Of a DNA stretch of 64,000 nucleotides, positions 1 to 64,000 are shown in pieces (position 1 is the first letter of the stretch; the number at the start of each line of letters is the position of its first letter). The DNA is from Mycobacterium cookii (GTDB taxonomy: Bacteria; Actinomycetota; Actinomycetes; Mycobacteriales; Mycobacteriaceae). The notes beneath the pieces were generated by a model, which searched no databases, had not been told where the DNA came from, and saw only the letters and a list, made by a program, of their open reading frames with translations. The position numbers and the translations under genes are program-made. Where the stretch lies: contig NZ_AP022569.1 in the NCBI RefSeq assembly GCF_010727945.1, positions 2,914,001 through 2,978,000 of the forward strand, given 5' to 3'.

Positions 1-546
1 GACCGACCGGACGATCGCGCCGAGGTTCCGCGGGTCGGAGATGTTGTCCAGGGCAACCAGAAGAGCCGGCGGAGTGCGCGAGGCCGCCGCAAGCAACTCG
101 TCGGGGTGGACGTAGTTGTAGGGCGGCACCTGCAACGCGATGCCCTGGTGCAACCCGTTGGTGGCGATCCGATCGAGATCGGTGCGCGGCACTTCGAGGA
201 TCGCGATACCGGAATCGGCTGCCAGCGTGACGGATTCACTGAGGCGTTCGTCGGCCTGGGCGCCGAGCGCGACATACAGCGCGGTCGCCGGAACACCGGC
301 CCGCAGGCACTCGAGCACCGGGTTGCGGCCCAGCACCGTCTCGAAGTCGTCGTCCTTGCGCTTCGCGGGGCGCCGCGCTTGCGCCTTGGCCCGTTTGGCG
401 GCCGGATGATTGGGCCGCATGTGCGCGGGCGGAGTGGCGCCGCGCCCTTCCAGGCCGCGGCGGCGCTGACCGCCGGACCCGACCGTCGGCCCCTTCTTCG
501 TGCCGGCTTTGCGGATGGCGCCGCGGCGCTGCGAATTACCGGCCAT
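1..546 (-). CDS. rlmB: 23S rRNA (guanosine-2'-O-)-methyltransferase RlmB-like, partial (C-terminus outside window)
   Basis: SPOUT-class RNA 2'-O-ribose methyltransferase (TrmH/RlmB family, Rv3579c position). The ATG start ([13 protein letters not shown]) lies 11 bp inside the 3' end of cysS, so the two genes are translationally linked. The first ~75 residues are a very basic Lys/Arg/Ala-rich extension. The substrate-binding domain follows ([17 protein letters not shown], then [17 protein letters not shown]), and the reading frame leaves the window at the start of the knotted catalytic domain ([20 protein letters not shown]), whose N-x-x-x-R motif is typical of the family. The SAM-binding knot is not visible. 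Identity is secure at family level; the exact modified nucleotide is inferred. Confidence 0.88.
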
Positions 547-1957
547 CGGCGTGGCTTCCCAACGACCACTGCGGGCCGTCGGATGTGTCGGTGACCTCGA
601 CACCGGCGTCCTTGAGCCGATCCCGGATCTCGTCGGCCAGCTTCCAATCACGTTGCACGCGAGCCTGTTCGCGGCGATGCAGCTCGGAGCGGACCAGCAC
701 GTCGACCGCCTCCAGCGCGGCGGACGTCTCGTCACGCGATTCCCAACGCTCGTGCAGCGGGTCGCAGCCGAGGATGTCCATCATCGCGCGGATCTCGCCG
801 GCGTGAGTCATCGCGCCGTCGTGGTCACCGGCGTCCAATGCGCGGTTTCCCTCGGCGCGGGTGCGGTGCACTTCGGCCAGCGCGGTCGGTACGGCCAGGT
901 CGTCGTTGAGCGCGGCGGCGAACTGCGGTGTGCACTGCCCGAGTTCGACTACACCGACCCGGGTGCGCACCCGGTGCAGGAAATCCTCGATGCCGACGTA
1001 GGCGTTTACCGCGTCCTTCAGGGCCGTCTCGGAGAACTCCAGCATCGAGCGGTAGTGCGCGCTGCCCAGGTAGTAGCGCAACTCGGCGGGACGGACCCGC
1101 TGCAGCATGGCCGGGATCGACAGCACGTTGCCCAGCGACTTGCTCATCTTCTCGCCGCCCATGGTGACCCAGCCGTTGTGCAACCAGTAGCGCGCGAACT
1201 GGTCGCCGGCGGCGCGACTCTGAGCGATCTCGTTCTCATGGTGGGGGAATACCAAATCCATTCCACCGCAATGGATATCAAATTCCGGTCCGAGATAGGT
1301 GCGGGCCATCGCGGAGCATTCCAGATGCCAGCCGGGCCGTCCGCGGCCCCACGGCGTCGGCCATGACGGCTCGCCGGGCTTGGCGCCCTTCCACAGCGTG
1401 AAGTCGCGCTGATCCCGCTTGCCGGTGGCCACGCCCTCACCTTGGTGCACATCGTCGATCTTGTGCCCCGACAGCCGGCCGTATTCGGGGTAGCTCAGCA
1501 CATCGAAATAGACGTCGCCGCAGCCCTTTTGACCTGGGTACGCGCTGCCCGACTCGATCAGCCGCTCGATCAGCTCCACCATCTGGGTGATGTGGCCGGT
1601 GGCCCGGGGTTCGGCCGACGGCGGCAAGACGCCCAGCGCGTCGTAGGCGGCCGAGAACGCCCGCTCGAAGGTGGCCGCCCACTCCCACCACGGGCGGTCG
1701 GCCGCGGCGGCCTTATTGAGGATCTTGTCGTCGATGTCAGTGACGTTGCGGATGAACGCGACGTCGCAGCCGCGAGCCATCAGCCATCGCCGCAGGATGT
1801 CAAAGGCCACCCCGCTGCGCACATGACCGATGTGCGGCAGGCCCTGCACTGTGGCGCCGCACAGATAGATGGAGACATGGCCGGGGCGCAACGGGACGAA
1901 ATCACGCACGGCACCGGCTGCCGTGTCGTGTAGCCGCAGGCCGGCGCTATCGGTCAC
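536..1957 (-). CDS. cysS: cysteinyl-tRNA synthetase
   Basis: Class I aminoacyl-tRNA synthetase charging tRNA-Cys, 473 aa. The HIGH motif appears as HIGH in [10 protein letters not shown], the zinc-site residues include YLCGATVQG and the later [10 protein letters not shown] and FPHHENE segments, and the KMSKS loop is present as [11 protein letters not shown]. The C-terminal helical anticodon-binding part ends [13 protein letters not shown] chose the GTG giving [11 protein letters not shown] because it matches the M. tuberculosis CysS1 N-terminus and sits 8 nt after a TAAGCT -10 box, consistent with a leaderless transcript. A longer in-frame reading to 2032 exists but lacks homology. It has the KMSKS of a true synthetase; the mycothiol ligase MshC is the paralogue to exclude. 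Confidence 0.95.
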
Positions 1958-1965
1958 GACGTGCC

Positions 1966-1971
1966 AGCTTA
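1966..1971 (-). promoter_or_regulatory. -10 box of cysS, leaderless promoter candidate
   Basis: TAAGCT on the minus strand, followed by GGCACGTC and then the GTG start of cysS. The spacing places +1 at or next to the start codon. The 18-bp block from the -10 box through the start codon is identical to the one at lysS. No clear -35 box is visible. Confidence 0.55.
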
Positions 1972-2001
1972 CCGGGCCGAATACGCCGTCGATGACCACA
2001 G

Positions 2002-2028
2002 CGTCGTGTTCGCGGAGCGAACACGACG
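2002..2028. repeat. perfect 12-bp inverted repeat with 3-nt loop (hairpin) between ispF and cysS
   Basis: CGTCGTGTTCGC, loop GGA, then GCGAACACGACG: a perfect 12-bp stem. It lies in the 109-bp gap between ispF and cysS. There is no T-run on either side, so it would be an 'I-shaped' hairpin: a possible terminator/attenuator for ispF readthrough or a dispersed palindrome. Function is inferred. Confidence 0.6.
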
Positions 2029-2066
2029 GCAAGGGAAACGATCACCGAGATGCCAAAGCGCGAGAT

Positions 2067-2540
2067 CTAGTCCGTTTCGATCAGCAGAGCCGTCGCGATC
2101 GCCGCCCGGCCCTCACCGCGCCCGGTCAGCCCGAGCCCGTCGGTGGTGGTCGCCGACACCGACACCGGCGCGTCCAGCACCTCCGACAACGTCGTCTGCG
2201 CCTCGGCGCGTCGCGGGCCGATTCGGGGACGGTTGCCGATCACCTGGACGGCCGCATTGCCGACCCGGCAGCCGTGCCGCGCAAGCAGGTCGGCGACGTG
2301 GCGCAGCATGGTCATGCCGCTGGCACCGGCCCACTGCGGGTCGTCGACACCGAACACATCGCCGATGTCGCCCAGCCCGGCCGCCGATAGCAGCGCATCG
2401 CACAGCGCATGCACCGCGACGTCGCCGTCGGAGTGCCCGGCGCAGCCGTCGTCGTCGGGAAACAGCAGGCCCAGCAGCCAGCACGGCCTGCCGGATTCGA
2501 TTACGTGCACGTCGGTGCCGACGCCGACCCGGAAGCTCAC
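2067..2540 (-). CDS. ispF: 2-C-methyl-D-erythritol 2,4-cyclodiphosphate synthase
   Basis: MEP-pathway enzyme converting CDP-methylerythritol 2-phosphate to the cyclic diphosphate, 157 aa, forming trimers. Metal ligands are visible in GVGTDVH (Asp-Val-His) and in [17 protein letters not shown] (His), and the C-terminal region [17 protein letters not shown] is the family signature. The GTG start overlaps the end of ispD by 4 bp (GTGA), so translation is coupled to ispD. This is the usual mycobacterial carD-ispD-ispF order. Length equals the family norm. Confidence 0.95.
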
Positions 2541-3208
2541 TGGGCCACGATCGCTTGCGCCAGCATCAAGTCCAACCGGGTGGTGATCTTGAAGGCCAGC
2601 GGGTCGCCGGGAACCACCTGCACCTGGCCGCCGATGCGCTCGACCAGCGAGGCGTCGTCGGTGAAATCGGCCGTTCCGGCCTGCTGGTAGGCCCGCAGCA
2701 GCAGGTCGGTGGCGAAACCCTGCGGGGTCTGCACGGCCCGCAGCCCGGCCCGGTCCGGCGTGCCCAGCACCGCACCGTTGGCGTCGACGGCCTTGACGGT
2801 GTCGGACAAGGGCAGCACCGGGATGACGGCCGGATGCCCGGCTCGCAGCGCCTCGACCACCCGCACCACCAGATCGGGCGGTGTCAGAGCGCGTGCGGCG
2901 TCGTGGACCAGCACAAAGTCAGGATTTTCGCCGTCGGTGACGGCCGCCAACGCCCGGCTGACCGAGTCGCCGCGATTGGCGCCCCCGGCGACGACGGTCG
3001 CATCACTGCCCAGGATCAGCTTGGCCCGGTCTGTGCGGTCGGCGGGAACCGCCACCACCACGTAATCGACGACACCCGACTCGAGCAGGCCGTCGACGGC
3101 GCGCTCAACCAGGGTCCGTCCCTCGAGCTGATAAAAAGCCTTCGGTACACCGGCTGCCAGCCGTTCACCGGATCCGGCAGCCGGAACCACCGCGACCGTG
3201 CTGGTCAA
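2537..3208 (-). CDS. ispD: 2-C-methyl-D-erythritol 4-phosphate cytidylyltransferase
   Basis: MEP-pathway enzyme making CDP-methylerythritol, 223 aa. The nucleotide-binding N-terminus [19 protein letters not shown] contains the G-x-G-x-R/K signature, and the catalytic region shows [12 protein letters not shown] and [18 protein letters not shown] is near the C-terminus. I chose the TTG start (LTSTVAVVP) because a GAGGA ribosome-binding site lies 6 nt upstream and it aligns with the known N-terminus; upstream in-frame sequence belongs to another frame of carD. It follows carD by 25 bp and overlaps ispF by 4 bp. Confidence 0.93.
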
Positions 3209-3233
3209 ACCCGGTCCTCGTGCATCAGGGAAT

Positions 3234-4036
<803 letters not shown>

Positions 4037-4627
4037 GTGATTCGCTTCGACTACCGCGACTCGAAATCCCGCTCGAGTCGTCGCTCGGCAAGGGCCGCTG
4101 TGTTGGCTGCCGGTGCCGTGATCGGCGCTGTGACGGTCACCGGCTGCGGTGCCGGGCAGCTTTCACAGACCGCGATGCAGCAATCCGCGGTCGACGGCAA
4201 CGCCGCGGTGGTCAAGAACGTCGCGTTGCGCAACGTCCGCATTCAGGCCGCGCAGACCGGCGACTTCCTGCGCCCGGGCGCCACGGTGGACCTGGTGCTG
4301 GTCGCGGTCAACCAGTCGCCGGACACCGCCGACAAGCTGATCGGCGTCACCACCGACATCGGCACGGTGACGGTGACCGGCGACCCGACGCTGCCCCCCA
4401 GCGGCGTGCTGTTCTTCGGCGCCCAGAACGGCCAGACAAAGCAAGCCGATCGCGCCATTGAGGCAGGCGACACGGTCAAGGCGACCATCGCGCTGACCAA
4501 GCCGATCACCAACGGCCCGAACTACGACGTGACCTTCACCTTCGAGAAGGCCGGCAGCGTCAACGTCGCGGTGCCGATTTCGGCGCCCGAGGGTCCCCGG
4601 CAAAACGAACCGCCGAAGCCGGCCTAA
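4037..4627 (+). CDS. lpqE: lipoprotein LpqE
   Basis: Secreted lipoprotein, 196 aa (Rv3584 type), function unknown. The GTG start is fixed by AGGAGG 6 nt upstream. A twin-arginine-like basic N-terminus (RSSRRSARAA) precedes a hydrophobic segment and a good lipobox VTG-C, giving lipid-modified Cys37. The mature part contains a copper-chaperone-like beta-sandwich pattern (ALRNVRIQA, FLRPGATVDLVLVAVNQSPDTADKLIGVTTD), reminiscent of PCu_AC-type proteins, but the Met/His copper ligands are not evident. The C-terminus is Pro-rich. Confidence 0.88.
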   Translation: MIRFDYRDSKSRSSRRSARAAVLAAGAVIGAVTVTGCGAGQLSQTAMQQSAVDGNAAVVKNVALRNVRIQAAQTGDFLRPGATVDLVLVAVNQSPDTADKLIGVTTDIGTVTVTGDPTLPPSGVLFFGAQNGQTKQADRAIEAGDTVKATIALTKPITNGPNYDVTFTFEKAGSVNVAVPISAPEGPRQNEPPKPA

Positions 4628-4655
4628 CCTCCCCTGATCTGTCGGACCATCCGGA

Positions 4656-4661
4656 TACCGT
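4656..4661 (+). promoter_or_regulatory. -10 box of radA, leaderless promoter candidate
   Basis: GA-TACCGT followed by six bases (CACCGG) and the radA GTG. The same TANNNT-N6-GTG arrangement is seen at 57087 and 47568. Confidence 0.45.
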
Positions 4662-4667
4662 CACCGG

Positions 4668-6098
4668 GTGGCCAAGGCACGTTCGCAGTACCGCTGTTCG
4701 GAGTGCCGCCACGTCACCGCGAAATGGGTCGGCCGCTGCCTGGAGTGCGGCACCTGGGGTTCGGTCGACGAGGTGGCCGTGCTCAGCGCCGTGCGGGGCA
4801 GCACTCGCGCCGTCGTCAGCCCGTCCTCAGCCGCGGTACCGATCACCTCGATCGAGGCCGACGGAACCCGGCACTGCCCCACCGGCATCGACGAACTCGA
4901 CCGGGTGCTGGGCGGCGGCGTGGTGCCGGGCTCGGTGACGCTGCTCGCGGGTGACCCGGGGGTGGGTAAGTCCACGTTGCTACTCAAGGTTGCTCATCAG
5001 TGGGCGGCGTCGGGGCGGCGGGCGCTGTACGTGTCGGGTGAGGAGTCGCGCGGCCAGATTCGGATGCGCGCCGACCGGACCGGTTGCAGCGACGACGAGC
5101 TTTATCTGGCCGCCGAGTCGGATCTTCATGCGGTGCTTGGCCACATCGAGGCGGTGCAGCCCACCCTGGTAGTCGTCGACTCGGTGCAGACCATGTGCAG
5201 CACCGACACCGACGGCGTCACCGGCGGTGTCACGCAGGTCCGGGCCGTCACCGCCGCGCTGACCGCCGCGGCGAAAACCACTGGCGTGCCGCTGATCCTG
5301 GTCGGTCACGTCACCAAGGACGGGGCGATCGCCGGCCCTCGGTCGCTCGAGCATCTCGTCGACGTGGTGCTGCATTTCGAGGGTGATCGCAATTCGCTGC
5401 TGCGCATGGTTCGCGGCGTGAAGAATCGCTTCGGAGCGGCCGACGAAGTCGGTTGTTTTCTGTTGCAGGACAGCGGGATTGAAGGCGTTGCCGACGCGTC
5501 CGGGCTGTTTCTGGATCAGCGGCCGCAGCCGGTGTCGGGTACCGCGATCACCGTGACGCTCGACGGCAAGCGCCCGCTGGTCGGCGAGATCCAAGCGTTG
5601 CTGGCCGAGCCGTCGGGCAGCTCGCCGCGCCGCGCGGTCAGCGGCATCGACCACGCCCGGGCCGCGATGATCGCAGCGGTGCTGGAAAAGCACGCCCGGC
5701 TGAAAATCGCCGTCAACGACGTGTACCTGTCGACCGTGGGCGGTATGCGTCTGACCGACCCGTCGTCGGATCTGGCGGTTGCCGCAGCGCTGGCGTCGGC
5801 CTACGTGGATCTGCCGATGCCGGCGACGGCGGTGATGATCGGCGAAGTCGGATTGGCCGGAGATCTGCGGCGGGTCGGCGGCATGGAGCGGCGGCTGGCC
5901 GAGGCCGCCCGGCAGGGCTTCACCACCGCGCTGGTCCCGTCGGGTACCGACGCGGTGCCACCGGGCCTGCGGGTGTTGCAGGCGCCCACCATCGTCGCCG
6001 CGCTGGAGCACATGCTCAACCTCGGCGAGCACCGCAGCAAAGCTCCGACCCGACCACATCGACTGGACGCGCCGCCGACGGAGCACAATGACTGGTGA
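4668..6098 (+). CDS. radA: DNA repair protein RadA (Sms)
   Basis: RecA-related helicase-like protein that promotes branch migration in recombinational repair, 476 aa. Domain order: N-terminal C4 zinc finger (YRCSEC ... [10 protein letters not shown]), RecA-like ATPase with Walker [11 protein letters not shown] and the RadA-specific motif KNRFG ([15 protein letters not shown]), then a C-terminal Lon-protease-like domain without the catalytic serine ([26 protein letters not shown]). The GTG start gives the zinc finger at the very N-terminus. The stop overlaps the disA start, so radA-disA are coupled; DisA is known to interact with RadA in mycobacteria. Confidence 0.96.
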
Positions 6099-7210
6099 TG
6101 AGTACGGGGAAATCGAACACGAACGGATCGGCGCAGCCGGCACGTCCCACCCTGCGTGAAGCGGTGGCCCGGCTGGCGCCGGGAACCGCCCTGCGCGACG
6201 GCCTGGAACGCATCCTGCGCGGCCGGACCGGCGCCCTGATAGTCCTGGGCTACGACGACAGTGTCGAGGCCATCTGCGACGGCGGCTTCTCGCTCGACGT
6301 CCGGTACGCGCCGACCCGGCTGCGAGAACTCTGCAAGATGGACGGAGCGGTCGTGCTGTCCACCGACGGCAGCCGGATTCTGCGGGCCAACGTGCAGCTG
6401 GTGCCCGATCCGTCGATACCCACCGACGAATCCGGGACCCGGCACCGATCGGCCGAGCGGGCCGCCAGCCAGGTCGGCTATCCGGTGATCTCAGTCAGCC
6501 ACTCGATGAGCATCGTGACCGTCTACCTCAGCGGTGAGCGCCACGTGCTGGCCGACTCGTCGACCATCTTGTCGCGGGCCAATCAGGCCATCGCGACGCT
6601 GGAACGGTACAAGGCCCGGCTCGACGAGGTCAGCAGGCAGCTGTCGCGGGCGGAGATCGAGGACTTCGTGGCGCTGCGCGACGTGATGACGGTGGTGCAG
6701 CGGCTCGAGCTGGTCCGCCGGATCGGCGTGGAACTCGACAACGAGGTCGTCGAACTGGGCACCGACGGACGCCAGCTGCGGCTGCAGCTCGAAGAACTGC
6801 TCGGCGGCAACGACGCGTCGCGGGAGTTGATCGTGCGCGACTACCACGCCAACCCCGAGCCACTGTCCAAGGCCGAGCTCGCGGTCACACTCGAGGAGCT
6901 GGACGCGATGTCCGACGCCGAGCTGCTCGACTTCACCACGATGGCAAAGGTTTTCGGCTATCCGCCGACGGCGGAGGCCCAGGACTCGGCGGTCAGCTCG
7001 CGCGGCTACCGCGCCATGTCGGAGATCCCACGGCTGCAGTTCGCCCACGCCGACCGGCTGGTCCGCGAGTTCGGCTCGCTGCAGGGCCTGCTGGCGGCCA
7101 GCGCCGGCGACCTGGAGGCCGTCGAAGGGATCGGCGAAATCTGGGCCCGCCATGTGCGCGAGGGCCTCTCGCAATTGGCGGAGTCGACGATCGCCGACCC
7201 GCTCAGCTAG
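6098..7210 (+). CDS. disA: diadenylate cyclase DisA (DNA integrity scanning protein)
   Basis: Condenses two ATP to cyclic di-AMP; octameric, DNA-binding, 370 aa. The DAC domain shows both signatures: DGA in [10 protein letters not shown] and RHR in [12 protein letters not shown] helical linker and a C-terminal helix-hairpin-helix DNA-binding domain ([32 protein letters not shown]) follow. Start: the ATG at TGATG overlaps the radA stop by one base; a GTG three bases earlier is equally possible. The N-terminal ~15 residues are variable between species. It ends 2 bp from the convergent membrane-protein gene. Confidence 0.96.
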
Positions 7211-7212
7211 CC

Positions 7213-8007
7213 CTAGCCGCCGGGGGCGGGTGCCGGGCCGGGCAGTGGTCCGGGGGCCGGCGGGCCGGGCACTCCCGGTAGCTGCGGAGGCGCGGCGCCC
7301 GGAGCCAGCGGCGGCGCCAGGATGAACGGCACCGCCAGCGAACGTAGATTCCCCAGTTGCACGACGAGGTTGTAGGTGCCGGGCCCGATCGCCGGCCGCG
7401 GCAGCGGGCAATGTGGCGCCGAGCCCATACCGGTCCAGGTCACCGCGGTGGTCACCTGTTCGCCCGGCGCGAATGTCTTGACCAGGGTTTCGTTGGACGG
7501 CGCGCAGTCCAGGTTCGACCAGAGCCGCTTGTTGTCCAGCGAGTAGACGTAGGCGGCCAGCACCGCGGCGCCGACGTCGCGCTTGCAGGCCACCAGCCCG
7601 ATGTTCGTCACGACCATGACGAACTTCGGCTGGTCGCCGATCGCGTACTGGGGCAGGTTGGTCAGACCCTTGACGGCCAGCGTGGAGTCGGGGCAGTCGT
7701 CGCCTTCTTTGAGAATCGGCGGCGGCTGCACGGCGGCCGTCGGCGTCTCGGCGGGCTGGTCGGGGTTCTCCCCTGCCGGCGGCTCGACCTGCGTCTTGAC
7801 CTCAGGTCCCGGATTCTGCTGGCCTTGTGCGGCAGGCTTTTTGGCGGGGCCGGAGCTGTTGGCGCCGGCGCTGCTGCTCAACACGGCGACGATGATCGCG
7901 ACGACGACGGCGACCACGACGACCGCGAGGCCGATCGCCAATCCCCGGCGTCGCCAGTAGATCTCCGGCGGTAGCGGCCCCCGTGGTTCCAGATCCAGCA
8001 CATTCAC
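7213..8007 (-). CDS. conserved membrane-anchored protein (Rv3587c type)
   Basis: 264 aa protein of unknown function. A short basic cytoplasmic N-terminus (EPRGPLPPEIYWRRRG) is followed by one strongly hydrophobic helix (residues ~20-43, Val/Ala/Ile only), then a Pro/Gln-rich linker and an exported domain with three cysteines (EGDDCPDSTLAVKGL, GLVACKRDVG, NLDCAPSNETL) and a beta-sandwich look. The C-terminus is Pro/Gly-rich. The GTG start reproduces the length known in M. tuberculosis; an ATG at 8061 would add 18 residues and cannot be excluded because neither has a clear ribosome-binding site. Confidence 0.85.
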   Translation of the reverse strand: MNVLDLEPRGPLPPEIYWRRRGLAIGLAVVVVAVVVAIIVAVLSSSAGANSSGPAKKPAAQGQQNPGPEVKTQVEPPAGENPDQPAETPTAAVQPPPILKEGDDCPDSTLAVKGLTNLPQYAIGDQPKFVMVVTNIGLVACKRDVGAAVLAAYVYSLDNKRLWSNLDCAPSNETLVKTFAPGEQVTTAVTWTGMGSAPHCPLPRPAIGPGTYNLVVQLGNLRSLAVPFILAPPLAPGAAPPQLPGVPGPPAPGPLPGPAPAPGG

Positions 8008-8158
8008 ACGGTAAGCCCAGGTCACGTCGACTCGGGCGACATAACTCGGCGTGTCGCCCATTCAGCTGACGTGTCGATCGTGCTGCGCCGCGCACTGCCG
8101 CCTGGTCAAACGAGGTATCCGGCCGAACTCAGCACCCGGGCGCCGACTGATCAACTAT

Positions 8159-8178
8159 TTGATAAAATTTTCAATCAA
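8159..8178 (+). promoter_or_regulatory. putative ArsR operator overlapping the -10 of the hydrogenase-like operon
   Basis: TTGATAAAATTTTCAATCAA: perfect TTGAT/ATCAA arms around a 10-bp AT-rich centre that contains a strong -10 (TAAAAT, 8163-8168). A second perfect palindrome CAATCGATTG (8176-8185) abuts it. The block is strikingly A+T-rich for this genome and lies 35-55 bp before the arsR gene. ArsR-family repressors bind such imperfect repeats over their own promoter, so autorepression is inferred. No DosR box (GGGACT-N-AGTCCC type) is visible. Confidence 0.6.
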
Positions 8179-8213
8179 TCGATTGCAGGAACTAAGAAGC
8201 CTTCGGGAGGACA

Positions 8214-8555
8214 GTGGATTCGCAGCCGCTTTACAAGCTCAAAGGCGAGTTCTTCAAGACGCTCGGTCATCCGGCACGCGTCAGGATCTTGGAATTGCTG
8301 GCGGTGCACGACCAATCGGTGGGTGAGCTGGCGTTGGAGGTCGGGATCGAGTTGTCCAATTTGTCGCAGCAATTAGGGGTGCTGCGACGGGCGGGTGTGG
8401 TCAACGCTCGTAAGGACGGCAACAACGTGATCTATTCGATTGCGTCCCCAGACATCGCGGAGTTGCTCGCCGTGGCACGCAAGGTGTTGACGCGAATGCT
8501 GAGCGATCGGGTCGCCGTCTTGGACGACCTGCGCGCCGGCGGATCGTCGGAATAG
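8214..8555 (+). CDS. ArsR/SmtB-family transcriptional regulator (Rv0081 homologue)
   Basis: 113-aa winged-helix repressor. The sequence YKLKGEFFKTLGHPARVRILELLAVHD...LSNLSQQLGVLRRAGVVNARKDGNNVIYSIA is the complete ArsR fold: the recognition helix is SNLSQQLGVLRRAG and the wing is RKDGNNVIYS. The canonical metal-site ELCVCDL motif in the recognition helix is replaced by ELSNLSQQL with no cysteine, so it should not sense metals through that site. The GTG start has GGGAGG 3 nt upstream. It heads a seven-gene operon and closely resembles Rv0081, a hub regulator of the M. tuberculosis hypoxia response. Confidence 0.93.
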   Translation: MDSQPLYKLKGEFFKTLGHPARVRILELLAVHDQSVGELALEVGIELSNLSQQLGVLRRAGVVNARKDGNNVIYSIASPDIAELLAVARKVLTRMLSDRVAVLDDLRAGGSSE

Positions 8556-8559
8556 CACG

Positions 8560-9039
8560 ATGGGCTGGATCCGCAAGATCCTCCTGGTTGGCCGCGTCGT
8601 TGAGCCGGCAGACGCGAGGCCGAAACCATCGGTGAAACCACCTACGGGAATCCGCGGAACGCTGTCGATCCGCCACGTCGATGCAGGTTCGTGCAACGGC
8701 TGCGAGGTGGAGATCTCGGGCGCATTCGGGCCGGTGTACGACGCCGAAAGGTTCGGGACTCGGTTGGTGGCCTCACCCCGGCACGCCGACGCGCTGCTGG
8801 TGACCGGCGTTGTGACGCGCAATATGGTTGAGCCGCTGCGAAATACGCTAGATGCGACTCCGCGGCCGCGGGTGGTGATCGCGTGCGGGGACTGCGCGCT
8901 GAACCGAGGTGTTTTCGGGGACGCGTACGGCGTGGTCGGCGCGGTGGGTGAAGTGGTGCCTGTCGACGTTGAGATTCCGGGATGTCCGCCCACACCCAGT
9001 GACATCGTCGCGGGCTTGCGATCGGTGACGGGAAAGTGA
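8560..9039 (+). CDS. NuoB/HycG-like [4Fe-4S] subunit of a hydrogenase-related membrane complex (Rv0082 type)
   Basis: 159-aa small subunit of the group 4 hydrogenase/complex I family, carrying the proximal (N2-type) cluster. All four cluster ligands are present: Cys45 and Cys48 (SCNGCE), Cys109 or Cys112 (ACGDC) and Cys142 (GCPP). It would pass electrons at the interface with the large subunit. It starts 4 bp after arsR and overlaps the next gene by 4 bp. Unlike its partner large subunit, which has lost the nickel ligands, this subunit is intact, so an electron-transfer role remains plausible. Confidence 0.92.
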   Translation: MGWIRKILLVGRVVEPADARPKPSVKPPTGIRGTLSIRHVDAGSCNGCEVEISGAFGPVYDAERFGTRLVASPRHADALLVTGVVTRNMVEPLRNTLDATPRPRVVIACGDCALNRGVFGDAYGVVGAVGEVVPVDVEIPGCPPTPSDIVAGLRSVTGK

Positions 9040-11006
9040 CAGCGACCCTGTCATCGGCCTCGGGTCGTGCGCCAGACATACTGCGTCACAACGATTTCGG
9101 ATCTGCTCTGGCCGGAGCGCTGACGTCTCTTGTCGGAGTGGTCGGACTTTTGACAGGCATCGCTGGGTTGTTTGGCGCGATGCGGTCGGTGCACCTCGGC
9201 TGGCTGCTGCCGTTGTCAGGAGTTTGGCTCGAACTCGATCCGCTTGGTGGCTTCTTCGTGGCGATCACTAGTGCCGTCGCGATTCCGGTGGGCATCTATT
9301 CGATCGGCTACGCGCGGCACATGAGCTCAGTAGCACGGGCAGTGCTGCCGCTGTTCGTCGCAGCGATGCTTCTGGTTCCCGCCGCGGGGTCGGTCACGTC
9401 CTTCCTCCTCGCGTGGGAGCTGATGGCAATCGCGTCGCTGGTGCTTGTGCTGTCTGATCACGATTCCCCCGAAGTGCGTTCGGCCGGCCTGCTGTACGCG
9501 GTGATGACGCAGCTCGGATTTGTGGCGATCTTGGTCGGGCTGATGCTGCTGTCGGCCGCTGGTCACGCGGACCGGCTCACACAACTGACTCGGGTGCCCG
9601 AAAGCACACGCACCGCCGTATTTTTGCTCACTGTTGCAGGCTTCGGCTCGAAAGCGGGCTTGCTGCCGCTGCACGCGTGGCTCCCGCGCGCCCATCCGGA
9701 GGCGCCGAGTCCCGTGTCGGCGTTGATGAGCGCGGCGATGGTCAATATGGGTGTCTACGGCATCGTCCGGTTCGACCTGCAGCTGCTTGGTCCGGGTCCG
9801 CGTTCGTGGGGGCTGGTTCTGTTGATCATCGGCGGATTGTCCGCGCTCTACGGAGTTCTACAGGCCTGTGTCGCAACCGATCTCAAGCGGCTGCTGGCCT
9901 ATTCGACGAGCGAGAACATGGGGCTGATCACGCTGGCGCTGGGTGCGGCCACGCTATTTGCCGGCTCCGGCATGCGGGCGGCCGCGACCGTCGCGATGAC
10001 CGCAGCGATGCTGCACCTGGCTGCACATGCGGCATTCAAGTGCCTTGGTTTCCTCGGCGCGGGATCCGTTCTGGCGACCACCGGGCTGAGAAACCTAGAC
10101 CTACTCGGGGGATTGGCCCGTCGGATGCCCGTGACCACGGCGCTGTTCGGGATCGCCGCCCTCGGAGCGTCGGGGCTGCCGATGGGGGCCGGTTTTGTCG
10201 GCGAATGGCTGCTGGTCCAATCGCTGATTCACACCACGCCCGGCCACCAAACTCTCGTCGCGCTCGCGACGCCGTTGGCGGTCGGCGTAGTCGCGCTGAC
10301 CACGGGCCTGGGTGTTGCTGCGATGGTCAAGGCATTCGGCATCGGATTCCTCGCCCGGCCACGTTCATCGGCTGCCAGTGACGCGCGTGAGGCACCGGCC
10401 AGCATGCTCGCAGGCATGACAATTGCCGCGCTCGCATGCCTGCTGTTGGCGGTGGTACCCGTGGTGGTAGCGCCCGCGCTGCGAAGGGTGCTGGAGGTGT
10501 TGCCCGCGACCGCACAGAGTGAGTTCACCGGCCTCGGGACGATGGTGCGCCTGCCTGGACTGCAGGGATCGATCGCCCCCGGCGTGATCGCCGCAGGCCT
10601 GGCAGTGGCTGTGATAGCGGTCGTCGTGTTAACGCACTGGCGCTCGCGCCATCGCCCTGAGTCGGCCACCCTGCCGCTATGGGCCTGCGGCGCCGAGGAT
10701 CTCACCCCGCGGATGCAGTACACCGCGACATCGTTCGCCGAGCCGCTGCAACGGGTGTTCCACGACGTCTTGCGTCTGGACACCGACATCGAGATCACGC
10801 CTCACGAGGAGTCGCGTTACTTGGCCTTGCACGTCGCCTACCGGGCCAGGATCGTCGACGCGTTCGAAGAGTGGCTCTATAAGCCAGTGATTCGCCTGGT
10901 AACGATGGCCGCCACGGTGGTGCAACGCGTTCACACCGGAAGCGTTCACGTCTACCTCGCATACGGTGCACTGAGCGTGTTGATCATGCTGGTGGTAGCC
11001 AGATGA
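9036..11006 (+). CDS. NuoL/MrpA/HyfB-like antiporter-type membrane subunit (Rv0083 type)
   Basis: 656-aa integral membrane protein of the proton-translocating quinone oxidoreductase family. About 14-16 hydrophobic helices are evident. Family hallmarks include GSKAGLLPLHAWLPRAHPEAPSPVSALMSAAMV (helix with conserved Lys and His), DLKRLLAYSTSENMGLI and HAAFKCLGFLGAGSV. A C-terminal soluble/amphipathic tail and a final helix (residues ~630-655) resemble HyfB/HycC. GTG start overlaps the preceding stop by 4 bp. Expected to be one of the ion-pumping subunits of the complex encoded here. Confidence 0.92.
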   Translation: MTATLSSASGRAPDILRHNDFGSALAGALTSLVGVVGLLTGIAGLFGAMRSVHLGWLLPLSGVWLELDPLGGFFVAITSAVAIPVGIYSIGYARHMSSVARAVLPLFVAAMLLVPAAGSVTSFLLAWELMAIASLVLVLSDHDSPEVRSAGLLYAVMTQLGFVAILVGLMLLSAAGHADRLTQLTRVPESTRTAVFLLTVAGFGSKAGLLPLHAWLPRAHPEAPSPVSALMSAAMVNMGVYGIVRFDLQLLGPGPRSWGLVLLIIGGLSALYGVLQACVATDLKRLLAYSTSENMGLITLALGAATLFAGSGMRAAATVAMTAAMLHLAAHAAFKCLGFLGAGSVLATTGLRNLDLLGGLARRMPVTTALFGIAALGASGLPMGAGFVGEWLLVQSLIHTTPGHQTLVALATPLAVGVVALTTGLGVAAMVKAFGIGFLARPRSSAASDAREAPASMLAGMTIAALACLLLAVVPVVVAPALRRVLEVLPATAQSEFTGLGTMVRLPGLQGSIAPGVIAAGLAVAVIAVVVLTHWRSRHRPESATLPLWACGAEDLTPRMQYTATSFAEPLQRVFHDVLRLDTDIEITPHEESRYLALHVAYRARIVDAFEEWLYKPVIRLVTMAATVVQRVHTGSVHVYLAYGALSVLIMLVVAR

Positions 11007-11959
11007 ACGAGATGTCCTATCTCGCAAGCACCGTGCAGCTTCTCGCGGTCACAATTGGCGCTCCGCTCGTAATCGGCGTGACCCGGCAGGTACGGGCACG
11101 CTTCGAAGGCCGAGCCGGTGGCGGGGTGCTGCAGCCGTGGCGCGACTTACGCAAACTGCTTGGCAAACAACAGATCAGACCGCTGGGCACGACGGTGGTG
11201 TTCGCGGCGGCACCGGTAGTTGTCGCGGGCACGATGGTGCTGATCGCCGTCATCGCGCCCTTAATTGCGACGGGTTCCCCGCTGGATTCGAGCGCCGACC
11301 TGTTCGCTGTCGTGGGTCTGCTGTTTCTGGGTACTGTCGCGTCGACGCTGGCCGGCATTGACACCGGCACATCATTCGGCGGCATGGGCGCAAGCCGCGA
11401 GATCACCATTGCGGCACTGGTTGAACCCACGATCCTGCTGGCGGTCTTTGCGCTCTCAATTCCGGCGGGATCAGCGAATCTCGGTGCGCTGGTTGCTAAT
11501 ACGCTCGGACACCCCGGCCACGTGGTGTCGGTGGCCGGCGTGCTCGCATTGGCCGCCCTGGTGATCGTCATCATCGCCGAAACCGGGCGGTTGCCTGTTG
11601 ACAACCCGGCCACGCACCTCGAGCTGACCATGGTGCATGAAGCGATGGTGCTCGAGTACGCCGGTCCACGGCTGGCGCTGGTCGAGTGGGCCGCCGCGAT
11701 GCGGCTCACGATTCTGCTGGCGCTGCTGGCGAATCTGTTCATGCCGTGGGGAATCGCGGGCCTGCGCCCGGGCGGCGTGGATGTCGCGATCGGCCTTGCA
11801 GCGATCGTCGTCAAGGTGGCGGTGCTGGCGGTGCTGCTCGCGACGGCCGAGGTATTCATGGCGAAACTGCGGCTATTCCGGGTGCCCGAACTGCTCGCCG
11901 GCTCATTTCTGCTCGCCCTGCTGTCGGTGACAGCCGCGAACTTCTTCTCTGGGGTGTGA
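11003..11959 (+). CDS. hycD: NuoH/HycD-like membrane anchor subunit
   Basis: 318-aa membrane protein of the complex I subunit 1 family (Rv0084 type) that connects the hydrophilic FeS/large subunit module with the membrane arm. Family features: R-x-x-GG-V-LQPW-DL-KLL in the first cytoplasmic loop (RAGGGVLQPWRDLRKLL), the acidic E-x-G-R-x-P-x-D-N-P-x-x-H-x-E-L motif (AETGRLPVDNPATHLELTMVHEAM). Around eight helices. ATG overlaps the upstream stop by 4 bp (ATGA). A MIRU-like repeat separates it from the next subunit. Confidence 0.93.
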   Translation: MNEMSYLASTVQLLAVTIGAPLVIGVTRQVRARFEGRAGGGVLQPWRDLRKLLGKQQIRPLGTTVVFAAAPVVVAGTMVLIAVIAPLIATGSPLDSSADLFAVVGLLFLGTVASTLAGIDTGTSFGGMGASREITIAALVEPTILLAVFALSIPAGSANLGALVANTLGHPGHVVSVAGVLALAALVIVIIAETGRLPVDNPATHLELTMVHEAMVLEYAGPRLALVEWAAAMRLTILLALLANLFMPWGIAGLRPGGVDVAIGLAAIVVKVAVLAVLLATAEVFMAKLRLFRVPELLAGSFLLALLSVTAANFFSGV

Positions 11960-11967
11960 GGAGATCG

Positions 11968-12047
11968 ATGACCCACACCGATGACGATGCAGGGCGAAGC
12001 GATGAGGTGGGCGCATTCCCCGCTTGTGGGGGAGGGCAGTGCACATG
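11968..12047 (+). repeat. MIRU-like element with a 26-codon ORF bridging hycD and hycP
   Basis: The element core reads GATGACGATGCAGGGCGAAG followed by CGATGAGGTGGG and CCGCTTGTGGGGGAG, the same family as at 62889 and 41634. It opens with ATGACC 8 nt after the hycD stop (GTGAGGAG before it acts as ribosome-binding site) and encodes [20 protein letters not shown] plus six more residues. Its TGA overlaps the hycP ATG (ATGA). Published M. tuberculosis MIRUs show the same start/stop overlap with flanking genes. Confidence 0.72.
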
Positions 12048-12707
12048 AGCGACGCGGACTTTGCGACCCTCATAAGTTTCGCCGCCGGCGGACTGATGCT
12101 CACGTCGGTGCTCGTCGTGTGGCGGCGCCGCCTGCGCGCTATCGTGCGCCTGCTGGCGTGTCAGGGCGTCGCGCTGACCGCAATCCCGATCGTGCGCGGG
12201 ATCCACGACGATGACACTGCGCTGATCCTCATCGGCGTCGCAATACTTGCCCTGCGTACGGCGATCCTGCCGTGGCTGCTGGCCCGAGCGGTGGCCGCCG
12301 AGCGACAAGACCAGCGCGAGGCGACACCGTTGGTGAACACCGCCAGTTCGCTGCTGGTCACCGCGCTGCTCACGATCATCGCCCTCGCGGTCTCCCGGCC
12401 AGTCGCGGACCTGGAACCAAGCGCCACCGCCGAAGCCGTCCCTGCCGCCTTCGCGGTGGTGTTCATCGCGCTGTTCGTAATGACGACGCGACGTCACGCG
12501 GTTTCGCAGGCCGCGGGATTTCTCATGCTGGACAACGGGATTGCCGCGGTCGCATTTCTGCTGACAGCGGGTGTGCCGATGATCGTCGAACTAGGAGCGT
12601 CGCTGGATGTGCTGTTCGCGGTGATCGTGATCGGGGTGCTTACTGGCCGACTGCGCCGCACATTCGGCGCTGCCGACCTCGACGCGCTGCGGGAGTTGCA
12701 CGACTGA
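12045..12707 (+). CDS. hycP: HyfE/HycP-like membrane subunit
   Basis: 220-aa integral membrane protein (Rv0085 type), related to HyfE and to NuoK/MrpC-like subunits. Predicted seven helices; loops are short. The ATG ([16 protein letters not shown]) was chosen because it overlaps the stop of the repeat-encoded mini-ORF (ATGA) and GGGGGAGG lies ~10 nt upstream; a longer in-frame reading begins inside the repeat and is not supported. The stop overlaps the next gene (TGATG). Confidence 0.87.
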
Positions 12708-14176
12708 TGACCGCTCTGCTGCTCGCACCGATCCTTGCCCCCCTCGCCGCGTCGATCGCCAACCTGATCGCGGGGTGGCGACGTGCCACTATGACGCTAG
12801 CGCTGCTGTCGGCCGTCACCGTGCTTACCTGCGGGACGGTGCTCGCATTCCGGCTGCACTCGACCACGTACCTCGCGCTGGACGGGTTGCTGCGCGCCGA
12901 CGCGCTCACCGCAACGATGCTGATCGTCATTGGGGTGGTCGGGACGCTCACCAGCTGGGCGAGCATCGGCTATATCGACGCCGAACTCGCACACGGCCAC
13001 ACCGACGCGCGTGGAGCGCGGTTGTACGGGTTCCTGACGCAGGCATTCCTGGCCGCAATGGTTGTTGCATTGTGCGCCAACAATATTGGTGTGATCTGGG
13101 TGGCGATCGAGGCCACCACGATCGCCACCGCCTTCCTGGTCGGCCATCGCCGCACCCGCAGCGCCTTAGAGGCGACATGGAAATACGTCGTGATCTGCTC
13201 GGTCGGTATCGCGATGGCCTTCCTCGGCACGGTGCTGTTGTACTTCGCCGCTCGCCACGCCGGCGCCCCCGCCGAAAACGGGTTGAACCTCGATATGCTG
13301 GCGGCCCACGCCCGCAGCCTCGATCCTGGCGTCGCGCGTCTGGCCGGTGGACTACTGCTGATCGGATACGGCGCCAAGGCCGGCCTGTTCCCGTTTCACA
13401 CGTGGCTGGCCGATGCCCACAGCCAGGCGCCTGCGCCGGTCTCCGCGCTCATGAGCGGGGTGTTGCTGTCGGTCGCATTCACAGTGCTGATCCGAATAAA
13501 GCCCATAATCGACGCAGCTACCGGACCCGCATTCATGCGCGCCGGACTGCTGGTGGTCGGGTTGGCGACATTGTTGATCGCAGTCCTGATGTTGACCGTC
13601 ACGCCGGACATCAAACGAATGCTGGCCTATTCGTCGATGGAGAACATGGGCCTGATCGCGATCACGGCCGCTGCCGGGACGACCCTGGCGATAACGGCGC
13701 TGCTGCTGCACATACTGGCACATGGCCTCGGCAAAACGGTCCTGTTCCTGGCCGGCGGCCAACTACAAGCCGCACACGATTCGACCGCGATCGCTGACAT
13801 CACCGGCGTACTGCGGCGCTCGCGGCTTATTGGCGTGTCGTTCGCAGTCGGCCTGATCGTGCTACTGGGCCTGCCACCATTCGCGATATTCGCCAGCGAA
13901 TTGGCGATTGCCCGCTCGCTGGCGGACGCGCGCCTCGCCTGGGCACTCGCGTCGGCGTTGTTGCTGCTCGCAATCGGCTTCGCCGCGCTGGCACGCAACT
14001 CAGGCCGGATGCTGTTAGGCGCCCCAACCACGGCTGACCCCTCGATCACCGTGCCGGTGACCGTCGCTGCAGCATTGTCCGTCGGCATGGCCGCCTCGCT
14101 CGCGCTCGGCGTCAGCGCCGGGCCTCTGACAAATCTATTAAGTACTGCCGCAAGGAATGTCGGAGCGATGCCGTGA
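12707..14176 (+). CDS. hycQ: NuoN/M/HyfF-like antiporter-type membrane subunit
   Basis: 489-aa membrane protein (Rv0086 type), second antiporter-like subunit of the complex. Visible hallmarks: ANNIGVIWVAIEATTIATAFLVG (conserved Glu in helix 5), YGAKAGLFPFHTWLADAHSQAPAPVSALMSG (Lys plus His/broken helix), DIKRMLAYSSMENMGLI and LAHGLGKTVLFLAGG. These Glu/Lys positions are those used for ion translocation in complex I. It starts one base before the end of hycP and overlaps hycE by 4 bp (GTGA). Confidence 0.92.
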   Translation: MTALLLAPILAPLAASIANLIAGWRRATMTLALLSAVTVLTCGTVLAFRLHSTTYLALDGLLRADALTATMLIVIGVVGTLTSWASIGYIDAELAHGHTDARGARLYGFLTQAFLAAMVVALCANNIGVIWVAIEATTIATAFLVGHRRTRSALEATWKYVVICSVGIAMAFLGTVLLYFAARHAGAPAENGLNLDMLAAHARSLDPGVARLAGGLLLIGYGAKAGLFPFHTWLADAHSQAPAPVSALMSGVLLSVAFTVLIRIKPIIDAATGPAFMRAGLLVVGLATLLIAVLMLTVTPDIKRMLAYSSMENMGLIAITAAAGTTLAITALLLHILAHGLGKTVLFLAGGQLQAAHDSTAIADITGVLRRSRLIGVSFAVGLIVLLGLPPFAIFASELAIARSLADARLAWALASALLLLAIGFAALARNSGRMLLGAPTTADPSITVPVTVAAALSVGMAASLALGVSAGPLTNLLSTAARNVGAMP

Positions 14177-15663
14177 CTCCAAACAGGTTGCGTCACAGCT
14201 TATCAGCGTCGGAACTGCCGAGAATGACCGAAGAACTGCTGGCGAACGGTCTCCGTCTCGGACTGGTGGCCGCGCATGACGACGACGACACGCTGCGGAT
14301 CGTCTACCTTTTCCTCGCCAGCCGGCCCGAACGCAGGATCGAGCTGGAATATCAAGTACCGAAAGATGATCCGGTAATTCCGTCGCTGAGTCACCTGTCC
14401 TTTCCGCTGGGCCGGTTCGAGCGGGAAATGGCTGACCTGTACGGAATTCGACCGATCGGCCATCCACAGCCACGCCGTCTGGTGCGCCACGCCCACTGGC
14501 CCGAGGATTGGCATCCGATGCGCAACCACGCCGGGCCACCACCGGGTTTCGAGCACACTGGACGGTTCCCGTTTCTCGTTGTGGAAGGACCTGGGGTGTA
14601 CGAAATCCCCGTCGGGCCCGTTCACGCCGGGTTGATCGAGCCCGGGCACTTCCGCTTCTCCGTCGTCGGCGAGACCGTGCTGCGCCTCAAAGCGCGGCTG
14701 TGGTTCGTCCACCGGGGCATCGAGAAACTCTTCGCCGGCCGCGGCGCCGGCGAAGCGGTCGAACTCGCGGAACGCATCAGCGGCGACACGTCAGCCGCGC
14801 ACGCGCTGGCGCACAGCCTTGCTGTCGAAGACGCCCTCGGAATCGAGTTGCCCGACGCGGCACACCGGATGCGGGCCCTGCTCATCGAACTCGAACGTCT
14901 CTACAATCACGCCGCCGATCTCGGTGCACTCGCCAACGACGTCGGCTTCGCCCTGGCCAATGCGCACGCCCAACGCATCCGCGAGCAGCTCCTGCGGCTC
15001 AACGCCGAGGTGACCGGGCACCGGCTGCTACGCGGGGCGATCCGACCGGGCGCGGTGACGCTACAAGCCCTGCCCGATGCAGCCAAGCTGCGATCCATCG
15101 CGGGTGACCTGGCCGAGGTCGCCACGCTTACCCTCGCGAATACCGTGGTGCACGACCGGTTCACCGGCACCGCGGTTCTCACGTCCGAGGATGCGCGCGC
15201 TCTCGGATGCCTGGGGTACGTGGCGCGAGCCAGCGGTGTGCGCACCGACGCACGTCTTGAACACCCCACCACTGCCCTGCCCGTGATTGAGGCCGGAGCG
15301 AGCGCCGGTGACGTACTGTCCCGCTACACCGTGCGTCGAGACGAATTCGCAGCGTCTGCTGAGCTTGCCGCACACCTGATTGAATCCCACACCGGCCCAA
15401 CCGCATACGTCGCTGAGATGCCCTCGACGACCGGCACACGCAGCGGCGTCGGCATCTCAGAAGGATGGCGCGGCACCATCGTGCATCGCGTCGAAATCGA
15501 CGGAACCCCAGGATCGCAGGCTCGTCTCACCCGCGCCAAAGTCGTCGACCCGTCCTGGTTCAACTGGCCGGCGCTGCCCGTCGCGATCGCAGACACCATC
15601 GTTCCCGACTTCCCGCTGGCCAACAAGAGCTTCAACCAGTCCTATGCCGGCAACGACTTATGA
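14173..15663 (+). CDS. hycE: HycE-like NuoCD-fused large subunit lacking Ni-ligand cysteines
   Basis: 496 aa (Rv0087 type). The N-terminal ~150 residues are a NuoC-like domain (FEREMADLYGIRPIGHPQPRRLV), fused to a NuoD/HycE-like domain. In true [NiFe] hydrogenases the two metal motifs are RxCGxC and DPCxxC; here they read RISGDT (in AERISGDTSAAHALAHSL) and DPSWFN (in KVVDPSWFNWPAL). The whole protein has a single cysteine, in ALGCLG. It therefore cannot hold a standard NiFe centre and belongs with the 'energy-converting hydrogenase related' proteins. The annotated formate hydrogenlyase role of the M. tuberculosis homologue is not supported by this sequence. Last gene of the operon. Confidence 0.92.
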   Translation: MTPNRLRHSLSASELPRMTEELLANGLRLGLVAAHDDDDTLRIVYLFLASRPERRIELEYQVPKDDPVIPSLSHLSFPLGRFEREMADLYGIRPIGHPQPRRLVRHAHWPEDWHPMRNHAGPPPGFEHTGRFPFLVVEGPGVYEIPVGPVHAGLIEPGHFRFSVVGETVLRLKARLWFVHRGIEKLFAGRGAGEAVELAERISGDTSAAHALAHSLAVEDALGIELPDAAHRMRALLIELERLYNHAADLGALANDVGFALANAHAQRIREQLLRLNAEVTGHRLLRGAIRPGAVTLQALPDAAKLRSIAGDLAEVATLTLANTVVHDRFTGTAVLTSEDARALGCLGYVARASGVRTDARLEHPTTALPVIEAGASAGDVLSRYTVRRDEFAASAELAAHLIESHTGPTAYVAEMPSTTGTRSGVGISEGWRGTIVHRVEIDGTPGSQARLTRAKVVDPSWFNWPALPVAIADTIVPDFPLANKSFNQSYAGNDL

Positions 15664-15693
15664 AGCCATCTGGACATCGGATCGCGTTGAGCT

Positions 15694-15779
15694 TTAAACC
15701 CGCCTGACAAACAACCCGTCGCGAATCTGAAACTCCAGTACCTGCACACCACGGCCCTCTTCGCGCCGCGACGTCCGGT
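15694..15779 (-). pseudogene. probable C-terminal remnant of a small NTF2/SnoaL-like gene
   Basis: In the gap between hycE and canB, the minus strand encodes about 28 codons ending VQVLEFQIRDGLFVRRV-stop, a pattern typical of the last two beta-strands of SnoaL-like proteins. Upstream the frame runs into canB, which occupies the place of the rest of the gene, and no start is available. Interpreted as a gene fragment left at a recombination joint. The family assignment is weak because so little remains. Confidence 0.35.
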
Positions 15780-16415
15780 CTACGACTCCCGTGGCGGCTC
15801 GTCTCCGACATCGCCGATCACGTTGCGCAGCGCCACTTTGCCGTCCGCCAGGTGATAGGTGGCGCCCACGATCGCCAGCTCGCCGGCGGCGACCTTCTCG
15901 GCGATCGTCGTGGAGCGCGACACCAGCTGGGTGCCGGTCTCGACCACGTGGCGCGCCTCGAATTCGTCCGGCCGTTTCAGACCTTCGCGGCGGCCCAGCA
16001 GGATCGACGGAGTCACCCGCTCGACCACGTCGCGCACATACCCACCGGGCAGCACGCCATCGTCGAGGGCGGTCAGCGTGGCCTTCACCGCGCCGCAGCT
16101 GTCGTGGCCGAGGATCACGATCAGGGGCACGCCGAGCACAGCGACCGCGAACTCGATCGAGCCCAGCACCGCGGAGTCGATCACATGCCCGGCGGTCCGG
16201 ACCACGAACATGTCACCCAGGCCCTGATCGAAGATCAGCTCGGCGGCCACCCGGCTGTCGCCACAGCCGAACAGCGCCACTGTCGGCTTCTGCCCCGCGG
16301 CCAGGCTGGCCCGATGCTCGACACTTTGGCTCGGGTGCTCGGGCTGGCCGGTGACGAACCGCTCGTTACCCTCTTTGAGTGACTTCCAGGCGCTCACCGG
16401 ATTCGTATTAGGCAT
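15780..16415 (-). CDS. canB: beta-carbonic anhydrase
   Basis: Zinc enzyme interconverting CO2 and bicarbonate, 211 aa (Rv3588c type). Zinc and catalytic residues are visible: Cys-x-Asp-x-Arg in FGCGDSRVAAE, and His-x-x-Cys in GHDSCGAV. The ATG giving MPNTNPVSAWKSLKEGNERF matches the family start. Its start codon overlaps the divergent mutY start codon within the tetramer CATG, so each gene's promoter and leader must lie within the other's coding sequence. It ends next to the hydrogenase-like operon, which in M. tuberculosis lies elsewhere. Confidence 0.95.
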   Translation of the reverse strand: MPNTNPVSAWKSLKEGNERFVTGQPEHPSQSVEHRASLAAGQKPTVALFGCGDSRVAAELIFDQGLGDMFVVRTAGHVIDSAVLGSIEFAVAVLGVPLIVILGHDSCGAVKATLTALDDGVLPGGYVRDVVERVTPSILLGRREGLKRPDEFEARHVVETGTQLVSRSTTIAEKVAAGELAIVGATYHLADGKVALRNVIGDVGDEPPRES

Positions 16416-17322
16416 GGCGCATATTCTGCCGCACGGGGCGTCGAAGTCCCTTTTAACGCCGCATGAACTTCTCGACTGGTACGAGCTGAGCCGGCGCGAC
16501 CTGCCGTGGCGGAATCCCGAGGTGACACCGTGGCAGATCCTGGTCAGCGAGTTCATGCTGCAGCAGACGCCGGTGTCGCGGGTGGTGCCGATTTGGTTGG
16601 ACTGGGTCGCGCGGTGGCCGACGCCATCGGCCACGGCGGCGGCCGGGCCGGGCGAGATCGTGCGGGCCTGGGGGAAGCTGGGTTACCCGCGGCGCGCCAA
16701 ACGCCTGCACGAGTGCGCGACCGTGATCGCCCGCGACCACGACGACGTCGTTCCCGACGATGTCGAGGTTCTGCTGACGCTGCCCGGGATCGGCGCCTAC
16801 ACCGCACGGGCGGTGGCGTGCTTCGCCTACCAGCAGGCGGTGCCGGTGGTGGACACCAACGTGCGCCGCGTCGTGGCCCGGGTCGTCCACGGCCGGGCCG
16901 ACGCGGCCTCGGCCGCTACCGTCCGCGATCACGCGGACGTCGCCGCGTTGCTGCCCGATGACGATTCGGCACACCGGTTTTCAGCGGCGCTCATGGAGCT
17001 GGGTGCGACGGTGTGCACCGCGCGTTCGCCGCGGTGCGGGCTGTGCCCGCTCAGCGTGTGCCAGTGGCGGCAGGCCGGCTTTCCGCCCGCGGACGGCCCG
17101 GCGCGTAAACCGCAGGGCTACGCCGGCACCGACCGGCAGGTCCGAGGCCGGCTGATGGATGTGTTGCGGGCCAACGAGCTACCGGTCACCCGTGCCCAGC
17201 TCGACGTAGCGTGGACGACCGACGTCGTGCAACGGGACCGGGCGCTGGACTCGCTGCTCGCCGACGGCCTGGTGACCAAGACCAGCGACGGCCGGTTCGC
17301 GTTGCTCGGCGAAGAGGGCTAA
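16414..17322 (+). CDS. mutY: A/G-specific adenine DNA glycosylase MutY
   Basis: Removes adenine mispaired with 8-oxoguanine, 302 aa. Helix-hairpin-helix with catalytic Asp: TLPGIGAYTARAVACFAYQQAVPVVDTNVRRV; the early catalytic Glu lies in SEFMLQQT. The [4Fe-4S] cluster ligands follow as C-x6-C-x2-C-x5-C (CTARSPRCGLCPLSVC). The C-terminal winged part replaces the usual NUDIX-like domain and is short, as in M. tuberculosis. ATG overlaps the canB start; the 3' end overlaps the convergent hydrolase gene by 4 bp. Confidence 0.95.
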   Translation: MAHILPHGASKSLLTPHELLDWYELSRRDLPWRNPEVTPWQILVSEFMLQQTPVSRVVPIWLDWVARWPTPSATAAAGPGEIVRAWGKLGYPRRAKRLHECATVIARDHDDVVPDDVEVLLTLPGIGAYTARAVACFAYQQAVPVVDTNVRRVVARVVHGRADAASAATVRDHADVAALLPDDDSAHRFSAALMELGATVCTARSPRCGLCPLSVCQWRQAGFPPADGPARKPQGYAGTDRQVRGRLMDVLRANELPVTRAQLDVAWTTDVVQRDRALDSLLADGLVTKTSDGRFALLGEEG

Positions 17323-18077
17323 CGCGCTGCCAGGAACGCTTCCACCGCCTGGCGATACACCTGCGGCGCCTCGTCGTGCACCAGGTGGCCGGCATCGGCG
17401 ACACGCAAATATTTTGCCTGATAACCGGTTTCGTGCATCGCGCACATCTGACCGGCCGGAGTGACCGAGTTGCCTGCCTCGACGAGCAGCACCGGTGCGC
17501 GCACCGCACGCCACTGCGTCCAGTAGTCGCGGGTTCCCCATTCGGCGGCGATCTCGATCCATCGAGAGGTGTGGCCGTGCAACCGCCATCCCGTCGCGGT
17601 CCGGTCGAAGGCGTCCAGAAAGTACTGCCCGGCTATCGGTCCGAATTCGGCGAAAAGCTGTTCAGCAGAACCGAATTCGACCGGCAGTTGATGCAGCCAC
17701 GGCTCCCACGGGCCGGTGGTGCGCCCGCGGAAATCCGGTGCCATGTCCTCGACGACCAGCGCGGAGACCAGTTCGGGATGTTCGGCGGCCAAGCACCAGG
17801 AGTGCAGCCCGCCCATCGAATGCCCAACCAGCCGGACCGGCGCCCCGAGCGCCGCGACCGCGTCACCCAGGTCAGCGACGAAACGCTCGGTGCTGATCGG
17901 GTGCGGGTCGGGGATGTCACGGCCGCGGTGCCACGGCGCGTCGTAGGTGTAGACGGCGCCCAGCCGGGTCAGCCACGGCAGCTGACGCGACCAGGTGGTA
18001 CCGCGACCCATCAGGCCGTGCACCAGAACCACCGGCTCGCCCTGTCCACCACGATGGGTCAGCAGATCAGCGGACAT
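17319..18077 (-). CDS. alpha/beta-fold hydrolase (Rv3591c type)
   Basis: 252-aa serine hydrolase of unknown substrate. Oxyanion-hole motif LVHGLMGRG, nucleophile elbow GHSMGG (Ser), acid probably in the LLVEAGN region, and catalytic His in ADAGHLVHDE. The start MSADLLTHRGG was chosen because the extended upstream reading enters a repeat. The two tandem repeats at 18115-18214 lie immediately upstream. The reaction cannot be predicted; esterase or lipase activity is possible. Confidence 0.88.
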   Translation of the reverse strand: MSADLLTHRGGQGEPVVLVHGLMGRGTTWSRQLPWLTRLGAVYTYDAPWHRGRDIPDPHPISTERFVADLGDAVAALGAPVRLVGHSMGGLHSWCLAAEHPELVSALVVEDMAPDFRGRTTGPWEPWLHQLPVEFGSAEQLFAEFGPIAGQYFLDAFDRTATGWRLHGHTSRWIEIAAEWGTRDYWTQWRAVRAPVLLVEAGNSVTPAGQMCAMHETGYQAKYLRVADAGHLVHDEAPQVYRQAVEAFLAAR

Positions 18078-18114
18078 GTGCCTATCTTTGCGCGGACGGC
18101 CTCCGTTTGATGAA

Positions 18115-18214
18115 CGGCTCCTCACCGGGCCGCTGCGCGCCCCGCATCGTCGCCGACCCGTTTTGATTTACCGGCTCCTCACCGGGCCGCTGTGCGCCCC
18201 GCATCGTCGCCGAC
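18115..18214 (-). repeat. two tandem MIRU-like units (57-bp period)
   Basis: Two 43-bp copies (18115-18157, 18172-18214) differing by one base, separated by a 14-bp spacer. On the minus strand each reads GTCGGCGACGATGCGGGGCG followed by ...GGCCCGGTGAGGAGCCG, encoding the peptide SATMRGAQRPGEEP. The pair sits between the divergent hydrolase and mhuD genes. Confidence 0.75.
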
Positions 18215-18245
18215 GACGGCCTCCGGCGACCGGTGGGCGGCACGG

Positions 18246-18251
18246 TAGCCT
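18246..18251 (+). promoter_or_regulatory. -10 box of mhuD, leaderless promoter candidate
   Basis: TAGCCT followed by GATCGGC and the mhuD ATG: TANNNT with a 7-nt spacer, placing transcription start at the start codon. No Shine-Dalgarno sequence precedes this ATG, which supports a leaderless message. Confidence 0.5.
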
Positions 18252-18258
18252 GATCGGC

Positions 18259-18576
18259 ATGCCAGTGGTGAAGATCAACGCAATCGAGGTGCCCGCCGAC
18301 GCGGGCCCCGAGCTGGAGAAGCGGTTCGCTCATCGCGCGCACGCCGTCGAGAACTCACCGGGTTTCCTCGGTTTTCAGCTGCTGCGGCCCGTCAAAGGCG
18401 AAGACCGGTACTTCGTCGTGACGCAGTGGGAATCCGAGGAGGCATTCCAGGCGTGGGCGACCGGGCCTGCCATCGAGGCACACGCCGGGCAGCGGGCCAA
18501 CCCGGTGGCGACCGGTGCGTCGCTGCTGGAATTCGAGGTTGTGTTAGACGTTGCCGGATCCGGCCACCACGCGTAA
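18259..18576 (+). CDS. mhuD: heme-degrading monooxygenase MhuD
   Basis: 105-aa ferredoxin-like ABM-fold protein (Rv3592) that degrades heme to mycobilins and releases iron. The active-site residues known from the family are all in register: Asn7, Arg22/Arg26, Trp66 and His75 (heme ligand). The sequence MPVVKINAIEVPA...NSPGFLGFQLLRPVKGEDRYFVVTQWESEEAFQAW is full length. lpqF begins inside its 3' end, so the two are probably cotranscribed. Confidence 0.96.
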   Translation: MPVVKINAIEVPADAGPELEKRFAHRAHAVENSPGFLGFQLLRPVKGEDRYFVVTQWESEEAFQAWATGPAIEAHAGQRANPVATGASLLEFEVVLDVAGSGHHA

Positions 18577-19918
18577 GCGGCGCGGGGGCCGACGTCGCGC
18601 CGCGGCGCTGACCGCCGCTGCCGCACTGGTCGTCGCCCTGGCCCCGGGTTGCGCGCCGCAGCCGACGCCGTCCGCGAACGCAGCGGGCGCCGGCAGGCAG
18701 ATCGACGTCAGGACTCCGCAAGGTCTGCGTGCTCAGCAGACCCTGGACATGTTGAACTCCGACTGGCCGATCGGTCCGGTCGGAGTTGGCACGCTGGCCA
18801 CCCAAAGACTGGCCAAACAGGTCGAGACCACCATGGAGAAACTCTGGTGGGATCGCCCGTTCACGCTGCACGGCGTTGACATCACGGCCGGCGCGGCCAC
18901 TTTGCAGCTGACCACGTCTTACGGTGCGCGCCAAGATATCCGGATACACACCGCCGACGACACATTGGTGGACGGGTTCGAGGTCACCACGCAAAGCCCG
19001 ACGATCTCGTCGTGGCGCGACGTTGACGCCGTGTTAGGCAAGACCGGAGCCCGCTATTCCTGGCAGGTCGCCAAGGTCGATGACGGCCAGTGTGATCGGG
19101 TGGCCGGGACCAACACCGACGAGTCGCTGCCGCTGGCGTCGATCTTCAAGCTGTACGTGCTCTACGCGGTAGCCGACGCCGTCAAGGCCGGAACGGTCTC
19201 CTGGGACGACCAGCTCAGCGTGACCGAGCAGGGCAAGGCCGTCGGCTCCGGGATGGATCTGGCTGTGGGAGATCACATTTCAGTGCGTACCGCCGCCGAG
19301 AAGATGATTGCCACCAGCGACAACATGGCGACCGACTTGCTGATCGGCAAGCTCGGCCCCCAGGCCATCGACGATGCGCTGGCCAACGCGGGACACCACG
19401 ATCCAGCGGCCATGACGCCGTTTCCGACCATGTACGAATTGTTTTCGGTGGCGTGGGGACAGCCGGATGTGCGCGAGCAGTGGAAGAACGGCACGCCGCA
19501 AACCCGCGCCCAGATGCTGCACGACGCCGATTCCCATGTCTACAAACCGGATCCGTTCCGTGCCCACGTGCCGGCCTCGGAATACGGCGCGGAATGGTTT
19601 GGCAGCGCTGAAGATATCTGCCGCGTGCACGTGGCGCTTCAAGCCGGCGCCGTTGGCAAAGCCGCGCCCGTCAAGCAGATCCTGGCGGCCAGTCCGAATG
19701 TCAATCTCGATACCCAGGACTGGCCCTATATCGGCGCAAAAGCCGGCGGCCTACCCGGTGATCTGACGTTCAGCTGGTACGCGATCGACCGGACCGGACA
19801 GCCGTGGGTGGTGAGTTTCCAACTCAATTGGGCTCGCGACCATGGGCCGAGCGTCGGCAGCTGGATGTTGCAGGTCGCCAAGCAAGTCTTCGCGTTGATC
19901 ACGCCCCCGCAGCGCTGA
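18551..19918 (+). CDS. lpqF: beta-lactamase-like lipoprotein LpqF
   Basis: 455-aa exported protein (Rv3593). A basic N-terminus (TRKRRGGRRRAAALT) and hydrophobic segment end at an atypical lipobox APG-C (Cys34). An N-terminal ~130-residue domain precedes a serine beta-lactamase/transpeptidase-like domain with SxxK (LASIFKLYVL), SDN (ATSDNMATDLL) and KxG (GAKAGGLPGD). The catalytic triad of motifs is complete, so hydrolase activity is possible; the substrate is unknown. The TTG start overlaps mhuD by 26 bp; no better in-frame start gives a signal peptide. Confidence 0.85.
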   Translation: MPDPATTRKRRGGRRRAAALTAAAALVVALAPGCAPQPTPSANAAGAGRQIDVRTPQGLRAQQTLDMLNSDWPIGPVGVGTLATQRLAKQVETTMEKLWWDRPFTLHGVDITAGAATLQLTTSYGARQDIRIHTADDTLVDGFEVTTQSPTISSWRDVDAVLGKTGARYSWQVAKVDDGQCDRVAGTNTDESLPLASIFKLYVLYAVADAVKAGTVSWDDQLSVTEQGKAVGSGMDLAVGDHISVRTAAEKMIATSDNMATDLLIGKLGPQAIDDALANAGHHDPAAMTPFPTMYELFSVAWGQPDVREQWKNGTPQTRAQMLHDADSHVYKPDPFRAHVPASEYGAEWFGSAEDICRVHVALQAGAVGKAAPVKQILAASPNVNLDTQDWPYIGAKAGGLPGDLTFSWYAIDRTGQPWVVSFQLNWARDHGPSVGSWMLQVAKQVFALITPPQR

Positions 19919-19938
19919 GCCGACCGGACAAACGTCAA

Positions 19939-19964
19939 GGGCGGCCACCTGCCGGTGACCGCCC
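19939..19964. terminator. bidirectional hairpin terminator between convergent lpqF and clpC1
   Basis: GGGCGGCCACC, loop TGCC, GGTGACCGCCC: an 11-bp stem with one mismatch in the 61-bp gap. A weak T-rich stretch (GTTTTCGTTC) follows on the plus strand; no T-run follows on the minus strand. Confidence 0.65.
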
Positions 19965-19979
19965 CTGCGCGTTTTCGTT

Positions 19980-22529
19980 CTACTGCCCGGTGGTCGGCGT
20001 TCCGCCCGCGGCGTGCGCGCCGGTGGACGCCAGGTCCGCCTGTGACTCGGCCGGCTTGCGGGCTCCCTTGAAGGTGAACACCGCGTCTTCTCCGGCGCCC
20101 TCGCCATCCCAGTTGTCCACGTCGACCGTGACAAGCTGGCCCGGACCGACCTCTTCGAACAGGATCTTCTCCGACAGCTGGTCCTCGATCTCGCGCTGGA
20201 TGGTCCGCCGTAGCGGGCGGGCGCCGAGCACTGGGTCGAAGCCCCGCTTGGCCAGCAGCGCCTTGGCCTTATCGGTGAGCTCCATGGCCATGTCCTTGGT
20301 CTTGAGCTGCTTTCCGACCCGGCCGATCATCAGATCGACCATCTCGATGATCTCTTCCTTGGTCAGCTGGTGGAAGACGATGATGTCGTCGATACGGTTC
20401 AGGAACTCCGGGCGGAAATGCTTCTTCAGCTCGTCGTTGACCTTCTGCTTCATCCGCTCGTAGTTGTTCTCGCCACCGCCCTGGGTGAAGCCCAGACCGA
20501 CCGCCTTGGAGATGTCGGAGGTACCGAGGTTGGAGGTGAAGATCAACACGGTGTTCTTGAAGTCGACCGTGCGCCCTTGACCGTCGGTGAGCCGGCCGTC
20601 CTCGAGGACCTGCAACAGGCTGTTGTAGATCTCCTGGTGCGCCTTCTCGATCTCGTCGAACAGCACCACCGAGAACGGCTTGCGCCGCACCTTCTCGGTG
20701 AGCTGGCCGCCCTCCTCGTATCCGACGTATCCCGGAGGGGCACCGAACAGCCGCGACGCGGTGAACCGGTCGTGGAACTCACCCATGTCGATCTGGATGA
20801 GCGCGTCGTCGTCGCCGAACAGGAAGTTGGCCAGCGCCTTGGACAGCTCGGTCTTACCCACACCGGACGGGCCGGCGAAGATGAACGAACCGGACGGGCG
20901 CTTGGGGTCCTTCAACCCGGCGCGGGTACGACGGATGGCCTTCGAGACAGCCCGGACCGCGTCCTCCTGACCGATGATCCGCTTGTGCAGCTCATCTTCC
21001 ATCCGCAGCAACCGGGTGGTCTCGGCCTCGGTGAGCTTGAACACCGGGATGCCGGTCCAGTTGCCGAGCACCTCGGCGATCTGCTCGTCATCGACCTCGG
21101 CGACCACATCGAGATCGCCTGAGCGCCACTGCTTTTCGCGCTCGGCGCGCTGCGCGACCAGCTGCTTCTCGCGGTCGCGCAGGCTAGCCGCCTTCTCGAA
21201 GTCCTGCGCGTCGATCGCGGACTCCTTCTCACGGCGGGCGTCGGCGATCTTCTCATCGAACTCGCGCAGGTCTGGCGGAGCTGTCATCCGGCGGATCCGC
21301 ATCCGGGCGCCGGCCTCGTCGATCAGGTCGATCGCCTTGTCCGGCAGGAATCGGTCGTTGATGTAGCGGTCGGCCAAGGTGGCAGCGGCGGTGATCGCGG
21401 AGTCGGTGATCGACACCCGGTGGTGCGCCTCGTAGCGGTCGCGCAGACCCTTGAGGATCTCGATGGTGTGCTCCACCGTGGGCTCGCCCACCTGCACCGG
21501 CTGGAAGCGGCGCTCCAGGGCGGCGTCCTTCTCGATGTACTTGCGGTACTCGTCGAGAGTGGTGGCGCCGATGGTCTGCAGCTCACCGCGGGCCAGCTTG
21601 GGCTTGAGGATCGACGCCGCGTCGATCGCGCCCTCGGCGGCGCCCGCCCCGACCAGCGTGTGCAGCTCGTCGATGAACAGGATGATGTCGCCGCGGGTGT
21701 TGATCTCCTTGAGCACCTTCTTCAGGCGTTCCTCGAAGTCACCGCGATAGCGGCTGCCGGCCACCAGCGAACCCAGGTCCAGGGTGTACAGCTGCTTGTC
21801 CTTCAGCGTCTCGGGGACCTCGCCGTGCACGATGGCCTGCGCGAGGCCCTCGACGACGGCGGTCTTTCCGACGCCGGGCTCTCCGATCAGCACCGGGTTG
21901 TTCTTGGTGCGTCGGGACAGCACCTGCATGACCCGCTCGATTTCCTTCTCGCGGCCGATGACCGGATCGAGCTTGCCCTCCATGGCCGCCGCGGTCAGGT
22001 TGCGGCCGAACTGGTCGAGAACCAGCGACGTGGACGGCGAGCCGGACTCTCCGCCGCGGCCGCCGGTACCGGCTTCCGCGGTCTCCTTGCCCTGGTAGCC
22101 GCTCAGCAGCTGGATCACCTGCTGGCGCACCCGGGTCAGTTCAGCGCCCAGCTTGACCAGGACCTGCGCGGCGACACCCTCGCCCTCCCGGATCAGGCCG
22201 AGAAGAATGTGCTCGGTGCCGATGTAGTTGTGGCCGAGCTGCAGCGCCTCGCGCAGGCTCAGCTCCAGGACCTTCTTGGCGCGCGGAGTGAACGGGATGT
22301 GCCCGGACGGGGCCTGCTGACCTTGGCCGATGATCTCCTCGACCTGGCTGCGGACGCCCTCCAGCGAGATGCCCAACGACTCCAGCGACTTGGCGGCTAC
22401 GCCTTCGCCTTCGTGGATAAGACCCAACAGGATGTGCTCGGTGCCGATGTAGTTGTGGTTGAGCATCCGGGCCTCTTCTTGCGCCAGGACGACGACCCTG
22501 CGGGCACGGTCCGTAAAACGTTCAAACAT
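19980..22529 (-). CDS. clpC1: ATP-dependent Clp protease ATP-binding subunit ClpC1
   Basis: 849-aa AAA+ unfoldase that feeds substrates to ClpP1P2; essential and the target of cyclomarin/lassomycin/ecumicin. N-terminal Clp repeat domain with two copies of the motif [15 protein letters not shown]1 AAA module: Walker A GEPGVGKT and Walker [11 protein letters not shown]. Middle UVR/coiled-coil region with [19 protein letters not shown]2 module: Walker [10 protein letters not shown], Walker [12 protein letters not shown]. The ClpP-binding loop is expected near KAVGLGF. Full length; ATG start. Convergent with lpqF. Confidence 0.98.
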
Positions 22530-22759
22530 TGGCGGTTACCTGCTCTCCCTCACCATCGGTACTTCGTCATCGCCGGCACAGGGGCCGACACCGCGTACCT
22601 GCCGTCCACTGTAGTGGGCGGGCCGACGGGCCACCCACCTTGCGGCCCATAACCGGGCGCTGCGGATAGCCGGCTACAACGCAGTTGCAACAGAGCAACG
22701 CGGGAAAACGACGAATCGTTTCCAACTGGAATGGGCGATCAGTTCGCCGCCAGCGAAAG
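22530..22759. other. intergenic region between lsr2 and clpC1
   Basis: About 230 bp containing the clpC1 promoter region and the lsr2 3' end. No recognisable ORF. Several GC-rich dyads occur, e.g. around GGGCGGGCCGACGGGCCACC (22616-22635), but no terminator with a T-run was found. Confidence 0.5.
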
Positions 22760-23098
22760 TCAGGTCGCGGCGTGGAATGCGTCGATCACATCGGCGGGGA
22801 TACGGCCGCGGGTCGAGACGTTGTGACCGTTTCGACGGGCCCAGTCCCGGATCGCCGCGCTCTGCTCGCGATCGATAGCGCCACGGCCCCGACCTGTGCT
22901 GGTACGTCCGCGCCGACGGCCGCCGACCCGACGACCGGCTTCGACCCACTGCTTCAGGTCGTTACGAAGTTTCGTGGCATTTTTGCCCGAAAGGTCAATC
23001 TCGTAGGTCACGCCGTCGAGACCGAATTCGACGGTTTCATCGGCGGCACCCTCGCCGTCGAAATCGTCGACCAGAGTGACGGTCACTTTCTTAGCCAT
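22760..23098 (-). CDS. lsr2: nucleoid-associated protein Lsr2
   Basis: 112-aa xenogeneic silencer that bridges AT-rich DNA. N-terminal dimerisation domain starts [36 protein letters not shown]; a Gly/Arg-rich linker ([15 protein letters not shown]) leads to the DNA-binding domain with the minor-groove RGR hook ([19 protein letters not shown]). ATG chosen from the family N-terminus. Separate transcription unit; its 5' leader contains dyads that could be operator sites. Confidence 0.98.
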
Positions 23099-23126
23099 TG
23101 GCTGAGCCTCTTGCTTTCTTCTTGGA

Positions 23127-23143
23127 CACTTGCCATGCAAGTG
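23127..23143. repeat. perfect inverted repeat in the lsr2 leader
   Basis: CACTTGC-CAT-GCAAGTG, 7-bp perfect arms, ~30 bp before the lsr2 ATG. A second dyad TGGCA-N6-TGCCA lies just upstream (around 23160-23176). Either could bind a regulator or fold in the leader RNA. Confidence 0.45.
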
Positions 23144-23212
23144 GTCGGACCGCCCCCGTGGCATCAATGTGCCATATCGAGGCGCGTTATTCAATACAGC
23201 GCGGCAGAACTG

Positions 23213-24712
23213 TCAGTTGGTATGAGGACGCACAATAGGAAACAATACTGTCTCTCTTATTGACAGGCCGGTCAAAGCCATCAGCAAGCGATCGATGCCC
23301 ATTCCGGTCCCGGTACACGGTGGCATAGCATGCTCCAAGGCAACCAGAAAATCCTCGTCGAGCACCATTGCCTCGTCGTCGCCTGCCGCAGCGGCTCTGG
23401 CCTGCTCAGCGAACCTTTCACGCTGCACGATCGGATCAATCAATTCCGAGTATCCGGTGGCCAGTTCGAAACCCCGGATATACAGGTCCCACTTCTCTGT
23501 GACGCCGGCGATACTGCGATGCTGACGTGTCAAAGGCGTTGTCTCCACCGGAAAATCTTTGACGAAAGTCGGAGCCGTCAAACCAGCCCCGACGGTGTGT
23601 TCCCACAGCTCCTCGACCAGCTTGCCGTGCCCATAACCGCGGTCGATCGGCACCTCCACACCGAGTCGTTCGGCGATTGCCAGCAGGTGCTCGACCGTGG
23701 TGTTCGGGGTGATCTGCTCGCCGAGGGCCTCAGATAGCGACGGGTACATTTCGATCGAGGGCCATTCTCCGTCGATGTCGTACACACTGCCGTCCGGCAG
23801 CAAGAGTTGCCGAGTTCCGATCGCCTCATCAGCCACCTGTTGAATAAGCTCACGGGTTACAACTGCAGAATCGTCATACGTTCCGTACGCCTGGTAGGTC
23901 TCCAACATAGAGAATTCAGGTGAATGGGTGGAATCCGCTCCTTCGTTTCGGAACACGCGATTAAGTTCGAAAACCTTATCGAACCCACCGACGACGCAGC
24001 GCTTCAGGAACAGTTCCGGCGCTATACGAAGGTAGAGATCGATGTCGAGCGCATTGGAGTGCGTGATGAACGGCCGGGCCGCCGCGCCACCCGCCAAAGT
24101 CTGCAGCATCGGTGTTTCGACTTCGAGAAATCCGCGCTGCTCCAGCGCGGTTCGTAATGCGCGTATGACGGCAATCCGCTGGCGAGCCACTTCGCGCGCC
24201 TGCGGACGGACGATCAAATCCACGTAGCGCTGGCGCACCCGCGACTCTTCACTCATCTCCTTATGCGCGACGGGTAGCGGCCGCAGCGCCTTGGACGCCA
24301 TCTCCCAGCTGTCGCCGAGCACAGACAATTCGCCACGCCGTGAGCTGATCACCTCGCCGTGCACGCTGACGATGTCGCCGATGTCGACGTCGGCTTTCCA
24401 CTGGTCGAGCGCTTCCTGACCGACACTGGCCAGGCTGAGCATGATCTGCAGCTGGGTGCCGTCGCCCTCTTGCAGTGTGGCGAAGCACAACTTGCCCGAA
24501 TTCCGCGCGAACACCACTCGCCCCGCGACCGCGACGATGTCGCCGGTGGCCGAGTCGGCCGGCAGGTCGGGGTAGGCGGCGCGAATCTGCGCCAGCGTGT
24601 GCGTGCGCACGACTTCGACGGGATAGGGATCGCGGCCCTCGGCCGCCAAGCGAGCGCGCTTGTCCCGACGGATCCGGAATTGCTCTGGGAGGTCTGGGTC
24701 GTCGGAGTTCAC
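23213..24712 (-). CDS. lysS: lysyl-tRNA synthetase (class II)
   Basis: 499 aa, charges tRNA-Lys. N-terminal OB-fold anticodon domain ([33 protein letters not shown]), then the class II core: motif 2 [18 protein letters not shown] and motif 3 [15 protein letters not shown]. The C-terminus [10 protein letters not shown] is standard, so this is the stand-alone enzyme, not the LysX fusion. GTG start lies 8 nt downstream of a TAAGCT -10 box in the 44-bp gap after coaX, identical to the arrangement at cysS. Confidence 0.97.
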
Positions 24713-24720
24713 GACGTGCC

Positions 24721-24726
24721 AGCTTA
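24721..24726 (-). promoter_or_regulatory. -10 box of lysS, leaderless promoter candidate
   Basis: TAAGCT followed by GGCACGTC and the GTG start; the 18 bp TAAGCTGGCACGTCGTGA are identical at cysS. Lies in the gap between coaX and lysS, allowing lysS to be expressed separately from the pantothenate genes. Confidence 0.55.
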
Positions 24727-24756
24727 AAGGAACTTTGCGGCGTCGGTCCGCGCCAG

Positions 24757-25572
24757 TCAGCGCGCCGTCTTGAGCCGTCCGCGCTGACTGTCGCGGTTGC
24801 GCTCGAACACCAGCCGCAGCCCCTGCAGCGTCAGGTGCTGGTCGTAATGGTCGACGGAGGTCAGCTCGGCCAGCAGCAGCGGCGCGGTGTGACCAGTGGC
24901 GACCACGGTGACGTTCTCACCGGCGAACCCGTCGACGTCGTCGCGGATTCGGCCGACCAGTCCGTCGACCAGACCCGCGAAACCGAAGACCGCACCGGCC
25001 TGCATGCATTCGACGGTGTTCTTGCCGACCACAGAGCGCGGGCGGGACAGCTCGACTCGCCGCAGCGCAGCCGATCGGGCCGCGGCTGCATCGGAAGAGA
25101 CCTGTACCCCCGGCGCGATCGCGCCGCCGAGGAACTCGCCCTTGGCCGAGACCACGTCCACACAGATCGACGAGCCGAAGTCGATGACGATTGCCGCCGT
25201 GCCGTACATCTGGAATGCGGCCAGGCAGTTGACGATTCGATCCGCCCCGACCTCTTTGGGGTTGTCGACCAGCAACGGGATGCCGGTCCGCACACCTGGC
25301 TCGATCAGCACGTGGGGTACCGACGGCCAGTACTGCTCCAGCATCAGCCGGACCTCGTGCAGCACCGAGGGAACCGTGGACAACGCGGCCGCACCGGTCA
25401 GCCGGTCGGAGTCTTCACCGATCAGACCGTCCAGGGTCAACGCCAACTCGTCGGCGGTGATCTCCGATTCGGTGCGAATCCGCCACTGCTGCACGACCTT
25501 CGCGTTTTCCTTGGAACCGGAGAGCAGACCGACGACGGTATGCGTGTTGCGGACGTCGATTGCCAACAACAC
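24757..25572 (-). CDS. coaX: type III pantothenate kinase CoaX
   Basis: 271 aa; phosphorylates pantothenate, first step of CoA synthesis. Phosphate-binding loop [13 protein letters not shown] (Asp plus conserved Asn/Thr), adenosine/phosphate motifs [27 protein letters not shown] and [14 protein letters not shown] start with 13 bp to panD; in M. tuberculosis the gene (Rv3600c) is present although PanK/CoaA is the demonstrated essential kinase. Part of the panC-panD-coaX block. Confidence 0.93.
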
Positions 25573-25585
25573 AGCTAGCAGACCT

Positions 25586-25993
25586 TCATCGCGGCGAGAC
25601 CAGCTCGCCCGCGTCGGCGGGGACGAACGCCGGGTCGCTGCCCAGGTCGATCGCGTGGTTGTCGGCGTCGACGAAGACGATCTTCGGTTGGTAGCTGCGC
25701 GCCTCGGCGTCGTCCATGGTTGCGTAGGCGATCAGGATCACCAGGTCACCGGGATGCACGAGATGCGCTGCGGCACCGTTGATACCGATCACACCGCTGC
25801 CACGCTGACCGGTGATCGCATAGGTCACCAGCCGCGCGCCATTGTCGATGTCGACGATGGTCACCTGTTCGCCCTCGAGCAGATCGGCGGCGTCCATCAA
25901 GTCCGCGTCGATCGTCACCGAGCCGACGTAGTGCAAGTCCGCTTGCGTGACGGTCGCCCGGTGGATCTTGGACTTGAGCATGGTTCGTAACAT
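25586..25993 (-). CDS. panD: aspartate 1-decarboxylase PanD
   Basis: 135-aa proenzyme making beta-alanine for pantothenate. Self-cleaves at Gly24-Ser25 in YVGSVTID to form the pyruvoyl group. Lys9 ([10 protein letters not shown]) and Tyr58 region ([22 protein letters not shown]) are present. The ATG (MLRTMLKSK) was chosen over an in-frame start 12 bp upstream because it overlaps the panC stop (TGATG) and GGAGGAA precedes it. Confidence 0.96.
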
Positions 25994-26994
25994 CAGTTCC
26001 TCCAAGGTGATTGCGGAGTTTGATTGTCCAGCTCCTCCTCGGGCCTACGAGCGGCCCGCATCGTCGCCGGGCGGAGTTCAGCTGAAACCGCGGGCACTCG
26101 CCCATCGGCGTCGACGGTCGTTCCGATGTCGATTGCGACGTTGTCGAGCAGTCTGGTCTTGCCGAGCCGGGCGGCGACCAGCAGGCGTCCCGCGCCGGTA
26201 GCGGGTGCCGGCCCCAGCGCGCTGTCCCGCACTTCGAGGTAATCCACGTCGATCGCGGGCACCGCCGACAGCACCGCGCGGGCGGCTTGCAACGCGGCGT
26301 CGGAACCGGCGGCCGCGGCGTGCGTCCCGGCCAGCAGCGCCGCAGACAGAATGCCGGCCAGTTCACGTTGCGCGGCATCGAGATAGCGGTTCCGCGACGA
26401 CATCGCCAGGCCGTCGCCCTCCCGCACGATCGGCACACCGACGACGCGGACGTCGACGTTGAGGTCGGCAACCATCTGGCGTACCAACACCAGCTGCTGA
26501 TAGTCCTTCTCGCCGAAGAAAACCCGGTCCGGCGTCACGATCTGCAGCAGCTTGAGGACGACGGTGAGCATGCCCGCGAAATGCGTGGGACGCACGGCCC
26601 CCTCCAGTTCGGATCCCAGCGGACCGGGATAGACGGTGGTGCGCTGGCCGTCCGGATACATCGCCGAAGCACTTGGCGTGAAGGCTATTTCGACTCCCTC
26701 GCCGCGCAACAGCGCCAGGTCGCCCTCGAGGACGCGCGGGTAGGCGTCGAGATCCTCGCCGGCGCCGAACTGTAACGGGTTGACGAAGATCGAGACCACC
26801 ACCACCGAACCCGGCACCCGCTTGGCGGCGCGAACCAGCGCAAGATGGCCGTCGTGCAGTGCGCCCATCGTCGGCACCAGCATCACCCGTCGGCCGGTAC
26901 GCCGCAGCGCCCGGCTGACGTCGCCGACATCGCCGGGGCTCGCGTAGACGTTGAGTTCGCCGGTGTTGAACTTCGGCGACCGCATATTGTTCAC
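25993..26994 (-). CDS. panC: pantothenate synthetase PanC with repeat-derived C-terminal insertion
   Basis: 333 aa; joins pantoate and beta-alanine using ATP. Signature [15 protein letters not shown] (HIGH-like), [24 protein letters not shown] and MSSRNRYL are intact. The last ~40 residues differ from the usual end: after the enzyme core comes [19 protein letters not shown], the translation of a MIRU-like element (26031-26074), and then the normal terminal SPWRN. So the repeat sits in frame between the core and the conserved tail. GTG start overlaps the upstream gene by 4 bp. Confidence 0.95.
26031..26074 (-). repeat. MIRU-like element read in frame inside panC
   Basis: Minus strand GGCGACGATGCGGGCCGCTC followed by GTAGGCCCGAGGAGGAGCT; the same element family as 18115-18214 and 41634-41702 (shared GGCGACGATGC and GAGGAG). 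It encodes [15 protein letters not shown] without breaking the frame. Confidence 0.65.
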
Positions 26995-27902
26995 TGCGCC
27001 AGCACCTCGAGCACGTCCTCGGGGGCATGCACTCGCTGCGCGGTGCGCAGCGCATTCACCCGATAAGCCTGTGCCAGTTGCGAATCGACCGCCTCCAGCG
27101 CGGTCAGGTGTCCGGCCACCGCGGCGGCGTCACCGCGTGCGATCGGACCGGTGAGCGCCGCCTGCCCGCGTTGCAGGGTGTTTTCCAGCGCGGCGCGGGC
27201 GAGTGGTCCGAGGATCCGCTCGGCGATGCCGGCGGGCGCGTCCTCGACAAGCTGTTGGCCCAGAAGTTCGTTGCCCGACAAGGCGGCCCGCAATGCGTCC
27301 AGCGCGTCGGCGACGACGGTGACGATGTGGTTGCCGGCGTGGGCCAAGGCGGCGTGATACAGCGTCCGCGCGTTCTCCGGCACCCGGAACGGCTCACCGC
27401 CGATCTCGAGCACCAGGGACTGCGCGATGGCGTAGCCGACCTCGTCGGCCGCGGTGATCCCGAAGCAGGTGTCCGGCAGCCGGGAGATGTCTTCTTGCGC
27501 GCCGGTAAACGTCATCGCCGGGTGGATGGCCAGCGGGATGCAGTCCTGTGCGGTCAGCGGCGCCAGCACACCGATCCCGTTGACGCCGGAAGTGTGCACG
27601 ACGATCGTGCCGGGCCGCACCGCTGCGGTGGCGGCCAAGCCGGACACCAGGCCGGCCAATTCGGTGTCGGGGACAGCCAGCACCAACAATTCGGCGTTAC
27701 CGGCGACGTCGGGAACCGGGGCGACCGGGGTATCGGTCAACCAACGCTCGGCGCGTTGCCGAGATGCACGGGAGACGGCGCTGCAAGCCACCACGACGTG
27801 ATCGACGCGCTCGAGCGCGACGCCCACCGCGGTGCCCACCCGGCCGGCGGAGATGATCCCCACTTTGAGCCTGGCTGGGCGCAGCCCGTCGAACTGCACC
27901 AT
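26991..27902 (-). CDS. Rossmann-like/DUF2520 domain protein in the pantothenate operon (Rv3603c type)
   Basis: 303 aa. N-terminal NAD(P)-binding Rossmann fold ([35 protein letters not shown]) and a C-terminal all-helical DUF2520 domain ([24 protein letters not shown]). The arrangement resembles ketopantoate reductases and 6-phosphogluconate-dehydrogenase-like enzymes. It overlaps panC by 4 bp and is the first gene of that unit, so a ketopantoate reductase-type role is an attractive inference, but no substrate residues could be verified. Confidence 0.82.
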
Positions 27903-28012
27903 CGCAGACGACCCTCACAAGTCTCTTGTTGCGTTCCAGTCCCGCGTGGCGGGTACCGGACGGTCGGTAAGACTCTACCGCGCGACGATGCAGCCGGGCT
28001 GTGGCGTTCGCC

Positions 28013-29608
28013 TCAATCTTCGCGGCGACGGCGACGGCCACCCTGCGACGGGGTGGTCTGCAGGCGGGCCAGCAATTCGGCGACCGACTGGCCGCCGGAC
28101 TGTGGCGCGTCGCTCTCCGAGAGCGGATCGGTGCCGCGATGACGGGCGCTGGGTGGCGGCGACATCGCCGGTTCTTTGTCGATCGACAGCGTCGGCGGCG
28201 GCGGCATTGGCATTGGCGGTGGCGGCGGCGACATGGCCGGCGCCGGTGTCGCGGTCGCGCCGGAGTTGTCGATGTCCGCGGAATGCCGGGACCGCGCGCG
28301 TCGGCCCGGCTCGCTCCAATCGGCTACCGGATCGCCGGTCTGGCCGGGCGCCTGCTCGGCGGCGGCGCTGGAATGCCGTCCCCGCCGTTCTGCGCGCTCC
28401 TCGGACTCACCGGCGGTCGGTGGACGGTCAGCGGGTATATCACGCGACGGCCCATTGTCGTAGGCCCACGAGACCGGGCCTGCGGTGTCGCGCTGCCGTG
28501 CTCCCGCAGGCGACGACCACTGTCCCTCGGCGCCGACCGGTTGCCAGGTCGGCGGCTCTTGCGGCCGGGGTGGCTCCGGCGGCGGCCAGCCGGGGCGCTG
28601 CAGTTGCGGTGCCGGCTCGGGCGGCGGCTGCGGTGGCACGAACTGCGGTTCGGGCTGTTGAGGCGGTTCAGGCCGCCGGTGTGAGCGTCGCCGCGGTGCG
28701 GGCTCGAAGCGCGCGGCCTCGCCGGCGGGCGGCGCCGACGGCCCGGGCCAACCGCCCACCTGCGACGGCGAGTCCGGCGGAGTCCAGCCGCGGCTCTCCG
28801 GCTGGCGTTCGGCTGCGGGAGCGGGCGGAGGCTCGGCCGCAGGTGGTGCCTGCGGCGACGCCCACCCCTCCGGCGGCGTCGCCTCGTCATGCTCCTGTGG
28901 GGTGGGCTCGGCGGCCCGGCGTCGACGCGGCGGCGCATAAGAGTCGGCGGCCTGATAGGTGTAGGCCGGATGGTAGGTCTCCGCGGGCTGCCGCGGCGGT
29001 GGCGGGACCAGCGGCTCCTCATGGACGTCGATGATCGAATTGTCGTCCTGACGCCGGGCGGGTTCTTCGGCCCGCACTGAGGCGACCCGATTGATGCGTT
29101 CGCGAGCGCTCTCGTGCTCGCGGTCCCAGTCGCTGTGCACGGTTTTGCGTTCGGTTTCCAGCGCCGGTCGGTCACTGAGCTCCGCGTCGAACAGGATCTC
29201 GAGATTCGTGCGCAGGGCGGCCAACTCGGCCCGCAGCGCCGACACCTCATCGGATGAATTGGCGCGCAATTCGCTGGCCAGCTCTCGGCGCAGCTGGGAT
29301 TCGACCGTCAGCTCGTACTCGCGGCGTGCGGAGATCTCCCGGTCCAACTGCAGGTCGTATACCAGCTTCAGGTCCCGCGCCCGGGCCTGATCCACGTCGC
29401 TCTGCCGGCGATAGATCACCGAGACGAACGCAGCGACGACGGCCGCCCACAGCGCGAGGATCACAGCTAGCTTGAGCAGCTCCACCCGATTGGTGAAAAC
29501 CAGCGCGGAACTGGCGCCGATCGCCAGGACCAGCAACGCCGTCAGCAGCACCCAACCCGGTCTGCGGCCGCCGCGCCGCGCCCGGGCGCCGCGGGACAGA
29601 TCGGTCAT
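28013..29608 (-). CDS. Pro/Arg/Glu-rich membrane protein (Rv3604c type)
   Basis: 531 aa. Two N-terminal hydrophobic helices (residues ~19-38 WVLLTALLVLAIGASSALVF and ~45-64) after a basic start, then a predicted coiled coil (residues ~68-180: RDLKLVYDLQLDREISARREYELTVESQ, repeated Arg/Glu/Ala heptads), then ~330 residues of low-complexity Pro/Glu/Arg sequence. Function unknown; architecture suggests a membrane-tethered cytoplasmic scaffold. The ATG at MTDLSRGARARRG was chosen since the upstream reading lacks similarity or a ribosome-binding site. The disordered part seems longer than in M. tuberculosis. Confidence 0.85.
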   Translation of the reverse strand: MTDLSRGARARRGGRRPGWVLLTALLVLAIGASSALVFTNRVELLKLAVILALWAAVVAAFVSVIYRRQSDVDQARARDLKLVYDLQLDREISARREYELTVESQLRRELASELRANSSDEVSALRAELAALRTNLEILFDAELSDRPALETERKTVHSDWDREHESARERINRVASVRAEEPARRQDDNSIIDVHEEPLVPPPPRQPAETYHPAYTYQAADSYAPPRRRRAAEPTPQEHDEATPPEGWASPQAPPAAEPPPAPAAERQPESRGWTPPDSPSQVGGWPGPSAPPAGEAARFEPAPRRRSHRRPEPPQQPEPQFVPPQPPPEPAPQLQRPGWPPPEPPRPQEPPTWQPVGAEGQWSSPAGARQRDTAGPVSWAYDNGPSRDIPADRPPTAGESEERAERRGRHSSAAAEQAPGQTGDPVADWSEPGRRARSRHSADIDNSGATATPAPAMSPPPPPMPMPPPPTLSIDKEPAMSPPPSARHRGTDPLSESDAPQSGGQSVAELLARLQTTPSQGGRRRRRED

Positions 29609-29694
29609 GGCCCGACTGTACCGGCCCGAGGTCACTGCGCGTGTCGCCGCGCTCCGGCGATTCTCACCTGGTCTAATCGTCAATCCAGGCGCGG

Positions 29695-30171
29695 CTAGCC
29701 TTCCGCGCCCTCGCCGTTTTCGGTCGGGTCACCCGGCGATTTGCAGCAATGTTGCAACCAGAGCGCAGCAACCACCAGAGCCAGCGCGCTGACAGCCGCG
29801 ACGGTCGCGCCGGCGGTGTCTTGGCCGGCCACCCGCAGCCATGACCGCCGTGGCAGCAGATACACCAGGACACCGACCCACCAGCCCAACGCGAGGGCGC
29901 CGACCCAGGCCGACGCCTTGGCAATGAACATGCTCTGGGCTACGGACAGCGGATGCAGCCACCCGGGTCCATCGCCGATCTCACCGTCGCTGATTTTGGC
30001 CCGGACGTGGCGTCCCCACACCGCCTCGGCCACCCCGACCGCAAACAGCGACGACCCCGTCCACACCGTGATCGGGGGAAACCACTGGTAGAGCGCCACC
30101 ACCAGCAGGTACCCGAGGACCGCCGCGCCGAGCGCCGCGACGGTCAGATCACGTTTTCGGGTGGGTCCCAT
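29695..30171 (-). CDS. DUF3180 membrane protein (Rv3605c type)
   Basis: 158 aa, four hydrophobic helices (LTVAALGAAVLGYLLVVAL, ITVWTGSSLFAVGVAEAVWG, IAKASAWVGALALGWWVGVLVYLL, ATVAAVSALALVVAALWL). The C-terminus has a Cys pair (QHCCKSPG). Its ATG overlaps the folK stop (TGATG), so it is translationally coupled to the folate genes, a conserved actinobacterial arrangement. Function unknown. Confidence 0.88.
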   Translation of the reverse strand: MGPTRKRDLTVAALGAAVLGYLLVVALYQWFPPITVWTGSSLFAVGVAEAVWGRHVRAKISDGEIGDGPGWLHPLSVAQSMFIAKASAWVGALALGWWVGVLVYLLPRRSWLRVAGQDTAGATVAAVSALALVVAALWLQHCCKSPGDPTENGEGAEG

Positions 30172-30737
30172 CAGCTTTGCGATGCCGAGTCGGTATCCGC
30201 ACCGCCGTTGCGCAGCTCGAGCACCCATTCGGTGAGCCGCACCCCGGCGCGGTCCGCGGGATCCAGCTCGGCGAGCAGCTTCGCGATGGGTTGCTTTCCG
30301 CCCGCGACGGTCAACTCAGCGCCCGGGTCCACTGCCAGCCAGGGAATCAGCACGAAAGCCCGCAGGTGCGCCAGCGGGTGCGGCAGCGTCAGTCCGTCCT
30401 CCAGGGAGAACAGCTCGGTGTCGCCATTCAGCGACGTCAAGTAGCAAGCGACCAGGTCGACGTCCAGAGTGCGGGGGCCCCACCGCTGCCCCCGGATCCG
30501 ATCCGCGGTCTTTTCCATCTCCTGGGCGCACCGCAGCCAGCCATGCCCGTCGAGAGTTGGATCGTCGGCGATCAGCACCGCGTTGAGGAACGGGCCCTGC
30601 TCGACACCACCCCAAGCTGCCGTCTCGTACACCGGGGAGACCGCTTGCACCGCATCGCCGAGCCGGTCCAGCACCGACTGCAGGCGGGCCAGCCGGTCGC
30701 CGAGGTTGGATCCGATCGACAACACCACGCGGGTCAT
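30171..30737 (-). CDS. folK: 6-hydroxymethyl-7,8-dihydropterin pyrophosphokinase
   Basis: 188 aa; transfers pyrophosphate from ATP in folate synthesis. Signatures: VVLSIGSNLGDRLARLQ, the Trp-Gly-Gly loop (AAWGGVEQGPFLNAVL), RGQRWGPRTLDVDLVACY and LPHPLAHLRAFVLIPW. Its ATG and ribosome-binding site (GAGGAG) are supplied by the first unit of the 56-bp repeat array: the gene starts ATGACCCGCG, exactly like each repeat unit. This is the predicted start for family alignment (MTRVVLSIGSN). Confidence 0.95.
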   Translation of the reverse strand: MTRVVLSIGSNLGDRLARLQSVLDRLGDAVQAVSPVYETAAWGGVEQGPFLNAVLIADDPTLDGHGWLRCAQEMEKTADRIRGQRWGPRTLDVDLVACYLTSLNGDTELFSLEDGLTLPHPLAHLRAFVLIPWLAVDPGAELTVAGGKQPIAKLLAELDPADRAGVRLTEWVLELRNGGADTDSASQS

Positions 30738-31016
30738 CGGCGCCACTCCTCAATCCCGGCTACGCCGGCATCATCGTCATCGGCGCGGGTCATCGGCGCC
30801 ACTCCTCAATCCCGGCTACGCCGGCATCATCGTCATCGGCGCGGGTCATCGGCGCCACTCCTCAATCCGGCTACGCCGGCATCATCGTCATCGGCGCGGG
30901 TCATCGGCGCCACTCCTCAATCCCGGCTACGCCGGCATCATCGTCATCGGCGCGGGTCATCGGCGCCACTCCTCAATCCCGGCTACGCCGGCATCATCGT
31001 CATCGGCGCGGGTCAT
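30731..31016 (-). repeat. MIRU-like tandem array, five 55-56-bp units, between folB and folK
   Basis: Units: 30731-30786, 30787-30842, 30843-30897 (one C missing, 55 bp), 30898-30953, 30954-31009, plus 7 bp of a sixth. Otherwise the copies are identical. On the minus strand a unit starts ATGACCCGCGCCGATGACGA and ends GAGGAGTGGCGCCG, encoding [19 protein letters not shown]; its TGA overlaps the ATG of the next unit. The folB stop overlaps the first such ATG and the last is the folK start. The 55-bp copy shifts the frame, so its peptide reads into the next unit. Near-identity suggests a variable-number locus. Confidence 0.92.
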
Positions 31017-31414
31017 AAAGCCCCTCCTGCGGGTACTACCTGACCACGTCCGCCGCGTCGCGACCGACGTGCCACCACTGCGACGTCATCGAATGCCTGC
31101 GGGATTGGTGCCTGGGGTTTATGCACCGTCACCTCGACGGCATGCACCCGTTCGTCTTTCATCACATCCTGCGCAATCTCGCCGGCAACTGTCTCGATCA
31201 GATTGCGTGCCGGGCCGGCGACCACCGCCGCCGCGCGCTCGGCCAGAACGCCGTAGTCGTAGGTGTCTGCCAAGTCGTCACTGTCCGCGGCGTCCGCCAA
31301 ATCGATCCACACCGTGATATCGACGACGAAATCCTGACCGTCGACGCGCTCGTGCTCGAATACTCCATGACGACCGCGAACTGTCAAGCCGCGCAACTCG
31401 ATTCGATCAGCCAT
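31013..31414 (-). CDS. folB: 7,8-dihydroneopterin aldolase
   Basis: 133 aa; produces 6-hydroxymethyl-dihydropterin (and epimerises). Family motifs: [37 protein letters not shown] and [11 protein letters not shown], with catalytic Lys in [11 protein letters not shown]. Overlaps folP1 by 8 bp; its stop TTATGA shares bases with the ATG of the repeat-array mini-ORF, so ribosomes could pass through the array to folK. Confidence 0.95.
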
Positions 31415-32237
31415 CAGATCCTAACGTCCACGCCTCGACGACCTTGACGGCGTCGACCGAGGCCCGCACATCGTGTACCCGCACTCCCCAGGCGCCGTGT
31501 TCGGCGGCCAGCGCCGATATCACGGCGGTCGCCGTCTCGCGACCGTCCGGCGGCCGTACCGCACCGTCGTCCTCGGCTAGCAAGCTGCCGAGAAATCGCT
31601 TGCGCGACGCGCCGACCAACACCGGGATACCAGCTGCCACCAACTCCGGCAACGCATGTAACAGCGCCCAATTATCGTGCGCCGATTTGGCGAATCCCAA
31701 ACCGGGGTCGATGATCAGCTTCGCCGGATCGACCCCGGCCGCAACGGCGTCGTCGACGCAGGAGAGCAGCTCGGCGCGGACCTCGGACACCACATCGTGG
31801 TAGGCCGGCGCCCGATGCGGGTGGTCAGCGGACACCGAACGCCAATGCATCAGCACCCATGGCACGTCGGCCTCGACGAGCACGCCTGCCATCGCATTGT
31901 CGGCGCGCCCACCGGACACGTCGTTGACCATCGCCGCACCGCTTTCCAGCGCCGCCTGTGCGACAGTGGCGCGCATCGTGTCGATGCTGACGGTAATTCC
32001 TTGCGATGCAAGCCCTTTGACGACCGGCAGGATGCGGGCGGTCTCCACGTCCGGGTCGACGCGGACCGCGCCGGGCCGGGTCGACTCTCCCCCGACGTCG
32101 ATGATCGACGCGCCGTCGCCGGCCAACGCCAGGCCCTGCTCGACAGCGCGGTCAGCATCCAGATAGCGCCCACCATCCGAGAACGAGTCGTCGGTGACGT
32201 TCACCACCCCCATGACCTGGACGCGCGTCGTGCTCAC
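31407..32237 (-). CDS. folP1: dihydropteroate synthase FolP1
   Basis: 276 aa; sulfonamide target joining pterin pyrophosphate with p-aminobenzoate. Motifs: [50 protein letters not shown] and GASRKRFLG. Ser and Arg in loop 1-2 and the Lys of the SRKRF segment are all there. GTG start overlaps the folE stop by 4 bp. Confidence 0.96.
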
Positions 32238-32842
32238 TTGCGCAGGATCAGGTCGAGCGCCTCGGCTCGAGATGCATTGTTGGACTTGAACTGTCCGCGC
32301 ACGGCCGAGGTCGTGGTGGTCGCGCCGGGTTTACGGACCCCGCGCATCGACATGCACAGGTGTTCGGCCTCGATCACGACGATGACCCCACGCGGGTCCA
32401 GTTTTCGCATCAGCGCGTCGGCGATCTGGGTGGTCAGCCGCTCCTGCACCTGTGGCCGCTTGGCATACAGGTCGACCAGCCGTGCGATCTTGGACAACCC
32501 GGTGACCCGGCCGTCGTGGCCGGGTATGTAGCCGACGTGCGCGACACCGTGAAACGCCACCAGGTGATGTTCGCAGGTGGAATACAGCGGGATCTCCTTG
32601 ACCAGCACCAGCTCGTCGTGCTGTTCGTCAAAGGTGGTGTCCAGCACCGAATCCGGGTCGGTGTAGAGACCGGCGAACATTTCCTGGTAGCTACGGGCGA
32701 CACGGGCCGGGGTGTCCGCCAAACCGTGCCGGTCCGGGTCTTCTCCGATCGCAAGGAGCAGCTCGCGGACAGCGGCTTCGGCGCGCTGCTGGTCGAAGAC
32801 CAGCTTGTTGAAGGTCGAATTATGGGAATTCGGCCGCACCAT
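32234..32842 (-). CDS. folE: GTP cyclohydrolase I
   Basis: 202 aa; first step of folate synthesis, zinc-dependent decamer. Zinc ligands Cys-x-x-His in [13 protein letters not shown] and Cys in [12 protein letters not shown] are present; the [15 protein letters not shown] signature is intact. ATG start lies 17 bp after ftsH. Start of the folE-folP1-folB-folK run. Confidence 0.97.
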
Positions 32843-32859
32843 CGCAGTCTCCGTTCGTG

Positions 32860-35190
32860 TCAGCCGTGCGCCGGGGGGTTGGACGGGCTCGGGTCACCAC
32901 CGGGCGGTTCGGCGGCCTGGCCCGTCTCCGGTGCGGGTGCGCCGGGCGGCGGATACGGCGGATACGGCGGGTAGGGCTGGCCCGCGTGCTGGTTCGGCGC
33001 CGGCCAATGCGGCGGTTGTGGCGGAGCCTGCGGCGGATACCAGTAGCCCGGCGGCTGTTGCTGCGGCGGCCAGCCGGGGGCGTGCCAGCCCGCCGGGGCG
33101 CCGTAGTCGGGCTGGGTCGACTGGTGTGGCGCGGCGGTCCTACCGTCCGATAGGCCGTGAGAACCGTTGGCGCCGTTGGTTCCTCGTTCGGACTGCGCGT
33201 TCGCGGCGTCGCGAGATGCCGCAGCGATCGCCGCCTTGAACGCCGGCTCGGGCGCCGGCTTGGGCCACTCCTCGCCGCGCTCGATGGCCAACTCGCCGGG
33301 GGTCTTGATCGGCGGCTTGTCCGACGGAATGCGGCCACCGAAGTCGTCGAAAAGGGTTAGCCGCGGCCGCTTTTCGACGTCGGCGAAGATCGCCTCCAGT
33401 TCAGCGCGGTGCAGTGTCTCCTTTTCCAGCAGCTCGCCCGCCACGGTGTCGAGCACGTCGCGGTACTCGGTGAGGATCTCCCACGCCTCGGTGTGCGCGG
33501 CCTCGATGAGCTTGCGGACTTCGTCGTCGATGTCCCGCGCTACCTCGTGGGAGTAGTCAGCCTGGTTACCCATGGTGCGGCCCAGGAACGGATCGCCGTG
33601 TTCGGTTCCGTATTTGACCGCGCCGAGTTTGGAGCTCATGCCGAATTCGGTGACCATGGCCCGCGCGATCTTGGTGGCCTGTTCGATGTCCGACGATGCA
33701 CCCGTGGTCGGCTCGTGGAACACCAGCTCCTCGGCGGCCCGGCCACCCAGCGCCATCACCAGTCGCGCAATCAGTTCGGAGCGGGTGTGCAGACCCTTGT
33801 CGTCTTCCGGCACGGCCAGCGCGTGGCCACCGGTGTTGCCGCGGGCCAGGATGGTCACCTTGTAGACCGGGTCGACGCCCGGCATCGCCCAACCCGCCAG
33901 CGTGTGACCGGCTTCGTGGTAGGCGGTGGTCTTCTTCTCCTGCTCGCTGATGATCCGGCTCTTGCGCCGCGGACCGCCGACGACCCGGTCCACCGCCTCC
34001 TCCAGGGCGGCGCCGGCGATCACGGTGCCGTTCTCCCGGGCGGTGAGTAGCGCCGCCTCGTTGATGACGTTGGCCAAGTCGGCGCCGGTCATGCCGACGG
34101 TCCGCTTGGCCAGCCCGTCGAAGTCGACGTCGGGACCGAACGGCTTGCCGTTGGAATGCACCCGGAGCACGGCGCGCCGCCCGGCCAGGTCGGGGCTGGA
34201 CACCGGAATCTGGCGGTCGAAGCGGCCGGGGCGCAGCAACGCGGGGTCGAGAATGTCGGGCCGGTTGGTCGCCGCGATCAGGATGACGCCGGTGCGGTCG
34301 CCGAAGCCGTCCATCTCCACCAGCAACTGGTTGAGCGTCTGCTCGCGTTCGTCGTGACCGCCGCCGAGTCCGGCGCCGCGCTGGCGGCCGACGGCGTCGA
34401 TCTCGTCGACGAAGATGATGCACGGGCTGTTCTGCTTGGCCTGCTCGAACAGGTCACGGACCCGCGACGCACCCACACCGACGAACATCTCGACGAAGTC
34501 GGAGCCGGAGATGGTGAAGAACGGGACACCCGCTTCGCCGGCGACGGCACGCGCCAGCAGGGTTTTACCGGTTCCCGGCGGGCCGTAGAGCAGCACGCCC
34601 TTGGGAATCTTGGCGCCCAGCGCCTGATACCGCGACGGGTTCTGCAGGAAGTCCTTGATCTCGTAGAGCTCCTCGACCGCCTCGTCGGCGCCGGCGACGT
34701 CGGCGAAGGTGGTCTTGGGCATGTCCTTGTTCAGCATCTTGGCCCGGGATTTGCCGAAGCCGAAGCCCATCCGGGCGCCGCCCTGCATGCGGGAGAACAT
34801 CATGAACAGCCCGACCAGCAGCAGCAGCGGCAACACGTAGATGACCAGCGAGCCCAGGATGCTGCCCTGGTTGACGACCGTGCTGACCTGCGCGTCTTTA
34901 CTGTTCAGCGCGTCGAACAGCGGGACGGCGTAGCCGGTCGGGAATTTGGTGATGACCTTGTCGGAGCCGTCGGTGCCGGTCGCGGCGCTCTTCAGCGTCA
35001 GCCGCACCTGCTGCTCGCGGTCGTCGATCTGGGCGTTCTTGACGTTGCCGGCCTTGATCTGGGCCATCGCCACCGAGGTGTCGACCGGCTTGAATCCGCG
35101 GGTGTCGTCGCTGAAGTAGAAGAAGGACCAACCAAGCAGCAGCACGACAGCGATGGCCGTGAGCGTGCGGATCACGTTTTTCCGGTTCAT
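32860..35190 (-). CDS. ftsH: ATP-dependent zinc metalloprotease FtsH
   Basis: 776-aa membrane AAA+ protease. Two N-terminal transmembrane helices (~residues 8-27 and ~107-130) flank an exported domain. AAA module: Walker A GPPGTGKT, Walker [12 protein letters not shown], second region of homology [20 protein letters not shown]. Zinc site HEAGH ([12 protein letters not shown]) and distal acidic ligand in [16 protein letters not shown] region. A long Pro/Gln/Tyr-rich cytoplasmic tail (last ~120 residues) is typical of mycobacteria. The ATG after ...ATTGATGAACCGG was chosen (MNRKNVIRT) over a TTG one codon before. Confidence 0.97.
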
Positions 35191-35384
35191 CAATCATCGG
35201 CCGTCATCGGCCAGGTCCTTCCCATTACACGCAGCTGGAATAGTCCAGGTTACCGCCCCATCACCACCAGCAGCCCGGCGCAGCGGTCTGGCTACCTCAA
35301 ACAACGAGCCGCGGTTCCCGAGATCTGCGCAAACCACCGTCGGACGCCCTTTCGGGCGGACTCCGCGTGTGCTTTGGTGAGACT
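35191..35384. other. divergent intergenic region ftsH / ephA
   Basis: About 194 bp. Contains CTGGA-CTAT-TCCAG, a perfect 5-bp dyad on the ftsH side, and CGCCC-TTTC-GGGCG (35345-35358), a small hairpin just before ephA. No ORF is supported. Confidence 0.4.
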
Positions 35385-36374
35385 GTGTCTGACACCCTCC
35401 CCGTCACCGAGCACACGATCGAGACCAACGGCGTGCAGTTGCACACCCTTGAGGCCGGGGAGCGTGGCGCCCCGCTGGTAGTGCTGGCGCACGGATTTCC
35501 CGAGCTCGCCTATTCGTGGCGCCACCAGATTCCGGCGCTGGCCGCCGCCGGATACCACGTGCTGGCCCCCGACCAGCGGGGCTACGGCCGATCCAGCCGC
35601 CCGACCGACATCGCCGACTACAACGTCGCCGCGCTGTCCGCCGACCTCATCGGTCTGCTCGACCACGTCGGCGCCGACCAGGCGGTGTTCGTCGGCCACG
35701 ACTGGGGCGCGCAGGTGGTGTGGAGTTCAGCACAGCTGCATCCCAACCGGGTGTCAGCGGTGGTCGGGATGAGCGTTCCACCGGTACCGCGTGCGCAGAT
35801 CCCGCCGACCAAGGCGTTCCGGGCGATCTTCGGCGACAACTTCTTCTACATGCTGTATTTCCAGGAGCCCGGAGCCGCCGATGCCGAGCTGGACGGCGAT
35901 CCCGGCACGACCATCGCGCGGATGCTGGGCGGCCTGACGCGATCCGACGACCCCGAGGCCGCGTTGCGGATGATCCGGCCGGGTCCGGACGGCTTCATCG
36001 CGCGGCTGCCGGAGGCCGACGGTCTGCCCGCCTGGATCAGCGCCGCGGAGATCGACCACTACGTCTCCGAATTCACCCGCACCGGATTCACCGGCGGGCT
36101 GAATTGGTATCGCAATCTGGACCGCAACTGGGAAATCATGGCCGACCCTCCGGCGGCCTCCATCGACGTGCCGGCCATGTTCATCGGCGGCACCGACGAC
36201 CCGGTGCTGAGCTTCATGCGCCCCGACCGTGCCACCGAAGTGGTGACCGGCCGCTACCGCGAGGTGCTGATCGACGGCGCCGGGCATTGGCTGCAGCAGG
36301 AGCGTCCGGATGAGATCAACGAGGTGCTGCTGGACTTCTTGTCGAGCCTGAGGGCCGGCGCGCAGCCGTCATGA
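35385..36374 (+). CDS. ephA: epoxide hydrolase EphA
   Basis: 329-aa alpha/beta hydrolase opening epoxides to diols. HGFPELAYSWRHQ oxyanion motif; nucleophile Asp in VGHDWGAQVVW; lid tyrosines in YMLYFQEPG and GGLNWYRNLDRN; acid Asp in GGTDDPVLS; catalytic His in GAGHWLQQE. GTG at VSDTLPVTEHTIE was chosen because it gives the family N-terminus; the longer reading adds six unsupported residues. Overlaps the next gene by 4 bp (ATGA). Confidence 0.93.
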   Translation: MSDTLPVTEHTIETNGVQLHTLEAGERGAPLVVLAHGFPELAYSWRHQIPALAAAGYHVLAPDQRGYGRSSRPTDIADYNVAALSADLIGLLDHVGADQAVFVGHDWGAQVVWSSAQLHPNRVSAVVGMSVPPVPRAQIPPTKAFRAIFGDNFFYMLYFQEPGAADAELDGDPGTTIARMLGGLTRSDDPEAALRMIRPGPDGFIARLPEADGLPAWISAAEIDHYVSEFTRTGFTGGLNWYRNLDRNWEIMADPPAASIDVPAMFIGGTDDPVLSFMRPDRATEVVTGRYREVLIDGAGHWLQQERPDEINEVLLDFLSSLRAGAQPS

Positions 36375-37561
36375 ACCGGCCGCTGAATTTCGGTGTGTTC
36401 ATCACCCCGTTTCATCCGACGGGCCAATCCCCTACGCGGGCACTCGAATACGACATGGAACGAGTGGAGGCGCTGGACCGGCTCGGCTTCGACGAAGCGT
36501 GGTTCGGCGAGCACCACTCCGGCGGCTACGAGCTGATCGCCTGCCCCGAGGTGTTCATCGCCGCAGCGGCCGAACGGACCAAACACATCCGGTTGGGTAC
36601 CGGCGTGGTGTCGCTGCCCTACCACCATCCGCTGATGGTGGCCGACCGCTGGGTGCTGCTGGATCATCTGACCCGCGGACGGGTGATGTTCGGCGCCGGC
36701 CCCGGCGCCCTCCCGTCGGACGCCCACATGATGGGCATCGATCCGGTCGAGCAGCGCAGAATGATGCAGGAATCGCTGGAGGCGATCCTGGCCTTGTTCC
36801 GTGCCGCACCCAGCGAGCGGGTCGATCGCCACACGGACTGGTTCACCTTGCGCGACGCGCAGCTGCATGTCCGCCCCTACACCTGGCCCTACCCGGAAAT
36901 CTCCACGGCCGCAATGATTTCGCCATCCGGCCCACGGCTCGCCGGTGCACTGGGCACGTCGCTGCTGTCACTGTCGATGTCCGTGCCGGGCGGGTACGCG
37001 GCGCTGGACAACACCTGGGAGATCGTGCGCGAACAAGCCGCCAAGGCCGGACGTGACGAACCCGACCGGGCGCAATGGCGGGTGCTCGGCATCATGCATC
37101 TGGCCGACAGCCGTGAGCAGGCGATCGAGGACTGCACCTACGGGCTGCAGGACTTTGCGAACTACTTCGGCGCCGCCGGCTTCGTGCCGCTGGCCAATTC
37201 GGTCGAAGGTGAGCAGTCCGCCTATGAGTTCGTCGAAGACTATGCCGGACAAGGCAACTGCTGTATCGGCACGCCCGAAGACGGCATCGCCTATGTCCAG
37301 GACCTGCTGGCTCGGTCGGGCGGCTTCGGCACGTTGCTGCTACTCGGCCACGACTGGGCATCGCCCGAGGCGACGTTCCACTCCTACGATCTGTTCGCCC
37401 GCAAGGTGATTCCCCATTTCAAAGGCCAACTGGAAGCGTCGCGGGCTTCGCACGACTGGGCCAGGGGCATGCGTGATCAGTTGCTCGGCCGCGCAGGCCA
37501 GGCGGTGGTCAACGCGATCACCCAGCACACCAGCGAACTCGAGACGGAGCACAGCAACTGA
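36371..37561 (+). CDS. luciferase-like (LLM) flavin-dependent monooxygenase (Rv3618 type)
   Basis: 396-aa bacterial luciferase-fold enzyme using reduced FMN or F420. TIM-barrel signatures: FGVFITPFHPTG, LDRLGFDEAWFGEHHSGGYE, RIRLGTGV-type segment HIRLGTGVVSLPYHHPLMVADRW and HLTRGRVMFGAGPGALPSD. Closest in style to limonene/alkane-type monooxygenases. Fully coupled at both ends (ATGA with ephA, TGATG with the dehydrogenase), suggesting consecutive steps on one substrate. Confidence 0.88.
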   Translation: MNRPLNFGVFITPFHPTGQSPTRALEYDMERVEALDRLGFDEAWFGEHHSGGYELIACPEVFIAAAAERTKHIRLGTGVVSLPYHHPLMVADRWVLLDHLTRGRVMFGAGPGALPSDAHMMGIDPVEQRRMMQESLEAILALFRAAPSERVDRHTDWFTLRDAQLHVRPYTWPYPEISTAAMISPSGPRLAGALGTSLLSLSMSVPGGYAALDNTWEIVREQAAKAGRDEPDRAQWRVLGIMHLADSREQAIEDCTYGLQDFANYFGAAGFVPLANSVEGEQSAYEFVEDYAGQGNCCIGTPEDGIAYVQDLLARSGGFGTLLLLGHDWASPEATFHSYDLFARKVIPHFKGQLEASRASHDWARGMRDQLLGRAGQAVVNAITQHTSELETEHSN

Positions 37562-38565
37562 TGCGCGGCGCGGTGCTGCGCGACGGCCGGATGGTGTACC
37601 GCGACGACCTGCCCGAACCGGCGCCCGGGCCGGGCCAGGTGCTGGTGGCGGTGCGGTCCTGCGGGATCTGCGGCTCTGACCTGCATTTCGCCGCGCACGG
37701 CGCTGAGGTGCTCACGCTGACCGCGGAGATGGACGGCGGTATGAACATCGACCTGGGCCGCGACATCTTCATGGGACACGAGTTCAGCGCCGAGGTCCTC
37801 GAGGCAGGGCCCGACACCGACACCTTTCCGGCCGGCACCCTGATCACGTCGATTCCGGTGTTGATCTCGGGCAAACACGTCGAACCGATCGTCTACAGCA
37901 ACACCACCCTCGGTGGCTACGCCGAACGGATGCTGCTGTCGGCGCCGCTGTTGCTGCCCATCCCCAACGGCCTCGACGCGCAGCATGCCGCACTCACCGA
38001 ACCGATGGCGGTCGGACTGCACGCCGTGAACAAGTCCGGCGTGCAAGCGGGCGAGACGGCGCTGGTGCTCGGCTGCGGTCCGATCGGCATCGCCGTCATC
38101 GCCGCGCTGCGTGCCCGCGGCGTCGAACACATTGTGGGGGCTGATTTTTCAGCGAAGCGACGTGAGCTCGCGGCGTCGATGGGTGCGCACAAGTCTCTCG
38201 ACCCGGCTCAGGGCTCACCGTTCGACACCGTCACCCCGGCGGTGGTCTTCGAAGCCGTCGGCGTGCCCGGCATCATCGACGACGTTTTGCGCCGCGCCCG
38301 ACACGGCACCCGGTTGGTCGTCGTCGGAGTCTGCATGCAACCCGACACCGTGCACCCGTTCTTCGCGATCGCCAAGGAGATCAACGTTCAGTTTTCGCTG
38401 GCGTACGACCCCAACGAGTTCGCCGACTCGCTGCGGGCGATCGCCGAAGGTGACATCGACGTCAGCCCGATGATCACCGGCGACGTCGGCCTCGAGGACG
38501 TCGGGGCGGCGTTCGACGATCTCGCCGACCCGGACCGGCATTGCAAGATACTGGTGACACCGTAA
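37561..38565 (+). CDS. zinc-type medium-chain alcohol dehydrogenase
   Basis: 334-aa MDR-family oxidoreductase. Catalytic zinc ligand Cys in SCGICGSDLHF and GHE motif (FMGHEFSAEV); NAD(P) fold GCGPIGIAVIAALRARG. The four cysteines of the structural zinc lobe are absent, the corresponding loop being ISGKHVEPIVYSNTTLGGY. It starts at the last base of the monooxygenase gene. As far as I recall M. tuberculosis lacks it at this place. Likely oxidises an alcohol or diol produced by the upstream enzymes. Confidence 0.88.
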   Translation: MRGAVLRDGRMVYRDDLPEPAPGPGQVLVAVRSCGICGSDLHFAAHGAEVLTLTAEMDGGMNIDLGRDIFMGHEFSAEVLEAGPDTDTFPAGTLITSIPVLISGKHVEPIVYSNTTLGGYAERMLLSAPLLLPIPNGLDAQHAALTEPMAVGLHAVNKSGVQAGETALVLGCGPIGIAVIAALRARGVEHIVGADFSAKRRELAASMGAHKSLDPAQGSPFDTVTPAVVFEAVGVPGIIDDVLRRARHGTRLVVVGVCMQPDTVHPFFAIAKEINVQFSLAYDPNEFADSLRAIAEGDIDVSPMITGDVGLEDVGAAFDDLADPDRHCKILVTP

Positions 38566-38629
38566 CTCGCCTCCGGCGTGCGGCAGTTGCCGATTCAAGA
38601 TCATTGCATCTAACAGTCCTATGCGACAA

Positions 38630-38635
38630 TACAAT
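38630..38635 (+). promoter_or_regulatory. possible -10 (TACAAT) upstream of the permease gene
   Basis: TACAAT in an unusually A+T-rich patch within the 240-bp gap 38566-38805; a TTGCAT lies 20 bp upstream, longer than the preferred spacing. The rest of the gap holds no recognisable feature apart from the permease ribosome-binding site (GAGGAGG). Confidence 0.3.
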
Positions 38636-38805
38636 TCGATAACACCGCTCGACCGTGACGGCAGGCCGTCGCCGAATCGCCCGCTCGGTGGCAGCCGAAT
38701 TTCAGCGGGCGGCGGTGCTGGCCGCTGGTATATCGTGACGCAAACTGGCTAACTCACCGCGATCGAGCACGACGTGGCGACCACACATGCTTCCGAGGAG
38801 GCACC

Positions 38806-40254
38806 ATGCCAACGCCGGCGAACAGCCTGCGACGGCAGATGCTGCGGCGTCGACCAATCACCGGTGCGCCGATAGCGGACGGGGCCTCGGCTCAACTCGA
38901 ACGCACCCTTGGAACTTTCCTGCTGACGATGTTCGGCGTCGGCGAGACGGTCGGCGCAGGTATCTTCATCGTGCTGTCGCAGTCGGTGCCACAAGCCGGG
39001 CCGGCGGTTGTCATCTCGTTCATCCTGGCCGGCATCGCGGCGGGCCTGGCCGCGGTCTGCTACGCCGAGATGGCCTCGGCGGTACCGGTTTCCGGGTCGG
39101 CATACTCATACTGCTACGCCACCCTCGGTGAGCTTCCGGCGATGGGTGTCGCGGCGTGCCTGCTGCTCGAATACGGTGTGTCCACCGCCGCCGTCGCGGT
39201 CGGCTGGAGTCAGTACCTGAACAAGCTGCTGGACAATGTCCTCGGATTCCATCTGCCGCAAGCCATCTCGGCGGGACCGTGGGACTTCGCGCCGGGTGTG
39301 GTCAACCTGCCGGCCATCGTGTTGGTGGCGATGTGTGCCGTCCTGTTGATCCGCGGCGCCAGTCAATCCGCGAAGGCCAACGCCGTGATGGTGGTGATCA
39401 AGCTCAGCGTGCTGGTGGTCTTCGCGGCCATCGCGTTCACCGCTTTCAAATCGAGCCACTTCTCCGACCTGGCGCCGTTCGGCATGTCGGGCATCAGCTT
39501 GGCCTCTGGCACAATCTTTTTCGCCTACATCGGCCTGGATGCGGTCTCCACCGCAGGTGACGAAGTCAAAGATCCACAGCACACCATGCCGCGCGCGATC
39601 ATCTATGCCCTGCTCATCGTCACGGCGATCCACGTCCTCGTCGCCGTTGCCGCCGTGGGCAGTCAGCCCTGGCAGGAGTTCAGGGGCGAAGACGCGGTGC
39701 TGGCGGTGATACTGGACCACATCACCGGCAATACCCTGGGCAGCACCCTGGTGTGCGCCGGCGCAGTGATATCCATCTTCTCGGTGACGCTGGTGACGCT
39801 GTACGGCCAGACCCGCATTTTGTTCACGATGGGCCGCGACGGCCTACTGCCGCCGATGTTCGCCAAGGTGAACCCGCGCACGATGACACCGGTCAGGAAC
39901 ACCATGATCGTGGCGCTGGCGGTCGCCGTCCTCGCCGCGCTGGTGCCGCTGGAAAAGCTGGCCGAAACCGTTTCCATCGGCACGCTGACGGCGTTCATCG
40001 TGGTGTCGGCCGGAGTCATCGTCCTGCGCATCCAGGCACCCGACCTGCCGCGCGGTTTCCGGGTGCCCGGTTACCCGCTGACCCCGTTCCTGTCGATCGC
40101 GGCGTGCGCCTACATCCTGTTCAGCCTGCATTGGTACACCTGGATCGCGTTCAGCGGATGGGTCGCCGTAGCGATGGTCTTCTACGTGGTGTGGGGCCGC
40201 CGACACAGCGCGCTGAACGACGACGCGACCTCCGCGGCCGTCGCGCACGACTAG
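38806..40254 (+). CDS. APC-family amino acid permease
   Basis: 482-aa transporter, about 12 helices. The family signature TMFGVGETVGAGIFIVLSQSVPQAGPAVVISFILAGIAAGLAAVCYAEMAS is the typical first helices of cationic amino acid transporters (CAT/YfnA type), and FFAYIGLDAVSTAGDEVKDPQHTMPRAI is the helix 6-loop hallmark. Start fixed by GAGGAGG 6 nt upstream of ATG. Stands alone before lpqG. Substrate not predictable; likely an amino acid/proton symporter. Confidence 0.9.
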   Translation: MPTPANSLRRQMLRRRPITGAPIADGASAQLERTLGTFLLTMFGVGETVGAGIFIVLSQSVPQAGPAVVISFILAGIAAGLAAVCYAEMASAVPVSGSAYSYCYATLGELPAMGVAACLLLEYGVSTAAVAVGWSQYLNKLLDNVLGFHLPQAISAGPWDFAPGVVNLPAIVLVAMCAVLLIRGASQSAKANAVMVVIKLSVLVVFAAIAFTAFKSSHFSDLAPFGMSGISLASGTIFFAYIGLDAVSTAGDEVKDPQHTMPRAIIYALLIVTAIHVLVAVAAVGSQPWQEFRGEDAVLAVILDHITGNTLGSTLVCAGAVISIFSVTLVTLYGQTRILFTMGRDGLLPPMFAKVNPRTMTPVRNTMIVALAVAVLAALVPLEKLAETVSIGTLTAFIVVSAGVIVLRIQAPDLPRGFRVPGYPLTPFLSIAACAYILFSLHWYTWIAFSGWVAVAMVFYVVWGRRHSALNDDATSAAVAHD

Positions 40255-40264
40255 GGTGCCAACC

Positions 40265-40981
40265 ATGCCCCTCTCCCGCCGCGCCAAGATCACATTCGGC
40301 ATCGTGCTCGCATCGGGCCTGGCCGCGACGACGGCCGCCTGCGACCACGACCACGAACGCGTCAGCAGCAATCCGCGTCAGGTCACCGTCATAGGCTCGG
40401 GACACGTCCAGGGCGTCCCGGACACCCTCACCGCCGACGTGGCCATCGAATTCATCGCTCCGGACGTCACCGCGGCGATGGATCAGACCAACGCACGGCA
40501 GCAGGCCGTCATCGATGCCCTGGCCGGCGCCGGCGTCGACCGCAAGGACATCAGCACCACCGACGTCACCCTGCAACCACAGTTCGACAGCGCCGGCAAC
40601 ACCATCTCCGGATACCGGGCCAACAACTCGATCCGGGTCAAGATCCACCCCGCCGGCTCGGCGTCGCGGGTGTTGGCCGTCGTCGTCGGCACCGGCGGAA
40701 CAGCGACCCGGATCAACTCGGTGAGCTATTCCATCGCCGACGACTCACAGTTGGTGAAAGACGCCCGCGCCCGCGCATTTCAGGACGCCAAGGACCGGGC
40801 CGAGCAGTACGCCTCGCTGTCCGGCCTCGGGTTGGGCAAGATCATCTCGATCTCGGAGGCAGCGGGCGGCACGCCGCCGGCACCCGGGCCGCTGCGGGGC
40901 GCGATGTCGTCCGCCGTTCCGTTGGAGCCGGGCCAGCAGACGGTCAGCTTCTCGGTGACCGCGGTGTGGGAACTGCGTTAA
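40265..40981 (+). CDS. lpqG: SIMPL-domain (DUF541) lipoprotein LpqG
   Basis: 238 aa (Rv3623 type). Signal peptide ITFGIVLASGLAATTAAC with a weak lipobox (TAA-C), so lipid attachment is likely but not certain. The SIMPL domain follows: RQVTVIGSGHVQGVPDTLTADVAIEFIAPDVTAAMDQTNARQQAVIDAL ... ALPLEPGQQTVSFSVTAVWEL type ending. ATG chosen; a GTG nine bases earlier is possible. Function of the family is poorly known (envelope stress, oligomeric periplasmic). Confidence 0.86.
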   Translation: MPLSRRAKITFGIVLASGLAATTAACDHDHERVSSNPRQVTVIGSGHVQGVPDTLTADVAIEFIAPDVTAAMDQTNARQQAVIDALAGAGVDRKDISTTDVTLQPQFDSAGNTISGYRANNSIRVKIHPAGSASRVLAVVVGTGGTATRINSVSYSIADDSQLVKDARARAFQDAKDRAEQYASLSGLGLGKIISISEAAGGTPPAPGPLRGAMSSAVPLEPGQQTVSFSVTAVWELR

Positions 40982-40988
40982 GGCCGGC

Positions 40989-41576
40989 TCAGTCCTGGTA
41001 GACCCGCGGGTCCAGCATTCCGATGTAGGGCAGATCGCGGTAACGCTCGTCGTAATCGAGGCCGTAACCCACCACGAAATCGTTGGGAATGTCGAAGCCC
41101 ACGTAGGCGATGTCGACGTTGGCGCGCAACGCGTCCGGCTTTCGCAGCAGCGTGCACACTCGCAATGAGTGTGGACGCCGGGAGTTCAGATTGCGCAGCA
41201 ACCACGACAACGTCAGCCCGGAGTCGACGACGTCCTCGACGATCAGCACGTCTCGGTCGTTGATGTCACGGTCGAGGTCCTTCAGGATCCGGACCACGCC
41301 CGACGACGACGTCGACGATCCGTAGGAGCTGACCGCCATGAATTCGAACTGGGTGGGCAGCGGGATCGCGCGGGCCAGATCGGTGACGAACATGACAGCG
41401 CCCTTGAGCACGGTGATCAACAGGAGGTCGCGGCCGTCACCGATGGACCGTTCGCGGTAGTCCGCGGCGATCTGTGCGCCGAGTTCGGAAATGCGGGTCT
41501 GGATCTGCTCTTCGCGCAGTAGGACCGATTTGATGTCCCCTGGATACAGCTCCGGAGATTCCGCCGTCACGAGCAC
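40989..41576 (-). CDS. hpt: hypoxanthine-guanine phosphoribosyltransferase
   Basis: 195 aa purine salvage enzyme. PRPP motif [17 protein letters not shown]; catalytic loop [38 protein letters not shown] at the C-terminus. The start is uncertain: GTG at 41576 has GAAGG ~11 nt upstream, GTG at 41570 and 41606 are alternatives. Lies 47 bp after tilS in the conserved dacB-zincin-tilS-hpt order, next to ftsH-folE in many genomes. Confidence 0.93.
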
Positions 41577-41623
41577 AGCGTGCCATGCCTTCGGGCCGGA
41601 AACCACCGCTGGTCGGCGCTAGG

Positions 41624-42661
41624 TCAATTGCCCGCCTCGCCCCCGCAAGCGGGAGGTGCCCCCGCCTCATCGCGCTGCGCGCTCTGCATCGTCGCCGGGC
41701 GGACAGATTCACAACGCAGCACCAGCAGTCCGTCGCGTCGGCCGGCGACCAACCGTTGCCGGCGCAATGCGGAGCCGACGGCGACCCCGCCCTGGCCGCG
41801 CCATCCGGTGACGAGGGCATCCACTGCACGAATCTGCTTGTCGGTCAGGCCGACCGCGCCGCCGGCGATCAGCCAGCGGCGGATCACGCCGCGACGGACC
41901 GGCGCGGGCAGCGCCGCCAGCGTCGCGGTGTCGAGCCCGTCGAGGGTCGCGCATCGAGTCAACGCTTGATCGATCAGCGAGTCGATCAGTTCGGTGTCCT
42001 CGCGCAACGCCGTCGCGGTGCGGGCCAGGGCCTCGGCGACGCCGCCGCCGAGCACCTCTTCGAGCAGCGGTAGCACCTCGTGGCGCAGCCGGGTCCGGGT
42101 GAAGCGGCGGTCGCTGTTGTGCGGGTCATGCCAGGCCTGCAGACCCAGCGCCGCGCAGGCGGCATGCGTCACGTCGCGTCGCACCCCGAGCAGCGGACGA
42201 CACCAAGGCGGGTCGTATGCACGCATGCCGGCGATCGACCGGGCGCCCGAACCGCGGCCCAGTCCGAGCAACACGGTCTCGGCCTGGTCGTCGAGGGTGT
42301 GCGCCAGCAACACCGGGTGATCACCACACGCGGCCGCCAGCGCGCCGTAGCGAGCCGCACGGGCGGCGGCCTCCGGGCCGCCGTCCTCACCTACCTGCAC
42401 GGAAAGCACTTGCGCGTCAACGCATCCCAAATCACGGGCGTGTTGACGTGCGGTGGCGGCGACATCGGCCGAGCCGGGCTGCAGACGGTGGTCGACGATC
42501 AGCGCGGTCGTCGGCAGCATCGTCGCCGCAATTGCGGTGAGCGCCAACGAATCCGGCCCGCCAGAAAGCGCCACACACCAGCTGTCGGCGGTGGGGACGA
42601 ATTGCTTGGCGAACGCCGCAACAGCCTCGCGGAGCTCGGCTACAGCACCCGGTCGATCCAC
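41624..42661 (-). CDS. tilS: tRNA(Ile)-lysidine synthetase with repeat-derived C-terminal extension
   Basis: 345 aa; ATP-dependent lysidine formation at C34 of tRNA-Ile2. PP-loop SGGPDSLAL; LAHTLDDQAETVLLGLGRGSGARSIAGM; HNSDRRFTRTRLRHEVLPLL. GTG start (MDRPGAVAEL) lies within the end of the upstream protease gene (22-bp overlap). The normal protein ends near GLLVLRCESV; here a MIRU-like element adds about 22 residues, RPATMQSAQRDEAGAPPACG and then GEAGN, before the stop. Confidence 0.92.
   Translation of the reverse strand: MDRPGAVAELREAVAAFAKQFVPTADSWCVALSGGPDSLALTAIAATMLPTTALIVDHRLQPGSADVAATARQHARDLGCVDAQVLSVQVGEDGGPEAAARAARYGALAAACGDHPVLLAHTLDDQAETVLLGLGRGSGARSIAGMRAYDPPWCRPLLGVRRDVTHAACAALGLQAWHDPHNSDRRFTRTRLRHEVLPLLEEVLGGGVAEALARTATALREDTELIDSLIDQALTRCATLDGLDTATLAALPAPVRRGVIRRWLIAGGAVGLTDKQIRAVDALVTGWRGQGGVAVGSALRRQRLVAGRRDGLLVLRCESVRPATMQSAQRDEAGAPPACGGEAGN
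41634..41702 (-). repeat. MIRU-like element forming the 3' end of tilS
   Basis: Minus strand GGCGACGATGCAGAGCGCGC followed by CGATGAGGCGGGGGCACC and TCCCGCTTGCGGGGGCGAGG. Same family as 11968 and 62889 (GACGATGCAG, GATGAGG, CCCGCTTG-GGGGG). It supplies the last ~22 sense codons of tilS. Confidence 0.7.
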
Positions 42662-43686
42662 TGTTGCGGGTACTCGATTTCGATTGGTCGGGGCAGGGTT
42701 TCCGGACTGGTCCACACCGCGTTGAACCGTTGCATACCGACCCGGTCGACGACATGGTCGACGAAGGCCTTGCCCCGGGTGTACTGGCTCAGTTTCGCGT
42801 CGATCCCCAACAGCGCCCGCAAAAGGCGTTGCAGCGGTGGCTGTTTGCGGTGACGTCGTTCGTCGAAACGGGCGCGGATGGTCGACACCGACGGAACCAC
42901 CACGGGCCCAACCGCATCCATCACGTGATCGGCATGCCCTTCCAACAGCGTGCCCAACACCAGCAGCTGATCGAGGGCTTTCCGCTGCGGCTCGGACTGC
43001 ACGGCGCGCAGCAGCCCGAGAATGCCGGACGAATTAGGGTCGGCCGCCGACGATTCACCTCTGGCCCGGGCGAATTCGGCCAGCCGGCCGACCACCTTCG
43101 TGACGTCGTCGGCGCCGTCGGTCGTCAACACACCCAGCGCCTGCGACATGTATCCGGACAGCCACGGGTTCGCGGTGAACTGCACCCGGTGGGTGACCTC
43201 GTGCAAGCACACCCACAGCCGGAAATCGGCTGGCTCGACCCGCAATTGGCGCTCGACCGCGATCACGTTGGGGTAAACCAGCAACAGCGCCCCGCCGTCG
43301 TCGGTGAACGGGTCGTACTGGCCGAGAATCCCGGATGAAACGAACGCCAGCACCGCGCCGGTCTGAGCACCGGTGATCCGCCCGCTGATCACGCCCCGCG
43401 GCTTGTCGGTCCCGCCGGTCATCACCCGCATCGACTCGGTAGCGGCGCGAATCCAGCCCGGCCGGTCGATGATGCGGGCGTCGGGCACCACGCCGTCGGT
43501 GTGCAGACCGGTGACGTCACGAACCGGCGGTTCGGCCGCTTTGGCGGCGGTCGCCAGGTTGTCGACGGCCTGGCGGCGGGTGTAGTCGGTGGACGGCGGG
43601 CCCGGCCGCGCCAACCGTTGACCGACCGTCGCGGCGAACCCCCAGTCGACCGTGCGCCCGACCGTCAACTCCGCTGACGACGTCAT
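42640..43686 (-). CDS. zincin-like metallopeptidase family protein (DUF2342, Rv3626c type)
   Basis: 348 aa. Zinc-site-like HExxH in CLHEVTHRVQFTANPWLSGYM; the preceding strand LLLVYPNVIAVERQL and following helices match the 'coenzyme F420 biosynthesis-associated/zinicin-like' family. No signal peptide, so cytoplasmic. ATG overlaps the dacB stop (ATGA) and its end overlaps tilS. Actual peptidase activity is unproven for the family. Confidence 0.88.
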   Translation of the reverse strand: MTSSAELTVGRTVDWGFAATVGQRLARPGPPSTDYTRRQAVDNLATAAKAAEPPVRDVTGLHTDGVVPDARIIDRPGWIRAATESMRVMTGGTDKPRGVISGRITGAQTGAVLAFVSSGILGQYDPFTDDGGALLLVYPNVIAVERQLRVEPADFRLWVCLHEVTHRVQFTANPWLSGYMSQALGVLTTDGADDVTKVVGRLAEFARARGESSAADPNSSGILGLLRAVQSEPQRKALDQLLVLGTLLEGHADHVMDAVGPVVVPSVSTIRARFDERRHRKQPPLQRLLRALLGIDAKLSQYTRGKAFVDHVVDRVGMQRFNAVWTSPETLPRPIEIEYPQQWIDRVL

Positions 43687-45080
43687 GGTGCGCATCCGCA
43701 CGACCAGAGGGTGGAGGCCACCGCGTCGATGGCGGTGCGCCCACTCATCCCGGCGTCGTTGGAGATCAGCGCGAAGGTCAGCACCCGTCCGCTGCGGTCG
43801 GTCACCACCCCAGCTAACGCGTTGATCGCGGTCAGCGAGCCGGTTTTGGCGCGCAGCCAGCCGGCGGGCCCGGCGGCGTGGAAGGTGGCGTCGAGGAAAC
43901 GATCGGACAGCGTGCCGCTACCGCCCGCGATCGGCAACAGGTCGAGCAGAGGTCGAAGCTTGGGCTCGTCGGGGCCGGCCGCCGCCTGCACCACGGAGTC
44001 GAGAATCTTGGCGGTCAACCGGTCGTCCACCGACAAACCGCTGGAGTCCCGCAGTATCGCGGAGCCGGTGTCGACGTGCGCTGTGTTCAGTCGGTTGGTC
44101 ACCGCGTCGACGGCGCCGGCGAAGCTCAACGGCCGCTGCATCGATGCCGCGACCTCGCGGGCAATGCACTCGGCCATCACGTTGTCCGAGACGTTCATCA
44201 TCTCGTTGAGCCGGTCGATCAGCGGGGCCGATTGCACGGCGGCCAGTTGGCGTGCGCCGCTGGAAACGGCGTTGCCGGTGACAGTCACCCGGGCGGGGTC
44301 GAGGCCCAGCGCAGTGGCCAGCGCGCGGCCCGCGTCCAGGGCCGGTGTCGTCGACCGCCGTGACTCGTCGGTCGCCGGCTGGATGCGTCCGGCGTCGAGC
44401 ATCACCGACTCGACCGGCGCGATGTCGCCGCCCTCGATGTCGGCCGGGTCCCAGCCCGGCGCGAAGGTCGGCCCACTGAACAGCGACGTGTCCACCTGGA
44501 CGGCCGTCGGTGTCACGCCGCTGCGGCGGACCTGGTCGGCGAGGTCGCTGAGCCGGGCGGCACCGTGGTACCAGGTGGCCTGTCCGGGCGGCGCACCCGA
44601 AAGGGTCGGATCGCCGCCGCCGACCAGCACGATCACTCCAGCGTCCCCAGGCTCACTGGCCTCGACGACCCGCGTGGTGACCCGGGCTTGGCGGTCCAGC
44701 GCCAACAGGGCAGCGGCGGTGGTGAGCGTTTTGTTGGTCGACGCCGGCTGCAGCGGCAGGTCGTCGGATTGGCTCCAGAGTTCTTGGCCGGTCATCGCGT
44801 CGGTGACCCGGCCGCCCAGCTTGCCCAGGTTGGGGTCGGCGACCACCGGCGCCAGCGCGGCGGCCAGCCCGGACCGGGTCGGCATCTGCGCATCGCCGGA
44901 CGCCGCGACAATGCTCGACTTGGCGGTCACGCCCGGTGGCGGCGGCGGAACCTGTGCGTGGGCGGCGCCATGCACTCTGCCGGTGAGCATCGCGGCCGCG
45001 GCCACCACCGCGGCGACGACGGCCAGCACGCCGACGCCCACCAGTAGGTGCGTGGCGGGCCGCCACTGAGTGGGACGCAT
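43683..45080 (-). CDS. dacB: D-alanyl-D-alanine carboxypeptidase/endopeptidase (PBP4 family)
   Basis: 465-aa peptidase S13 (Rv3627c type). N-terminal membrane segment (THLLVGVGVLAVVAAVVAAAAMLTG) acts as signal/anchor. Active-site motifs: SxxK in PASTNKTLTT, SxN in VSDNVMAECIA, KTG in AKTGSLTAINA. The ATG at MRPTQWRPATH aligns with the homologue; the extended upstream reading is discarded. Processes peptidoglycan cross-links. Confidence 0.92.
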   Translation of the reverse strand: MRPTQWRPATHLLVGVGVLAVVAAVVAAAAMLTGRVHGAAHAQVPPPPPGVTAKSSIVAASGDAQMPTRSGLAAALAPVVADPNLGKLGGRVTDAMTGQELWSQSDDLPLQPASTNKTLTTAAALLALDRQARVTTRVVEASEPGDAGVIVLVGGGDPTLSGAPPGQATWYHGAARLSDLADQVRRSGVTPTAVQVDTSLFSGPTFAPGWDPADIEGGDIAPVESVMLDAGRIQPATDESRRSTTPALDAGRALATALGLDPARVTVTGNAVSSGARQLAAVQSAPLIDRLNEMMNVSDNVMAECIAREVAASMQRPLSFAGAVDAVTNRLNTAHVDTGSAILRDSSGLSVDDRLTAKILDSVVQAAAGPDEPKLRPLLDLLPIAGGSGTLSDRFLDATFHAAGPAGWLRAKTGSLTAINALAGVVTDRSGRVLTFALISNDAGMSGRTAIDAVASTLWSCGCAP

Positions 45081-45201
45081 GACTCTCCTGACAACGTTTG
45101 CGCCCATTCTGCTGCAAACCCCCGCGGAGCGGCGCGGCGCGGGAGCCCTACGATCAACGCCAAGCGACAAACAGTGATTTCCAGGCGAAGGAGCCGAGCC
45201 G

Positions 45202-45690
45202 GTGCAGTTCGAGGTGATCGTCGAGATCCCCAAGGGTCAGCGAAACAAGTACGAGGTCGACCACGAGACCGGGCGCGTCTTCCTGGACCGCTATCTCTAC
45301 ACGTCGATGGTCTATCCGACGGACTACGGCTTCATCGACAACACCCTCGGCGAGGACGGCGATCCACTGGACGCCTTGGTGCTCCTGCCCCAGTCAGTCT
45401 TTCCGGGTGTGGTGGTCAAGGCGCGGCCGGTGGCCATGTTCCGGATGACCGACGAGGCCGGCGGCGACGACAAGGTGCTGTGCGTGCCGGCCAAGGACCA
45501 CCGCTGGGATCACATCCAGGACATCGGCGACGTGCCGCAGCAAGAGCTGGACGAGATCAAGCACTTCTTCTCCCAATACAAGGCGCTGGAGCCGGGCAAA
45601 TTCGTCAAAACCGCCGACTGGGTCGGCCGCGAAGACGCCGAGGCCGAGGTGCTGCGTTCCATCGAGCGGTTCAAAACCGAAGGCCACTAA
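45202..45690 (+). CDS. ppa: inorganic pyrophosphatase
   Basis: 162-aa family I enzyme, Mg-dependent. Signature [21 protein letters not shown] holds the catalytic aspartates; early residues [17 protein letters not shown] bind phosphate; the two His residues in [13 protein letters not shown] are typical of mycobacterial Ppa. GTG start with GAAGGAG upstream. Divergent from dacB with a 121-bp gap. Confidence 0.97.
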
Positions 45691-45734
45691 CTGGTCTCAC
45701 GGCGCGCACTGCGCAGCGGTGGCATCCTGTCAAG

Positions 45735-46424
45735 ATGGGCCCGATGCATTTCGCCGCCAATTTCTGGTGGCTGATCTTCCCGCTGGGCGGTGCGATCGGC
45801 GGGGGTGTGCGGGCGATCGCCGCGGCCAACGAACGCCGGGCCGAGCGACGGATGGAACGGTATCGGCTGAAGCAGCAGACCAAGATCGCGATAGCCGAGG
45901 CATCCGGTCGCGGTCGCAACACCAAGGACAGCAACCGACGCGAAGTCATCAAGCTGCTCGCCGAGCATGACCGCACCGACGCGCGGTGGTTGGACTACGA
46001 AGTCGACATCGCGAAACTGCTCGACTTTCCGTCGATGACCGACATGCGCAATCCGCTGACCGTCGCCTTTCACAAGGCGAAGCGCCAGGCGGACCTGCTG
46101 CGCCCGGAACGGCCCGAGGACCTGCTCGAGGACCGTGCCGCGCAGCTGGACTATCGCGATGCCGTCCACGAATACGTCGTGGCGTTCGAAGTCGCCGAGA
46201 CCGAGGCGATCCGCCGACGCCGCAGCGACTTTTCCGACGACGACCAGGACCGGCTGGCGCGCGCGCAGCACCTGTTGCAGCTCGCTCAGGACGCCGCGGC
46301 GTCGCCTCAGGAACGGCAGAACGCCTACACGCGGGCAAGCAAGGAACTCGACGGGCTGATCGTGCTGCCCGCTCCGACCCGGGCGGCGATCGAACGCCGC
46401 ATCGCCGCGGCCATCGAGGCCTAG
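45735..46424 (+). CDS. hypothetical protein with N-terminal membrane helix
   Basis: 229 aa, not recognised. A hydrophobic segment (residues ~6-27, FAANFWWLIFPLGGAIGGGVRAIAAA) is followed by a strongly charged, probably helical, coiled-coil-prone body rich in Arg/Glu/Asp (ANERRAERRMERYRLKQQTKIAIAEA). No cysteine or catalytic motif stands out. Start: ATG at 45735; the next ATG (45744, MHFAANFWW) is equally good. Its stop overlaps the convergent TerC-like gene by 4 bp. Likely cotranscribed with ppa (44 bp apart). Confidence 0.75.
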   Translation: MGPMHFAANFWWLIFPLGGAIGGGVRAIAAANERRAERRMERYRLKQQTKIAIAEASGRGRNTKDSNRREVIKLLAEHDRTDARWLDYEVDIAKLLDFPSMTDMRNPLTVAFHKAKRQADLLRPERPEDLLEDRAAQLDYRDAVHEYVVAFEVAETEAIRRRRSDFSDDDQDRLARAQHLLQLAQDAAASPQERQNAYTRASKELDGLIVLPAPTRAAIERRIAAAIEA

Positions 46425-47380
46425 CCGGGTCGGCTGCTCCACACACTGGCGGCCGCGGTAACGACCAGCGTCGCAGCGATCACCGCAAGACTGACCGACG
46501 TCGGTATATCGGGAACGTCAATGTGCTTGCCGCGGTTGATGAATGGCAGTTGATTCTCGTGCAACGCGTGCAGGATCAGCTTGACGCCGATGAACGCCAG
46601 AATGATGCCGAGGCCTTTCGACAGATACACCAGCCGCCCCAGCAGACCCTCGAGCATGAAATACAGCTGCCGCAAGCCCATCAACGCAAACACGTTGGCG
46701 GCCAACACGAGATAAGCCTGGCTGGTGAGACCGTAGATCGCGGGAATGGAATCCAGCGCGAAAAGCAGGTCTGCGGCGCCGAGGGTCAGGATCACCAGAG
46801 CCATCGGCGTCATCAGTCGCTGCGAGCCCTCCTTGACGACGAGCTTCAGACCGTGCCAGGAGTCGGTGACTTTCACGTGATTGCGGGCGAACCGGACGGC
46901 GGCGTTCTCGGTGTTCGTCTGGTGCGCGGTGCCACGCGCCAACCGCGCCGCGGTGTAGACCAGAAAAGCGCCGAAAAGGTAGAAGATCCAAGAAAATTGC
47001 TGAATGGCCGCCGCACCCAGTGCGATGAACACGCCGCGGAGTATCAGCGCGAGCACGATCCCGACGAGCAGCGCTTCGCGCTGATACACCCTGGGCACCT
47101 TGAAGCTCGTCATCACGATGACGAAGACGAACAGGTTGTCGACCGACAGGCTGTACTCGGTGAGCCATCCCGCGACGAACTCCACGGCGAACTGCCGGCC
47201 ATGGAAGTACCACGTCCAGACGGCGAAACCGATCGCGAGCCCGATATAGGCCGACAACGCGATCGCGCAGCCGCGCATGGTCGGTTCACCCGATCGGCGC
47301 GCCATCACCGTGACGTCGAACATCAGCACGCCGATCGTCACCGCCAGGGTGACGATCCATTCCAGCGATGAGACGTGCAC
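46421..47380 (-). CDS. TerC/Alx-family integral membrane protein, probable Mn2+ exporter
   Basis: 319 aa (Rv3629c type). About eight or nine helices with the TerC signature: acidic residues in helices, e.g. LSVDNLFVFVIVM and AADLLFALDSIPAIYGLTSQAYLVLAANVFALMGLRQLYF, where the Asp-Asn and Asp-Ser-Ile-Pro motifs are invariant. TerC/Alx proteins are implicated in manganese efflux/metallation of exported proteins. GTG start with GGAGG 7 nt upstream; the leader contains a probable Mn2+ riboswitch, which strongly supports the function. Confidence 0.92.
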   Translation of the reverse strand: MHVSSLEWIVTLAVTIGVLMFDVTVMARRSGEPTMRGCAIALSAYIGLAIGFAVWTWYFHGRQFAVEFVAGWLTEYSLSVDNLFVFVIVMTSFKVPRVYQREALLVGIVLALILRGVFIALGAAAIQQFSWIFYLFGAFLVYTAARLARGTAHQTNTENAAVRFARNHVKVTDSWHGLKLVVKEGSQRLMTPMALVILTLGAADLLFALDSIPAIYGLTSQAYLVLAANVFALMGLRQLYFMLEGLLGRLVYLSKGLGIILAFIGVKLILHALHENQLPFINRGKHIDVPDIPTSVSLAVIAATLVVTAAASVWSSRPG

Positions 47381-47406
47381 GGGCTTACCTCCGGTTCGGT
47401 GAAAAC

Positions 47407-47508
47407 CAGAGGTCTCTTCCACCGTCGCGGTCACGACGGCCCGCGGTACGGACGCCCGATGGTGGGCGACGTGATGACGACACCGCGGCCGAGGAATACT
47501 CCCCTCCG
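47407..47508 (-). ncRNA. yybP-ykoY (manganese) riboswitch candidate upstream of the TerC-like gene
   Basis: Transcribed toward the TerC-like gene. P1 pairs CGGAGG (47508-47503) with CCUCUG (47412-47407). Right after the P1 5' strand comes the hallmark GGAGUA (read with the stem as GGGGAGUA), and the second conserved loop UCGUCAUCACG lies at 47480-47470. Internal stems: CCGCGGU/ACCGCGG and CCGUCG/CGACGG, giving the multibranched fold. The 3' P1 strand extended to CCUCUGG can instead pair perfectly (one G-U) with CCGGAGG (47394-47388), the Shine-Dalgarno region, 11-nt loop: an OFF hairpin that Mn2+ binding would dissolve. Confidence 0.8.
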
Positions 47509-47567
47509 CCGATGAGTCTGTCAGGTCGAGGTCGTCCCAGCGTGCCGGGCCCGGAATTGGCTGTGGG

Positions 47568-47573
47568 TAGTTT
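47568..47573 (+). promoter_or_regulatory. -10 box of the Rv3630-type gene, leaderless promoter candidate
   Basis: TAGTTT followed by six bases (CGAACC) and GTG. Same layout as radA and the adenylate cyclase gene. Confidence 0.4.
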
Positions 47574-47579
47574 CGAACC

Positions 47580-48854
47580 GTGACGGAAGTGGGCGGCACT
47601 CCTGCTATCGGGGCATTCGCCGGCCCGATTGCCCGCAGCAGCGTGGCCAGGGTGGGCACCGCGACCGCGGTGACCGCCCTCTGCGGCTACGCGGTGGTCT
47701 ACCTGGCCGCCCGCGATCTGGCGCCGGCGGGCTTCTCCGTCTTCGCGGTGTTCTGGGGTGGGTTCGGGCTGGTCACCGGCGCGGCCAACGGTCTGCTTCA
47801 GGAGACCACCCGGGAAGTCCGCGCCGCGGGCTATGCCGACGTACTGCCGGGTCAACGTACGCATCCGCTGAGGGTCGCCGGCATGGTCGGGATCGTCTCC
47901 GCCGTGCTGATCGCCGGCAGCTCACCGCTGTGGAGCGGCCGGGTGTTCACCGACGCCCGCTGGCTTTCGGTGGGACTGCTCAGCGTCGGTCTGGCCGGGT
48001 TCTGCCTGCACGCCACGTTGCTGGGGATGCTGGCCGGCACCAGCCGATGGACACAGTACGGCGCGCTGATGGTCACCGATGCCGTCATCCGCGTCGCGGT
48101 CGCGGTGGCGACCGTCGTGGTCGGCTGGAGCCTGGTCGGGTTTCTGTGGGCCACCGTCGCGGGCGCATTGGCCTGGCTGATCATGATCGTCGCCTCGCCG
48201 ACGACCAGGGCCGCGGCGCGACTGCTGACCCCGGGCGGCACCGCGACATTTCTGCGCGGCGCGGCCCATTCGATCACCGCGGCCGGCGCCAGCGCGATTC
48301 TGGTGATGGGTTTTCCGGTGCTGCTGAAGGTCACGTCGCTGGATGGAACATCTCATGGGCTCGGTGCGCAGGGCGGGGTGGTGATTCTGGCGGTCACATT
48401 GACCCGCGCGCCGCTACTGGTGCCGCTGACCGCGATGCAGGGCAATCTGATCGCCCATTTCGTCGACGAACGGACCAAGCGACTGCGCGCGCTGATCACC
48501 CCGGCCGCGCTGATCGGGGCGATCGGGGCGGCCGGCGTGCTGGCAGCGGGCCTCGTCGGCCCGTGGCTGTTGCGGGTCGGCTTCGGGCCCGACTATCACG
48601 CGACCGGTGGGCTGCTGGCCTGGCTGACCGCGGCCGCGCTGGCGATCGCGATGCTGACGCTCACCGGCGCCGCGGCGGTCGCAGCCGCGCTGCATCGCGC
48701 GTACGCACTGGGCTGGGTCTGCGCGACCGTCGCCTCGGCGCTGCTGCTGGTGTTGCCGCTGCCGCTGCAGACCCGGACCGTCGTCGCACTGTGCTGCGGC
48801 CCGCTGGTCGGCATCGGCGTACACCTGGCCGCGCTGGCACGCAGCCGCGGCTGA
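47580..48854 (+). CDS. polysaccharide-export-type membrane protein (Rv3630 type)
   Basis: 424 aa, about 12 hydrophobic helices, resembling the Wzx/MATE-like MVF superfamily of lipid-linked sugar flippases. First helices: SVARVGTATAVTALCGYAVVYLAARDLAPAGFSVFAVFWGGFGLVTGAANGLLQETTREV, a typical polysaccharide flippase N-terminus. It is divergent from the TerC-like gene and precedes ppgS by 43 bp, so it is a candidate flippase for polyprenyl-phosphate-linked sugar; this role is inferred. Confidence 0.82.
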   Translation: MTEVGGTPAIGAFAGPIARSSVARVGTATAVTALCGYAVVYLAARDLAPAGFSVFAVFWGGFGLVTGAANGLLQETTREVRAAGYADVLPGQRTHPLRVAGMVGIVSAVLIAGSSPLWSGRVFTDARWLSVGLLSVGLAGFCLHATLLGMLAGTSRWTQYGALMVTDAVIRVAVAVATVVVGWSLVGFLWATVAGALAWLIMIVASPTTRAAARLLTPGGTATFLRGAAHSITAAGASAILVMGFPVLLKVTSLDGTSHGLGAQGGVVILAVTLTRAPLLVPLTAMQGNLIAHFVDERTKRLRALITPAALIGAIGAAGVLAAGLVGPWLLRVGFGPDYHATGGLLAWLTAAALAIAMLTLTGAAAVAAALHRAYALGWVCATVASALLLVLPLPLQTRTVVALCCGPLVGIGVHLAALARSRG

Positions 48855-48897
48855 TCAGCCGAATCGGCCGGTCGGGCGTGTACGTTGTGGGCTTGAC

Positions 48898-49590
48898 ATG
48901 CCCAGTCAAACTTCGGACGCCTGGATCGTCGTCCCGGCCTTCAACGAGGCCGGTGTCATCGGCGACGTGATCGCCGCTCTGCGGTCGGTTTTCGCCAACG
49001 TGGTGTGCGTGGACGACGGTAGCGCCGACGGCACCGGCGACATCGCCCTGCGGGCCGGGGCGCATCTGGTGCGCCACCCGGTGAATCTCGGTCAGGGCGC
49101 GGCGATTCAGACCGGCGTCGAGTACGCCCGCAGCCAGCCCGGCGCGCAGGTCTTCGCCACCTTCGACGCCGACGGGCAGCACCGCGTCCAGGATGTCGTC
49201 ACGATGATCGAGCGGCTGGGCTCAGGCGACGTCGACATCGTCATCGGCACGCGATTCGGCCAGGGGGTCAGCAGGCCACCACTGCTGAAAAGGCTTGTGC
49301 TGCAAACAGCCGTGCGGCTGAGCCCGCGCGGTCGCCGGTTGGGCCTGACCGATACCAACAACGGGCTGCGAGTGTTCAACAAGACCGTCGCCGACGGCTT
49401 GGACATCACCATGAACGGGATGAGCCACGCCACCGAATTCGTCATGCTGATTGCCGAAAACCATTGGCGGGTGGCCGAACAACCCGTCGAGGTGCTCTAC
49501 ACCGAATACTCCTCGGCCAAGGGGCAACCGCTGCTCAACGGCGTCAACATCGTCGTCGATGGATTCTTGCGAGGAAGGATGCCGCGTTGA
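48898..49590 (+). CDS. ppgS: polyprenyl-phosphate N-acetylgalactosaminyl synthase (GT2)
   Basis: 230-aa family 2 glycosyltransferase (Rv3631). VPAFNEAGVIGDVIAALRSVFANVVCVDDGSADGT is the nucleotide-sugar fold, the metal-binding DxD is in TFDADGQHRVQD. Rv3631 has been shown to transfer GalNAc from UDP-GalNAc to polyprenyl phosphate for the galactosamine decoration of arabinogalactan. Its stop overlaps the next gene (TTGA), a partner needed for full activity. Confidence 0.9.
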   Translation: MPSQTSDAWIVVPAFNEAGVIGDVIAALRSVFANVVCVDDGSADGTGDIALRAGAHLVRHPVNLGQGAAIQTGVEYARSQPGAQVFATFDADGQHRVQDVVTMIERLGSGDVDIVIGTRFGQGVSRPPLLKRLVLQTAVRLSPRGRRLGLTDTNNGLRVFNKTVADGLDITMNGMSHATEFVMLIAENHWRVAEQPVEVLYTEYSSAKGQPLLNGVNIVVDGFLRGRMPR

Positions 49591-49925
49591 ACTGGATACA
49601 GGGTCTCCTCATCGCCTCGATCTTCGCGCTGGTGGTTTTCCTGCTGCGCTCGCGTCGCAGCGTCCAGTCGCAAGCCTGGGTCAAAGTCGGCTTCCTGGCT
49701 TTCGTGTTCGCCGGGGTGTACGCCGTGCTGCGGCCCAACGACACCACGGTGGTGGCGCACTGGCTTGGCGTCGACCGCGGCACCGACCTGATGTTGTATG
49801 CGCTGATCATCGCGTTCAGCTTCAGCACGCTGAACACCTACCTGCGGTTCAAAGACCTCGAACTGCGTTATGCCCGACTTGCTCGCGCCGTCGCACTCGA
49901 GGGTGCGCAGGCGCCGCTCGAATAA
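49587..49925 (+). CDS. DUF2304 small membrane protein, PpgS partner (Rv3632 type)
   Basis: 112 aa with three hydrophobic helices (WIQGLLIASIFALVVFLL, VGFLAFVFAGVYAVL, LMLYALIIAFSFSTLNTYL). Conserved with GT2 polyprenyl-phosphate sugar synthases; Rv3632 is reported to support Rv3631 activity. TTG start overlaps the ppgS stop, with AGGAAGG 8 nt upstream. Confidence 0.9.
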   Translation: MNWIQGLLIASIFALVVFLLRSRRSVQSQAWVKVGFLAFVFAGVYAVLRPNDTTVVAHWLGVDRGTDLMLYALIIAFSFSTLNTYLRFKDLELRYARLARAVALEGAQAPLE

Positions 49926-50071
49926 CAACTTGGCGCGCGTTTCCTCAGGTTCGTCATACCGTTTTTACGGGAAATTCCCAGGCTTGCAGTCGACTGGAAT
50001 TAAACTCGCGGTCACCTCCAATCGGAAAGAGGCTGTTCAGAGACCTATAGCAGAACCGGGAGCGCCCACCC

Positions 50072-51571
50072 GTGAACAGTTGTCGCCTTACCCTCACCCT
50101 CACCCTGGCCGCCGCTGCCGGCGGGCTCGTCGGCGCCGCACTGCTCTCGGGCGCCGTCGCCGTCGCCGACACCATCGCGGCCGATCCGCTCGCCGCAGAT
50201 TCTTTCGACGCGTCGTCTTACACGTTCGTTCCCGTCGCACCGGAAAAAGTGACCGGGCTGTACAACATGGCCACGGCTCCACCGGGCATCAACGAAAGCG
50301 TGCAGGGTTACCAGCAGTTCGACGTCGTCGACGGCGATGGCAACACCGATGGCACCTTCTTCGGCTACGAGTCGACATCGCCGTATCTCTCGCCGTACGT
50401 ATCACCGTCGTCCGACGCCAATCTGGTCACCAGCCAGGTGCTCTACGTCAGCCCCGACGCCCCGGGCTATACAGATTCGTCCGGGGTAGCCCCGCCCGCC
50501 GACTCGATCATCAGCACGACCACCAGCTTCGGCGGCGAGATCCAACACATCTATTCCGCCATCCCCGACGCCGACGGCATCGATACGGTCACCGACGTCT
50601 TGAAGTCCCCGTTTGGGACATTCGACATCTCCCCGTTCGTCGACTCGCTTGATTTTGACGCGGCCGACGTCGCCCCGGCGTTGCCCGACGGCATTACGTC
50701 GACTGCCGATCCGGTGATCACCGCGGTAAACGGGTTGCCGCCGCTCACTATCGCGCTTCAGGGCTATCAACCCTTCGAGGTCGACAGCAATCCGGATGCG
50801 ACCTTCAACGCGGTCGAAACGACCACCAGGGACGGCCTCGGATTCCACACCGAGGCATTCCTCGTCACCAAAGACACCGGCACCGCTGACTCGCTGCCGG
50901 TCGGATCCATCTACAACATCATCGATTACAGCAACATGTCGAATGTCTACTCGTCGATTCCGCAGGCCGACGGCATCGACAAGGTCACCGACACATTGAT
51001 CGACACGACCACCGGACAGACGACGGACCTGACGTACCTGTTCGCCCCCTACGACGCATCCCTGGGCCTCAATGACGGTACGGCGCTGCACCCGATCACG
51101 TTCGGCGACGCCACCATCCACCCGATCTCGGGGGCGCAGGAGGCGTTCACCGGGATCAACGGGCTGCCGCCGGGCAACGCCTCGATCCAGGGCACCGACA
51201 CGTTCGGCATCTACTCGGGTGGCTCGGACACACCGTCGACGACCTTCACGGCCGACGTCACCAACATTCAGGAGATGTTTTACAGCCACTACTCCGAGGC
51301 GCTGCTCGTTACGGACTCCAGCGACCCGACGGTGCTGCCGGACGGCTCGATCATCGACATGACGACCTATGGCAGCGGATTCGCGAGCGTCTACGCCGAC
51401 CTGCCGGGGCTGGGAACCGACGGGCACAACCTCATCACCGATACGCTCGTGACCCCGTTCGGCAACACCGACCTCACCTCGTTGATCGACGCGTCCGCGG
51501 GTCTCAGTCCCAGCGACGGCTTGGTGACATTCCTCGATGCACCGTGGTTGGACCTGTTCAATAGCTTCTGA
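50072..51571 (+). CDS. secreted protein with three ~120-residue internal repeats
   Basis: 499 aa, family not recognised. Signal peptide: basic-free start MNSCRLTLTLTLAAAAGGLVGAALLSGAVAVA with cleavage near AVA-DT; no cysteine in the mature chain. Three repeats at residues ~70-190, ~225-335 and ~365-490 share the order (LPP..)-QGYQxF-VD-N.D.TF.A.ETT ... TEAFLVTKD ... LPxGSIxNxxxY ... VYSSIPQADGID.VTDTLI-TxxG-TDLT. Ser/Thr/Asp-rich, beta-rich. GTG start with GGGAG ~9 nt upstream. It stands where M. tuberculosis has Rv3633 and is convergent with the YeiH-type gene (4 bp apart). A cell-surface or secreted role is likely; no PE/PPE motif. Confidence 0.82.
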   Translation: MNSCRLTLTLTLAAAAGGLVGAALLSGAVAVADTIAADPLAADSFDASSYTFVPVAPEKVTGLYNMATAPPGINESVQGYQQFDVVDGDGNTDGTFFGYESTSPYLSPYVSPSSDANLVTSQVLYVSPDAPGYTDSSGVAPPADSIISTTTSFGGEIQHIYSAIPDADGIDTVTDVLKSPFGTFDISPFVDSLDFDAADVAPALPDGITSTADPVITAVNGLPPLTIALQGYQPFEVDSNPDATFNAVETTTRDGLGFHTEAFLVTKDTGTADSLPVGSIYNIIDYSNMSNVYSSIPQADGIDKVTDTLIDTTTGQTTDLTYLFAPYDASLGLNDGTALHPITFGDATIHPISGAQEAFTGINGLPPGNASIQGTDTFGIYSGGSDTPSTTFTADVTNIQEMFYSHYSEALLVTDSSDPTVLPDGSIIDMTTYGSGFASVYADLPGLGTDGHNLITDTLVTPFGNTDLTSLIDASAGLSPSDGLVTFLDAPWLDLFNSF

Positions 51572-51575
51572 GCGA

Positions 51576-52694
51576 TCAGCCTGCGCCGACACCCCAGTGC
51601 AGGCCGCGTGAGGTGAGCAGCACCAGCCCGAGCGAGACCGCGGCAACGACGACCAGTCCGACGACGGCGACCACCAGCGGCCGCCACCCGGTGTGGACGA
51701 GTTCGCGAATGTTGGTGTTCAGCCCGACGCCGGCGAACGTCAACAAAAACGCCCACTTCGACACGTTGGCGACGTTGGCGGTCTGGCCCTTGCTGAGCCA
51801 GTGCGCGGTCGCGATCGCCGACACTGCCAAAAAGCCCAACACGAATTTCGGGAACTTGACCCACACGAACGCCGCCCGCGCGCGAAGACCTGGCGCGACT
51901 TCGTCGGCTTCACCGCGCGACGCCCAGTAGAGAGCGAAGCCGAGGACGACGAAACCGATCAGCGCATTGCGGGTCGACTTCACCAGCACCGCAAGCTTGC
52001 CCGCTTGCTCGGAATAGAGGTAACCCGTCGCGGTGGTCTCCGCGGTGTTGTCCACCGAAAGCCCTGCCCACAAACCGAATTCGTGATCGGTCAAGCCGAG
52101 CGCGTGTCCCAGGACCGGCAGCGTGAACAGGCCGACCGCGCCGAGCGCCAAGATCGCGGCGATGGCGTAGGAGACGTCGGAGTTACGCGCCCGGATGGCA
52201 CCTTTGGACGCGATGATTGCCGAGACGCCGCAGATCGAGGTTCCGATCGCCAACAGCGAACCGAGCTTGCCGGACAGGCCGAAGAAGCGGGCCGCGGCCA
52301 CAATGATCGCCCCGGCAACGGTCATGTCCACCAAGATCTGCACCAGCGAGATCCCGCCCAGCTTCAGGACATCGCCGAGCACGAACCGCACGCCCAGTGC
52401 GACGATCCCGATTTTCAGCCAGAATTCGTACGTCTGCACCCCGGCGCGGAAGATGCGGTGCAACCCGACGGTGTTGGTCACGAGCAGGCCGATGAGAATC
52501 GCCCATAGCACATACTCGACGTCCGGCACCACCCAATGTTGTTGGTGGGCAAAGGAATTCCACCAGATCTGGGAATACTTGCCGAGCAGTCCGACCGCAA
52601 TGAGCAGAAGCACACCTGGCAAGTACGCGAACAGGTTGCCGCTGGTGAAACCGGCTTCGTCGGGTTCGGCCTGGTCAGCGACGACGGTGCTCAC
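51576..52694 (-). CDS. YeiH/UPF0324-family putative sulfate/organosulfonate exporter
   Basis: 372 aa, ~10-11 helices. Family motifs: [31 protein letters not shown] (conserved GTSICG) and [21 protein letters not shown]. Members are linked to sulfite/taurine-type metabolism and to LysR regulators, but no such neighbour is present. GTG start 4 bp after the tiny ORF 52699-52842, so the two are translationally coupled. Confidence 0.88.
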
Positions 52695-52698
52695 CGGG

Positions 52699-52842
52699 TC
52701 ACCACGGAATCTTGGGCAGCAAGCCGGCCACGGCCAACAGCACCACGATGCCGGCCACGATGGTGGCCCACCAGTCGACGCTTATCCGGGCCAGGTGTCC
52801 GGCCCCACTGGTCGAGCCCGCTTCGTGACTCTGATCGTTCAC
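52699..52842 (-). CDS. small membrane protein coupled to the YeiH-type transporter
   Basis: 47 aa: a polar start ([20 protein letters not shown]) then a single hydrophobic helix [20 protein letters not shown] ending LLPKIPW. The stop lies 4 bp before the transporter GTG. The Trp-rich helix plus C-terminal KIPW is typical of small companion proteins that stabilise transporters, but no family is known to me. Start codon uncertain (GTG 52842 or TTG 52848); no strong ribosome-binding site. Too short for ordinary ORF finding. Confidence 0.6.
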
Positions 52843-52905
52843 GGTCAAACATGCTTACGCCGTCCGTGCCACCGGACAAGAGATTGGTTCTGGCTGATCG
52901 ATAAG

Positions 52906-55645
<2,740 letters not shown>

Positions 55646-55656
55646 GCGGGCAAACG

Positions 55657-55732
55657 TGGAGCCACCTAGGAGAATCGAACTCCTGACCTGCTCATTACGA
55701 GTGAGCCGCTCTACCGACTGAGCTAAGGTGGC
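55657..55732 (-). tRNA. tRNA-Thr (anticodon CGT), CCA encoded
   Basis: Minus strand folds as a cloverleaf: acceptor GCCACCT/AGGTGGC with discriminator T and encoded CCA (TCCA), D-arm AGCTCAGTCGGTAGAGC, anticodon loop CTCGTAA giving anticodon CGT, and T-loop GTTCGATTC. Reads ACG threonine codons. Lies alone between the large membrane protein gene and holB. Confidence 0.95.
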
Positions 55733-55796
55733 GTGCCCTGACGGGCGGCACGAGTCTACGACAGGCCCGTTCAGCCGCCCAACTTCGCCTGCACGC

Positions 55797-56993
55797 CTAG
55801 TCGCGCAGCGCCTGACCGATCGTGGCGACCATCGCGTCGACGGCGAACTTGGGCTTGACGTTGACGGCCAGGGCTTCGCGGCACTCCAGCACCGCCTCGA
55901 TGCAGCGCAGCAGTCGATCGGGCGGGGCGTGCGCGGCCATCGCCGCGACCTGCTCAGCCATGTCGGGATGATTGGGCCGAACACCCCCCGCGCCCGACGA
56001 GACCAGCAGCGCGTCCCGAAAGTAGGTCGCCAGGTCGATCAGCGCGCGATCCAACGCATCTCGCGACGCTCGGGTCTGACGCGACTTCTGTCGTCGCTCA
56101 AGGTCTTTGATCGCACCCGTCGCGCCACGCAACGCGCCGGCGGTGCCCTTACCGGTGCCGCCCGCGCCCAGCGCGGTGCGCAACTCCTCGGTCTCGGCCT
56201 CGTCGCGCCCGGCAGTGAGCACCGCCGCTTCCGCCTCGGCAGCGGCCACCAGCGCCTCGCCTGCGGCGTAACCCTTCGACCGGGTCGCCGCGTCGCGGGC
56301 CAGCCCCAACGCCTGAAGCCGTCGATCCCGGGCCTCGGGGTCGATGGCCAGCCGGCGCGCCCGGCCGACGTGACCGCCGCTGACCGACGCCGCCCAGGTC
56401 GCGGTCTTCGCCGGCAGATCGTCGTTGTCGACCAGCACCTGGGCGATCGCCTCCGGCGCCGGCGTCACCAGCGCGACGTGCCGACAGCGGGACCGCAGCG
56501 TGATCGCGATGTCCTCGGGGTCCACCGACGGCGCACACAGCAGAAACACCGTCCGCGGCGGCGGCTCCTCGACCACCTTGAGCAGCGCGTTCGCCGCGCC
56601 TTCGGTCAACCGGTCGGCGTCCTCGATCAGCACGATCTGCCAGCGACCGGTGCTCGGCCGTCGCGAGGCGATCTGGACGATCGCGCGCATGTCGTCGACA
56701 CCAATGGAGAGCCCTTCGGGGATGACGCGCCGCACGTCGGCGTGGGTGCCGGCCATCGTCGTCGAACAGGACCGGCATTCCCCGCAGCCCGCTACCCCGT
56801 CGGAGGTGCACTGCAGGGCGGCCGCAAAGCACAGCGCCGCGATCGATCGGCCCGACCCGGGTGGGCCGGTGATCAGCCAGGCGTGCGTCATCGCGGCGTT
56901 GTGAGTCGAATCACCACGCGCCGCCGTGGCAGCGGCCACCAGGTCGGCCTCGACCGACTCCTGGCCAACCAAGCGTGTGAATACCCGCGACAT
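55797..56993 (-). CDS. holB: DNA polymerase III delta' subunit
   Basis: 398-aa clamp-loader subunit (Rv3644c). AAA+ fold with a modified P-loop GPPGSGRS (Arg instead of Lys), as usual for the ATP-non-hydrolysing delta'. Zinc finger CGECRSC; sensor 1 region IEDADRLTEGAANALLKVVEEPPPRTVFLL with the SRC motif ITLRSRCRHV. ATG chosen (MSRVFTRLVGQ); a GTG one codon upstream is possible. C-terminal oligomerisation domain present. Confidence 0.93.
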   Translation of the reverse strand: MSRVFTRLVGQESVEADLVAAATAARGDSTHNAAMTHAWLITGPPGSGRSIAALCFAAALQCTSDGVAGCGECRSCSTTMAGTHADVRRVIPEGLSIGVDDMRAIVQIASRRPSTGRWQIVLIEDADRLTEGAANALLKVVEEPPPRTVFLLCAPSVDPEDIAITLRSRCRHVALVTPAPEAIAQVLVDNDDLPAKTATWAASVSGGHVGRARRLAIDPEARDRRLQALGLARDAATRSKGYAAGEALVAAAEAEAAVLTAGRDEAETEELRTALGAGGTGKGTAGALRGATGAIKDLERRQKSRQTRASRDALDRALIDLATYFRDALLVSSGAGGVRPNHPDMAEQVAAMAAHAPPDRLLRCIEAVLECREALAVNVKPKFAVDAMVATIGQALRD

Positions 56994-57086
56994 CACCCGA
57001 AACAGTAGTGCTCACGGCGGACACTCCGACACCGTCAGCGGCTGACGATCGAACGTTTTGGCTACTTTTTGGTCGCCGCCGACCGA

Positions 57087-57092
57087 TACGGT
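57087..57092 (+). promoter_or_regulatory. -10 box of the adenylate cyclase gene, leaderless promoter candidate
   Basis: GA-TACGGT followed by GGGCAG and GTG; mirrors the radA promoter (GA-TACCGT-N6-GTG). Confidence 0.45.
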
Positions 57093-57098
57093 GGGCAG

Positions 57099-58688
57099 GT
57101 GAGCACCGCGGCGGGCCTACCCGGACGGATCAGTGGATTCGTCCAATGGTTCGTGCGCACACCGTGGCCGGTTTTCACGCTGAGCCAATTGCAGGCCGAC
57201 ATCATCGGCGCGCTGCTGGTCCTGGGCTTCCTGCGGTACGGGCTGCCGCCCGAAGACCGCATCGAACTGCAGAAGCTGCCGACCCTCAACCTGGCCACCT
57301 TCGCCGGGTCGATCGTCCTGCTTTTCCTCATCGGTACCGCGATCAGCGCACGTCTGCTGGTACCGGTGTTCCGGTGGCAGCGGCGCGACGGTCTGCTCAC
57401 CGACACCGACCCCACCGCCACCGCACTGGCCCGCAGCCGGGCGCTGCGCACGCCTTTCTACCGCACCGTCATCAACCTGGCGTCCTGGTGCATCGGCGGC
57501 ACGATCTTCATCGTCGCCAGCTGGCCGGTGGCCAAACACGCCGCGCCGGTGGTGGCCGTCGCGACCGCGCTGGGTGCGACCGCGACCGCGATCATCGGCT
57601 ACCTGCAGTCCGAGCGGGTGCTGCGCCCGGTGGCGGTGGCCGCGCTGCGCGGCGGCCTGCCGGAGAACATCCGGGCCTCCGGTGTGATCGGGCGGCAAAT
57701 GCTGGCCTGGGCGTTGTCCACCGGCGTTCCGGTGCTGACGATCGTGCTGGCCGTGGTCGCCGACAAGGCTGAGTACCTGCACGGGCCACCGGAGAAGCTG
57801 CTGAACCCGATCCTGCTGCTGGCGCTGCTGGCCTTGGGCATCGGGCTGGCCAGCACGCTGCTGGTGGCCATGTCGATCGCCGACCCGCTGCGCCAGCTGC
57901 GCTGGGCGCTCGGCGAGGTGCAACGCGGTAACTACAACGCGCACATGCAGATCTACGACGCCAGCGAGTTGGGCCTGCTGCAGGCCGGCTTCAACGACAT
58001 GGTCCGCGACCTGGCCGAGCGGCAACGGCTGCGCGACCTGTTCGGCCGCTATGTCGGCGAAGACGTGGCCCGTCGCGCGCTGGAGCGGGGCACCGAGCTG
58101 GGCGGCCAGGAGCGCGACGTTGCGGTGCTGTTCGTCGACCTGGTCGGCTCGACCAAGCTGGCGTCCACGAGACCGCCGGCTGAGGTGGTCAGCATGCTCA
58201 ACGAGTTCTTCCGGGTGGTGGTCGACACCGTCGGCCGGCACGGCGGTTTCGTCAACAAGTTCCAGGGTGACGCCGCGCTGGCCATCTTCGGCGCTCCGAT
58301 CGAGCATCCGGACGCCTCCGGTGGCGCCCTGGCCGCGGCCCGCGAGCTGCACGACGAGTTGCTGCCGGTGATCGGCTCGGCGGAGTTCGGCATCGGGGTG
58401 TCGTCCGGCCGCGCCATCGCCGGCCACATCGGCGCGCTGGCCCGCTTCGAGTACACCGTGATCGGCGACCCGGTCAACGAGGCCGCACGGCTGACCGAGC
58501 TGGCCAAACTGGAGGACGGCCACGTGCTGGCCTCGGCAGTCGCGGTCAGTGGCGCCCTGGATGCCGAAGCGCTGTGCTGGGATGTCGCCGAAGTGGTCGC
58601 CCTGCGTGGGCGTACCGCACCGACGCAGTTGGCCCGTCCGCTGAATCTGGCTGCGCCCGAAGAAGCGCCCCGCGAGATGAGCAGCTAG
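57099..58688 (+). CDS. membrane-anchored class III adenylate cyclase (Rv3645 type)
   Basis: 529 aa. Six hydrophobic helices in the N-terminal ~290 residues, a HAMP domain (SIADPLRQLRWALGEVQRGNYNAHMQIYDASELGLLQAGFNDM), then a CHD catalytic domain: FVDLVGSTKLAS metal Asp, KFQGDAALAIFG (substrate Lys and second Asp), and VIGDPVNEAARL with the transition-state Asn/Arg region. All catalytic residues appear to be present. The protein makes cAMP in response to membrane signals; Rv3645 is a major cAMP source in M. tuberculosis. GTG chosen because of the leaderless -10. Confidence 0.92.
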   Translation: MSTAAGLPGRISGFVQWFVRTPWPVFTLSQLQADIIGALLVLGFLRYGLPPEDRIELQKLPTLNLATFAGSIVLLFLIGTAISARLLVPVFRWQRRDGLLTDTDPTATALARSRALRTPFYRTVINLASWCIGGTIFIVASWPVAKHAAPVVAVATALGATATAIIGYLQSERVLRPVAVAALRGGLPENIRASGVIGRQMLAWALSTGVPVLTIVLAVVADKAEYLHGPPEKLLNPILLLALLALGIGLASTLLVAMSIADPLRQLRWALGEVQRGNYNAHMQIYDASELGLLQAGFNDMVRDLAERQRLRDLFGRYVGEDVARRALERGTELGGQERDVAVLFVDLVGSTKLASTRPPAEVVSMLNEFFRVVVDTVGRHGGFVNKFQGDAALAIFGAPIEHPDASGGALAAARELHDELLPVIGSAEFGIGVSSGRAIAGHIGALARFEYTVIGDPVNEAARLTELAKLEDGHVLASAVAVSGALDAEALCWDVAEVVALRGRTAPTQLARPLNLAAPEEAPREMSS

Positions 58689-58706
58689 CCGGACCGAAGA
58701 GCTGAG

Positions 58707-59120
58707 TTAGCCGCCGGCAGGTGGCGGACCAGCCGGCGCCGGGGTAACAACGCCCGGCACCAGCGGCCCGAGATCGATGAACGCCTTGCCTTGCGGGTCG
58801 GTGACGCCGGCTGGGTCAGTGCCCAGATTCAGCAGCTCACTCAGACCCGGCACGATTGCCGGCGTATCTCCCTCGAAAACCCCCGTCTCGGATTCGGTGA
58901 TGTTCTGCACCACCACCGGGCTTTCAGAACCGTTCATCACCTGCAGCAAGTCAGCCACCGACGGGCTGTTCGCATCGGGATTTTCGTGTGAATTACCCGA
59001 GAGCTGCACCGCGGGCACTTGGACATCGCTCAGCGGTGGCGCCGCAGGAGCCGCAATGATCACGCTGAGGCCAACAAGCGCAGCACCAGCGGTGATGCAG
59101 TGGCGGGCGGCGGATCGCAT
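58707..59120 (-). CDS. small secreted protein of unknown function
   Basis: 137 aa. Signal peptide MRSAARHCITAGAALVGLSVIIAAPAAPPL with cleavage after APA or similar; mature part ~110 residues, acidic and rich in Pro, Val and Asn (LSGNSHENPDANSPSVADLLQVMNGSESPVVVQNITES), with no cysteine and a Pro/Gly-rich tail. Not recognised. Own unit between the adenylate cyclase and topA; ATG fits the signal peptide. Confidence 0.72.
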   Translation of the reverse strand: MRSAARHCITAGAALVGLSVIIAAPAAPPLSDVQVPAVQLSGNSHENPDANSPSVADLLQVMNGSESPVVVQNITESETGVFEGDTPAIVPGLSELLNLGTDPAGVTDPQGKAFIDLGPLVPGVVTPAPAGPPPAGG

Positions 59121-59273
59121 GGTTCTCCCGTATACCGATGTGGAGGGTCCACAAACGTGTAGCGATCACTGTACCTGAGAAGTCGCTGAGAATCACCCCC
59201 TTTTTAGCAAAAATCTCCGGGAAGTGATGCACAGGATCGGGGCAGTCGTGCCGACGGCCGTCAAAACGGCTCG

Positions 59274-62081
59274 CTAGCTGCGCTTAACGGCCTTCTTCGC
59301 CGCCTTCTTGGCGGGCGACTTACGCGCCGTCTTCTTGGCCGTTTTCTTGACCGGGCCGCGCGCGCGCCGGTCGGCCAGGAGTTCAGCGGCACGGTCATCG
59401 GTGATCGACAGAACGTCATCGCCCTTGCGAAGGCTGGCATTGGTCTCGCCGTCGGTGACGTAGGGACCGAATCGGCCGTCTTTGATCACCATCGGCTTGC
59501 CCGACGCCGGGTCGTTGCCGAGTTCGCGCAGTGGCGGTGCCGCGGCGGCCTGGCGGCCACGACGTTTCGGCTCGGCGTAGATCTTCAGCGCCTCGTCGAG
59601 GGTGATGTCGAACATCTGCTCCTCGGTGGCCAGCGAGCGAGAATCGGTGCCGCGCTTGAGATATGGGCCGTAGCGGCCGTTCTGCGCGGTGATCTCCTCG
59701 CCCGACTGCGGGTCCACGCCGACGACTCGCGGCAGCGACAGCAGTCTCAGCGCGTCCTCGAGCGTCACGGTCTGCAGATCCATGGTGCGTAGCAGTGAAC
59801 CCGTGCGGGGCTTGGGTCCGGTCGGCTTCTTGCCCTTCTTGGCCGGCTGGCCCGCGGTGCCGTCGTCGTCGTCCTCGGATTTGGGCAGCACCTCGGTGAC
59901 GTAGGGCCCGTAACGTCCGTCCTTGGCGACGATTTCATGGCCGGTGTCGGGGTCGACGCCGAGCGTGCGTCCCTCTTGCGGCGTCGAGAACAGTTCCTCG
60001 GCGACGTCGAGGGTCAGCTCGTCGGGGGTCAGCGAGTCGTGCAGATTGGCCCGTTGCGGTGTCGGCTCCCCGTCGTCGCCGACCACCATCCGCTCCAGGT
60101 ACGGACCGTTCTTACCGACCCGAACATTGACAGCGCGGCCCTGTGCGTCGTCAAAAAGCTTGATGGAGTTGACTTCTCGGGCATCGATGCCCTCGAGGTT
60201 GACGCCGACGAGCTTCTTCAGCCCGCCGGACCGGGCGATCGAATCGGCCACGCCGTGGTCGCCGCCGAAGTAGAAGTTGTTGAGCCAGTTGGTCCGGTGC
60301 TCCTGGCCAGAAGCGATCGCGTCGAGCTCGTCTTCCATCGCAGCGGTGAACCCGTAGTCGACGAGCCTGCCGAAATGCTGTTCCAGCAAACCGGTTACGG
60401 CGAACGCAACCCAGGACGGGACCAGCGCGCTGCCCTTCTTGTGCACGTAGCCGCGGTCCTGGATGGTCTTGATTATCGACGAATACGTCGACGGTCGTCC
60501 GATACCGAGCTCTTCCAGAGCTTTGATCAGCGATGCCTCGGTGTAGCGGGCCGGTGGGTTGGTGGAGTGCCCGTCGGGGGTCAGCTTGGTGGCATCCACC
60601 CGCTGGCCTTGGGTCAGCTGCGGCAGCCGGCTCTCGGCGTCGTCGGCCTCGCCGCCGGCCAATTCGTCGACGGTCTCGACATAGGCCTTCAGGAACCCAG
60701 CGAACGTGATGGTGCGGCCGCTGGCCGAGAACTGGATTTGCCGACCGTCGGATTCGCCGTTGATCCGCAGACTCAGCGTGGTGCCGCGCGCGTCGGCCAT
60801 CTGCGAGGCCACTGTGCGCTGCCAGATCAGCTCGTAGAGCCGGAATTCGTCGCCGTCGAGTTCGCGGTGCACCGCGTCGGGGGTCGCGAAGGTCTCGCCG
60901 GCGGGCCGGATCGCCTCGTGAGCCTCCTGCGCGTTCTTCACCTTGCGGGTGTACTGACGCGCCGACGGGTAGACGTACTCCTCGCCGTAGAGCTGGCGGG
61001 CCTGGGTCCGGGCCGCGTCGATCGCCGACTGCGAGAGCGTCGTCGAGTCGGTACGCATGTAGGTGATGTAGCCGTTCTCGTAGAGCCGCTGGGCGATGCT
61101 CATCGTGCGCTCGGCGGAGAACCGCAGCTTGCGGCCCGCCTCTTGCTGCAGCGTGGAGGTCATGAACGGCGGATACGGGCGACGGGTGTAGGGCTTCTCC
61201 TCCACCGACCCGACGGACAGCTGCGATCCCCGCAGACCGGTGGCCAGCGACACGGCGCTGGCCTCGTCGAGCACCGTCACCTCGTCGGGCTTGCGCACCG
61301 CACCGAGCGAATCGAAGTCGCGCCCGGTCGCCACCCGCAGGCCGTCGACCGAGGTCAGCCGGGCGGTGAAGGTCGGCGGCTGGGCCTTTGGGTCGGAGAC
61401 GCTGGCGTCGAGCTCGGCCACGACGTCCCAGTAGGCGGCGCTGCGGAACGCCATCCGGTCGCGTTCGCGCTGGACGATGATGCGGGTGGCCACCGACTGC
61501 ACGCGCCCCGCGGACAGCTTGGGCGCCACCTTCTTCCACAACACGGGGCTGACCTCGTAGCCGTACAGCCGGTCCAGGATGCGGCGGGTTTCCTGGGCGT
61601 CCACCAGGTCGTTGTCCAGGTCACGCGGGTTTTCGGCGGCTTCCAGGATCGCCGGCTCGGTGATCTCGTGGAACACCATCCGTTTGACCGGAATGCGCGG
61701 TTTGAGGGTCTCCAGCAGATGCCACGCGATCGCCTCGCCCTCGCGGTCACCGTCTGTGGCCAGATACAGCTCGTCGACATCTTTGAGCAGGCCCTTGAGT
61801 TCGCTGACGGTGCTCTTTTTGTCTGGGCTGATGATGTAGAGCGGCTCGAAGTCCTCGTCGACGTTGACCCCGAGCCGGGCCCACGGCTGCGACTTGTACT
61901 TCGCCGGGACGTCGGCCGCGGCGCGCGGCAAGTCGCGGATGTGTCCCCGGGAGGATTCGACGATGTAGTTCGAGCCGAGGTAGCCGGCTAGTTTGCGCGC
62001 TTTAGTGGGCGACTCGACGATGACGAGTCGCCGCGAGGCTCCATTGCCCCTGCTAGGGCCACCACGGTCGCCTTCAGCCAC
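59274..62081 (-). CDS. topA: DNA topoisomerase I
   Basis: 935-aa type IA topoisomerase relaxing negative supercoils; the only type I enzyme in mycobacteria. TOPRIM domain LVIVESPTKARKLAGYLG ... ATDGDREGEAIAW; catalytic Tyr in YENGYITYMRTDSTTLS. The C-terminus lacks zinc fingers and instead has four repeats of GRYGPYxKxG/TDGxT type (GKNGPYLERM, DGRYGPYVTEV, NGRYGPYLKRG, DGRFGPYVTDGET) and a Lys-rich tail, the mycobacterial form. GTG start. Confidence 0.98.
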   Translation of the reverse strand: MAEGDRGGPSRGNGASRRLVIVESPTKARKLAGYLGSNYIVESSRGHIRDLPRAAADVPAKYKSQPWARLGVNVDEDFEPLYIISPDKKSTVSELKGLLKDVDELYLATDGDREGEAIAWHLLETLKPRIPVKRMVFHEITEPAILEAAENPRDLDNDLVDAQETRRILDRLYGYEVSPVLWKKVAPKLSAGRVQSVATRIIVQRERDRMAFRSAAYWDVVAELDASVSDPKAQPPTFTARLTSVDGLRVATGRDFDSLGAVRKPDEVTVLDEASAVSLATGLRGSQLSVGSVEEKPYTRRPYPPFMTSTLQQEAGRKLRFSAERTMSIAQRLYENGYITYMRTDSTTLSQSAIDAARTQARQLYGEEYVYPSARQYTRKVKNAQEAHEAIRPAGETFATPDAVHRELDGDEFRLYELIWQRTVASQMADARGTTLSLRINGESDGRQIQFSASGRTITFAGFLKAYVETVDELAGGEADDAESRLPQLTQGQRVDATKLTPDGHSTNPPARYTEASLIKALEELGIGRPSTYSSIIKTIQDRGYVHKKGSALVPSWVAFAVTGLLEQHFGRLVDYGFTAAMEDELDAIASGQEHRTNWLNNFYFGGDHGVADSIARSGGLKKLVGVNLEGIDAREVNSIKLFDDAQGRAVNVRVGKNGPYLERMVVGDDGEPTPQRANLHDSLTPDELTLDVAEELFSTPQEGRTLGVDPDTGHEIVAKDGRYGPYVTEVLPKSEDDDDGTAGQPAKKGKKPTGPKPRTGSLLRTMDLQTVTLEDALRLLSLPRVVGVDPQSGEEITAQNGRYGPYLKRGTDSRSLATEEQMFDITLDEALKIYAEPKRRGRQAAAAPPLRELGNDPASGKPMVIKDGRFGPYVTDGETNASLRKGDDVLSITDDRAAELLADRRARGPVKKTAKKTARKSPAKKAAKKAVKRS

Positions 62082-62146
62082 CTGTATTTACGCTCACTTT
62101 CACCTAATTTCATCGCCCGGGCCGGTCCCGCAGAGAGAAAGCTCTG

Positions 62147-62175
62147 GTGCTATCGGCCCATTAGACAACTGACAA
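62147..62175 (-). promoter_or_regulatory. topA promoter candidate (-35 TTGTCA, -10 TAGCAC)
   Basis: TTGTCA (62175-62170), 17-bp spacer, TAGCAC (62152-62147), about 65 nt before the topA GTG. The leader contains CAGAG-CTTT-CTCTG, a small dyad. A perfect palindrome CCCGTTAACGGG lies upstream (62212-62223). Confidence 0.5.
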
Positions 62176-62236
62176 TGTGGCACCCGGGATGGGTCCACGC
62201 AAACCGACCCCCCGTTAACGGGCTGCCCAATTGCCG

Positions 62237-62815
62237 CTAAACGTGCGGCCAGTATGGCAACGCTTCGACCGTGTCGGGCGGTTCCCCGACATTCTCTACC
62301 AGGCGCGACAGCCTTCGCCGGCCGCTGATTCGCAGCGCGGGCCGGGCGCCACGGGTGCCGATCAGGGTCGGCGCGATCCCGATTCGCATCAACGCCGATG
62401 CCAGCGGCGAATGGGTATCGGGCGCGTGCGGATCGAGTCCTAATAAATAGCGGTCGGCTTCCGGGCTGCCCGCGGCAAGCACCCAGGCGCGCAATTCCCG
62501 CGATCCGGGCAACCACAGCGGTGGCACGGTCTTCACCGCGCCGCGGGTCCATTCGACGGCGATCGGGCGCAACCTGTTGTCGACCGCAGTCCGCACCAGC
62601 GGAGTCTTCTCGTCGGTTTCGGTGATCTCGGCCGTCAGACCGGCTTCTTCGATCATCTGGCCCAACGCGACAGCACGCCAGGTCTGATCCACGACCACGG
62701 AGAGCCGCGCGCCGCTGCCCACCGTCACGATCTGGCCTGCGGCCGCCAGCACCCCGGTGAGGTCGCTGACCGCAGGCGGCACCGACTCGGCCGAGAAGAA
62801 GGACAGCTGGCTCAC
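62237..62815 (-). CDS. conserved hypothetical protein (Rv3647c type)
   Basis: 192 aa, cytoplasmic, function unknown. The sequence LTGVLAAAGQIVTVGSGARLSVVVDQTWRAVALGQMIEEAGLTAEITETDE looks like an alpha/beta fold; the C-terminus is Pro/Trp (EALPYWPHV). Rv3647c belongs to an actinobacterial family next to topA. GTG start (GTGAGCCAG). Separated from topA by ~155 bp. Confidence 0.82.
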   Translation of the reverse strand: MSQLSFFSAESVPPAVSDLTGVLAAAGQIVTVGSGARLSVVVDQTWRAVALGQMIEEAGLTAEITETDEKTPLVRTAVDNRLRPIAVEWTRGAVKTVPPLWLPGSRELRAWVLAAGSPEADRYLLGLDPHAPDTHSPLASALMRIGIAPTLIGTRGARPALRISGRRRLSRLVENVGEPPDTVEALPYWPHV

Positions 62816-62888
62816 GTCATCGACAGTAAGCGCCCGACGGGCGACGCACGCTACGGCGTGCGGAACGCAGGGCGCTTTTCGCCTGAAC

Positions 62889-62945
62889 GACGATGCAGAG
62901 CGCAGCGATGAGGTGGGGCACCTCCCGCTTGCGGGGGAGAGTCAG
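62889..62945 (+). repeat. single MIRU-like element downstream of cspA
   Basis: GACGATGCAGAGCGCAGCGA followed by TGAGGTGGGGCACCTCCCGC and TTGCGGGGGAGAG; translates on the plus strand as DDAERSDEVGHLPLAGES. Same family as 11968 and 41634. It lies in the 205-bp gap 62816-63020 between cspA and the Rv3647c-type gene, with no flanking start/stop overlap. Confidence 0.65.
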
Positions 62946-62960
62946 GCCATCAGAAGAGCG

Positions 62961-63005
62961 AAAACCCCCCGAACGAACCCGATTACTCCGGATCGTGGGG
63001 GGGTT
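62961..63005 (-). terminator. Rho-independent terminator of cspA
   Basis: On the minus strand AACCCCCC ... GGGGGGTTTT: an 8-bp stem, a ~27-nt loop with an inner CGA/TCG pairing, and a T-run (TTTTCGCTCTT) directly after, starting 15 bp after the cspA stop. Confidence 0.75.
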
Positions 63006-63020
63006 GTCGTCGAAGACTGG

Positions 63021-63224
63021 TCAGATGGAGCGGACGCCGGTGGCCTGAGGACCCTTGGGGCTCTGGCCGACCTCGAACTCAACCCGCTGGTTCTCCTCAA
63101 GGGTGCGGAAGCCGCTTCCCTGGATCTCCGTGTAGTGGACGAACACGTCGGCCGAACCGTCTTCCGGGGCGATGAAGCCGAACCCCTTCTCCGCGTTGAA
63201 CCACTTCACAGTTCCCTGTGGCAT
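63021..63224 (-). CDS. cspA: cold-shock protein CspA
   Basis: 67-aa single CSD domain, RNA/DNA chaperone (Rv3648c). RNP1 [11 protein letters not shown] and RNP2 VFVHYTEI are present, with the classic start [16 protein letters not shown] preceded by GGAAA ~11 nt away. Followed by a strong intrinsic terminator, as is common for highly expressed csp genes. Confidence 0.97.
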
Positions 63225-63560
63225 TTCTTGATGTTTCCTTTACTACTCGGGTGCGGAGCATCACCTCGATGCTCTGGGCCCGTTCCGACCGCTAGACCTT
63301 GCTGAGTCGCCGGAACTTCACCCGACCTACATCCTCGCAGGAACCGCGGCCGCAACGTCGATCCTGCGAATGTGAAACACGAACACAGAAGCTGCGACCG
63401 CAAACAGTCAACCATGTTCATCGCCTCAGCGACAGCCTCAGGTGCTCGATTGAGCTACCACGAGGTAAACAATTGCTATGCGACGCCGAAATGCCTGGCC
63501 GCAACCCCGCTGCCGGTCGCGATTTTCGGCGATTGATTCCGTTCAGGAGGGCCTTGAACC
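63225..63560. other. divergent intergenic region cspA / helicase
   Basis: About 336 bp. Holds the cspA leader on the minus strand (dyad GAGCATCGAGGTGATGCTC at 63271-63289 region) and, on the plus strand, AGGAGG at 63545-63550 as the helicase ribosome-binding site. No additional ORF or RNA could be supported. Confidence 0.5.
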
Positions 63561-64000
63561 ATGGTGACGTTCGGCAGCGAGTTGCTCGCCGCCGCGGTCG
63601 CCGGCACCGACGCGGGAGAGCAGCCGCTACGCCATGTCGCCGAGTTGCCGGCGCGGCATGGCCGCCAACGCCCTTGGCCGACTTGGGTCGAGCCCGACGT
63701 GCTCCGCGCGTTCACCGACCGCGGTGTCAATTCGCCGTGGCTACATCAGGTTGCCGCCGCGGACCTGGCCCACGCCGGTCGCCATGTCGTCATCAGCACC
63801 GGCACGGCATCCGGGAAATCGCTGGTCTACCAACTGCCTATCCTCAATGCACTGGCCACCGAGCCACGGGCCCGGGCGCTGTACATCTCGCCGACCAAAG
63901 CGCTCGGCCACGACCAGTTGCGCGCCGCCCATGCTCTGACCGCGGCGATCCCGCGACTCAATGACGTTGCGCCAACGGCTTATGACGGCGACAGTCCAAC
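63561..64000 (+). CDS. DEAD/DEAH-box helicase (Rv3649 type), partial (3' end outside window)
   Basis: First 146 codons of a superfamily 2 helicase. Visible: N-terminal MVTFGSELLAAAVAGTDAGEQPL, Q-motif-like segment RGVNSPWLHQVAAADLAHAG, motif I (Walker A) STGTASGKSLVYQLP, and motif Ia ALYISPTKALGHDQL. It resembles the YprA/MrfA-type helicase family (Rv3649) that carries a C-terminal DUF1998; this part is not in the window. AGGAGG 10 nt upstream fixes the ATG. Confidence 0.9.
   Translation, partial: MVTFGSELLAAAVAGTDAGEQPLRHVAELPARHGRQRPWPTWVEPDVLRAFTDRGVNSPWLHQVAAADLAHAGRHVVISTGTASGKSLVYQLPILNALATEPRARALYISPTKALGHDQLRAAHALTAAIPRLNDVAPTAYDGDSP

What the first reader, a model, noticed from the sequence alone, without database searches (positions are those of the whole stretch)
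8214..15663. Hydrogenase-like membrane complex that has lost its nickel site
Seen: seven genes packed with 4-bp overlaps, an ArsR regulator, an intact FeS subunit (Cys45, Cys48, Cys109/112, Cys142), a NuoH-like anchor, two antiporter-type subunits with the ion-path Lys/Glu residues, a HyfE-like subunit and a NuoCD-fused large subunit. In the last, RxCGxC has become RISGDT and DPCxxC has become DPSWFN, and the whole protein has one cysteine. Known: such proteins occur in 'energy-converting hydrogenase related' complexes; the M. tuberculosis homologue is annotated as formate hydrogenlyase. No formate dehydrogenase, ferredoxin-like subunit or hydrogenase maturation gene is nearby. Inference: an ion pump driven by an unknown redox or conformational partner.
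Basis: partly seen in the sequence, partly recalled or inferred. Interest (0 to 1): 0.78.

Follow-up and report, generated by a model that had tools for sequence, protein, structure and literature searches.

The report
Hydrogenase-like ion pump without nickel site
A mycobacterial gene cluster of the type labelled formate hydrogenlyase encodes an intact membrane complex that has lost its hydrogen-making site, and some distant relatives have also lost their last iron-sulfur site, which suggests that this family of ion-moving machines may not need redox chemistry.

Summary
In detail: window 8214-15663 holds an intact ArsR, FeS small, HyfB, NuoH-type, HyfE, HyfF and large-subunit operon, and the large subunit has no [NiFe] ligands. 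Correction: the second lost motif is not DPSWFN but the extreme C-terminus (NQSYAGNDL). The complex belongs to the known 'energy-converting hydrogenase related' (Ehr) class; print already places the M. tuberculosis homologue there (PMC6728331). The only molybdopterin-family gene found in this genome lies with complex I, so no formate dehydrogenase of that type was found. The residues that replaced cysteine (S203, S490, G493) are nearly fixed in Ehr across phyla, so this is not decay. New here: a well-supported clade, mostly Patescibacteria, has also lost 3-4 of the 4 ligands of the [4Fe-4S] cluster (12 of 12 typed loci; 120 of 120 listed database relatives), yet keeps the pocket and nearly all ion-path residues; 6 of 18 loci lie beside ATP synthase genes (0 of 80 other loci). 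I favour a non-redox, Mrp-like ion translocator gated by its cytosolic arm (0.45). Mycobacteria keep the cluster (119 of 119), and print proposes redox coupling for Ehr, so a one-cluster redox pump is the main rival (0.38). No model was obtained; nothing was assayed.

The parts
8214..8555 (+). ArsR-family regulator, 113 aa, no cysteine; closest solved structure is Rv0081
   Evidence: (6jmi, E 4e-51); an ArsR was also found in 19 of 98 relative loci
8560..9039 (+). NuoB/HycG-like small subunit, 159 aa, four [4Fe-4S] ligands C45, C48, C112, C142 plus conserved C109; no ferredoxin domain
   Evidence: CCCC and C109 in 119 of 119 listed relatives
9036..11006 (+). HyfB-type antiporter-like subunit, 656 aa, E128, K206, H331, K335, E390
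11003..11959 (+). NuoH/HycD-type membrane anchor, 318 aa
   Evidence: (HycD of 7z0s, E 7e-44)
12045..12707 (+). HyfE-like membrane subunit, 220 aa from ATG
   Evidence: (hydrogenase 4 membrane subunit, below its cut-off)
12707..14176 (+). HyfF-type antiporter-like subunit, 489 aa from ATG, E138, K227, H342, K346, E401 (numbered from 12698, the start used)
14173..15663 (+). Large subunit, NuoC and NuoD domains fused, 496 aa; former Ni-Fe ligand positions S203, T206, S490, G493

Best explanation
Shown by sequence: an intact Ehr complex that lacks the ligands of a [NiFe] hydrogenase and, in this genome, a molybdopterin formate dehydrogenase partner. Inferred mechanism: the membrane arm (HyfB, HyfF, HyfE, NuoH-type) is an ion-translocating module of the Mrp/complex I kind that exchanges H+ for another cation. 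The cytosolic arm no longer has electron transfer as its main task. The former Ni-Fe pocket, now with Ser/Thr/Asp/Tyr and closed by the protein's own C-terminus, binds a ligand or acts as a switch that gates the channels through the NuoH-type subunit. In mycobacteria the single [4Fe-4S] cluster is kept as a sensor or structural part of that gate. The confidence is for this non-redox mechanism; that it is not a hydrogenase I hold about 0.97 certain.
For: Between FeS-less-clade (18 rows) and FeS-keeping Ehr large subunits (57 rows, window included) 87 positions are at least 85% conserved in both, all with the same residue, the pocket included; none conserved in both differ. In 14 of 14 loci with at most one cluster Cys, HyfB E128/K206/H331/K335/E390, HyfF E138/K227/H342/K346 and NuoH R132/E141/E207/E218 are kept. 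Small subunit of the FeS-less clade: 12 of 12 typed loci and 120 of 120 listed database relatives lack at least three of the four Cys, with the replacements conserved. ATP synthase genes in 6 of 18 loci of that clade, 0 of 2 of a second loss and 0 of 78 others. Ferredoxin-type motifs accompany 7 of 8 four-Cys forms but 12 of 74 forms without these Cys.
Against: The window's own clade keeps the cluster: 119 of 119 listed relatives have all four ligands, which suggests a task for it. The FeS-less forms are another clade, so their way of working need not be that of the window. HyfF E401 is Lys in 3 of 14 FeS-less loci and NuoH E193 is Asp in 1. Some Ehr keep a ferredoxin domain. PMC6349859 (passages) suspects that Ehr couple redox reactions to charge translocation and proposes a formate dehydrogenase-Ehr complex in other phyla. 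One remaining Cys and Asp in most FeS-less forms could still hold some metal. No transport was measured and no ligand of the pocket is known.
Confidence: 0.45

Rival explanations
1. One-cluster redox pump: a soluble donor such as a ferredoxin docks directly on the small subunit where relatives carry a ferredoxin domain; electrons pass through the single [4Fe-4S] cluster to an unknown acceptor in the remodelled pocket, and this drives ion pumping.
For: All four ligands in 119 of 119 listed mycobacterial-type relatives and in 66 of 84 typed loci; relatives with a fused or separate ferredoxin domain exist; published suggestion of redox coupling for Ehr (PMC6349859, passages).
Against: The pocket is equally conserved where the cluster ligands are gone; no donor gene was recognised in the operon, though 8 of 13 recurrent neighbour clusters were not scanned for families.
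Confidence: 0.38
2. Short complex I: the pocket reduces or oxidises menaquinone, with electrons entering at the single cluster.
For: Sequence kinship to NuoD, NuoB and NuoH; the genus uses menaquinone (recalled).
Against: The tyrosine of NuoD that is known to bind quinone (recalled) is glycine 204 here, aligned with the own NuoD, and G204 is invariant in 48 aligned relatives; the anchor is nearer to HycD (E 7e-44) than to the best complex I NuoH chain listed (E 7e-08 and weaker); no NADH- or ferredoxin-binding module in the operon.
Confidence: 0.1
3. Cryptic hydrogenase or formate hydrogenlyase, with metal held by other residues or maturation genes from elsewhere.
For: The genome has HypD and other [NiFe] hydrogenases; annotation as formate hydrogenlyase in several papers.
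Against: No Cys at any of the four ligand positions and one Cys in the whole chain; one PF00384 match in the genome, beside complex I; in Nitrospira moscoviensis Ehr expression did not rise with H2 (PMC12342949, passage).
Confidence: 0.03
4. A decaying remnant without function.
For: Catalytic ligands lost; found in only 45 of 148 sampled genomes of the genus; one genome (G558) has an in-frame stop in the large subunit.
Against: Seven open genes with high third-position GC; SGDT in 117 of 120 and SYAGNDL in 118 of 120 listed relatives, own included; hycP and hycQ of M. tuberculosis reported as needed for optimal growth (PMC2799521, passage).
Confidence: 0.02

Closest known systems
Ehr (energy-converting hydrogenase related) complexes, including M. 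tuberculosis Rv0082-Rv0087 (hyc) with Rv0081
   Same: NuoB/NuoD-like arm without Ni-Fe ligands, antiporter-like subunits, NuoH-type anchor; print assigns the M. tuberculosis locus to EHR (PMC6728331, passage)
   Different: Nothing essential. The window shows where the second motif really lies, and sits at a junction that is closed in 29 other genomes of the genus examined
E. coli formate hydrogenlyase (7z0s; HycC, D, E, G)
   Same: Best solved-structure match for large, small, HyfB-type and NuoH-type subunits
   Different: No Ni-Fe cysteines, no ferredoxin-like subunit, no formate dehydrogenase, an additional HyfF and HyfE
Respiratory complex I
   Same: Core of NuoB, NuoCD, NuoH and NuoL/M/N-type subunits
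   Different: No NADH module, no NuoI, quinone-site tyrosine replaced; the genome has a separate complex I
Mrp antiporters and Mbh/Mbx/Mbs of Thermococcales
   Same: Antiporter-type subunits (Mbh and Mrp chains among the matches); Mbx/Mbs is recalled as a relative with an altered Ni-Fe site
   Different: Mrp has no NuoB/NuoD-like arm (recalled); Mbx/Mbs was not compared residue by residue here

Membership tests
Ehr complexes | NuoD/HycE-like large subunit without the four Ni-Fe cysteines | tested here: met
   S203, T206, S490, G493 at the four positions
Ehr complexes | antiporter-like subunits and NuoH-type anchor in one operon | tested here: met
Ehr complexes | falls with other Ehr in a tree | tested here: met
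   clade of 16 rows with Nitrospira, Rokubacteria, Acidobacteria and Actinomycetota forms, support 99/96
Group 4 [NiFe] hydrogenase | CxxC near the N-terminal end of the NuoD domain and CxxC at the C-terminus | tested here: not met
Formate hydrogenlyase | molybdopterin formate dehydrogenase partner in the genome | tested here: not met
   one PF00384 match in the genome, at 4.94 Mb beside complex I NuoD and NuoB, taken as NuoG
Respiratory complex I | quinone-site tyrosine of NuoD | tested here: not met
   G204 in its place; the role of the tyrosine is recalled
Mrp-type cation/H+ antiporter (works like) | conserved Lys/Glu ion-path residues | tested here: met
Mrp-type cation/H+ antiporter (works like) | measured cation/H+ exchange | not testable with these tools
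   needs vesicle assays

The most novel reading that the evidence does not exclude
The Ehr branch of the complex I superfamily consists of ion translocators whose work does not require redox chemistry. The Patescibacteria-type clade, with neither Ni-Fe nor [4Fe-4S] ligands and in part next to ATP synthase genes, is the stripped-down form; the mycobacterial complex is the same machine with its last cluster kept as a gate sensor.
Probability: 0.4. Interest if true: 0.9.

Novelty: new member of a known kind. Interest (0 to 1): 0.58.

Why it matters
Ehr complexes occur from archaea to mycobacteria, and print calls their function unknown. A natural set of relatives in which the Ni-Fe ligands, the ferredoxin feed or the last iron-sulfur ligands are missing while the ion path stays intact makes that question testable: if the stripped forms move ions, the membrane arm of complex I relatives can be run and gated without electrons, which bears on how complex I couples. 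It also corrects a label that leads readers to expect formate or hydrogen metabolism from this operon.

Tried and rejected
Considered and rejected: a frameshift or sequencing error hiding the motifs (open genes; SGDT in 117 of 120 listed relatives); DPSWFN as the second motif; a molybdopterin formate dehydrogenase elsewhere in the genome; a complex I-type quinone site. A DosR-type box: 0 matches in the window with up to 3 mismatches, consensus recalled. Carbonic anhydrase as a recurrent neighbour: 0 matches in the 98 relative loci. A conserved partner gene: one search gave 13 neighbour clusters in four or more loci; three are ATP synthase genes, one is ferredoxin-like, one is an MFS transporter, and the other 8 were not scanned for families (some may be shadow frames), so a partner is not excluded.

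Limits. Small subunits were typed in 84 of 98 loci (an early notebook entry says 77). Of the 18 loci counted as the FeS-less clade, 15 are placed by the quick tree and L065, L066, L068 by similarity alone; 6 have no typed small subunit. One Rokubacteria locus near the window's clade (L083) has Pro at one ligand position. Trees used 92 of 111 rows and 66 of 111, near-duplicates, fragments and some long or distant rows left out, motif columns blanked. In one search, 19 of 111 rows fitted no group, the 85% threshold was my choice, and the four-Cys group of 17 includes 4 HycE-type rows. Ferredoxin motifs were sought by a strict pattern that misses degenerate domains; 3 of the 12 hits among 74 are weak (L069, L119, L138); the Fisher value for this used 11 of 74 and is not cited. 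The ATP synthase queries came from one locus of the same clade (L072), many loci have short flanks, and relatedness was not corrected for. A4 was built from the clade itself, and its listed relatives include members of the query.

Structure models were not obtained: the queue was full; one job (FeS-less small subunit) was accepted and unfinished.
Full report
What is there. The window lies at 2.914-2.978 Mb of a one-contig 5.32-Mb genome, G000. Between DisA (6095-7210), a minus-strand gene (7213-8061) and a minus-strand carbonic anhydrase (15780-16634) stand seven open genes: ArsR, NuoB-like small subunit, HyfB, NuoH/HycD type, HyfE, HyfF, and a large subunit with NuoC and NuoD domains in one chain. 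The ArsR matches Rv0081 (6jmi, E 4e-51). Three of six junctions are 4-bp overlaps; hyfE follows an 85-bp gap.

The lost site, corrected. Aligned to HycE (7z0s_E) RVCGICGFAH became RISGDTSAAH, and SLDPCYSC became SFNQSYAG at the very end of the protein; DPSWFN is a different stretch upstream. The ligand positions are S203, T206, S490 and G493; H210 is kept. In 24 aligned relatives S203, G204, D205, T206, H210, S490 and G493 are invariant. Among 120 listed relatives, own included, SGDT stands in 117 and SYAGNDL in 118.

Not a formate hydrogenlyase. The genome (99.98% complete by the tool's figure) has one PF00384 match, at 4.94 Mb beside the complex I NuoD and NuoB matches, so taken as NuoG. Other [NiFe]-hydrogenase loci and HypD lie elsewhere; the argument in print for M. 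tuberculosis, that maturation genes are missing, would therefore not hold here, but the loss of ligands does.

Already known. Marreiros et al. 2013 on Ehr was not read; I saw it only as a cited reference. PMC6728331 (passage) assigns the M. [quoted passage not shown] PMC12342949 and PMC10284858 (passages) say that the function of Ehr is unknown; [quoted passage not shown] PMC6349859 (passages) suspects redox-coupled charge translocation. Papers that call the locus formate hydrogenlyase or a putative [NiFe] hydrogenase include PMC6901956, PMC5484546 and PMC3087520 (passages); the last lists Rv0082-Rv0087 as horizontally acquired. Searches for Ehr forms without iron-sulfur ligands or beside ATP synthase in Patescibacteria found no paper that describes them (31, 0 and 0 papers; of the 31, 20 were listed and I looked at passages in 4), in the held open library only.

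Relatives. A family sample (151 genomes), a phylum sample (396 genomes) and one scan of named genomes (best 80 of 576) gave 98 loci with flanks, L043-L140, each with the large subunit and as much of the operon as the contig holds. By the four ligand positions they include four-Cys forms without a C-terminal extension (Bacillota, Brocadia, a Planctomycetota record, some Actinomycetota), SGD/SYxG Ehr forms in many phyla including archaea, and rarer types. Of 84 typed small subunits 66 keep all four cluster ligands, 4 have lost one or two, 14 keep at most one.

The iron-sulfur-less clade. Twelve of those 14, with six untyped loci, belong together; 13 of them were in the careful tree and form a clade with support 99/99. 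By record title they include Daviesbacteria, Levybacteria, Staskawiczbacteria, Magasanikbacteria and Moraniibacteriota, a Thermoleophilia MAG, some untitled bacteria, and two genomes of the window's own phylum (G425, G383). Ligands became T/D-C-D-D or S/T-E-G-D. The other two (L056, L060; D-D-D-A or S) are a separate change; the fewest changes on that tree are 2, and 4 for the Ni-Fe cysteines, direction not inferred. Of the 120 best database relatives of this small subunit 70 are TCDD, 42 DCDD, 4 SCDD, 2 DCDN, 1 TEDD and 1 SEDD. Small subunits are 55-72% identical to the first row, with D137 in place of the last ligand invariant in 12 of 12, so the change is maintained. In the 13 genomes reached through these loci the NuoD-family matches lie in one region each; a UbiA-family gene was found in 5 of the 13, and in G425 and G383, so quinones are not excluded. 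These are incomplete MAGs.

Why this bears on the window. The window's protein sits in another clade of 16 rows (99/96), of which 13 have a typed small subunit, all CCCC. Yet between FeS-less-clade (18) and FeS-keeping Ehr (57) large subunits, all 87 positions at least 85% conserved in both carry the same residue, pocket included. Compared with four-Cys rows, the sharp Ehr-specific changes are the ligands themselves, S203, S490 and G493, plus D256, P460 and N488. Ion-path residues are kept in 14 of 14 FeS-less loci, with two exceptions: HyfF E401 is Lys in 3, NuoH E193 is Asp in 1. A pocket that is equally conserved with and without the neighbouring cluster is unlikely to have electron exchange with it as its shared task. 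ATP synthase genes flank the operon in 6 of 18 loci of the clade, 0 of 2 of the second loss and 0 of 78 others (Fisher p 1.8e-5 for 6 of 18 against 0 of 80, not corrected for relatedness).

Against it. The mycobacterial type keeps all four ligands and C109 in 119 of 119 listed; some Ehr still carry a ferredoxin domain; print suspects redox coupling. So I put 0.45 on the gated, non-redox translocator and 0.38 on a one-cluster redox pump.

Distribution and site. In the genus 45 of 148 sampled genomes, own included, have the large subunit. In 29 other genomes the aligned parts of the 7213-8061 gene and of the carbonic anhydrase are 2-346 bp apart in 28 and 1104 bp in one (a partial match); in the window the operon stands between them. 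In three of them (G532, G563, G565) the Ehr large subunit lies on the far side of the carbonic anhydrase, beyond a frame that by eye reads like MutY. The operon has thus been inserted or moved in this lineage.

Noticed in passing
L090, L093, L123, L126, L128, L134, L139; also L028, L031, L032, L035, L038, L053: Relatives with all four Ni-Fe cysteines but ending directly after the C-terminal CxxC, so without an extension to cleave; the first seven have a small subunit with a fused ferredoxin-type domain. They may be true hydrogenases close to Ehr.
   Followed up: partly
L062, L063, L065, L072, L103, L127: ATP synthase genes lie within the flanks of the FeS-less Ehr operon in six loci of the clade.
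   Followed up: partly
L056 and L060: A second, separate type without cluster ligands, large-subunit motif EGIS or EGVA.
   Followed up: partly
window 7213-8061 and 15780-16634: The operon splits a junction that is closed in 29 other genomes of the genus; in three genomes the Ehr lies on the other side of the carbonic anhydrase.
   Followed up: partly
L059 16396-18690: In another genome of the genus (G085) a Na+/H+ exchanger with a TrkA_C domain lies directly upstream of the ArsR-Ehr operon.
   Followed up: no
19 of the loci L043-L140: An ArsR regulator stands near the Ehr operon in 19 of 98 loci from several phyla, many without cysteine; what it senses is open.
   Followed up: partly
window 8150-8190: An AT-rich stretch with short palindromes read by eye (ATCAACTATTTGAT, CAATCGATTG) upstream of arsR; the repeat search did not report them.
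   Followed up: no
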